From the NCBI GenBank assembly GCA_029553475.1, contig JAKPKV010000137.1, forward strand, positions 133,976 to 167,176: a stretch of 33,201 bases of DNA, in the 5' to 3' direction. Every line of letters starts with the position of its first letter. Within the stretch, counting starts at the first letter, position 1. Under the pieces are notes generated by a model, which was not told the origin of the DNA, searched no databases, and saw only the letters and a program-made list of their open reading frames with translations. The DNA comes from Armatimonadota bacterium (GTDB lineage Bacteria; Armatimonadota; Hebobacteria; CAIYQO01). Below, piece by piece: positions 1-33,201 of this stretch. Position numbers and translations under genes: made by a program.

Positions 1-1270
1 CCAGGTTCGTGCCGCTGGCGATGATGCGCAGCGCCACCGGCTCGCCGGGCGTGATCGCCAGCGGGCGCTCGACCATGAAGGGCTGGTCGCCGGGGCGCGG
101 CCAGCGGTCAATCACCAGGCGGCCGGCGCCCGGCTCCAGCCGCACCGGATAATAGCGGTCGCCGGCGTCGTCGGCGCGCAGCACCAGGCCGGCGGCACCG
201 GTGCCCGGCTCGACGGTGACCGTCGCCTCGATGAGGCACTCCTCCGGCATAGCGCCGAGGGCGAGCAGGCTGTGACGGCCCACCGCATCGGCGGCGAGGC
301 CGTGCCACGCGCCGAGTATCGGCTGCGGCGTCAGCGGATGCGCGATCGTGAACGCCTCGCGCACGGTCGCCGGCGGGCGCACGATGAGCGTGCCGTCGGG
401 CTGCTGGATGAGCGCGTGCGCCACCAGCTCGCCCCCCCATTCCCAGCCACCGTCGTCCTGTTCGCCGCCGCGGGTGGGCAGCCAGCCGAAGACGAAGCGG
501 CGCGGGCCGTCGCCGGCGGTCTTCGCCGCGTAGTACGCGCGGCCGTCGAAGGTGTCGTTGGCGGGCGCCCGCCACGGGCCGGCCAGCGAACGGCTCATGC
601 GATAGTGGGTCACGCAGCGCTCGCTGAAGGTCGAGTAGACCAGATACCACCAGTCGCCGATGCGGAAGAGGTCGGGGCACTCGTGGGTGTAATACGCATC
701 CGGCGCCCAGAAGGGCTCGCGCACCGTCCAGCTTCGCAGGTCCGGGCTGGCGGCCAGCGCCACGCAGCCCCGGTTGCGGCTCGGCCCGGTCGTCTTCCGC
801 GCCGCCAGCAACATCCAGTATTCACCCGCCTCATCGTTCCAGAAGACGAAGGGATCGCGCCAGTCATCCCGTTCGTAATCCGCCGGCGGCTCGAGCCAGA
901 AGTCGGCGTCTTTCGTCCACGTCCGCAGATCCGGACTCGTGGCGTGCATCACCCCCTCCATCGGGAAGCCCGCCGCCGTGCGGTGGTGATTATGCCCGGT
1001 GTAGAAGATATGGAAGCCCCCCTCCGCCGCGATGACGCTGCCGGTGAAGACGTACAGGTCGCGGTCGTCTCGCGCCCCCCGCGCCAGCGCCTCGCCCCAT
1101 TCCTCGAAGGTGACGAAATCCTCCGTCACGAGCTGGAACCACGGCGTCCCCTCGCCACGCCCCTCGCGGTCGCGATAATCCTTCAGGTAAAATAGATGGT
1201 ACTTCCCGTCGTGGTAGAATGGGATAACATCGGCGGCGACGCCGTCGGTGGGGCGATAGAAGATGGGCAT
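1..1270 (-). CDS. Glycoside hydrolase family 32-like protein (beta-fructosidase type), 3' end outside window
   Basis: The frame stays open for 423 codons from ATG at 1270 to the window edge. It shows the three acidic blocks of the GH32/GH68 five-bladed propeller: D14 in ADVIPFYHDGKYHLFYL (nucleophile block), D139 in WRDPFVF (RDP transition-state stabiliser) and E197 in HECPDLF (acid/base). The classical WMNDPNG form of the first block is not kept. Residues from about 330 look like the beta-sandwich that follows the propeller in this family. GH32 enzymes hydrolyse fructosides such as sucrose, levan or inulin, but the substrate cannot be read here. No signal peptide is seen, so a cytoplasmic enzyme is likely. 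The start is supported by GGAGG about 6 nt upstream. That GGAGG can pair with CCTCC just before it (1276-1288). Confidence 0.85.
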   Translation of the reverse strand, partial: MPIFYRPTDGVAADVIPFYHDGKYHLFYLKDYRDREGRGEGTPWFQLVTEDFVTFEEWGEALARGARDDRDLYVFTGSVIAAEGGFHIFYTGHNHHRTAAGFPMEGVMHATSPDLRTWTKDADFWLEPPADYERDDWRDPFVFWNDEAGEYWMLLAARKTTGPSRNRGCVALAASPDLRSWTVREPFWAPDAYYTHECPDLFRIGDWWYLVYSTFSERCVTHYRMSRSLAGPWRAPANDTFDGRAYYAAKTAGDGPRRFVFGWLPTRGGEQDDGGWEWGGELVAHALIQQPDGTLIVRPPATVREAFTIAHPLTPQPILGAWHGLAADAVGRHSLLALGAMPEECLIEATVTVEPGTGAAGLVLRADDAGDRYYPVRLEPGAGRLVIDRWPRPGDQPFMVERPLAITPGEPVALRIIASGTNL

Positions 1271-1379
1271 GTGCGCCTCCGTGGGAGGAATCGAAAACTG
1301 ACAATTTAGTTGGTGCTGTCGGTATCCGGTCGGTCTGCCCGCTCCGGCCAGTCCGCGGGGGCGGACTTCGTTGCTCCAG

Positions 1380-1399
1380 CCCCGGATTGCAATCCGGGG
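1380..1399. repeat. Perfect 20-bp palindrome
   Basis: The two halves CCCCGGATTG and CAATCCGGGG are exact reverse complements. It abuts the larger inverted-repeat element that starts at 1404. It could form a cruciform or an RNA hairpin, or be part of a dispersed intergenic repeat. Only one copy is seen in the window. Confidence 0.8.
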
Positions 1400-1403
1400 G
1401 ACC

Positions 1404-1681
1404 GGGGCCGCGGAGTTGTACTCCGCATGCATTTCTACGCAGGTCTATCAGATAATTATAGCCGGTCGTCACGCTGTACCGTGTCCCGTCGCCGCGCCCT
1501 CGGTCGTCCGCGCCCGGAGTCTATCCCGATACCATCGGGACGGTGCGTGGTGCCGACAGTCATCCCTGGGTGTGACTCCCCCCACCCGTGGAGGGCACGG
1601 ATCGCACCGCACGGCACAGCGTGACGACCCACGACAGATACTCCATGCGCGGATGCGTGCGGAGTACAACTCCGCGGCCCC
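1404..1681. repeat. BIME/MITE-like element with 24-bp terminal inverted repeats
   Basis: Positions 1404-1427 and 1658-1681 are perfect 24-bp inverted repeats. Each contains a REP-like hairpin, GCGGAGT-TGT-ACTCCGC or its complement. An inner pair, 1464-1483 and 1610-1629, matches at 19 of 20 positions in inverted orientation. The central part holds the palindrome TCCCGATACCATCGGGA. No reading frame inside resembles a transposase. The arrangement is that of two head-to-head REP units (a BIME) or a non-autonomous miniature element. Function is unknown. Confidence 0.7.
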
Positions 1682-1731
1682 AACAGCCCTCATCGCGGAA
1701 ACAATGCGTCATAGCGCATGCATCGGGGCGC

Positions 1732-2811
1732 TCACCCGCCCCGATGGGCGGCCATCACCGGAATGTGCTCATCGAGGAGGAACTGGTGGCTGAAGAAGAC
1801 GCAGTTGCGCTGGCCGAGTGACTCGACGAGATCGAGCTGGCGGGCGAGGGCGGCGGCGTCATTGCGGACGGCCGCGTGGCCTTTGTCCGCGCCTTCCCAG
1901 TATTCCGCGGCGATGTAATCCAGGCCCAGCCCCACCCAGACGTGCTGGGCGGCGTCGGGGATGAGGCGCTGGCATTCGCGTGTCTGCAGCTCGATCAGCC
2001 GTGAGGAGTGGAAGTAACTCATCGGGCAGACGAAGTCCAGGTAGCCTTGCCGCAGCCATGCCGCCCAGTCGGCGCAGAGGTTGTCGCGCGCCGCGCAGAA
2101 CCCCCACCCGCCGTAGTAGGGAATCTCCTCCCGGTAGGGCGCGTAAAACGCCTGCGCATACGGCACGCGCGCGGCGGTGGAGAAGGGGATGCCGGGACGC
2201 AGGCGGCGGATGAGCGCGGCTTCCGCCGCGATCAATGCGGTCATGCGGTCGCGTTTCCACTGGCCCCACTCCGGCGCGCCGATGGGCGCGTGCGCGCGGC
2301 AATAGTCGCAATAGCACACGGGGATGAGCCGATACGTCTCCGTGCCGGCGTTGGCCGGATCATAGATCGTGCTGTTGTTGTAGACGTAGCCGTCTTCCAG
2401 CCCGATGCCGTCATAGGCGAAGTCGGTGAGGACGCGCTCCAGCTCGCCGAGGATGTAGGCGGCGGCGGCGGGGTTGGCCGGGCACAGCGATTCGGCGACG
2501 GAGCCGTCCTCGCGCACCTGGCGGCAGGCATACGCTTCCGCCGGCATCGCCGGGTAGGCGTTGATCTCGTCGAAGCAGGCATGCACCCGCAGCTCCTGGC
2601 GATGCGCCTCCGCGGTCAGGGCGCGCAGCCGCTCCTCATACCGCGCGGGCGACTGGACCTCGCCGCCGAAGACCGCGCCGTCCGCCGCGCGCCGCGAGAC
2701 ATAGGGGATGATGATATCCACGCGCGCGGCCCGCAGCCGATCCACAATCCGCGCGGGCTCCTGCCCCCAGATGGCATCCGGCCAGGTCCACATTGCCATG
2801 TGCTCAAACAT
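1732..2811 (-). CDS. Putative TIM-barrel glycoside hydrolase-like protein (GHL10/DUF187-like)
   Basis: The protein has 359 residues from MFEHMAMWTW. The frame is open 35 codons further upstream, but AAAGG sits about 9 nt before this ATG and the upstream residues are not protein-like. Alternating hydrophobic strands and helices fit a (beta/alpha)8 barrel: VDIIIPYVS, LRVHACFDEIN, YDGIGLEDGY, LDFVCPMSYF, VWVGLGLDY and CVFFSHQF. Acidic residues at strand ends (the LED of GIGLEDGY and the DE of CFDEIN) are candidate catalytic residues. A CYCDYC motif near the middle is notable and could bind metal. No signal peptide is seen. It neighbours the GH32-like gene on the same strand, which suggests carbohydrate use. 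The family is assigned by pattern only and the substrate is unknown. Confidence 0.65.
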   Translation of the reverse strand: MFEHMAMWTWPDAIWGQEPARIVDRLRAARVDIIIPYVSRRAADGAVFGGEVQSPARYEERLRALTAEAHRQELRVHACFDEINAYPAMPAEAYACRQVREDGSVAESLCPANPAAAAYILGELERVLTDFAYDGIGLEDGYVYNNSTIYDPANAGTETYRLIPVCYCDYCRAHAPIGAPEWGQWKRDRMTALIAAEAALIRRLRPGIPFSTAARVPYAQAFYAPYREEIPYYGGWGFCAARDNLCADWAAWLRQGYLDFVCPMSYFHSSRLIELQTRECQRLIPDAAQHVWVGLGLDYIAAEYWEGADKGHAAVRNDAAALARQLDLVESLGQRNCVFFSHQFLLDEHIPVMAAHRGG

Positions 2812-3203
2812 CGTCACGTACCTTTCAGCGACACCGCCTACGGCCGAGGTAGTGTCTGATTCACGGCAATGCGGAGAATCTCCTGCCCCGGCGAAAAAAA
2901 AGGGGAGGGCACGCATTCCTGCCTTCGCGGATGCCGGCGGGCGAGACGCCGCCGAGCCGCGCGGAGGGGCCGCGGATTGCTTCCGTGCAGACCCGTGCGC
3001 GGGGACGGTCTGTGCGGCTTTACCACGAAGTCAGGAAGAAAGGAAGACACGAAGGGGGGGCGGGAGAGGAATGTCGGTGACAGATCCCTCCCCTGGCGGG
3101 GGCCGGCGCTGTCATCGGAAAAATGGTGACCGTCACGCATGAGAACCACCGACATGCTCTGCTGTCGTCCTTTCAGGACTTCCCTTCTCATGGCGGACCC
3201 GAC

Positions 3204-3233
3204 CCACGGGTTCCGCTGTCGCTCCACCCGTGG
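3204..3233. repeat. Inverted repeat, CCACGGGT / ACCCGTGG
   Basis: Eight-base perfect arms (3204-3211 and 3226-3233) enclose a 14-nt loop. A related CCACCCGTGG string occurs at 1582-1591 in the other intergenic element, so this may be a member of a dispersed repeat family. Confidence 0.6.
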
Positions 3234-3261
3234 CTAGCATCTTCCGGCCCGTCGGGCCTGT

Positions 3262-3341
3262 GTCACCCCGTCACCCCGTCACCCCGTCACCTCTTCACCT
3301 CTTCACCCCCTCACCTCTTCATCCCCTCACCCCGTCATCCC
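3262..3341. repeat. Octanucleotide tandem repeat, ten units
   Basis: Exactly ten 8-bp units of the form NTCAYCYC follow one another, beginning GTCACCCC three times and then drifting (GTCACCTC, TTCACCTC, TTCACCCC, CTCACCTC, TTCATCCC, CTCACCCC, GTCATCCC). The period is not a multiple of three, so it is not a coding repeat. The first units are identical, which suggests slippage or recent expansion. It lies about 110 bp upstream of the membrane-protein start. Confidence 0.85.
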
Positions 3342-3454
3342 CCTGGCGGGCGCGACGGCTGCGCTCTTGTCAACATTTCCTCACCCGCGCGGCAGGGAGA
3401 TGCCCCGCGCGCGTGGAAGACAGGGAAAACACGGGCCGAACACAAGGATGCACG

Positions 3455-4708
3455 ATGGCTGGCATGACACCGTGGGTGCGGCAGTATACCCTGCGCGATC
3501 TATTGGACGACAGTTTCGATCTCTTCCGCGAGCGGGCGGCGACGCTGGCGCTGGCCGGGATGATCCCGGCGCTGCTGGTGGTGGCGTATGCCGCGGGCGT
3601 GCGCTACTTCCTGCTGCCGGGCAATCTGCTGCGCGAGTTCTCGCTCGAAGCCGTGGGCGAGATGCTCCAGAATTACGAGTTCCTCTTCTACCTCCTCGGC
3701 TACTCCCTCGTCAGTTGGCTCGCGCTCAGCTACACCTACATCGCGCAGCTGCGCATCGCGGCGGCGCAGGCGCTGGGGACAACGCTCACCCTCAACGACG
3801 CCTACACGCGCATGGGCAAGCCGTTCTGGAGCCTGGTGCTCTACGCCATCATTTTCTCCTTCTTCTCGTCGGTGCTCGCCAGCGCCGTCATGATCGTCGG
3901 GGTGATCATCATCGGCATCTGCACCGCGCTCGGTCTCCTGGCGGGCGCCGCCGGCGGGACCATCGGTTCAGCGACGGGCTTCGTCATCACCGCGCTGCTC
4001 ATGCTGGGCGCCTATACCATTGTCGGCGTATTTTTCCTCTACGCGACGGTGGCGGTGGCGGTGGACCACGAGGGGCCGTTTACCGCGCTGGGAAAAAGCT
4101 TCCGCTACGCGTCGGCGAATTTCAAGGCCTACTTCTGGAGCCTCTACGCCTACACGCACCTGCCCATCCTCTTCACGCCGCTCATCGCGTGGCTGGTGGG
4201 GCTCATTCTCGGACTGGGCCGCTTCGTGGCGCCCTCGCTGGGCTTCGAGCTGCTCTACTTCATCGGCACCACGCTGGGCGGCATCATCTTCTTCGCCATG
4301 CTCGCCAGCCTGCAGGCGCTGGTCTATATTGACAGCCGCTGCCGGATCGAAGGTTTTGACCTGGTGAATCTCGCCCGCCGGGTGGGACTGGGTGACGAAA
4401 TCGCGCAGGCGCTGACGCAGACGGTGAGCCGCCCGGCGGCAGCCGCCTACCCGAATTACGCCGCCGTGCCGGCCGCGCCCGCGAGCGTGCACGCCGCCCT
4501 ACCCGGTTTGACCGCCCCGGGGGCTACCGGCGGTTTCCCGGACTATTCCGCCCCGCCGCCGGCAGCGACCCAGGCCGCGCCCGCCGCGCCTGCTGACGCC
4601 GCTCCCCTCCCTGCCGCGCCGCAGCAGCCGCCCGACTCCGCCGCGCCCCCGGCGGGTGGCATGTCCCTCCCTCCACCTGACGAAGCGGAGGATGCGCATG
4701 CGCGGTAA
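3455..4708 (+). CDS. Polytopic membrane protein with Pro/Ala-rich C-terminal tail (GPDPase-membrane-domain-like)
   Basis: The protein has 417 residues from MAGMTPW. AAGGA lies 6 nt before this ATG, and the upstream open frame runs through the octanucleotide repeat, so it is excluded. The N-terminus (TLRDLLDDSFDLFRERAATLALAG) is amphipathic and is followed by about six hydrophobic segments up to residue 300. That pattern is typical of the glycerophosphodiester-phosphodiesterase membrane-domain-like proteins found at the head of DUF4129-DUF4350-MoxR clusters. The last 100 residues are Pro/Ala-rich and low in complexity, probably a cytoplasmic tail. Its end overlaps the next gene by 11 bp, so the two are probably co-translated. 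No enzymatic motif is visible and the role in the MoxR system is inferred only from context. Confidence 0.75.
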   Translation: MAGMTPWVRQYTLRDLLDDSFDLFRERAATLALAGMIPALLVVAYAAGVRYFLLPGNLLREFSLEAVGEMLQNYEFLFYLLGYSLVSWLALSYTYIAQLRIAAAQALGTTLTLNDAYTRMGKPFWSLVLYAIIFSFFSSVLASAVMIVGVIIIGICTALGLLAGAAGGTIGSATGFVITALLMLGAYTIVGVFFLYATVAVAVDHEGPFTALGKSFRYASANFKAYFWSLYAYTHLPILFTPLIAWLVGLILGLGRFVAPSLGFELLYFIGTTLGGIIFFAMLASLQALVYIDSRCRIEGFDLVNLARRVGLGDEIAQALTQTVSRPAAAAYPNYAAVPAAPASVHAALPGLTAPGATGGFPDYSAPPPAATQAAPAAPADAAPLPAAPQQPPDSAAPPAGGMSLPPPDEAEDAHAR

Positions 4709-5750
4709 GGCGGTCATCGGATTCAGCCTGTTCCTGCTGCTCCTCCCGCTGGCCGCCCATGCCGGCGATCCCGCGCTGGCGCGCAAGCTGGCGGAAGCCG
4801 ATCGCCTGCTGCAGCAGGCGGAGACGATGCCCGCCCACCGCGCGGCACTGGCGCGACAGGCTGCCGACCTGGTGCCGGAAGACGCCTGTCCGAGCGTGCG
4901 CGACGCCGCCGGGAAGGACGACCGGCCCTCACTGGCGCGCGCGCGCGGCGAGGTGCAGGCCCTGCGCCGCGCGGTCACGATGACGAGGCCGGCCGGCACG
5001 GCGACCGCCGATCCGGCGCAAGCGCTGGATTCCGTGCTGGGGCGCAACGAATTCCGCACGCTGCGGCGCTCGGAAATGCCGCCGCCGGTGAAGAACGCCT
5101 TTCAAAAATTCTTCGAGAGCATCGCGCGCGGCTGGGTCGCCTTCTGGCGGGGCGTGGGCAAGATGTTCAAGGCGTTCTTCGACTGGCTGGGCGGCCTCTT
5201 CCCGCCGGTGGACCTGCCCGACGCCCCGAAGGTGAATACCAGCTGGTGGGCGCAGCTGAGCACCGGCATGAAGACGCTGCTGTGGGTGGCGCTGGGCGTG
5301 GCGGTGCTCTTCCTGGCCGGTTTCCTCACCAGCCATCTCCTCGCCGCGCGCCGCCGCCGCCGCGCGATCGAACACACCGCGCCCGCCGATGGCCTGCCCA
5401 TCGCCAGCCGCAAGCAGGAGCCGACGTTCTGGGAGCGCTCGCTGATGCAGGCCGAGGAGCGCTGGGCGGCGGGCGACCAGCGCGAGGCGCTGCGCGCGCT
5501 CTCGCGCGCCTGCCTGGTGCTGCTCGACGCGCGCGGGATGCTGCGCTACGACGAGGCGCGGGCGAACGGCGAGGTGCTGCGCGAGCTGCGCCGGCAGGGC
5601 CGCGGCCCGGCGGTGCTGGAGACGCTGCGCCCGGTGGTGCGTGCCGTTGACCGGAGCTGGTACGGCTTCCTGCCCGTCTCCAATGACGAGTTCACCGCGG
5701 TGCTGGACCAGAGCCGGCGCTTCCGCGACGCGGTGGTGGGGGAGCCATGA
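4698..5750 (+). CDS. DUF4129 domain protein, membrane-anchored
   Basis: The 350-residue protein begins at the second of two near ATGs (4692 and 4698); GGAGG is 6 nt before 4698. A signal peptide (FSLFLLLLPLAAHA) is followed by a helical extracytoplasmic region. A second hydrophobic segment lies at about 191-211, with an Arg-rich stop (AARRRRRA) after it. The C-terminal cytoplasmic part (about 250-345) matches DUF4129: AEERWAAGDQREALRALSRA, then LRYDEARANGEVLREL and DRSWYGFLPVSNDEF. DUF4129 proteins regularly accompany MoxR ATPases and DUF4350 proteins. Their biochemical role is unknown. It overlaps the upstream gene and overlaps the downstream gene by 4 bp (ATGA), so it is part of one operon. 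Confidence 0.85.
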   Translation: MRGKAVIGFSLFLLLLPLAAHAGDPALARKLAEADRLLQQAETMPAHRAALARQAADLVPEDACPSVRDAAGKDDRPSLARARGEVQALRRAVTMTRPAGTATADPAQALDSVLGRNEFRTLRRSEMPPPVKNAFQKFFESIARGWVAFWRGVGKMFKAFFDWLGGLFPPVDLPDAPKVNTSWWAQLSTGMKTLLWVALGVAVLFLAGFLTSHLLAARRRRRAIEHTAPADGLPIASRKQEPTFWERSLMQAEERWAAGDQREALRALSRACLVLLDARGMLRYDEARANGEVLRELRRQGRGPAVLETLRPVVRAVDRSWYGFLPVSNDEFTAVLDQSRRFRDAVVGEP

Positions 5751-7051
5751 TGCGCAAACGGACGGAAATCCTGCTGCTGCTCGGCCTCATCGCCTTCTTC
5801 GTGCTCATCGTGGTGCTCACCCACCGCGAGGGGATTGACGTCACCCAGGCGCATGCCGCCATCGCCCAGCGCAGCAGCTACCGCACCATGCCGGAGGGCT
5901 ATAAGGCGCTCTACCTCACGCTGCTGGAGCTCGGCTACCCCGCGCGCCGACACACGCACGCCTTCAACATGCTGCCGGAGGACGGCGGGCTGCTCATCGT
6001 CGCCGACCCCTTCTTCCGCCGGCCGATGGCGCTGAAGGAAGGCGAGGAGCTCCTGGCGTGGCTGCGCAAGGGCAATACCGCGCTGGTGGCGCTGGAGTAC
6101 CATGCCGAGTTCCTCTACGGCATCCTCGGCACCACGGATACCGATGATCCCCGCGAGCAGCGCGCGCAATTGGATGCCCTCGACCGGGAGTGGTTCCGCG
6201 CGGTATCCATGCCGCCGATGCCGGTGTCGCTGCCAGCGCCCGTTCACCTCGGCAACCCGATGCGCTATGTCACCGCCGAACCCCTCGTCCCCTCCTTCCT
6301 CGCGGAGCGGGCGCCGAAGCTGGACACCTACGCGTACCGGCGCTTCGCGGAGCGGATACCGCTCACCGGCGAGCAGCTCGCAAAGATCGGCGGAGTGGTG
6401 CCGCTGTACCGCGATGCCGAGGGGGTGGCGGTGGCCTATTCCGCGGTGGGCGACGGAGGCATCGTCTGGTGCGCCAGCCCGTGGTCCTTCTCCAACGCCG
6501 GCATCGCCTCCGCCGACAATCTCAACTTCGTGCTGGCGCTGGCGAACCTGAAACCGGGAGCGCCGGTCATCTTCGACGAGTACCACCAGGGCTACGGCGC
6601 CCAGATGACGGTGTGGCACCTGCTGCCGAAAGTCTCCAGACTGGGCGTGGTGCAGGTGACGGTCGGACTGCTGCTGCTCTTCATCACGCTGGCCTGGCGC
6701 TTCGGCCCGGCGCAGCTCCCGGCGGAAGAGCGCTTTTCGCGCTCGCGGGCGGAGTATCTCACCGCCATGGCCTCGCTGCTGGAGCGCGCCCGCGCCACCC
6801 ACGTGGTGCGCGAGCGCTTGAGCGTGCACCTGCGGCGCGAGCTGTCCCGGCGGCTCGGCGTGCCGCCGCACGCCCCGCCGGAGCGCTTCCTCGCCGCCAA
6901 CGCCAGCCACGCGGTGGTGGACCAGGCGCTGCTGGAGCGCGTGCTGCGCCAGCTGCTCCATTTCGAAGGCCAGAAACGCCCCGACGCCGACGCCCTGCTG
7001 CGCCTGTCGGGGGAGATGCAGCGGATGCTGCGGACGAACGTGGGGGGATAG
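5747..7051 (+). CDS. DUF4350 domain protein
   Basis: The protein has 434 residues. The ATG at 5747 overlaps the preceding TGA; the next codon is also ATG, so the start is uncertain by one residue. An N-terminal anchor (about 8-25) precedes an extracytoplasmic domain of the ThuA/GATase-like type. That domain holds GLLIVADPF at 81-89 and the family signature IFDEYHQGYG at 275-284. A second transmembrane helix (about 299-318) leads to a basic cytoplasmic tail with helices resembling a small adaptor domain. DUF4350 proteins occur with MoxR and DUF4129. By analogy with other MoxR systems they are thought to support envelope or chaperone-like functions, but no activity can be read from the sequence. 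Confidence 0.85.
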   Translation: MMRKRTEILLLLGLIAFFVLIVVLTHREGIDVTQAHAAIAQRSSYRTMPEGYKALYLTLLELGYPARRHTHAFNMLPEDGGLLIVADPFFRRPMALKEGEELLAWLRKGNTALVALEYHAEFLYGILGTTDTDDPREQRAQLDALDREWFRAVSMPPMPVSLPAPVHLGNPMRYVTAEPLVPSFLAERAPKLDTYAYRRFAERIPLTGEQLAKIGGVVPLYRDAEGVAVAYSAVGDGGIVWCASPWSFSNAGIASADNLNFVLALANLKPGAPVIFDEYHQGYGAQMTVWHLLPKVSRLGVVQVTVGLLLLFITLAWRFGPAQLPAEERFSRSRAEYLTAMASLLERARATHVVRERLSVHLRRELSRRLGVPPHAPPERFLAANASHAVVDQALLERVLRQLLHFEGQKRPDADALLRLSGEMQRMLRTNVGG

Positions 7052-7102
7052 GGGCCGACGACAGAACCGGTCGGTGATATCGCGCACATCAAGGAGCACA
7101 TC

Positions 7103-8077
7103 ATGACAGAGTCAATGCCGCGGATGCGCGGCGCGGTGGAGCAGGTGGCGGAGGCGGTGAAGGCCGAGGTGGGCAAAGCGGTGAAGGGGCAGGAGGCGAT
7201 CATCGAGGGGATGCTCACCTGCCTGCTGGCGGACGGCCACGTGCTGCTGGAAGGGGTGCCGGGCACGGCCAAAACGCTGATGGCGCGCGCGCTGGCGCAG
7301 AGCTTGAGCCTCACCTTCCGCCGCGTGCAGTTCACCCCCGACCTGATGCCCTCGGACATCATCGGCACCACGGTGTATGACATGAAGTCGGCGGAGTTTT
7401 TCGTCAAACAGGGGCCGATCTTCACCGCCGTGCTGATGGCGGACGAGATCAACCGCACCCCGCCGAAGACGCAGGCGGCGCTGCTGCAGGCGATGGAGGA
7501 GCGGCGGGTGAGCATTGACGGCACGGACCACGCGCTGCCGGTGCCCTTCTTCGTCATCGCCACGCAGAACCCCATCGAATACGAGGGCACCTACCCGCTG
7601 CCGGAGGCGCAGCTGGACCGCTTCATGATGAAGCTGCGGGTGGATTACCCCACGCCGGACGAGGAAATCGCCATGCTGCGCCTGCACCAGCAGGGCTTTG
7701 ACCCGCACCAGCTCGTGGCCGCCGACATCACGCCGGTGATCTCGGCGGAGCTGCTGCACACCGCCATGGCGGAGGTGAAGCGCATCACCGTGGAGGACGG
7801 CGTGTTAAAATACCTGGTGGACGTGGTGCTCGCCACCCGCGCCGCGCACCCCGTCATCCTCGGCGGCAGCCCGCGCGCGGCGGTGGCGTTGCTGCGCTGC
7901 AGCCAGGCGTGGGCGGCGATGGACGGACGCACCTTCATCACCCCGGACGATGTCAAACTCCTCGCCCGCCCCATCCTCCGCCACCGCATCATCCTGCGCC
8001 CGGAGGCGGAGCTGGAGGGCCTCACTACCGACCAGCTCATCGAAAGCGTGATGGCGAGCGTGCCGGTGCCGCGGTGA
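7103..8077 (+). CDS. MoxR-family AAA+ ATPase
   Basis: The 324-residue length is typical of the family. Walker A is GVPGTAKT (51-58) and Walker B is LMADEIN (111-117). Sensor 1 lies in IATQNPIEYEGTYPLPEAQLDRF, whose arginine follows in the usual place. The C-terminal lid helical domain ends with the typical SVMASVPVP. MoxR proteins form hexamers and act as chaperone-like ATPases with von Willebrand or membrane partners. A strong AAGGAG lies 7 nt before the ATG. The preceding 51-bp gap has no obvious terminator, so the gene probably belongs to the operon of the DUF4129 and DUF4350 genes. The usual DUF58 partner is not next to it. Confidence 0.95.
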   Translation: MTESMPRMRGAVEQVAEAVKAEVGKAVKGQEAIIEGMLTCLLADGHVLLEGVPGTAKTLMARALAQSLSLTFRRVQFTPDLMPSDIIGTTVYDMKSAEFFVKQGPIFTAVLMADEINRTPPKTQAALLQAMEERRVSIDGTDHALPVPFFVIATQNPIEYEGTYPLPEAQLDRFMMKLRVDYPTPDEEIAMLRLHQQGFDPHQLVAADITPVISAELLHTAMAEVKRITVEDGVLKYLVDVVLATRAAHPVILGGSPRAAVALLRCSQAWAAMDGRTFITPDDVKLLARPILRHRIILRPEAELEGLTTDQLIESVMASVPVPR

Positions 8078-8106
8078 GCCTCCCGTATCGTGAGGTAGAT
8101 GGCGCC

Positions 8107-8769
8107 ATGACGCAACCGATATATGTTCCTCCGCAATTCGATGCGGTCCGTGATGCGAACGAGGCGTTTCTGTGGAGCGGGAAGCCGGAACTGCTGCCAT
8201 ACCTGGCCACCGGCTTGCCGCTGCTGTTCGCCGCGGCCGTGATGGTGGGCATCTTCATCTTCTTCACCATCCTGTTCCGCTCCGCACCAGCCGCCGATGC
8301 CAATCCCTCGGCAGGACTGTTCATCTTCGCCATCGCCTCCCCGCTGGTCATCATCTTCGGCATCAGCCTGCTGAATCTCGTCCGGCTGCTGGTGGCCTAC
8401 CAGCAGACCTGGTATGCCGTGACCAATAAGCGCGTCATTCTGCGCACCGGCTTCTGGGGCGCAGAGTTTTCCACGGTTGATTTTGATAACATCCCCGAGC
8501 TGCAAGTGACGGTCAGCTTTTTCGAAAGCTTGGTCGGCGCCGGCACCATTTCGGGATTTGCGGCGGCCGAGATGCCGGGACGCGACAGTGCTCTCCAGGC
8601 CGCCTTTGCCGCCGGCAACAACCGTTTCATCGCCATTCGCGATCCGTATACAGTGTATCGTCTGCTCAAAGAAACCACCGTTGACGTGAAGACGGACTGG
8701 CAATACCCGAATGCCCTGCGCCCGGACGAAAATCCCGGCTATCGAACGCGTTATTCGCCGCGGAGGTAG
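8107..8769 (+). CDS. Membrane protein with bacterial PH domain (bPH2/YdbT-like)
   Basis: The 220-residue protein has two hydrophobic segments (about 35-60 and 73-95). A soluble domain containing TWYAVTNKRVILRTGFWG and FDNIPELQVTVSFFESLVGAGTI follows. The ITNKRVI-type strand and a following D-x-x-x-I-x turn are the signature of bPH2 domains. Start choice is open: ATG at 8107 lacks a well-spaced ribosome site, while GTG at 8074 overlaps the moxR stop as GTGA and would add 11 residues (coupled translation). It takes the place that DUF58 often holds after moxR. Function is unknown; it may act in membrane or lipid-related scaffolding. Confidence 0.8.
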   Translation: MTQPIYVPPQFDAVRDANEAFLWSGKPELLPYLATGLPLLFAAAVMVGIFIFFTILFRSAPAADANPSAGLFIFAIASPLVIIFGISLLNLVRLLVAYQQTWYAVTNKRVILRTGFWGAEFSTVDFDNIPELQVTVSFFESLVGAGTISGFAAAEMPGRDSALQAAFAAGNNRFIAIRDPYTVYRLLKETTVDVKTDWQYPNALRPDENPGYRTRYSPRR

Positions 8770-8827
8770 GGCCGTTGCGCCGCAACGGGCGGCATACCGT
8801 GGTATGCTGAATGAGGAGGTCTCTGCC

Positions 8828-9556
8828 ATGCGCTATCTCGTGAGCGCGTCGCTCGGTGTGCTGATGCTCGTCCTGACGCTGCCCGCCGTCGCCCAAACCC
8901 GCCCCGAGGCAATGGAGTCCGACGGCGTCATGCTGCTGCCGGTGAAGGTGATGGCGGACCTGGCGGGGGCGGCGGTGATCGCCGAGCGCGGCCGCGCCGG
9001 GGTGACGGTGACGAAGGGGGCGCTGGCGGTGTCGCTGACGCCGAACCGGCCGCAGGCGCTGGTGAACGGGCGCGCGCGGCTGCTGCCGGCGCCGGTGGTG
9101 ATGCACGACGGCCGCCTGTATGCCCCGGCGGGCGAAGTGGGGCGCGCCATCGGCCTGCGCATCGGGTGGGACGCCCGCGCCCGCGCGCTGGCGGTGGCGC
9201 CCGCCATCGGCAAGATCGAACGCTTCACCGCCGGGCTGAAACTCTGCTGGATCGCCGGCGACTTTGACGGCGACCGCCACGAAGAGCTCGCCTACGCCGT
9301 CACCGGCGTCACCGGCGCCCCCACCACGCGGCTGTGGCTCGCCCGCGGCCCGGAGGCGGGCTGGCAGCGCTTCCTCGCTGGCGCCGCCGTCCAGCGCCTG
9401 CTCGTGCGCGACGTCACCGGCGACGGCAAGGATGACCTCCTCGTCTTCGCCACGGTGATGCACGGCAACAAACCCATCCTCATGAAGTTCACCTACACCT
9501 GGCGGGCGAACGCGCTGAAAGGCATCAGCGCCGTGCCGGTTGCGGGCGGGGGCTAG
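8828..9556 (+). CDS. Secreted protein with copper-amine-oxidase-N-like domain and FG-GAP-like repeats
   Basis: The 242-residue protein has a clear signal peptide (LGVLMLVLTLPAVAQ). Residues of about 30-110 fit the copper amine oxidase N-terminal domain: LPVKVMADLAGAAV, then ARLLPAPVVMHDGRLYAPAGEVGRAIG and WDARARALAV. This domain is known as a wall or surface module in many bacteria and is not catalytic. The C-terminal half has two FG-GAP/VCBS-like calcium loops: GDFDGDRHEELAYAV and DVTGDGKDDLLVFAT. GAGGAGGT lies 7 nt before the ATG, much better than any upstream start. It is convergent with the following TPR gene, only 18 bp away. Confidence 0.8.
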   Translation: MRYLVSASLGVLMLVLTLPAVAQTRPEAMESDGVMLLPVKVMADLAGAAVIAERGRAGVTVTKGALAVSLTPNRPQALVNGRARLLPAPVVMHDGRLYAPAGEVGRAIGLRIGWDARARALAVAPAIGKIERFTAGLKLCWIAGDFDGDRHEELAYAVTGVTGAPTTRLWLARGPEAGWQRFLAGAAVQRLLVRDVTGDGKDDLLVFATVMHGNKPILMKFTYTWRANALKGISAVPVAGGG

Positions 9557-9574
9557 CGCCTCCCCGGCCTCGCG

Positions 9575-10156
9575 TCATTCCGGCGCGGGCGGTTGGCCCT
9601 GCGTCAACCGCGCCGCTTCTCGCTTCGCCACCTCGTTCGCGGGGTCGTCGGCGAGCAGCGTGTGCCAGAACGCCCGCGCCTCCGCCGTGCGGCCGACGCG
9701 GGCGAGGGTGTGGCCGTAGAGGTGGCGGCGGGGGCCGGCCAGGCCGCGGGCGAGGGCGCCGGCGAGCCAGCGCAGCGCGGCCTCGTCCTGCTGCACGCGG
9801 GTGTAGTAGAGGCCCACTTCAAAGTAGGCGTCGGGGCTGTCGGGATTGGCGGCGATCAGGCGGTCGTAGATCGCCAGCGCGCGGTCGTGGTCTTTCGACG
9901 ACCACGCCAGCCAGGCGGCGCTGGCGTAGGACTGCACGTCGTGCGGGTCGAGGACCACGATGCGCTCCAGCACATCCACCGCTTTCATGAACGCGCCGGC
10001 GTGGTAGTAGTTGTCGGAGAGGCTCTGGTTGATCTGCAGGAGCACCTCAACGCACTCCGCCGAGATGGCGCGCGCCTGCGCGGGGGTGACGGCGGGCTCG
10101 ACAGCCCATGTCAACCCGGCCAGCAGCACGCCGCACGCCGCCAGCAGGATGCGCAT
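9575..10156 (-). CDS. Exported TPR-repeat protein
   Basis: The 193-residue protein starts with MRILLAACGVLLAGLTWAVE, a signal peptide or membrane anchor; an ATG 7 codons upstream (10177) is the alternative. TPR-like helix pairs follow: AFMKAVDVLERIVVLDPHDVQSYASAAWL, DRALAIYDRLIAANPDSPDAYFEVGLYY and EARAFWHTLLADDPANE. TPR proteins mediate protein contacts, and no partner can be named. Its ATG shares one base with the stop codon of bioY (TGATG), so it is probably co-translated with bioY from the promoter at 10787-10816. Confidence 0.8.
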   Translation of the reverse strand: MRILLAACGVLLAGLTWAVEPAVTPAQARAISAECVEVLLQINQSLSDNYYHAGAFMKAVDVLERIVVLDPHDVQSYASAAWLAWSSKDHDRALAIYDRLIAANPDSPDAYFEVGLYYTRVQQDEAALRWLAGALARGLAGPRRHLYGHTLARVGRTAEARAFWHTLLADDPANEVAKREAARLTQGQPPAPE

Positions 10157-10737
10157 CAGCACGCCTTTCGCGGCCACAGCGCCACCGTCGCCGCCGCCAG
10201 CACGACCTTGCCCGCGTCAATGGGGATGAAGGGCAGCACGCCCTGCGCCAGCGCCGCGCCCGGCGGGTAGTGCAGCACGCCCACCAGCCACGCCCAGCCG
10301 CCCAGGTGTATCACCAGCACGGCCGCCGCGCCCGCCGCGAGGGCGGCGGCGGCGCGCGGCGCATACGCGCCCCCGGCGAAGCGGTCGTAGAGCGCCCCGT
10401 AGAGCAGCGCCGCCGGGACGAAGGCCAGCAGGTACCCGCCGGTGAAGACCGGCAGGCTGCCGATGCCGCCGGTGAAGCCCGCGAAGACGGGCAGCCCGAC
10501 CAGGCCGAGCACCAGGTACTGCGCCACCGCCGCCGGCGCCAGCCGCGGCCCCAGCAGCCCGCCCAGCAGCAGCACCGCCAGCACCGAGCCGGTGAACGGC
10601 ACCGGCGTCAGCGGCATCAGCGACAGCTTCACCTGCGTCAGCAGCACGAAGAGCAGCGCCCCCGCCGTGGTGAAGAGCAGCGTCATCGCCAGCCCGCGCT
10701 GGCGAGGCAGGGTCGCGATATGAGTGTAAAGAGCCAT
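10156..10737 (-). CDS. bioY: Biotin transporter BioY (ECF S component)
   Basis: The 193-residue protein has about six hydrophobic helices. BioY landmarks are present: VKLSLMPLTPVPFTGSVLAVLLLG, then GLPVFAGFTGGIGSLPVFTGGYLLAF, and LAQGVLPFIPIDAGKVVLAA near the end, the conserved biotin-pocket segments of the family. BioY binds biotin in the membrane and works alone or with the energising EcfA/T module, which is not in the window. AAGGA precedes ATG 10737 by about 7 nt, which is better than the upstream start at 10803. It is first in a two-gene unit with the TPR protein and is driven by a well-formed divergent promoter. Confidence 0.93.
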   Translation of the reverse strand: MALYTHIATLPRQRGLAMTLLFTTAGALLFVLLTQVKLSLMPLTPVPFTGSVLAVLLLGGLLGPRLAPAAVAQYLVLGLVGLPVFAGFTGGIGSLPVFTGGYLLAFVPAALLYGALYDRFAGGAYAPRAAAALAAGAAAVLVIHLGGWAWLVGVLHYPPGAALAQGVLPFIPIDAGKVVLAAATVALWPRKAC

Positions 10738-10786
10738 GGTGTCGTCCTTGTCTCGCGGCCGTCGCCGCGGCGCGCATCGTCCCCCT

Positions 10787-10816
10787 GTTATACCGTTCAT
10801 CACCCTTCCGGGTCAA
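10787..10816 (-). promoter_or_regulatory. Sigma70-type promoter for bioY
   Basis: On the minus strand TTGACC (10811-10816) and TATAAC (10787-10792) are separated by 18 bp, with 5 of 6 matches in each box. Transcription would begin near 10780, giving a 5' leader of about 43 nt to the bioY ATG. No BirA-type operator is evident. Confidence 0.65.
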
Positions 10817-10840
10817 GGCCCGCGCTCGACGAAAAAAGTG

Positions 10841-10846
10841 TATAAT
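10841..10846 (+). promoter_or_regulatory. Consensus -10 box, divergent from bioY promoter
   Basis: TATAAT is a perfect -10 hexamer and lies in one of the few AT-rich spots of this region. No convincing -35 is found at 16-18 bp. It would start a transcript about 170 nt upstream of the AAA-R3H gene. The long leader (10853-11023) is GC-rich and unassigned. Confidence 0.45.
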
Positions 10847-11023
10847 ACTCTATTAGCCCTCGCCGCGCCCCGCCGGCCCGCCGGGGGCGCGCCCGGCAAA
10901 GCACGCTCCATCCACGATGGCCGCGCCGCGCGACATCCCTGCGCCGGGGATGGCCGCCCGCCTCGCATCGCCGCGTCACATGATGGGAATAGCGACAGTA
11001 CCTTTGCGCGCGCAGGTGAAGAG

Positions 11024-12562
11024 ATGGAACAACAGATCACAGACGACCTGACGATGCTGCTACCGGTGCTGCCGCCGCGCATCCGCGAACCGCTGGAACG
11101 CCACCCGGCCGTGCATAACCTGCTGGAGGTGATTCTCGATCTCGGCCGCGAGCCGGAAGCGCGCTTCCCCGGCACGTATGAGCTGGTGTCGGACACGCCC
11201 GTCTCCGAGGACGACATCGAGTATGTGGTGTCGCGCGTGGGCGAGTTCGGCGACGACAACCGCGCGGGCATCCCGCGCACGCTGCACCGCATCTCCGCCA
11301 TCCGCAATCGCCAGGGGCGCATCGTCGGCCTCACCTGCCGCGTGGGGCGCTCGGTGCTCGGCACGGTGGATATCATCCGCGACGTGGTGGAGGACGGCCA
11401 TTCCCTCCTCATCCTCGGCCGGCCGGGCATCGGCAAAACCACCAAGCTGCGCGAGATGGCGCGCGTGCTCGCCGACGAGCTGCAAAAGCGCGTGGTGGTG
11501 GTGGATACCTCCAACGAGATCGCCGGCGACGGCGACATCCCCCACCCCGCCATCGGCCGCGCGCGGCGCATGCAGGTGCCGCGGGTGGCGCAGCAGCACG
11601 CGGTGATGATCGAGGCGGTGGAAAACCACATGCCGGAAGTCATCGTCATTGACGAGATCGGCACCACCGACGAGGCGATGGCCTCGCGCACCATCGCCGA
11701 GCGCGGCGTGCAGCTCATCGGCACCGCGCACGGCACCACGCTGGACAACCTGCTGCAAAACCCCACGCTCAACGACCTCATCGGCGGCATCCAGGTGGTG
11801 ACCCTCTCCGATGAAGAAGCTCGCCGGCGCGGCACGCAGAAGACGGTGCTGGAGCGAAAGGCGCCCCCCACCTTCGATGTGGTCATCGAGATGGTGGAGC
11901 AGGACAAGCTGGCCGTCTACGCGAACGTCGCCGAGGTGGTGGATCTGCTGCTGCGCGGCGGCTCCCCCACCCCGGAAGTGCGCTTCATGACCGCCGAGGG
12001 GGTGATCGAGCGCCTCTCCACCGTCACCCTGCCGACGCTGGAGGCGGAGGCGGAAACGCACGGGGATACCCGCGACGGCCCGCACGTCTCGCCAAAACTG
12101 CCGCATGACAAAGCCGTCTACATCTTCCCCTACGGGGTGGCGCGCAACAAGCTGGAGCGCGCCATCCGCGAGATGGGGCTGAACGCGGTGATGGCCCGCC
12201 ACCTCGAGGACGCCGACGTCATCATCACCGTGAAGCAGCAGGAGCGGCGCGACGCCCACCGGCTGGAGGAAGCGGTGCGCGCCGGCATCCCCGTGCACGT
12301 CATCCGCAGCAACACCTATCAGCAGATCGTCGGCGCCCTGCACGACCTCTACCACATGGAGGAGATGGATACCGAGCTAGCCGCCCTGCACGAGGCCCGC
12401 GCCGCCATCAGCGAAGTCCTCGCCACCTCGCACCCGGTCGAGCTCACCCCGCGCAACGCCTATCTGCGCCGCCTGCAGCACCAACTCGCCGAGCAGCACC
12501 AGCTCTTCAGCGAAAGCGTGGGCAGCGAACCGTACCGGCGCGTGCGAATTATGAAGGAATAG
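11024..12562 (+). CDS. AAA ATPase with C-terminal R3H domain (SpoIIIAA/Ycf45-like)
   Basis: The 512-residue protein begins at MEQQITDD, with AGGTG about 6 nt upstream; the 96 upstream codons are Ala/Arg noise. The N-terminal domain (about 1-120) leads into an ATPase with Walker A GRPGIGKTTK (132-141) and Walker B VIVIDEIGT (206-214). LIGTAHGTTLDNLLQNPTLNDLIGG follows. The latter is the hallmark of the family shared by SpoIIIAA and the plastid/cyanobacterial Ycf45. After a linker, an SLOG/Rossmann-like segment (VYIFPYGVARNKLERAIREMGLNAVMARHLEDADVIITVK) precedes an R3H single-strand nucleic-acid-binding domain (VELTPRNAYLRRLQHQLAEQHQL..SEPYRRVRI). The role is unknown; DNA or RNA binding is inferred. 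Confidence 0.92.
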   Translation: MEQQITDDLTMLLPVLPPRIREPLERHPAVHNLLEVILDLGREPEARFPGTYELVSDTPVSEDDIEYVVSRVGEFGDDNRAGIPRTLHRISAIRNRQGRIVGLTCRVGRSVLGTVDIIRDVVEDGHSLLILGRPGIGKTTKLREMARVLADELQKRVVVVDTSNEIAGDGDIPHPAIGRARRMQVPRVAQQHAVMIEAVENHMPEVIVIDEIGTTDEAMASRTIAERGVQLIGTAHGTTLDNLLQNPTLNDLIGGIQVVTLSDEEARRRGTQKTVLERKAPPTFDVVIEMVEQDKLAVYANVAEVVDLLLRGGSPTPEVRFMTAEGVIERLSTVTLPTLEAEAETHGDTRDGPHVSPKLPHDKAVYIFPYGVARNKLERAIREMGLNAVMARHLEDADVIITVKQQERRDAHRLEEAVRAGIPVHVIRSNTYQQIVGALHDLYHMEEMDTELAALHEARAAISEVLATSHPVELTPRNAYLRRLQHQLAEQHQLFSESVGSEPYRRVRIMKE

Positions 12563-12629
12563 GACGCGGGCGCGAGGGGGAGCGCGCGTCATCCCCGCTG
12601 CCGCTGACCATCCCGGTCCCGCTGGGACT

Positions 12630-12655
12630 GAGTGCGCATGGCCGGACGCGCACTC
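12630..12655. terminator. Hairpin between convergent genes
   Basis: GAGTGCGC (12630-12637) and GCGCACTC (12648-12655) pair perfectly around a 10-nt loop, and the stem extends outward by three more positions with one wobble. It lies in the 166-bp gap between convergent genes and could stop transcription in both directions, although no T-run follows. A Rho-independent role is therefore uncertain. Confidence 0.4.
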
Positions 12656-12728
12656 GGTAGCCTCCCTGCCCTCCGGGCGGCGGAGCCGCAGTCATCCCGG
12701 TTGGCCGGATGAGTATCCGCCACCCCCA

Positions 12729-13871
12729 TCAGATCTCCCGTCTCTCCAGCCGGTCGCCGGTGAGGTCGTCGCGCAGCAGCGGGTAGAGCGGCACGAGCTG
12801 GTCCGCGGGGCTGTCCGCAAGCTGCTCGGAGACGGCGCGGTCGGGGATGATCCGATGCAGGCCGATGGCCGCGCTGCCCCAGCGCACCAACAGGTGCGGC
12901 AGCGCGGTGAGGACCAGCAGCACGCCCACCGGCGCCCACACCCAGGCGGGGGCGCGCGCCTGCAAGCGCGCCAGCCCCATCGCGAGCCAGAGGGCGGCCA
13001 GCGGGGCCACGCCGAGGAGGATGCGCAGGCGTATCGGCCCCGGCGAAAGGCCGGCGGCGAGGAGCGTGGCGGTGATGATGAGCGCGGGCAGCGCGGCCTC
13101 GCCGTTCACGCGCCAGCGATGGGCGGGGTCGGTGAAGAGCGCCAGCCCGAGCAGCGGCAGCGCCGGCAGCGGCAGCACCCAGGCGTTCAGCAGCAGCAGG
13201 TAGCCGAGGAACTGGCCGATGCCCGCCCCGCCGGGCAGGCCCCAGGCGGGATCGCGCGCCGGGGGATAGAGCGCGAGCACGGTGAAACCGACGGCGAGGA
13301 TGGCGCCGGCGCCCCCCAGCGCCCGCCAGCGCGCGCGCCCGCGCACCCAGCCGGCGGCGTGCAGCGCCAGCCCGAGCGCCAACCCCAGGCCCGCCCACGG
13401 ATTGGCGAGGCTGAGCGTCACCAGCGCGAGGCCGAGCGCGCACCATGCCCCGGGCAGGCCGGCCAGCACGCGCGTGTAGCACAGCGCGCCGAGCACCACG
13501 AAAAACGGCATCACGGCGCAGGTGGTGCAGGCGCGCAGCAGCACCAGCCACGGCACGCTGGCCGCCAGCAGCGCCAGCGCCCAGATCGCCGTGCCGCGCG
13601 AGACGCCCAGCCGGCGCGCGAGCGGATAGAGCAGCGGCAGCGCGGCGAAGCCGAAGAGGGTGAGCGGCAGCCGCCGCGCGGCGTCGCGGTCCAGGTCGAG
13701 GTTGCCGAAGATGAGGGCCGCCGCCGCGAGGAAGACGACCCCGCCGAGGAGGTACGTCCAGCGCCGGCGCACGCGGTTGCGCTGCCAGGGTGATTTGAGC
13801 ACCGGGCGCTTCTTGCCGCGCGCCGGCTGCGGCGCCGCATCCTTCCGGGGCGTCTTTGTCGCGTGTGCCAT
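12729..13871 (-). CDS. Polytopic membrane protein, GT-C/PMT-like
   Basis: The 380-residue protein starts at MAHATKTPRK, with GGGAGG about 6 nt before the ATG. A basic, Pro/Lys-rich cytoplasmic head (about 35 residues) precedes some ten hydrophobic helices. The segment RRLPLTLFGFAALPLLYPLARRLGVSRGTAIWALALLAASVPWLVLL resembles the second and third helices of ArnT/PMT-type GT-C glycosyltransferases. However, the acidic catalytic loop that normally follows helix 1 is almost absent: only NLDLDRDAARR remains. A C-terminal soluble tail (HRIIPDRAVSEQLADS onwards) is present. It may be a degenerate or non-catalytic GT-C relative. Assignment is by helix pattern and one motif, so confidence in function is low. 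Confidence 0.65.
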   Translation of the reverse strand: MAHATKTPRKDAAPQPARGKKRPVLKSPWQRNRVRRRWTYLLGGVVFLAAAALIFGNLDLDRDAARRLPLTLFGFAALPLLYPLARRLGVSRGTAIWALALLAASVPWLVLLRACTTCAVMPFFVVLGALCYTRVLAGLPGAWCALGLALVTLSLANPWAGLGLALGLALHAAGWVRGRARWRALGGAGAILAVGFTVLALYPPARDPAWGLPGGAGIGQFLGYLLLLNAWVLPLPALPLLGLALFTDPAHRWRVNGEAALPALIITATLLAAGLSPGPIRLRILLGVAPLAALWLAMGLARLQARAPAWVWAPVGVLLVLTALPHLLVRWGSAAIGLHRIIPDRAVSEQLADSPADQLVPLYPLLRDDLTGDRLERREI

Positions 13872-13982
13872 CGGAGCCTCCCACCCGCACGGGGTGCCAG
13901 CCGAGAACGTGACCGCTGCTGCATCAGACACCGGCATGTCGTCGCGTGCGCATCAGCGCAACCGTCCGCCGCGCGCGCGAGT

Positions 13983-15017
13983 TTACTCCACCGTCGTCAC
14001 CTTGCCGCCGTAGCGGAACGCGCCGGCCACCAGCCCGCGCCGCCGCGCCAGCGCCGCCAGCAGGCGCTCCTGGGTGATGGCCGCCGCCAGCGGGAAGAGC
14101 GGCTCGGAGACGGCGGGCACGCGCAGCAGCTGGCAGGTCGCCGCCGGCAGGTCAAGGGCGCCGTCGGTGAAGACGATCACCCGGCTGCCCTTGTCCGCCA
14201 GCTCCGCCGCCAGCCCGGCCAGCAGCCCGTGGGTGCGCCCGGACGCCGGCAGGTAGATCAGGCAGCGATGCGCGTCGTCCGCCAGCTCGAACGGCCCGTG
14301 GCGGAACGACCCGGCGGGGAAGGCGGTGGCGGAGATGCGCGTCCCCTCCATGAAGGTCAGCGCCGCCTGCCGCGCCCCGGCGACCGACGGCCCGCGGGCG
14401 ATCACGTGCAGCGCGCGGGCGTCCGCCAGCAGGTCGGCGGCGCGCTCGATGCCCTCGGCATCCACCGCGCCCAGCACCCGCGACACGGCATCGAGTTCAT
14501 CGAGCAGCGCCCGCGCCGCGTCAACGCCGTCCAGCATGCGCGCCAGCAGCGCGAACAGCGCCAGCGAGTTGGAGTAGGTCTTCGTGGTGATGGTCTCTTC
14601 CACCCCGCCGCACAGCGGCAGCACGATGCGGGCGGCGCGGGCGAGCGTGCTCTCGGCATGATTCGTGATGGCGACGAACGGCGTGCCGGCATAGCGCTCC
14701 GCCAACCGGCGAATCTCCACGCTCTCGCCGGACTGGCTCACCAGCGCCACCCCGCGCAGGGGACGCGGGTAGTGCAGCAGCTCGCCGGCATCCAGGGCAT
14801 CGGCGTGGACGCCGGCCTCCGCCATGGCCCCCAGCGCCACGTGCGGCGTATGTTCCGAGGTGCCGCTGCCGATGAAGGTGACCTGGCCGCGCGCCCGCGC
14901 CCACTCCCCCCATCCTCCCAGCCGATGCTGGCCGTCCGCGCCGCGGTAATAGGCCACCAGGTCATGCAGCGCCGCCGGCTGCTCGTCAATTTCGCGCAGG
15001 AAGGGACTCAGCATCAT
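13983..15017 (-). CDS. SIS-domain sugar isomerase (GlmS isomerase-like, AgaS/FrlB type)
   Basis: The 344-residue protein contains two SIS domains and no glutaminase domain. Domain 1 has IGSGTSEH (49-56), SQSGESVEI (94-102) and KTYSNSLALFALLA (146-159). Domain 2 has ARGPSVAGARQAALTFMEG and FRHGPFEL, followed by a second sugar-phosphate loop. It ends in GGKVTTVE, which matches the KSVTVE-type tail of GlmS isomerases. The family deaminates or isomerises amino-sugar phosphates. Without the glutamine-hydrolysing half it would act as a deaminase, an isomerase or a fructosamine deglycase; the substrate is unknown. GGAGGT lies 6 nt before the first ATG of a tandem ATGATG. DciA lies upstream on the same strand. 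Confidence 0.85.
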   Translation of the reverse strand: MMLSPFLREIDEQPAALHDLVAYYRGADGQHRLGGWGEWARARGQVTFIGSGTSEHTPHVALGAMAEAGVHADALDAGELLHYPRPLRGVALVSQSGESVEIRRLAERYAGTPFVAITNHAESTLARAARIVLPLCGGVEETITTKTYSNSLALFALLARMLDGVDAARALLDELDAVSRVLGAVDAEGIERAADLLADARALHVIARGPSVAGARQAALTFMEGTRISATAFPAGSFRHGPFELADDAHRCLIYLPASGRTHGLLAGLAAELADKGSRVIVFTDGALDLPAATCQLLRVPAVSEPLFPLAAAITQERLLAALARRRGLVAGAFRYGGKVTTVE

Positions 15018-15129
15018 CGCAATACCTCCACGCGTGCTCTTTCCGCGCCGGCGGGCATCCTTCCTGCGCGCATGTGCGCGCCGGCGGGCCGGCGGGACGC
15101 TTCAGCGGCCGGACACGAGACGCGCGCGG

Positions 15130-15690
15130 TCACGCCACCTCGGACCCATCGCAATAGGGGCAGGCGTCGCGGGAGTGGATGCGGCCGCAGGCGGGGCAGC
15201 GCACCCAGCCGTGCTCGCGTTTCCATTCGCGCTCGGCGCGCAGGCGGGCGAAGGCGGGGCCGAGCAGGCCGCGCACTTCCGGGTTGGCGATATCGCTCAG
15301 GAGATCGCCGGGCAGCGGCTCGGTGGCCAGGCGCTCGTCGGGGGCGGGGTGCAGCGGCCGCGGCGGGAACACGGGCTCGCCGAGGCCCTTGCGGCGCCGG
15401 CCCACGCGGAAGCGCACGTCCTTCAGCGCGGCGCGCCCCAGCAGTTGCCGGTAGCGGGCGAGGATGCGCGGCTTCAACAGCGTCAGCTCCTGCGCCCAGG
15501 CATGGGTGGTCACCCCCACCACCAGCACGCCGTCCTCCACCGTCTCCGGCCAGGCTTTGCTCGCCACCGGCGCGCCGACCACGCGCTCCCAGAGCGAGAG
15601 GATCATCACCCGGCGCATGTCCGCCACGAGATGCCGGTTCTTCAGCAGCCCGCCCACGATCGCGCCAATTGGTGATTGCCCGTACTGCAT
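15130..15690 (-). CDS. dciA: DciA-like protein (DUF721) with C-terminal zinc ribbon
   Basis: The 186-residue protein carries the DUF721/DciA core: IGAIVGGLLKNRHLVADMRRVMILSLWERVVG, then GVLVVGVTTHAWAQELTLLKPRILARYRQLLG. DciA loads or assists the replicative helicase DnaB in most bacteria that lack DnaC. An unusual C-terminal extension ends in CPACGRIHSRDACPYC, a four-cysteine ribbon (C-x2-C-x8-C-x2-C). Between the two, about 60 residues are Pro/Arg-rich. There is no good ribosome-binding site; a promoter at 15700-15729 would place the transcript start only a few nucleotides before the ATG, which fits leaderless initiation. Usual neighbours such as recF, gyrB or dnaN are absent. Confidence 0.85.
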   Translation of the reverse strand: MQYGQSPIGAIVGGLLKNRHLVADMRRVMILSLWERVVGAPVASKAWPETVEDGVLVVGVTTHAWAQELTLLKPRILARYRQLLGRAALKDVRFRVGRRRKGLGEPVFPPRPLHPAPDERLATEPLPGDLLSDIANPEVRGLLGPAFARLRAEREWKREHGWVRCPACGRIHSRDACPYCDGSEVA

Positions 15691-15699
15691 GCCATCTGT

Positions 15700-15729
15700 A
15701 GTCTAGCAGGCAAGCGCCCACCCTGTCAG
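15700..15729 (-). promoter_or_regulatory. Putative promoter for dciA
   Basis: On the minus strand CTGACA (15724-15729) and TAGACT (15700-15705) are 18 bp apart. Matches are 5 of 6 and 4 of 6. The implied start (about 15693) is only about 3 nt from ATG 15690. Confidence 0.4.
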
Positions 15730-15800
15730 CAGGCGCGCGCCATATTTTGCGCGATTTTGTGCCATTTTCGCCACACGTGTCGCGCGGCGCCGACGTTCGT

Positions 15801-15836
15801 GCGCGCCGTGCCCCGTGCATCCGCGCGCCGTGCCCC
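15801..15836. repeat. 14-bp direct repeat with 22-bp period upstream of the nuo promoter
   Basis: GCGCGCCGTGCCCC occurs at 15801-15814 and again at 15823-15836. The period is two helical turns, which is typical of paired protein-binding sites. It lies 45 bp upstream of the TTGACA box of the nuo promoter. Regulator unknown. Confidence 0.45.
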
Positions 15837-15880
15837 CGGCGGCAGCTCTCCTGATGTTTTCGGTAAAGAATAGGGGTTTC

Positions 15881-15909
15881 TTGACATTGCCCCGCGGATT
15901 TTGTACTGT
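15881..15909 (+). promoter_or_regulatory. Promoter of the nuo operon
   Basis: A perfect TTGACA (15881-15886) is followed after 17 bp by TACTGT (15904-15909), a weak -10 with 3 of 6 matches. Transcription would start near 15916, about 42 nt before nuoA. The surrounding AT-rich patch (15850-15912) stands out from the GC-rich flanks. Confidence 0.6.
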
Positions 15910-15957
15910 ATGACGCTGGTAGACACCGTCATCTCCCGCGGAAATATTGAGAGCACC

Positions 15958-16323
15958 ATGACGAATCAGGCTATCTCCATCGCCGTGTTCTTCGGACTCG
16001 GCCTGCTCTTTTGGATGGTGGCGCTCGCGGCGTCGCACCTCGTGCGCCCGCGCCGCCCCTCCGCCGCCAAAGAAGCCACCTACGAGTGCGGCACCGTGCC
16101 CGTCGGCCGCGCCTGGTATCAGGTGCATGTGCGGTATTACATCTACGCGCTGCTGTTCGTGCTCTTCGACGTCGAGGTGGCCTTCCTCTATCCCTGGGCG
16201 GCGATTTTCCGCCGGCTGGACGGCTTCACCCTGTTTCTGCTCATTGACGTGCTCATCTTCCTGCTGATCCTCGTCTTCGGGCTGGTCTACGCCTGGCGGA
16301 AAGGAGCGCTGGAATGGGAGTGA
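15958..16323 (+). CDS. nuoA: NADH-quinone oxidoreductase subunit A
   Basis: The 121-residue length fits NuoA. Three transmembrane helices (about 7-27, 61-82 and 92-113) flank the conserved loop [20 protein letters not shown] (42-61) and [13 protein letters not shown] (69-81). Asp71 and Glu73 belong to the proton-channel entrance next to NuoH, and Cys44 is in the Q-site loop of the family. The ATG at 15958 is chosen because the upstream TTG would add 19 residues that lie over the promoter. It is first in the operon and overlaps nuoB by 10 bp. Confidence 0.97.
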
Positions 16324-16907
16324 CGGACGACCGCATCGCCGGGCTGCCCGTGGAAGTGGGCGTCACCGGCGCGCAGGTGGTGGACGCCTGCGCGAAAGTG
16401 CCGGGCGGCAGCGTGCTGCTCGGCGCGGTGGAAGACCTGCTGAACTGGGCGCGCGAGTCCTCGCAGTGGCCGGTCACCTTCGGCCTCGCCTGCTGCGCGA
16501 TCGAGATGATGGCCACCGGCGCCTCGCATTACGACCTGGACCGCATGGGCATCATCTTCCGCGCCACCCCGCGCCAGTCGGACATCATGATCGTCTCCGG
16601 CACGGTGACGAAGAAGATCGCGCCCATCCTCAAGCGCCTCTACGACCAGATGCCGGACCCGAAATACGTCATCGCCATGGGCAACTGCGCCACCGGCGGC
16701 GGGCCGTATTGCTACGATACCTACAGCGTGGTGAAGGGCGCGGACCGCATCGTGCCGGTGGATATCTACATCCCCGGCTGCCCGCCGCGGCCCGAGCAGC
16801 TCATTGACGCGCTGCTGGAGCTGGGGCGCACCTACCGGCGCGAGCACCCGATCCGCAACGCGCGCACGGCGCCGTTGAAGCCGGCGCAGACCCCAAAGCG
16901 ACGATGA
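16314..16907 (+). CDS. nuoB: NADH-quinone oxidoreductase subunit B
   Basis: The 197-residue peripheral subunit binds cluster N2, the last iron-sulfur centre before quinone. All four ligands are visible: Cys60 and Cys61 ([10 protein letters not shown]), Cys125 (GNCATGGG) and Cys156 (IPGCPPRP). [18 protein letters not shown] and [16 protein letters not shown] are family signatures. AAGGAG lies 7 nt before the ATG and inside nuoA. The basic C-terminal tail ([13 protein letters not shown]) is a little longer than usual. The stop overlaps the ATG of the GDSL gene by 4 bp. Confidence 0.98.
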
Positions 16908-17629
16908 ACAGCGAGAATAATAGCGTGACGATGACCCGCGACCGGGTGCTGAAACCCGGCATGTTTGACGACGACGCGGCGGCGAATACCCGGCGCGTCG
17001 AGTTCGATTACGGCAATGAATCGCTGATGTTGACCGACGTCCGGCCGGATGTCCTCTTCATCGGGGACAGCATCACCCATCTCTGGGAGCTGCAGGCCTA
17101 TTTCGGCGGCACGGGGCGCATCCTCGTCAACCGGGGCATCGGCGGCGACATCAGCGCGCACGTGCGCCGGCGCTTCGCGGCGGACGCGCTGCAACTGCGG
17201 CCGCACGCGATCGTGCTGAAGATCGGCACCAATGACCTGGGCTGGGAGCCGGCGGCGCTGAACGACGCGCTCTCCGACGTGGTGTGCGACAATATCGCCG
17301 CCATGACGCGGGAGGCGCGCGCGGCGGACATCCGCATGATGGTCTGCTCCCTCTTGCCGGTGTGGGGGCCGAGCTGGCTGAGCGACGCGGACGCCGCCGT
17401 CTTCGCCCCGCGCAAGAACGCGCAGATCGCGGCGATCAACGCCCGCCTGCGCGCGATGGCCGCCGCCGAAGGGGCGATCTACGTGGATTACCACGCCGAG
17501 ATGGCGGATGCCGACGGCCTGCTCATCCGCGAGCTGGCGGACGATGGCGTACATCCGCACCACGCCGGGTATGCCCTGATGGCCCGCGTGCTGCGCCGGG
17601 CGCTGGCCGATGACGGGATGGTGCTCTGA
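16904..17629 (+). CDS. SGNH/GDSL hydrolase inserted between nuoB and nuoC
   Basis: The 241-residue protein shows all SGNH blocks: FIGDSIT with Ser56, NRGIGGD with Gly80, GTND with Asn110, and [10 protein letters not shown] with Asp214 and His217. It has no signal peptide, so it should be a cytoplasmic esterase or acylhydrolase. The closest pattern is the platelet-activating-factor acetylhydrolase-like group. It overlaps nuoB by ATGA, and nuoC begins 1 bp after its stop, so it is fully embedded in the operon and translationally coupled. It has no known role in complex I. The substrate cannot be told; co-regulation is certain only as far as the shared transcript. Confidence 0.92.
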
Positions 17630-17630
17630 C

Positions 17631-18119
17631 ATGACCTACGAACAATTCATCACGACGCACGCCGACCTGCTGGCCGCCGCCGAGCAGCGCGACGGCCTGT
17701 GGGCGCTCACCGCCGCGCCGGCGCGGGCCCACGCGCTGCTGGCCGCGCTGCGCCCGCGCTTCGATTACCCGGAGGACCTGACCTGCGTGGACGAGGGCGA
17801 GGCGCTGCGTGTCATCTATCGCGTGGCGCGCACCGCGGACGGCGCGGTGGCGCACGTCTTCGTGCGCCTGCCGCGCGACGCCGCCCACCTGCCCACCGCC
17901 AGCGATCTGTGGAAAGGGTTCGACTGGCAGGAGCGCGAGGCCTACGACATGTTCGGCGTGATCTTCGACGGCCATCCCGACCTGCGCCGCATCCTCACCT
18001 GGGAGGGTTTTCAGGGCCACCCGCTGCGCAAGGATTTCGTGGTGGACGACGACGATCTGAGCTGGCAGATTCCGGAGCAGACGGACTGCGAGATCGTGGA
18101 TCTGTTGATGCGGGAGTAG
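17631..18119 (+). CDS. nuoC: NADH-quinone oxidoreductase subunit C
   Basis: The 162-residue protein is the 30-kDa subunit of the Q module. The diagnostic C-terminal stretch is present: [25 protein letters not shown] followed by [11 protein letters not shown]. It is a separate protein, not fused to NuoD as in E. coli. ATG 17631 lies 1 bp after the stop of the GDSL gene; the upstream ATG (17610) would sit inside that gene and is unlikely. The nucleotidyltransferase gene starts 2 bp after the stop. Confidence 0.97.
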
Positions 18120-18121
18120 CG

Positions 18122-18409
18122 ATGACGCTGGATGAGCTGGCAACCCGCCGCGAAGAGATTTTAGCCATTGCCGCGCACCACGGCGCGCGCAATGTGCGGG
18201 TGTTCGGTTCGGTCGCGCGCGGCGAAGCCGACGCCGGCAGTGATATTGACTTTCTCGTCGAATTTGAACCGGGACGCAGCCTGTTCGACCTGGGAAGTAT
18301 GCAGGTGGAGCTGGAGGCATTGCTGGGCCGGCCCGTAGATGTGGTGACTGACCGGGGATTGCGGGACCGCATCCGGGCGCGCGTGCTGGCGGAAGCGCGG
18401 CCATTATGA
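18122..18409 (+). CDS. mntA: MNT-type minimal nucleotidyltransferase antitoxin
   Basis: The 95-residue protein has the nucleotidyltransferase signature G29-S30 (FGSVARGE) with the metal-binding pair Asp41 and Asp43 (SDIDFLV) and a third acidic residue at Asp73 (PVDVVT). MNT proteins of this type pair with HEPN toxins and inactivate them by adding AMP to a tyrosine of the toxin. The gene starts 2 bp after nuoC and overlaps the HEPN gene by ATGA. Length and motif agree with the family. The pair is in the same transcript as nuo genes, so a separate promoter is not apparent. Confidence 0.9.
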   Translation: MTLDELATRREEILAIAAHHGARNVRVFGSVARGEADAGSDIDFLVEFEPGRSLFDLGSMQVELEALLGRPVDVVTDRGLRDRIRARVLAEARPL

Positions 18410-18735
18410 GAGACGATCGCGAGCGTTTGCGGGATATGCTGGAAGCGCTTGAGCGGATAGAAAAATATACCGCACTTGGGCAGCACGCGTTCGAACAGGA
18501 CGAATTGATACAGACATGGATAGTGCATCACCTTGAGATCGTGGGGGAGGCGATGCGTGGATTGAGTGCCGCGTTTCGCGAACGGCATCCTGAATTGCCG
18601 TGGTCGCCGGTCATCGGCATGAGAAACGTGCTCATCCATGGTTACTTCCAGATTGATCTGGCATTGGTCTGGCGAACCGCCGCGACGGATGCGCCGATGC
18701 TCAAACAAAAGATTGCGGCCCTGCTGGCCGAGTGA
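18406..18735 (+). CDS. hepT: HEPN (HepT-like, DUF86) RNase toxin
   Basis: The 109-residue all-helical protein has the HepT active-site motif R73-N74-V-L-I-H78-G-Y80 (R-x4-H-x-Y) that defines this metal-independent RNase family. Tyr80 is the residue AMPylated by the MNT partner in characterised pairs. The ATG overlaps the mntA stop, an arrangement typical of two-gene modules. It lies between nuoC and nuoD, 48-57 bp before the nuoD start, so a respiratory operon carries a toxin-antitoxin module. No key residue is missing, so it may be active. Confidence 0.92.
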   Translation: MRDDRERLRDMLEALERIEKYTALGQHAFEQDELIQTWIVHHLEIVGEAMRGLSAAFRERHPELPWSPVIGMRNVLIHGYFQIDLALVWRTAATDAPMLKQKIAALLAE

Positions 18736-18792
18736 GACGACGACGCCGCGTTATCGCGAGGGGCAAACCGCCCTATCGCTGAGGTGAAAACC

Positions 18793-19959
18793 TTGCCGTT
18801 ACGTGACTTTCGACAACCTGACCTGGAGGCGCCCGAGGTGATCCTGCCGGCGATGCCGGAGGATTACGGGACGACCGTCGTCAGCATGGGCCCGCAGCAC
18901 CCGTCCACCCACGGCGTGCTCCGCCTGATGCTGAAGATGGACGGCGAGACCGTGCTGCGGCTGGTGCCGGTGATCGGCTACCTGCATCGCGGCACGGAAA
19001 AGCTCGCCGAGAGCCGCACCTATACCATGATCATCCCCTACACCGACCGGCTGGACTACCTCTCGGCGATGTATATGAACCTGGGGTACGTGCTGGCGGT
19101 GGAGCGGCTGCTCGGACTGGAAGTGCCGGAGCGCGCGCGCTGGCTGCGCACCGCGGTGGCCGAGCTGCAGCGCCTCGCCAGCCACCTCCTCTGGCTGGGC
19201 TCCTTCGCGCTGGACCTGGCGGCGACCACCGTCTTCCTGTATACTTTCCGCGAGCGCGAAATCATTCTCGATCTATTCGAGACGCTCTGCGGCGCGCGGC
19301 TCACCTACAACTACATGCGCATCGGCGGCGTGATGGCCGACGTGCCGGCGGGCTGGCTCGGGCGCGCCGCCGACTACCTGGACGTGCAGGAGAGGATGCT
19401 GGTGGAGTACGAAAACCTGCTCACCGGCAACCCCATCTTCCGCGCCCGCACCGAGGGCATCGGGGTGATCTCCGGCGCGGACGCCGTGAATTTCGGCCTC
19501 TCCGGCCCCACCCTGCGCGGCTCCGGCGTGCCCTACGACATCCGCAAGCTCGAGCCGTACGACGCCTACGGCGAGGTGGAGTTCGCCGTCGCCACCCGCG
19601 AGGCCGGCGACTGCTTCGCCCGCTACGAGGTGCGCCTGGACGAGATGCGCGAGTCCATCAAGATCGTGCGCCAGTGCCTGGAGAAGCTGGACGGCCTGGC
19701 CGGCGAGGTGCAGGGGCGCGCGCCGCGCGTCATCAAGCCGGCCGCCGGCGAGGCGTATGCCCGCGTGGAAGCGCCGCGCGGCCTGTTCGGCGTCTTTTCC
19801 GTCTCCGACGGCACCGCCAATCCCGTGCGCGTGCGCTTCCGCTCGCCGAGTTTCGCCAACCTCTGCGCGCTGGATCACATGTGCCGCGGGGTGAAGCTGG
19901 CCGACGTGGTGGCCGTGCTGGGCAGCATAGACATCGTGCTGGGGGAGATTGACCGCTAA
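18793..19959 (+). CDS. nuoD: NADH-quinone oxidoreductase subunit D
   Basis: The 388-residue protein is the 49-kDa Q-module subunit, related to the large subunit of [NiFe] hydrogenases. Signatures include MGPQHPSTHGVLRLMLKMDGE, the quinone-pocket PSTHG loop, and IGYLHRGTEKLAE. The TYNYMRIGGV and SPSFANLCAL segments and the C-terminal LGSIDIVLGEIDR also fit. Start is uncertain: GTG at 18784 is part of GAGGTG, which looks like the ribosome-binding site for TTG at 18793 (about 6 nt downstream). I prefer the TTG; the difference is three residues. The stop overlaps the nuoH start (TAATG). Confidence 0.97.
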   Translation: MPLRDFRQPDLEAPEVILPAMPEDYGTTVVSMGPQHPSTHGVLRLMLKMDGETVLRLVPVIGYLHRGTEKLAESRTYTMIIPYTDRLDYLSAMYMNLGYVLAVERLLGLEVPERARWLRTAVAELQRLASHLLWLGSFALDLAATTVFLYTFREREIILDLFETLCGARLTYNYMRIGGVMADVPAGWLGRAADYLDVQERMLVEYENLLTGNPIFRARTEGIGVISGADAVNFGLSGPTLRGSGVPYDIRKLEPYDAYGEVEFAVATREAGDCFARYEVRLDEMRESIKIVRQCLEKLDGLAGEVQGRAPRVIKPAAGEAYARVEAPRGLFGVFSVSDGTANPVRVRFRSPSFANLCALDHMCRGVKLADVVAVLGSIDIVLGEIDR

Positions 19960-21191
19960 TGGATACCTGGCTGAATAATCTGTGGCACGGCGTCACCCTC
20001 GGCGGCAACGAAGTCATGCGCTCGCTGATGGTCGCGCTGCTCTCGCTGGTCATCATGCTGGTGGTGGTGCTGGTGGTCATCTGGCTGGAGCGCAAAGTCT
20101 CCGCCGACATCCAGAACCGCATCGGCCCCATCCGCACCGGCGGCGTGCTCGGCTTCGTGCTGCAGAGCCTGGCGGACGCCCTCAAGCTGCTGATGAAGGA
20201 AGACCTGCGCCCGGCCGGCGCCGACCGCTGGCCCTTCTACATCGCCCCCTATCTCGTCTTCCTGCCGGCGTTCATGGCCTACATGATCCTCCCCTTCTCC
20301 GCCACGTGGATTCCGCAGGACGTGAAGATCGGCATCCTGTATTACTGCGCGGTGAGCGCCGTGCCGGTGCTCGGCATCGCCATCGCCGGCTGGGCGTCGA
20401 ACAACAAGTGGTCGCTGCTCGGCGCGCTCCGCTCCGCGGCGCAACTCGTCAGCTACGAGATCCCGCTGGGGCTGGCCATCCTCGCCGCCGTGCTGCTGCA
20501 CGGCACGCTGGAGACGGGGGCCATCGTGCGCAGCCAGTGGCTCAATCCCTGGCTCACGCTGCTCACCCTGCCCGCGCTGCTCATCTTCCTCACCGCCGGC
20601 CTCGCCGAGGTGAGCCGCACGCCCTTCGACCTGCCGGAAGCGGAGTCCGAGCTGGTGTCCGGCTTCAACACCGAGTATTCCGGGATGCGCTTCGCCACCT
20701 TCTTCCTGGCGGAGTTCTCCGCGTCCTTTTTCATCTCCGCGCTGGCGGTGACGCTGTTTCTCGGCGGCTGGAGCCTGTGGGGGCTGGATCTCGCCTGGGC
20801 GCGGCATGTGTTCCACTGGGATACCGCCGCGTGGTTCGTGGACGGCGCGCTGGTGCCCGCCGCCATTCCCTTCGTGATGAAGGCGTTCTGGTTCGCCGTC
20901 TTCATGGTGAAGACCTTCGTGGTGCTGTGGATTCTCATGTGGGTGAAGTGGACGCTGCCGCGCCTGCGCATTGACCAGGTGCTCAATTTCGGCTGGAAGG
21001 CGCTGCTGCCGGCAGCGCTGGCGAACCTGCTCCTCGTGAGCTTGGTCGGCGCGTGGCTGCAGCCGGCGGGCGGCGATACGCCGGGGCGGCCCGCGGTGGT
21101 GAACGCCATCGTGCTGCCCGGCGTCGGGCCGCCGGGCGCCGCCGACGGCGACGCGGCGGGCAGTCCGGCATCCGCGCCGGGCCGCCCATGA
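19959..21191 (+). CDS. nuoH: NADH-quinone oxidoreductase subunit H
   Basis: The 410-residue membrane subunit forms the quinone chamber between the Q module and the antiporter arm. Family landmarks are ERKVSADIQNRIGP (44-57) and ADALKLLMKED (72-82). The Q-site helix SYEIPLGLAIL and the acidic loop RTPFDLPEAESELVSGFNTEYSGMRF (220-245) also match. About eight helices fit the family. The last 45 residues (GGDTPGRPAVV onwards) form a Gly/Pro/Ala-rich tail beyond the usual end. The ATG shares one base with the nuoD stop; the ATGA at its end would begin an alternative start of the next gene. Confidence 0.97.
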   Translation: MDTWLNNLWHGVTLGGNEVMRSLMVALLSLVIMLVVVLVVIWLERKVSADIQNRIGPIRTGGVLGFVLQSLADALKLLMKEDLRPAGADRWPFYIAPYLVFLPAFMAYMILPFSATWIPQDVKIGILYYCAVSAVPVLGIAIAGWASNNKWSLLGALRSAAQLVSYEIPLGLAILAAVLLHGTLETGAIVRSQWLNPWLTLLTLPALLIFLTAGLAEVSRTPFDLPEAESELVSGFNTEYSGMRFATFFLAEFSASFFISALAVTLFLGGWSLWGLDLAWARHVFHWDTAAWFVDGALVPAAIPFVMKAFWFAVFMVKTFVVLWILMWVKWTLPRLRIDQVLNFGWKALLPAALANLLLVSLVGAWLQPAGGDTPGRPAVVNAIVLPGVGPPGAADGDAAGSPASAPGRP

Positions 21192-21202
21192 GGGAGAGAC
21201 TG

Positions 21203-21700
21203 ATGAAGCGGCGCGTATGGCAGCTCGCGCTCGTGGCGCTCGCACTGGGCGGCATCTGGTTTTGGATGGTCTACCCGGCGCTGGAGCAGCACGCGCGGCA
21301 GGCGCCAATGACGGACGCCCTCGCCGCCGCGCAGCGGGGCGACGTCTACGGGGTGCGCGTGTCCTTCACCGATGACGCGCACGTGCAGGCGGGCGCGACG
21401 CGGCTGCCCATCGGCATCGCGCTGGAGGTGGCGCGGCCGCTCATCGAGTCCCGCGCCCGGGGCGCGCGCCTGCGCTTCGACGGCTACCGCGACCCGGTGG
21501 TGCGCGGCAACACGATGGACGCGGAATTTTACGTCTGGGTCTACGTGGAGCGCCCGGACGCGCCCGACCGCTGGGTGCCGCTGCACAAGAGCGGCCGCGT
21601 GGTGCTGGAGAAAACGGGCATCCTGCGCTGGAAGATCACGGAGCTGCGCTCGGACGACGCCGATTTCGGCGCCGCCCTCGGCGGCGAGGGGCAGGAGTGA
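21203..21700 (+). CDS. Single-pass membrane-anchored protein of unknown family
   Basis: I do not recognise this 165-residue protein. One N-terminal helix (WQLALVALALGGIWFWMVYPAL) follows MKRR, so the remainder should lie outside the cytoplasm. The soluble part is beta-rich: VYGVRVSFTDDAHVQAG, LRFDGYRDPVVRGNTMDAEFYVWVYVER and GRVVLEKTGILRWKITELR. GGGAGAG precedes ATG 21203 at a good distance. An ATG at 21188 overlaps the nuoH stop (ATGA) and would add five residues. Being co-transcribed with nuoH and nuoI, it could be an accessory or assembly factor, but that is only context. The esterase-like gene starts 10 bp downstream. Confidence 0.7.
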   Translation: MKRRVWQLALVALALGGIWFWMVYPALEQHARQAPMTDALAAAQRGDVYGVRVSFTDDAHVQAGATRLPIGIALEVARPLIESRARGARLRFDGYRDPVVRGNTMDAEFYVWVYVERPDAPDRWVPLHKSGRVVLEKTGILRWKITELRSDDADFGAALGGEGQE

Positions 21701-21710
21701 GGGGACGAGA

Positions 21711-23096
21711 GTGACGGTGGAAACGCCAGTACTGGTGGGCGCGACGATCACGCGGGGGCCGCGGCCCTGGCAGGTGCTGCAGCGCGAGGCGGACGGCACG
21801 GCGCCGCTGGCGCTGGCAGGCCGCTGGGCCGGCGCGGACGGCAGCGTGGTCGAGGTGCGCGCCGCGCGCGAGTATGACCACGCCGCCGCCGCCGGCTGCG
21901 ACTGGCAGCCCGCCGAGATGCTGCCGGGCAACGCCTGGCGCGCCACCCTGCGCGTGCCCACCGGCGGCCTGTACAAGGCGGAGACGCGGCTGCGCGCGCC
22001 CGGCGTCGAGTGGCGCAGCACCGGCGATAAGATCTGGCACCTGGCGGTGGGCGACCTGTGGGTGATCGCCGGGCAGAGCAACGCCGTCGGCTACGGCCAC
22101 GGCGCGGTGGTAGATCCGCCGATGCTGGGCGTATCCGTCTTCGGCGGCGATGAGGTGTGGCGGCTGGCCACCCACCCGATTTTCGACCCGACGGAGACGC
22201 GGCATCCGGCGAACCGCGACGGCGGCTGGGTGGATGTCTCGCCGTGGCTGGCCTTCGGCACGGGGATTTTCACGGGCGCCGGCGTGCCGGTGGGGCTGAT
22301 TCCCGCCGCGCTGGGCGGCTCCCCGCTGTCGGCGTGGGATCCGGGCAATCCGGAGGGCGCGTATCTGTATGAGAACATGCTCAGCCTGATTGACGCCGCC
22401 GGCGGGCGGGTGGCGGGCATGGCCTGGTATCAGGGCGAGTCGGACGCGAACGCCGAGCTCGCCGCCACCTACCTGGCGCGTTTCACCCGCTTCGTGGCGG
22501 CGTTTCGCGCGCGCTGCGGCGCGGGTCTGCCCGTGCTCACCGCGCAGTTGAACCGGTACTTCGACAGCGCGGACCCCGCGCAGGGGCGGGCGTGGTCGGC
22601 CATCCGCGAGGCGCAGCGCCGGGCGGCGCGGGCCATCCCCGGCGTCGCGGCGGTGCCCACGCTGGACCTGGGGCTGTCGGACGCCATCCACACCAGCGCG
22701 GTGGGCAACGTGGTGCTGGGCGAGCGCTTCGCGCGCGTCGCGCTGGGCATGGTCTACGGACAGGCGCTGAACTGGCGTCCGGCGGACGCCCGTGACGCGC
22801 GCTTCCTGGATGACGGGCGCGCGGAGGTGGCGATCACCTTCGATCACGTGCGCGATCACCTGGTGCTGCTCACCCTCTTCGCGGAGGAGTTCACCGTGGA
22901 GGACGCCGTCGGCGCGGTGCCGGTGGCGAAAGCCTGGGTGGAAGAGCCGAACGTGGTGCGGCTGACGCTGGGCCGCGCGGCCGGGGCGGGCGCCGTCTGC
23001 CACCTCTCGGCCGGCTGCAACCCGCCGAGCACGCTGCGCGACGCGCTGCAGCGGCCGGCGCTGGCCTACTATGGGCTGGAGATACTGGCGTCGTAA
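21711..23096 (+). CDS. Sialate O-acetylesterase-like SGNH hydrolase
   Basis: The 461-residue protein begins at GTG 21711, with AGGGGA about 6 nt upstream. A beta-rich N-terminal domain precedes the SASA-type hydrolase core. IAGQSNAVG contains the Ser123 nucleophile, GGSPLSAWD the oxyanion glycine, WYQGESDA lies at 239-246, and DAIHTSAVG carries Asp324 and His327. A C-terminal beta domain completes the usual architecture of acetylesterases acting on sialic acid or related sugars. No signal peptide is obvious, which is unusual for this family. It is the second SGNH hydrolase in the nuo operon and not similar in length or layout to the first. Its natural substrate is unknown. Confidence 0.9.
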   Translation: MTVETPVLVGATITRGPRPWQVLQREADGTAPLALAGRWAGADGSVVEVRAAREYDHAAAAGCDWQPAEMLPGNAWRATLRVPTGGLYKAETRLRAPGVEWRSTGDKIWHLAVGDLWVIAGQSNAVGYGHGAVVDPPMLGVSVFGGDEVWRLATHPIFDPTETRHPANRDGGWVDVSPWLAFGTGIFTGAGVPVGLIPAALGGSPLSAWDPGNPEGAYLYENMLSLIDAAGGRVAGMAWYQGESDANAELAATYLARFTRFVAAFRARCGAGLPVLTAQLNRYFDSADPAQGRAWSAIREAQRRAARAIPGVAAVPTLDLGLSDAIHTSAVGNVVLGERFARVALGMVYGQALNWRPADARDARFLDDGRAEVAITFDHVRDHLVLLTLFAEEFTVEDAVGAVPVAKAWVEEPNVVRLTLGRAAGAGAVCHLSAGCNPPSTLRDALQRPALAYYGLEILAS

Positions 23097-23118
23097 GGCG
23101 CCGGTGGGAAATGACATC

Positions 23119-23679
23119 ATGGTCACCTTGATTAATAACGTGGTTTCGGGCATCCGCGCCATCCTGGTCGGCATGCGCGTGACGTGGAGAAACAATTTTC
23201 GCAAGCCGGTCACCATCCAGTACGGCTACGCGCCGCGCTGGGGGAAGACGGAGACGCGGGCCATGTCACCGCGCTACCGCGGGCGGTTTACGCTCATCCG
23301 CGAGCCGGAGACGGGCGAGCTGCGCTGCACCGGCTGCGGCCTCTGCGCGCAGGCCTGTCCGGGCCGCTGCATCACCGTGACGGGCGAGAGCCGCAAGGTG
23401 ACGTCCTATCAGCTTGACCTGGAAAAGTGCCTCTTCTGCGGGCTGTGCGTGGAAGCGTGCCCCTTCGAGGCGCTGGGCATGATGCAGGAGACGCATCCGC
23501 TGCAGTTCAAAACGCGCGAGGCGCTGCACCTGACGATGGAGACGCTGGCGCAGCCGGACGGCGCGGAGATGCCGGGCGTGCTGCCCTCCACCGTGGGCGG
23601 CGACCTGCGCCCGGGCAAGAAGCCCTACCAGCCGAAGACGAAGAAGGCGGCCGATGGGGCGGCGGGGCAGACCGCCTGA
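23119..23679 (+). CDS. nuoI: NADH-quinone oxidoreductase subunit I
   Basis: The 186-residue protein holds two 4Fe-4S ferredoxin motifs, CTGCGLCAQACPGRC and CLFCGLCVEACPFEAL, the ligands of clusters N6a and N6b that carry electrons toward NuoB. An N-terminal amphipathic helix (IRAILVGMRVTWRNNF) and KPVTIQYGYAP fit the family. The C-terminal tail (GKKPYQPKTKKAADG) is lysine-rich. ATG 23119 is favoured; GTG 23104 would add five residues. It starts 22 bp after the esterase-like gene. Confidence 0.97.
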   Translation: MVTLINNVVSGIRAILVGMRVTWRNNFRKPVTIQYGYAPRWGKTETRAMSPRYRGRFTLIREPETGELRCTGCGLCAQACPGRCITVTGESRKVTSYQLDLEKCLFCGLCVEACPFEALGMMQETHPLQFKTREALHLTMETLAQPDGAEMPGVLPSTVGGDLRPGKKPYQPKTKKAADGAAGQTA

Positions 23680-23703
23680 CGAACGACACATGGGCAGGAT
23701 ACG

Positions 23704-24309
23704 ATGATCGAACTCTCGGCCTACAATATCATCCTACTGCTGCTGGCGGCGGTCACGCTGCTGGGCGCGGTCCGGGTCATCGCCACGCGCAGCGTCATCC
23801 ACGCGGCGTTCTGGCTCTTTCCGGTCTTCGCGGGCATCGCCGGCTTCTACCTGCTGTTGGGGGCGCAGTTCCTCGCCGCCATCCAGGTGCTCATCTACAT
23901 CGGCGCCATTCTCGTGCTCATCATCTTCGCGGTGACGCTCACCCGCAACGCCATGGACAGCGACGACGCGCCGGCGAATCGCTTCGGCGTGCCGGTCTTC
24001 CTCGCCGCGATCATGCTGCTCGCCGCGGTCATCGGCGCGGCGGGGCACACGCGCTGGCCCGCCGCCTTCGCGACGATTGACCATATCGCCCTCGCCCCCG
24101 GCCTGGAGGTGACCGGCGTGCCCGCGCTGGGCGTCACGCTGCTGCAGCACTACCTGCTGCCCTTTGAAATCGCCTCCGTGCTGCTCCTCGCCGGCATGAT
24201 CGGCGCCATCGTGCTGGCGCGCCGGGAACGGCCATCGGCGGACGACGACGCCCCGGCGGACGCGGCGACCGCGGCGGACGCGCCCCAGCGCGAGAAGGTG
24301 GGGGTGTAA
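23704..24309 (+). CDS. nuoJ: NADH-quinone oxidoreductase subunit J
   Basis: The 201-residue membrane subunit has five helices. The family block FLAAIQVLIYIGAILVLIIFAVTLTR around residues 58-83 includes the flexible third helix next to NuoH and NuoK. A second conserved segment, LLPFEIASVLLLAGMIGAIVLARR, closes the membrane part. The last 30 residues are Asp/Ala-rich and low in complexity. It is separated from nuoK by only 3 bp. Confidence 0.96.
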   Translation: MIELSAYNIILLLLAAVTLLGAVRVIATRSVIHAAFWLFPVFAGIAGFYLLLGAQFLAAIQVLIYIGAILVLIIFAVTLTRNAMDSDDAPANRFGVPVFLAAIMLLAAVIGAAGHTRWPAAFATIDHIALAPGLEVTGVPALGVTLLQHYLLPFEIASVLLLAGMIGAIVLARRERPSADDDAPADAATAADAPQREKVGV

Positions 24310-24312
24310 GCC

Positions 24313-24621
24313 ATGTTCTCAATTACCGGATTACTGACGATCAGCGGCATCCTCTTCGTGGCGGGCGCGGCCGCGCTCATCACCCGGCGGAACGCCGTGG
24401 CCGCGCTGATGGGCGTGGAGCTCATGCTCAACGCCGCCAATCTGAACTTCGTCGCCGGCTGGCGCTACTTCTGGCCGGAGCGCCTGGACGCGCACGTCGC
24501 GGTGCTGCTGGTCATCACCGTCGCCGCCGCCGAAGCCGCCGTGGGCCTGGCGATCATCCTGAACCTGTATCGCAAGTTCGGCACGGTGGACCTGGAGCAG
24601 ATTCGGCTGATGCGGGGGTAG
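24313..24621 (+). CDS. nuoK: NADH-quinone oxidoreductase subunit K
   Basis: At 102 residues it is the usual length. Three helices carry the two membrane glutamates needed for proton transfer: Glu36 in MGVELMLNAANLNFV and Glu74 in ITVAAAEAAVGLAIIL, at the standard positions. The neighbourhood (after nuoJ, before nuoL) is canonical. After the stop, a repeat-rich 130-bp gap interrupts the otherwise tight packing. Confidence 0.97.
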   Translation: MFSITGLLTISGILFVAGAAALITRRNAVAALMGVELMLNAANLNFVAGWRYFWPERLDAHVAVLLVITVAAAEAAVGLAIILNLYRKFGTVDLEQIRLMRG

Positions 24622-24632
24622 GGGGAGGGATT

Positions 24633-24738
24633 AGGGGTTAGGGATTGGGGGGCGGGACGTCACGTTGTCGTTTGCCAGGCAAACCGGCGCGCGCTACGAA
24701 GAAACCCGGCGCGCCTCAATCCCTAATCCCTAACCCCT
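24633..24738. repeat. Inverted repeat with TTAGGG-like units between nuoK and nuoL
   Basis: AGGGGTTAGGGATT (24633-24646) and its exact complement (24725-24738) form a 14-bp stem around a 78-nt loop. The loop itself contains TTTGCC-A-GGCAAA (24671-24683). It could act as an internal mRNA hairpin that alters processing or partially terminates the operon, or be a dispersed repeat copy. No gene is seen in the gap. Confidence 0.7.
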
Positions 24739-24751
24739 GACAGGAACTGAA

Positions 24752-26854
24752 ATGACCATATTTCTGACATTCGCGCAACAACAGAGCTGGCTCATCGTGG
24801 CCCTGCCGGTGGCGGCGTTCCTCTTCATCGGGTTCGTCATCATCATCGCCGGCCGGGGGCAGGAGCTCGCCAAGCGCCTGGCGCCGTGGGTGCTCATCGT
24901 CTGTCTCGCCGCCGCGCTGGCGCTCGCGCTGGGCGCGCTCGCCGGCGGGCTGGCGCGCGGGGCGGGCGGCGAGGTCAGCCACGCGCCGGAGTGGTTCCAA
25001 CTGGCCCCGGCGGCCGGGGAGCACGGCGCGGCCGCGCCTGGCGCCGCCCTCCGCTTCGTCCCCACCGAGCGAATCGCCGACTGGCTGCCGCTGCCCGCCA
25101 GCATGGGCGAGTCGTTCGCGCGCACGCTGAAAATCGGCACGCTGCTCGACCCGCTCAGCGCGGTGATGCTGGTGGTGGTGCTGCTCGTCAGCCTGCTGGT
25201 GCAGATCTATTCGCTGAGCTACATCAAGCGCGACGAGCACCCGCGCTTTTACCTGTACATGGCGCTCTTCACCACCGCCATGCTCGGGCTGGTGATCGCC
25301 TCGTCGCTGCTGCAGCTCTTCATCTTCTGGGAGCTGGTGGGCGTCTGTTCCTACCTGCTCATCGGTTTTTGGTATCCAAAACCGGAGGCGGCGAAGGCGG
25401 CCATCAAGGCCTTCGTGGTCACCCGCTTCGGCGATCTCGGCCTGCTGTTCGCGGTGATCTTCCTCTGGATGGGCTACGGTGATCTCACCTTCAGCCACCT
25501 CGCCGCGCAGATCGGCCCGGCGATGGCCGCGCCCGCCGCGCTGCCCGTCTCGCTCACCGTGGTGGCGATCCTGCTCTTCATCGGGGCGTGCGGCAAGTCC
25601 GCGCAGTTCCCGCTGCATATCTGGCTGCCCGACGCGATGGAAGGCCCCACCTCGGTCTCCGCGTTGATTCACGCGGCGACGATGGTGGCCGCCGGCATCT
25701 ACCTGGTGGCGCGCATGTTCTTCCTCTTCGAGGCCGCGCCGATGGCCCTCATCGTCGTCGCGACGGTGGGCGCCTTCACCGCCCTCTTCGCCGCCTCCAT
25801 CGGGCTGGCGCAGACGGACATGAAGAAGGTGATGGCCTATTCCACCGTCAGCCAGCTCGGCTACATGATGATGGGCCTGGGGCTGGCGGCGCCGGCGGCG
25901 GCGTTCTTCCACCTCACCACCCACGCCTTCTTCAAGGCGCTGCTCTTCCTCACCGCCGGCGCGGTCATCCACGCCGCGCACACGCAGAATATCTGGGAGA
26001 TGGGCGGCCTCTTCAAGAAGATGAAGGTGACGGCCATCACCTGTCTCATCGGCGGGCTGGCGCTGGCCGGCATCTTCCCGCTGGCGGGCTTCTTCTCCAA
26101 GGATAAACTGCTGGAATCCGCGCTGGCGGCGGCGATGGGGCTGGGGCCGGAGACGATCAGCGCCGGCCTGGGCGGGCTCATCCTCCTCATGGCGCTGGCC
26201 ACCGTGCTGATGACCGCCTTCTATACCGCGCGCATGTGGACGCTGGTCTTCCTCGGCGAGCCGCGCAGCGACGGGGCGAAGCACGCGCACGAAGCGCCGC
26301 GCTCCATGCAGCTCTCGCTGCTGGTGCTGGCCGCGCTCACGCTGGTGGCCGGCTTCCTGCTGGTGCCGCGGCTCACCGCGCTCATCGCGCCCGCGCATCA
26401 CGCCGCGCTGGCGCCGTGGATGATCTGGACGCTCACCGGCGGCGCGTCGCTGCTGGCCGTGGTCGGCATCCTCTGGGGCTACGCCGCCTACCGGCGCGCG
26501 CCGGCCACTGAGCCGCTCGCGAAACTCGGCTGGGCCTACACCGGCCTGGTGAAGCTGTGGTGGGTGGATGCCTTCTTCACCTGGCTCGCGCATCGCGTGG
26601 TGCTGGTGCTCGGCCGGCGGGCGCGCACGTTCGATAAGGGCGTGGTGGACGGCCTCTTCGTGGACGGCACCGCCTGGCTCACCGGCCGCCTGGGCGTGGT
26701 GATGCGCCGGGTGTCCGCCGGCCCGCTGCCCGGGCAGTTGCAATACGCCGCGCTGGTGATCTTCCTGCTCGCCGCGCTGGTGATCCTGGGGATGTCCCTC
26801 ACCGGCCTCCTTCCCCTGCTCGTGAAGACCGCCCAGATAGGGGGGATGCGCTGA
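24752..26854 (+). CDS. nuoL: NADH-quinone oxidoreductase subunit L
   Basis: The 700-residue antiporter-like subunit sits at the end of the membrane arm. Conserved sites are Glu194 in FWELVGVCSYLL (E. coli Glu144), Lys282 in GKSAQFPLHIWLPDAMEGPTSVSALIH (Lys229), and the TM8-TM12 block TDMKKVMAYSTVSQLGYMMMG with HAFFKALLFLTAGAVIH. The lateral helix HL and the final helix are present. It is longer than typical: about 50 extra residues lie between helix 2 and helix 3 (about 66-128), probably in the periplasm. AGGAA precedes the ATG. The stop overlaps nuoM (TGATG). Confidence 0.97.
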   Translation: MTIFLTFAQQQSWLIVALPVAAFLFIGFVIIIAGRGQELAKRLAPWVLIVCLAAALALALGALAGGLARGAGGEVSHAPEWFQLAPAAGEHGAAAPGAALRFVPTERIADWLPLPASMGESFARTLKIGTLLDPLSAVMLVVVLLVSLLVQIYSLSYIKRDEHPRFYLYMALFTTAMLGLVIASSLLQLFIFWELVGVCSYLLIGFWYPKPEAAKAAIKAFVVTRFGDLGLLFAVIFLWMGYGDLTFSHLAAQIGPAMAAPAALPVSLTVVAILLFIGACGKSAQFPLHIWLPDAMEGPTSVSALIHAATMVAAGIYLVARMFFLFEAAPMALIVVATVGAFTALFAASIGLAQTDMKKVMAYSTVSQLGYMMMGLGLAAPAAAFFHLTTHAFFKALLFLTAGAVIHAAHTQNIWEMGGLFKKMKVTAITCLIGGLALAGIFPLAGFFSKDKLLESALAAAMGLGPETISAGLGGLILLMALATVLMTAFYTARMWTLVFLGEPRSDGAKHAHEAPRSMQLSLLVLAALTLVAGFLLVPRLTALIAPAHHAALAPWMIWTLTGGASLLAVVGILWGYAAYRRAPATEPLAKLGWAYTGLVKLWWVDAFFTWLAHRVVLVLGRRARTFDKGVVDGLFVDGTAWLTGRLGVVMRRVSAGPLPGQLQYAALVIFLLAALVILGMSLTGLLPLLVKTAQIGGMR

Positions 26855-28416
26855 TGTCACTGCATGATCTGCTCACGCAATACGCCGCGCTGGCCTGGCT
26901 GGTGCTGGTGCCGTTTTCCGCGGCGCTCGTCATCATGCTCATCCCGCGCGGCTGGCACCTCACCTACCGCCTGGTGGCGGCCGTCTCCACCGGCTTCACG
27001 CTGATCCTGGCCGCGCTGCTGGCGTGGGACTACCTGGCGCTGATTCAGGCCGAGAAGATTCCCGGGACCTTCCAGGGGATCTGGCACTACGCCTTCGCGC
27101 CGCAGGCGATGTCCTTCATGGGCGGCAAGATCACCTTCCACCTCGCCACCGACGGCGCGGGGGTGGCGATGTGCCTGCTCACCGCCCTCACCATCTTCAC
27201 CGGGGTCTTCGCCTCGTGGACGCTGCAAGAGCGCGCGAAGGAATACTACGCGCTGCTGCTGCTGCTGGTGGCGGGCGTCTTCGGCGTCTTCGTCACCGTA
27301 GACCTCTTCTTCTTCTTCCTCTTCTACGAGATCGCCGTGCTGCCGATGTACCTGCTCATCGGCATCTGGGGGACGGGGCAGAAGGAATACTCCGCGATGA
27401 AGCTGACGCTGATGCTGCTGATGGGGTCCGCGCTCATCATCGTCGGCTTCCTCGCCCTCTTCGTCGCCGCGGACAAGGCGACGATGGGCGGCGGCACCTT
27501 CAACCTGCTGCAGTTGGCGGCGGTGGCGAAAGAGGCTTTCGCGGACGCGCAGTTCCAGCGCTGGGTCTTCCTCGCCTTCTACCTCGGCTTCGGCGTGCTG
27601 GCGGGCATCTTCCCCATCCACACCTGGTCGCCCGACGGCCACGCGTCCGCGCCCACCGCCACCTCCATGCTGCACGCCGGCGTGCTGATGAAGCTCGGCG
27701 GCTTCGGCCTGCTGCGCGTCGCGCTGCCGCTGCTGCCGGAGGGCCTGGCGGACTGGCGCTGGCTCATCGTCATCGTCGCCGCGTGGAATATCGTCTACGG
27801 CGCCTTCTCCGCCATGGGCCAGAAGGATCTCAAATACGTCGTCGCCTACTCCTCGGTGAGCCACCTGGGGATGGTGATGATGGGGCTGGCGGCGGGCACG
27901 CTCACCTCCATCAACGGCGCGGTCTTTCAGATGTTCGCCCACGGCGTGATGACCGCCCTCTTCTTCGCGCTGGTCGGGCTCGTCTACGGCAAGGCGCATA
28001 CCCGCGACATTGACGCCATGGGCGGCCTCGCCCGCGTGGCGCCGGGCCTCGCCGTCGCCTTCATGATCGGCGGCCTCTCGTCGGTGGGCCTGCCCGGCAC
28101 CGGCGGCTTCGTGGCGGAGTTCCTGGTCTTCATGGGCACCTTCCAGGCCAATGTCAGTCACCCGGGGATGTGGATCGTCGCGGCCTTCGCCTGTCTCGGC
28201 ATCGTCATCACCTCCATCTACGTGCTGCGCCTGCTGAAGCGCGTCTTCTTCGGCGCCCTGCCCCCAAAATACGCGCACATGGAAGACGCGAAAACCACTG
28301 AGTGGGTGGCGCTGGCGATGAACGCCGCGGTCATCCTCGCCGTCGGCATCTGGCCCAAACCCATCATCGAGCTCATCACCTCAGCGGTGATGCCGCTGTT
28401 GACGATTATGCAATAG
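26854..28416 (+). CDS. nuoM: NADH-quinone oxidoreductase subunit M
   Basis: The 520-residue antiporter-like subunit has Glu159 in FYEIAVLPMYLLIG (E. coli Glu144), Lys280 in VLMKLGGFGLLR and Glu422 in GFVAEFLVFMG. The helix-7 segment reads GFGVLAGIFPIHTWSPDGH. Aligned by eye to the usual AFAVKMPxxPLHxWLPDAH, the functional lysine (E. coli Lys234) is replaced by Leu249. This is a real substitution, not a frameshift, because both sides match. The gene is unbroken and follows nuoL with a 1-bp overlap. A GxxExxY gene separates it from nuoN. Confidence 0.97.
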   Translation: MSLHDLLTQYAALAWLVLVPFSAALVIMLIPRGWHLTYRLVAAVSTGFTLILAALLAWDYLALIQAEKIPGTFQGIWHYAFAPQAMSFMGGKITFHLATDGAGVAMCLLTALTIFTGVFASWTLQERAKEYYALLLLLVAGVFGVFVTVDLFFFFLFYEIAVLPMYLLIGIWGTGQKEYSAMKLTLMLLMGSALIIVGFLALFVAADKATMGGGTFNLLQLAAVAKEAFADAQFQRWVFLAFYLGFGVLAGIFPIHTWSPDGHASAPTATSMLHAGVLMKLGGFGLLRVALPLLPEGLADWRWLIVIVAAWNIVYGAFSAMGQKDLKYVVAYSSVSHLGMVMMGLAAGTLTSINGAVFQMFAHGVMTALFFALVGLVYGKAHTRDIDAMGGLARVAPGLAVAFMIGGLSSVGLPGTGGFVAEFLVFMGTFQANVSHPGMWIVAAFACLGIVITSIYVLRLLKRVFFGALPPKYAHMEDAKTTEWVALAMNAAVILAVGIWPKPIIELITSAVMPLLTIMQ

Positions 28417-28421
28417 GAGAG

Positions 28422-28987
28422 GGAACCGCAGATTTACGCAGATTGAAAAGAAAACAGGAGGTAGCTCCCTATGTCGGAAACAGCTGCGCGCGATGGAGAG
28501 AAACGCGATCCGCAGACGTATGCAATCATCGGCGCGGCCATGGAGGTGCACCGGGTGCTGGGACCCGGATTTCTGGAAGCCGTCTATCAGGAAGCGCTGG
28601 CGGTGGAGCTGGATGAGCAGTTGATCCCGTTCAAACGGGAAGTGGCACTGTCGGTCACCTATAAATGGGAAACGCTGGCCTGCGGCTATCGCGCGGATTT
28701 CGTCTGTTATGACGAAGTGCTCGTGGAACTCAAAGCCATTGAACGGCTGACGGAAATCGAGATGGCGCAAGTCATCAACTACCTGAAAGCCACCGGGCTG
28801 CGGCGCGCGCTGCTGTTGAACTTCGCCGCGCCGAGCCTGGAATGCAAACGCATCGTGCTCTCGGATCACCAGTCTGCATCACCGGTGGACAGGATGCCTG
28901 GGATGCATATACCGAAGCGGAACCGCCGGTGAGGCAGAGAAAAGACTTTTCCTTTTCATCTGCGTAAATCTGCGTAATCTGCGGTTC
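28422..28987 (+). mobile_element. Candidate inserted GxxExxY unit with terminal inverted repeats
   Basis: The GxxExxY gene is bounded by GGAACCGCAGATT-type repeats in inverted orientation. The left arm (28422-28450) and right arm (28951-28987) agree end to end, apart from one extra 9-bp unit (ACGCAGATT) in the right arm and one T. Both arms are built from TACGCAGATT units. The unit is 566 bp, sits between the nuoM stop and the nuoN ribosome-binding site, and breaks the usual tight nuoM-nuoN junction. I see no clear target duplication; ATAGGAGAGG (left) and ATACAGAGG (right) are only weakly alike. No transposase is present. The claim that it moves is an inference from structure. Confidence 0.55.
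28471..28932 (+). CDS. GxxExxY family protein
   Basis: The 153-residue protein carries the family motif G33-F-L-E36-A-V-Y39 and a PD-(D/E)xK-like core: Y73-R-A-D76-F, then E86-L-K88, and Q100-VINYLKATG. That core suggests a nuclease-like fold, although no activity has been shown for the family to my knowledge. The core ends at RIVL (130). The last 23 residues are not typical of the family and run into the repeat-rich flank. AGGAGGT lies 8 nt before the ATG, the strongest ribosome-binding site around, so it is set up for its own translation. GxxExxY genes are often dispersed in many copies in bacterial genomes. It is flanked by inverted repeats. Confidence 0.88.
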   Translation: MSETAARDGEKRDPQTYAIIGAAMEVHRVLGPGFLEAVYQEALAVELDEQLIPFKREVALSVTYKWETLACGYRADFVCYDEVLVELKAIERLTEIEMAQVINYLKATGLRRALLLNFAAPSLECKRIVLSDHQSASPVDRMPGMHIPKRNRR

Positions 28988-29003
28988 CATACAGAGGTTC
29001 GCC

Positions 29004-30713
29004 GTGAACGTTGAATATCTCGCTATCGCGAAACTGTTTCTGCCGGAGATCGTGCTCACGGTGGGCGCGCTGCTGCTGCTGGGGATAGACCTCTGCCTGG
29101 GCAAGCGCGACACCCGCCGGGCGCTGGTCCTTCTCGGCGCCGTCATCAGCCTGGCGGCGGCGTGCGTCGCCCTGCTGCAGTGGGACTGGCGCCCCGCCGA
29201 GGCGCAGTACGTCAGACAGGCCGCCGTGACCTCTGCCGTGCAGCGCATGGCGCCCGCCGTGGGGCGGGACGCGCTCACCCATGCCGCGCGCATCTCCGAG
29301 CGCGACGCGCGCGCGGTGACCACCGCCTATAAGGCCGCCCGCCACGACAGCCTCGTCGAGAGCGCGGCCACCCCGCCGGCCGACGGCGCGCCGGTGATGG
29401 GGATCGCGCCGTATGACGCCGGCCTCTCCAGTCCCAGCTTCAGCGCCTGGTGGCTTTTCACGGCGGACAATTTCGCGCTGATTTTCAAGGCGATCTTCGC
29501 GCTGGCGCTGGCGCTGGCGCTGCTGCTCTCCACGCGCTTCCCGGTGGCGCGCTATCGCGGTGAGTTCGCCGCCCTGCTCATGTTCGCCGCCGTCGGCCTG
29601 ATGGTGATGGTGGGCAGCCTGGACCTGGTGGGCATCTTCCTCGGCCTGGAGCTCGCCTCGCTCTGCTGCTACGCCCTCGCCGCCTGGCACAAGCAGGACG
29701 CGCGCTCGGCGGAAGCGGGCACCAAGTACCTGCTGCTCGGTTCGCTGGCCTCGGCGATCTTCATCTACGGCGCCAGCCTCTTCTTCGTGGAGTATGGCTC
29801 CACCCACCTGCACGTGCTCGCGCACGGGGCCGCGCAGTCGCCGCTCACCCTCGTCGCGCTGCTCATGGTGCTGGTCAGCTTCCTCTTCAAGGTGGCGGGG
29901 GCGCCCTTCCACCTCTGGGCGCCGGACGTCTATCAGGGCGCGCCCACCGCCATGGTCGCCTTCCTCTCCACCGCCGGCAAGGCCGCCGGCTTCGCCGTGC
30001 TCGTGCGCGTGCTGTCCGCCCACGGCTTCCAGGCGTTCAGCGAAAAATGGCTGCTGCTCTTCATCGGGGTGGCCGCGCTCAGCATCCTCATCGGGAATCT
30101 GGTCGCCATCCACCAAAACAACGTGAAACGGCTGCTGGCCTACTCCGGCGTCGCCCAGGCGGGCTACGTCCTCATCGGGCTGGTGGCGATGGCCGACCCC
30201 GCCGGCGGCACGCTGCTGAACGAGGCGCTGCCCCTCACCGCCGTCATCTTCTACCTCGCGGCCTACATGGTGATGAACATCGGCGCCTTCGCCGTCGTCG
30301 GCATCGTCGGGCGCGAGAGCGGCGGCGAGGAGCTGTCCGCCTTCGCCGGCCTGCGCGCGCGCGCGCCGGTGCTGGCCTTCGCCTTCACGCTGCTGCTGCT
30401 CTCGCTGGGCGGCATCCCGCTGCTCTCCGGCTTCGTCGGCAAGTGGTACCTCTTCCTCGCCGGCGTCTATCAGGGGCAGTACCTGCTGGTGCTCATCGGC
30501 ACCACCATGAGCGTGGTCTCCATGTACTACTATCTGCTGGTCATCAAGCAGATGTATATCCTGCCCGCCGCCGACGGCGCGCAGCCCATCCGCGTCGGCG
30601 CCCTCGCCGCCGCCGGCCTCGCCGCCATCACCCTCGTCACCGTCGCCATCGGCATCTACCCCGGCCCGCTCTACACCCTCGCCCAGGCCGCCGCGAAATC
30701 CCTCATGCCATAG
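29004..30713 (+). CDS. nuoN: NADH-quinone oxidoreductase subunit N
   Basis: The protein starts at GTG 29004, with AGAGG 6 nt upstream, just outside the right repeat of the GxxExxY unit. At 569 residues it is about 80 longer than E. coli NuoN. The antiporter core is intact: Glu216 in FLGLELASLCCYALA (E. coli Glu133), Lys296 in FLFKVAGAPFHLWAPDVYQGAPT (Lys217), and KRLLAYSGVAQAGYVLIG. The extra residues (about 62-148) lie between helix 2 and helix 3, are Ala/Arg-rich and probably periplasmic. It is last in the operon; a hairpin terminator follows. Confidence 0.97.
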   Translation: MNVEYLAIAKLFLPEIVLTVGALLLLGIDLCLGKRDTRRALVLLGAVISLAAACVALLQWDWRPAEAQYVRQAAVTSAVQRMAPAVGRDALTHAARISERDARAVTTAYKAARHDSLVESAATPPADGAPVMGIAPYDAGLSSPSFSAWWLFTADNFALIFKAIFALALALALLLSTRFPVARYRGEFAALLMFAAVGLMVMVGSLDLVGIFLGLELASLCCYALAAWHKQDARSAEAGTKYLLLGSLASAIFIYGASLFFVEYGSTHLHVLAHGAAQSPLTLVALLMVLVSFLFKVAGAPFHLWAPDVYQGAPTAMVAFLSTAGKAAGFAVLVRVLSAHGFQAFSEKWLLLFIGVAALSILIGNLVAIHQNNVKRLLAYSGVAQAGYVLIGLVAMADPAGGTLLNEALPLTAVIFYLAAYMVMNIGAFAVVGIVGRESGGEELSAFAGLRARAPVLAFAFTLLLLSLGGIPLLSGFVGKWYLFLAGVYQGQYLLVLIGTTMSVVSMYYYLLVIKQMYILPAADGAQPIRVGALAAAGLAAITLVTVAIGIYPGPLYTLAQAAAKSLMP

Positions 30714-30734
30714 ACGGAGACGGGATGCGGAAAG

Positions 30735-30768
30735 AACGACGCCCCTCCCGAGCGGGAGGAGCGTCGTT
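30735..30768. terminator. Bidirectional hairpin terminator after nuoN
   Basis: AACGACGC (30735-30742) pairs with GCGTCGTT (30761-30768), and CCTCCCG with CGGGAGG (30744-30750 and 30753-30759), giving a 15-bp stem with one mismatch and a small loop. The minus-strand copy is followed by CTTTCC. It lies between convergent nuoN (plus) and a small-protein gene (minus). Confidence 0.75.
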
Positions 30769-30780
30769 GTCTGATGTGAA

Positions 30781-31119
30781 TCACCGTGATCCCGCGGAAA
30801 GGGTCATCCATAATCCCCATAATAACAGCGGCACCCCAATAACAATACCCAGGATGATGAGCAGTCCGCGCGCAAAATATGGACGCTTCACGTAATACGA
30901 AACCCAGATTGCGATGCCATACATCACGATAAAGAGGAACAGGCCATAGATACCGCGTAGAACGGCGCTCAATACGGAACAACCGATTATCATCAGACAA
31001 CCGATTGAGCCGCCGTTGTTAACGTCATTTTTCGCCTGATTCCTCACGCTTTCCGCATCAACGACCGCAGGTGGTGTCGGCGGAATGCTCGTCTTCGATT
31101 CTTGCTGCTCATCTGTCAT
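30781..31119 (-). CDS. Small membrane protein, tandem paralogue
   Basis: The 112-residue protein starts at MTDEQQESK, with AGGAA about 6 nt upstream of the ATG. A polar, Pro-rich head is followed by two to three hydrophobic helices. The C-terminal half contains FARGLLIILGIVIGVPLLLWGLWMTL, which is very close to the matching part of the next gene (VARGLFIMLGITIGVPLLAFGVCMAL), so the two are paralogues. Base composition is less GC-rich than its neighbours. No function is recognised. The next gene upstream on this strand is separated by a perfect 24-bp inverted repeat. Confidence 0.75.
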   Translation of the reverse strand: MTDEQQESKTSIPPTPPAVVDAESVRNQAKNDVNNGGSIGCLMIIGCSVLSAVLRGIYGLFLFIVMYGIAIWVSYYVKRPYFARGLLIILGIVIGVPLLLWGLWMTLSAGSR

Positions 31120-31129
31120 ACATATTCCT

Positions 31130-31218
31130 GTAGTCCGCGCCCTCCGCGGCGCGTTGGTCTCGCATACCCACACCCTGACCGATACTCGCGCCCTCGCGCC
31201 GCGGAGGGCGCGGACTAC
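31130..31218. repeat. Perfect 24-bp inverted repeat (REP-like pair)
   Basis: Positions 31130-31153 and 31195-31218 are exact reverse complements, separated by 41 bp. Each arm itself contains CCGCG-CCCTC-CGCGG, so the pair resembles two facing REP units. It sits in the gap between two paralogous small membrane-protein genes. It may terminate or process their shared message. Confidence 0.8.
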
Positions 31219-31227
31219 GCATGACCC

Positions 31228-31584
31228 CTACGCTAATTGCACCAACGCCATGCACACCCCGAACGCCAGCAGCGGTACCCCAATCGTTATGCCGAGCATG
31301 ATGAATAACCCACGGGCAACGAGAGGAGCGCCAGCCCGGTAGGCTATGATAATGGCGATGGCATAGAGGATGCCGAGCGTGCCGATCATGCCGAATCCGG
31401 CTAAGAAACTGTCTTGAGTGAGCAGCACAATGACGATGACGTCCATCATCATGCCAATAACAACGCCAACGCCCACGCCGCCGTGCCGCTCCGGCTTCGG
31501 CGCATACGCCTCCGGCGCCACCGGCGTCGGCGGCACCAGCGGCTCCGGCGGGGTGGCATGGTCCTGTTCATGCGATTCATTCAT
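31228..31584 (-). CDS. Small membrane protein, tandem paralogue
   Basis: The 118-residue protein has a Pro-rich head of about 33 residues (HATPPEPLVPPTPVAPEAYAPKPERHGG). Three hydrophobic segments follow, the last being ARGLFIMLGITIGVPLLAFGVCMALV. The C-terminal part is shared with the gene at 30781-31119. No signal peptide is cleavable by eye, so the head should stay in the cytoplasm. The ribosome-binding site is weak. Function is unknown; the family is defined here only by the two neighbours. Confidence 0.75.
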   Translation of the reverse strand: MNESHEQDHATPPEPLVPPTPVAPEAYAPKPERHGGVGVGVVIGMMMDVIVIVLLTQDSFLAGFGMIGTLGILYAIAIIIAYRAGAPLVARGLFIMLGITIGVPLLAFGVCMALVQLA

Positions 31585-31594
31585 GAGAACATCT

Positions 31595-31954
31595 CTATGG
31601 CGCCCCGTACTGGCACGACCAGAGCGCGTACAGCGGCAAGGCCAGCAGCAGCGCGGTAAGCACGGCGACGGTGAAAATGCCCGTGCTCACGAGCGGCAGG
31701 TGTTTCGCGCGCGCCACCGCAATCCCGGCGGCATTCACCAGCAGCATCCCCGCCACCACCAGCAGCACCACCGGGAAATTCCACTCACCCAGCCCCATCA
31801 ACAACGCCAGCACGATGGCGCCGTTGAAGAGAAGCGTGGCAAAAAAACCGGCGATGACCTGCGCGGGCGACGATGTTGTAGACGGTTGCCCCGCGGGTGG
31901 GATCGGCGGCGGCGGCGCCACCGGTATCGGCATCTCACGCGGTTCTTCATCCAT
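31595..31954 (-). CDS. Small membrane protein with Pro-rich head
   Basis: The 119-residue protein begins MDEEPREMPIPVAPPPPIPP, with AAGGA about 8 nt upstream. A Pro/Ser-rich head of about 30 residues leads into three hydrophobic helices (about 32-50, 57-80 and 92-112). The layout (acidic start, Pro-rich head, short membrane domain) matches its neighbours, but the membrane part is only weakly similar to theirs. Function is unknown. Confidence 0.7.
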   Translation of the reverse strand: MDEEPREMPIPVAPPPPIPPAGQPSTTSSPAQVIAGFFATLLFNGAIVLALLMGLGEWNFPVVLLVVAGMLLVNAAGIAVARAKHLPLVSTGIFTVAVLTALLLALPLYALWSCQYGAP

Positions 31955-31976
31955 GCTGGTGTCCTTCCCATGCGCG

Positions 31977-32183
31977 TCAGGGGTGGCCGCTGCTGACGAT
32001 CGCCACCATGCACAGGCCGAAGAGCAGCAGAATCAACCCGCCGACGACGACCAGCGCGATGAGACAGGCGGAGGTGAGGGTGGTCGGCGCGTATGGGCGC
32101 GCCGGCGCGCGCGGCTCCGGCGGCACCGACGGCAGCGGCCGCACGACGGGCGGAATCTTCGGATCGCGCGGCTCCTCACTCAT
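31977..32183 (-). CDS. Small single-pass membrane protein with Pro-rich head
   Basis: The 68-residue protein begins MSEEPRDPKIPPVVRPLPSV; GGGAGG about 6 nt upstream decides this start over the one at 32255. A Pro/Arg-rich head of about 38 residues is followed by one long hydrophobic helix (LIALVVVGGLILLLFGLCMVAIV). Its start overlaps the end of the lgt-like gene by 8 bp, so it is probably co-translated with it. It repeats the head-plus-membrane design of the three genes that follow. Confidence 0.7.
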   Translation of the reverse strand: MSEEPRDPKIPPVVRPLPSVPPEPRAPARPYAPTTLTSACLIALVVVGGLILLLFGLCMVAIVSSGHP

Positions 32184-32925
32184 ACGCGGCCTCCCGCCGG
32201 CCGGCGCGCGGCCGGGCGATAAGGCTATAATACGCCACCACTCCCAACGCGGCAAGCTGCGCCAGCGTCAAGCCGAAGGCGATGGGCGTGTCGGTGCGCA
32301 GGAACTCGATGAAGAAGCGAAAGGTGAAATACGCCAGCATGAACGTCCGCCAGAGCGACCCCGGCGGCGGAGAGCGGCGTTCGGCGACCTTCAGGTAGAC
32401 GAACAGCCCCAGCGCGAAGAGCGACTCGATAATTTGCGTGGGGTAATGCGGCAGCCCGTCGCCCAGCCGCACCCCCAGCGATGGCGCCGTCACCTTGCCG
32501 CCACAGCACCCGCCGAAAAAACAACCCCAGCGCCCCACCGCCAGCGCCAGCGCCAGCGCCGGCGCGAAGACGTTGCCGCTGGGCAGCGCCAGGCGCAGCG
32601 CCCGCCGCGCCAGCAGCACCGCCAGCGTGCCGCCGATAAGCCCGCCGATGATGGTGCGCCCGGAGAGCCACGCCAGCGGATCGCCGGCGCCGGCGAGCGC
32701 CCCCGCGTGCATCACCCACACGGGAATCTTCGCCCCCAGCACGCCCCCGAAAAAAGCGGCGAACACCAGCGTCAGCGTGTGCTCCCCCTGATACCCCTGC
32801 CGCCGCGCCGATGCCCACGCCGCCGCCACGCCCACAATGAGCGCCAGCAGCAGCAGCGCCCCATACGCCGGCACCGCCAGCGGGCCAATCTGAAACGTCG
32901 GGCAGACACTTAAGGCATCAGGCAT
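32176..32925 (-). CDS. lgt: Lgt-like prolipoprotein diacylglyceryl transferase family protein
   Basis: The 249-residue membrane protein has about seven helices. GRWGCFFGGCCGG corresponds to the Lgt signature around Arg143 of E. coli. HYPTQIIESLFAL matches the HPxQLYE motif and FRFFIEFLRTD the RxxxEFxR block. The segment WLSGRTIIGGLIGG has isoleucine where E. coli Lgt has catalytic His103 (SFHGGLIG), so this belongs to a divergent branch and activity is unsure. Lgt transfers diacylglycerol from phosphatidylglycerol to the lipobox cysteine of lipoproteins. AGGT lies about 9 nt upstream of the ATG. It leads the minus-strand unit of small membrane proteins. Confidence 0.85.
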   Translation of the reverse strand: MPDALSVCPTFQIGPLAVPAYGALLLLALIVGVAAAWASARRQGYQGEHTLTLVFAAFFGGVLGAKIPVWVMHAGALAGAGDPLAWLSGRTIIGGLIGGTLAVLLARRALRLALPSGNVFAPALALALAVGRWGCFFGGCCGGKVTAPSLGVRLGDGLPHYPTQIIESLFALGLFVYLKVAERRSPPPGSLWRTFMLAYFTFRFFIEFLRTDTPIAFGLTLAQLAALGVVAYYSLIARPRAGRREAAYE

Positions 32926-33201
32926 AGATCAAACCTGTACAAAGGCACCGCGTAAGCAGTATCCGCGTGTTGGTAGTGCGCCACGCCACGGAGTGGAGTG
33001 GCGCCGCTCCAGCGGTAGGTATTATCCAAACGCGGCTTGCTCTGCCGCGCCGCGACTCAAAGCCTGTTGACGAAGAGGTGTGTGTCAGATCGCGCCGAGA
33101 TCGTCGTGTCAGGCGCGACACGATTTGTCGGCAGTATCCCGGCCCGATACGGCGCACAATCGTGCCACAGCCTGGCGCGATGAGAGCAAGCGAGGTGGCG
33201 A
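32926..33201. other. Intergenic end of window with hairpins, no gene supported
   Basis: Small palindromes are present: CCGCT-CC-AGCGG near 33007-33018, GCGG/CCGC near 33033-33049 and a larger stem at 33094-33132. GTGTCAG occurs twice (33082-33088 and 33106-33112), and GGCGCGA twice (33112-33118 and 33174-33180). GAGGTGGCGA at the very end looks like a ribosome-binding site for a plus-strand gene beginning just outside the window, but this cannot be confirmed. Confidence 0.5.
33094..33132. repeat. Interrupted stem-loop with alternative pairing
   Basis: TCGTGTC (33104-33110) pairs with GACACGA (33117-33123), and GCCGA/TCGGC extend the stem outside an internal loop. The alternative TCGCGCC (33090-33096) with GGCGCGA (33112-33118) would exclude it. 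This could be a small regulatory RNA structure or a repeat. Confidence 0.4.

Follow-up and report, generated by a model that had tools for sequence, protein, structure and literature searches.

The complex I operon in the window (the whole 33,201-nt stretch of DNA analysed) raises the question of how a NuoM subunit without the lysine held to be essential might still move protons. The nuoM open reading frame (positions 26854–28416, + strand) encodes 520 amino acids without an internal stop, and its product matched the TIGR01972 NuoM profile with 441 bits, above the curated cut-off of 263.8. Foldseek comparison of an AlphaFold2 model of the protein (pLDDT 92.6, pTM 0.93) with E. coli NuoM (3rko_C) gave TM scores of 0.88/0.91, showing the antiporter fold of NuoM to be present. 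An earlier note had reported the helix-7 lysine to be absent, and this was borne out: Leu249 (codon CTG, 27598–27600, + strand) occupies the position of E. coli Lys234. In five alignments, out of 84 matched sequences (8qby_M, 7p61_M, 3rko_M, 6hum_D and 7wff_D), a lysine faces Leu249 (5/5), and the stretch from Leu249 to Lys280 is free of gaps. In the structural model, Leu249 is the last residue of helix 232–249, i.e. the end of helix 7a. Window and E. coli numbering differ by a constant offset of 15 (E159 = E144, L249 = K234, K280 = K265, E422 = E407). The nearest relative, whose NuoM is 94% identical to that of the window, has Leu at the same position, as do all 80 related loci fetched, so a sequencing error is an unlikely source of Leu249. 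That the window NuoM truly lacks this lysine is confirmed.

The other residues expected of the proton path are present, as the note had stated for Glu159, Lys280 and Glu422. By alignment, the ion-pair glutamate of TM5 (Glu159, E. coli E144; 27328–27330), the central lysine of TM8 (Lys280, K265; 27691–27693), the two bridging histidines (His337, H322; 27862–27864, and His363, H348; 27940–27942) and the terminal glutamate of TM12 (Glu422, E407; 28117–28119) are all kept; these codons, and those given below, lie on the + strand. Absent from the canonical set are the TM7 lysine of the Glu-Lys ion pair and the leucine of the Leu-His-Trp gate triad; the latter, which the note had missed, is replaced in helix 7b by Ser259 (27628–27630; E. 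coli L244), while 45 of 48 Lys-type rows have Leu. The matching K232 and L242 of Paracoccus NuoM are described as essential, K232 changes and L242A stopping catalysis (excerpt of PMC9802314). Six residues ahead of the central lysine, helix 8 of the window NuoM carries His274 (27673–27675; E. coli L259 column), a candidate substitute for Lys234. Met165 (E. coli M150; 27346–27348) marks a helix-5 column that holds Lys in a sub-branch described below.

The gene lies between nuoL and nuoN in an operon of eleven subunit genes, all of them open frames on the + strand: nuoA (15901–16323; start codon not settled), nuoB (16314–16907), nuoC (17610–18119; Complex1_30kDa), nuoD (18784–19959), nuoH (19959–21191), nuoI (23071–23679; named from its 4Fe-4S domains and its place in the operon), nuoJ (23704–24309; Oxidored_q3), nuoK (24313–24621), nuoL (24752–26854), nuoM and nuoN (29004–30713). 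The genes nuoE, nuoF and nuoG are not among them, and a 153-aa ORF separates nuoM from nuoN. Non-nuo genes are interspersed among the nuo genes. The same genome carries, on contig C119, a second complex I operon (A, B, CD and E to N) with a Lys-type NuoM. The presence of this second enzyme and of the interspersed genes would fit a window complex that is degenerate or unused, a reading we judge highly improbable given that all eleven subunits are open frames, that the key NuoM sites are kept and that the nearest relative has so similar a NuoM.

Lys-less NuoM forms a widespread bacterial branch and is no oddity of the window genome. All 80 related loci (80/80) carry it, about eleven bacterial groups are named among them, and pairwise identity between the rows sharing the leucine has a median of 47%, as sampled over 3000 pairs. 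In a NuoM tree computed with the trait columns left out, a 100/100 branch separates the Lys-type from the Lys-less proteins, the window's included among the latter; the NuoM2 of the two-NuoM complexes of Chloroflexi and Acidobacteriota falls inside the Lys-less branch. A pattern survey matched 22 of 101 Chloroflexota genomes, 21 of them with Lys-less NuoM; one match was Lys-type and was not counted, and two were extra places in a genome already having a true Lys-less NuoM. For Desulfobacterota, nine of 99 genomes matched and eight were true Lys-less, a Lys-type match again being left uncounted, while all 12 matches among 199 Acidobacteriota genomes were true (12/12). Relatives in the window's phylum matched in 14 of 61 cases, counted by pattern only; one of these matches appears unlike NuoM. 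The note had named a common functional variant as what would overturn its suspicion of a changed subunit: the commonness is evident from the 80 loci, and functionality is inferred from conservation only. In the literature seen, partly as excerpts, no description of a NuoM branch without the TM7 lysine was found; the search did not cover Chadwick 2018 (ISME J), which could mention these residues.

The joint states at the changed positions were read in 176 aligned NuoM rows (48 Lys-type and 128 Lys-less; E. coli numbering). Lys234 is present in 48 of the 176 rows, mostly with L244 and L259, whereas 121 rows have Leu or Ile at 234, Ser at 244 and His at 259, and in the other seven Leu234, Ala244 and Leu259 go together with a Lys on helix 5, at position 150. 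No row lacks all of K234, H259 and K150 or has more than one of them, and Glu or Asp is kept at position 144 throughout (176/176). Position 265 is Lys in 175/176; of the 128 Lys-less rows, all conserve H322 and E407, and 127 conserve H348. The His-less Lys150 rows are nested in the tree within the His rows, so that when a basic residue was lost for the second time, another was again gained; the nesting also led us to reject the idea that they are relics of an intermediate. The pattern of compensation rests on only two changes on the tree, the 176 rows not being independent. Among 396 Acidobacteriota genomes, the Lys150 pattern matched 14, of which 12 hold a NuoM (six already in the alignment), all 12 without K234 and without His259; since the pattern itself demands that Lys, this 12/12 count shows only the absence of His in such rows. 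Two loci among the matches encode other proteins. Over 291 Armatimonadota genomes, the sole match was G029, which is His-less with Lys150 and whose contig ends within its NuoM gene.

These rows also bear on whether the histidine might be purely structural, packing helix 8 after the lysine was lost, with water and Glu159 sufficing and the Glu-Lys pair dispensable here. Helix 8 of the sub-branch does without it, E. coli NuoN K217A still pumps normally, although its electron transfer is down to about half (excerpt of PMC13073174), and the helix-8 lysine of Paracoccus NuoM is replaceable at partial activity, a result ascribed to water networks (excerpt of PMC9802314). Judging by NuoN K217A and by NuoL K229A, which performed like the unmutated protein when complementation was tested in B. 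subtilis (excerpt of PMC4938563), the TM7 lysine may matter less than assumed, a point that also counts against the favoured reading given below. However, Lys150 appears in 7/7 aligned His-less rows and, by a pattern that requires it, in 12/12 Acidobacteriota NuoM, and a structural role only is in our view quite unlikely.

The note had also suggested that a lysine elsewhere may compensate. Something elsewhere does seem to compensate, but in the window it is His274 on helix 8; a lysine takes this place, on helix 5 (position 150), in the nested sub-branch only. A scan for columns that carry a charge in 80% or more of the Lys-less rows (93 Lys-less vs 36 Lys-type rows) found His259 and Arg438 (E. 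coli numbering) as the only new basic residues of the branch, and the idea that some other lysine of the window NuoM compensates was rejected. The neighbouring subunits keep their own residues: in NuoN of Lys-less operons E133, K217, K247 and K395 are kept in 69/69 rows, and in NuoL K305, T312, K342 and K399 are kept in 62/62 and H254 and K229 in 61/62, the remaining row being a gap. By cut-offs that we set ourselves, charge-changing columns numbered none in NuoN and two in NuoL (position 550 and a column in which E. coli has no residue), and on this column scan compensation in NuoN or NuoL was rejected.

Operons of the branch mostly lack NuoEFG: E/F/G are present in one of 16 informative single-NuoM stretches of the Lys-less branch vs eight of 12 Lys-type ones. 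Loss of EFG was rejected as the cause of the loss of Lys, since EFG is also missing in four of the 12 informative Lys-type stretches. The electron donor of most of these complexes may thus differ and, with two residues essential in Paracoccus replaced, NuoM might have become a passive relay that hands charge from NuoN to NuoL and pumps no proton of its own; the number of protons pumped per electron pair would then be lower, as might be fitting where the redox span is small. This we hold to be unlikely: E144, K265, H322, H348 and E407 are nearly invariant, both changes brought in a new basic residue, and the absence of EFG is shared by those Lys-type stretches.

Conservation across the branch favours instead, with a probability of roughly 0.6, a window NuoM that still conducts protons, with Glu159 and His274 in place of the Glu-Lys switch. 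A proton entering on the cytoplasmic side would pass via Lys280, His337/His363 and Glu422, while His274 with Glu159 would take over the charge switch that Lys234 and Glu144 provide elsewhere, and Ser259 might make the uptake channel easier to wet. The altered proton path that the note suspected is rated as probable. His274 may act like the helix-8 ‘histidine switch’ proposed for NuoL/MrpA: His254 of NuoL forms a hydrogen bond to Ser150 and is aimed at the Lys-Glu pair in one conformation (excerpt of PMC13358369), contacts by which columns 150, 254/259 and 229/234 should lie together. Equating His274 with NuoL His254 is exact only if the helix-8 ends are brought into line; as aligned, His254 falls in a gap adjoining His274, so that the register against the helix-8 bulge histidine of NuoL/MrpA is ambiguous by one residue; further, the NuoL partner Ser150 is Met165 in the window NuoM. 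More tentatively, the mobile positive charge of the NuoM switch may be placed in three natural and interchangeable ways, by a helix-7 Lys, a helix-8 His or a helix-5 Lys. The salt bridge between Glu and the TM7 Lys would then be just one of these options, and complexes with two NuoM subunits might unite two different ones in a single enzyme.

Compared with NuoM/ND4/Nqo13 of E. coli, P. denitrificans and T. thermophilus, the window protein shares the fold, the placement between nuoL and nuoN, and the Glu of TM5, Lys of TM8, two bridging His and Glu of TM12; it differs in lacking the TM7 Lys, in having Ser for the gate Leu and an extra TM8 His, and in having Tyr for R313. It belongs to the same branch, with the same Leu/Ser/His state, as NuoM2 of the Chloroflexi ‘2M’ complex I, a type credited to Chadwick et al. 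2018 (via excerpts of PMC7117926 and PMC9040806). However, in 2M operons NuoM2 is accompanied by a Lys-type NuoM1, the two standing side by side in Oscillochloris sp. ZM17-4, while the window operon has a single nuoM and not the two tandem genes. The helix-8 His near the ion-pair region recalls the NuoL/MrpA switch; such a His is present in NuoL and absent from NuoN and Lys-type NuoM. MrpA, like the window NuoM, is described as having a His as well as a Lys on this helix (excerpt of PMC7419157). Unlike the window NuoM, NuoL keeps the TM7 Lys and the TM5 Ser that binds the His. NuoN resembles the window NuoM in that a residue other than Leu occupies the gate position (V, A, T or S in 20/20 sampled rows, Ala in the window NuoN), but keeps the TM7 Lys and lacks the TM8 His. 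In electrostatic-wave models of complex I, a Glu-Lys(TM7) pair opens and closes in each antiporter module (excerpts of PMC9271201 and PMC9802314). A natural branch without this lysine and the gate leucine, with another basic residue each time, offers alternatives to compare; it allows the pump mechanism to be tested on natural variants, and defines a three-residue swap for trial in E. coli.

In the window NuoM (26854-28416, + strand, a complete frame), the position of E. coli Lys234 is taken by Leu249, as the earlier note had claimed. The alignment also bore out its statement that Glu159, Lys280 and Glu422 are kept; these correspond to E. coli Glu144, Lys265 and Glu407, the offset being constant at 15. 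The predicted structure (pLDDT 92.6) matched solved NuoM chains (Foldseek), with helix 7a ending at Leu249 and helix 8 comprising residues 268-293. The nearest named record, an Armatimonadetes MAG (locus L036), encodes a NuoM 94% identical to that of the window.

An alignment of 176 rows, found through similarity to the window protein and through pattern matches, was classified by the residue at E. coli position 234: Leu in 127 rows and Ile in one (Lys-less), and Lys in 48 (Lys-type). Since the rows were picked by likeness and pattern, their proportions are not frequencies, and the Lys rows include two distant antiporter-like proteins, L150 and L209, possibly not NuoM at all. A quick tree (104 rows plus four outgroup rows) placed 64 Lys-less rows in a single branch (SH-aLRT 99) and 38 Lys-type rows in another (support 97), with L150 and L209 on long branches near NuoN. 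A careful tree, built from 60 of these rows chosen partly at random and leaving out the outgroup, six long rows and the two trait columns, supported the split at 100/100.

The residue at 234 changed together with those at 244 (the gate Leu of helix 7b) and 259 (helix 8; E. coli numbering). Lys-type rows had Lys234, Leu244 (45 of 48) and Leu, Val or Ile at 259; 121 Lys-less rows had Leu (one Ile), Ser and His at these sites. The other seven, six Acidobacteriota NuoM2 and L018 of the window's phylum, had Leu, Ala and Leu, and all seven carried Lys150 on helix 5, which was found in none of the remaining 169 rows. From these state counts, each of the 176 rows bears exactly one of Lys234, His259 and Lys150. 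A pattern requiring Lys150 matched 14 of 396 Acidobacteriota genomes; 12 matches were NuoM2 (six already aligned), all with Leu, Ala and Leu at the three sites and all adjoined by a Lys-type NuoM1. Because the Leu/Ala/Leu type was nested within the His type in both trees, the likely order has Lys234 giving way to His259 first and His259 to Lys150 afterwards. The joint pattern represents two changes, not 128 independent ones. Across the whole NuoM alignment, the types also differed at position 313 (Arg or Lys to Tyr or Phe), at 124 (mostly Glu to mostly Val) and at 438 (mostly Arg in the Lys-less type).

Glu/Asp144, Lys265, His322, His348 and Glu407 were almost invariant across the Lys-less branch; in L187 (genome G367) the helix-8 Lys was displaced by one residue (HGGVLKATG, K264/A265). 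Asp replaced Glu at ion-pair position 144 in the Lys-less NuoM of L101, L109, L113 and L115 (titled Desulfococcus, Deltaproteobacteria and Desulfobacteraceae), and the Lys-less, His-bearing NuoM of L104, L112 and L149 had an adjacent lysine pair on helix 8 (VLKK). In Lys-less operons, E133, K217, K247 and K395 of NuoN were intact in 69/69 rows, and the lysines and His254 of NuoL in 61 or 62 of 62. Among the key axis residues tested, changes occurred only in NuoM.

All of the best 80 of 253 stretches encoding a relative had a Lys-less NuoM with Ser244 and His259. Their titles, fallible for MAGs, included Armatimonadetes, Rokubacteria, Vicinamibacterales, Chloroflexi, Elusimicrobia, Myxococcales, other Deltaproteobacteria, Desulfobacteraceae, Omnitrophota, Lindowbacteria, Bacteroidales, Bacillota and more. 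Genomes were also scanned with a pattern describing the helix-7b loop of the Lys-less type; once its matches had been judged true or not, true Lys-less NuoM stood in Acidobacteriota (12 of 199 genomes), Chloroflexota (21 of 101) and Desulfobacterota (8 of 99). In the window's phylum, 21 of 121 genomes had a match to the window protein with an E value of 1e-100 or lower, all with a Lys-less, His-bearing NuoM. By these counts the Lys-less type is a minority in every sampled phylum, yet widespread.

The window operon consists of nuo genes A, B, C, D, H, I, J, K, L, M and N; a search of the window for E, F and G found none. A second complex I of the same genome, on another contig, has E, F and G and a Lys-type NuoM. 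A blastp survey of 56 stretches gave 34 informative ones showing both D and H. Genes E/F/G were present in 1/16 Lys-less single-NuoM stretches against 8/12 Lys-type ones, including E. coli and the second operon (Fisher p 0.0012, uncorrected for relatedness), and in 0/6 two-NuoM stretches. The exceptions were four Lys-type operons without EFG and the Lys-less L223 with it; the absence of EFG with Lys-less NuoM is thus a tendency. Genes that do not belong to complex I are interspersed in the window operon: a GDSL lipase gene between B and C (16904-17629), nucleotidyltransferase and HepT-like partner genes between C and D (18131-18409 and 18406-18735), the combination that makes up MNT-HEPN toxin-antitoxin pairs, and a SASA-type carbohydrate esterase gene between H and I (21372-23096). 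Between nuoM and nuoN lies a GxxExxY-like PDDEXK_3 ORF (28427-28974) with 28-nt inverted repeats (89% complementary) on both sides; the equivalent ORF in L036 is broken by an in-frame stop, and L037 has none there.

In P. denitrificans NuoM, three residues are termed essential, the ion-pair members E141 and K232 and the terminal E405, and the L242A change left essentially no catalysis (PMC9802314); an apparently constant offset of 2 suggests that these positions are E. coli 144, 234, 407 and 244. Mutations of E. coli M_K234 reportedly caused loss of function (excerpt of PMC3046159). Against a general need for this Lys, excerpts describe normal pumping in NuoN K217A (PMC13073174) and, in a complementation test, a NuoL K229A that resembled the unmutated form (PMC4938563). 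In the window NuoM, His274 and Glu159 probably assume the charge-switch role, and Ser259 would make the uptake channel easier to wet. Helix-8 His254 of NuoL is described as alternating between a lysine and the Lys-Glu pair; when turned to the pair, it binds Ser150 (excerpt of PMC13358369). Window His274 is one residue off this histidine in one alignment, and coincides exactly when the helix-8 ends are matched by eye.

Two-NuoM ('2M') complexes are credited to Chadwick 2018 in excerpts of PMC7117926 and PMC9040806. Among the best 80 of 253 stretches (identical rows merged), 11 Chloroflexi loci, among them Roseiflexus, Oscillochloris and Herpetosiphonaceae, had two NuoM genes, the Lys-type followed by a Lys-less one with His; six fetched Acidobacteriota operons had a Lys-type NuoM followed by a Lys-less one with Lys150. 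Unlike these 2M complexes, that of the window has the NuoM2-like type alone.
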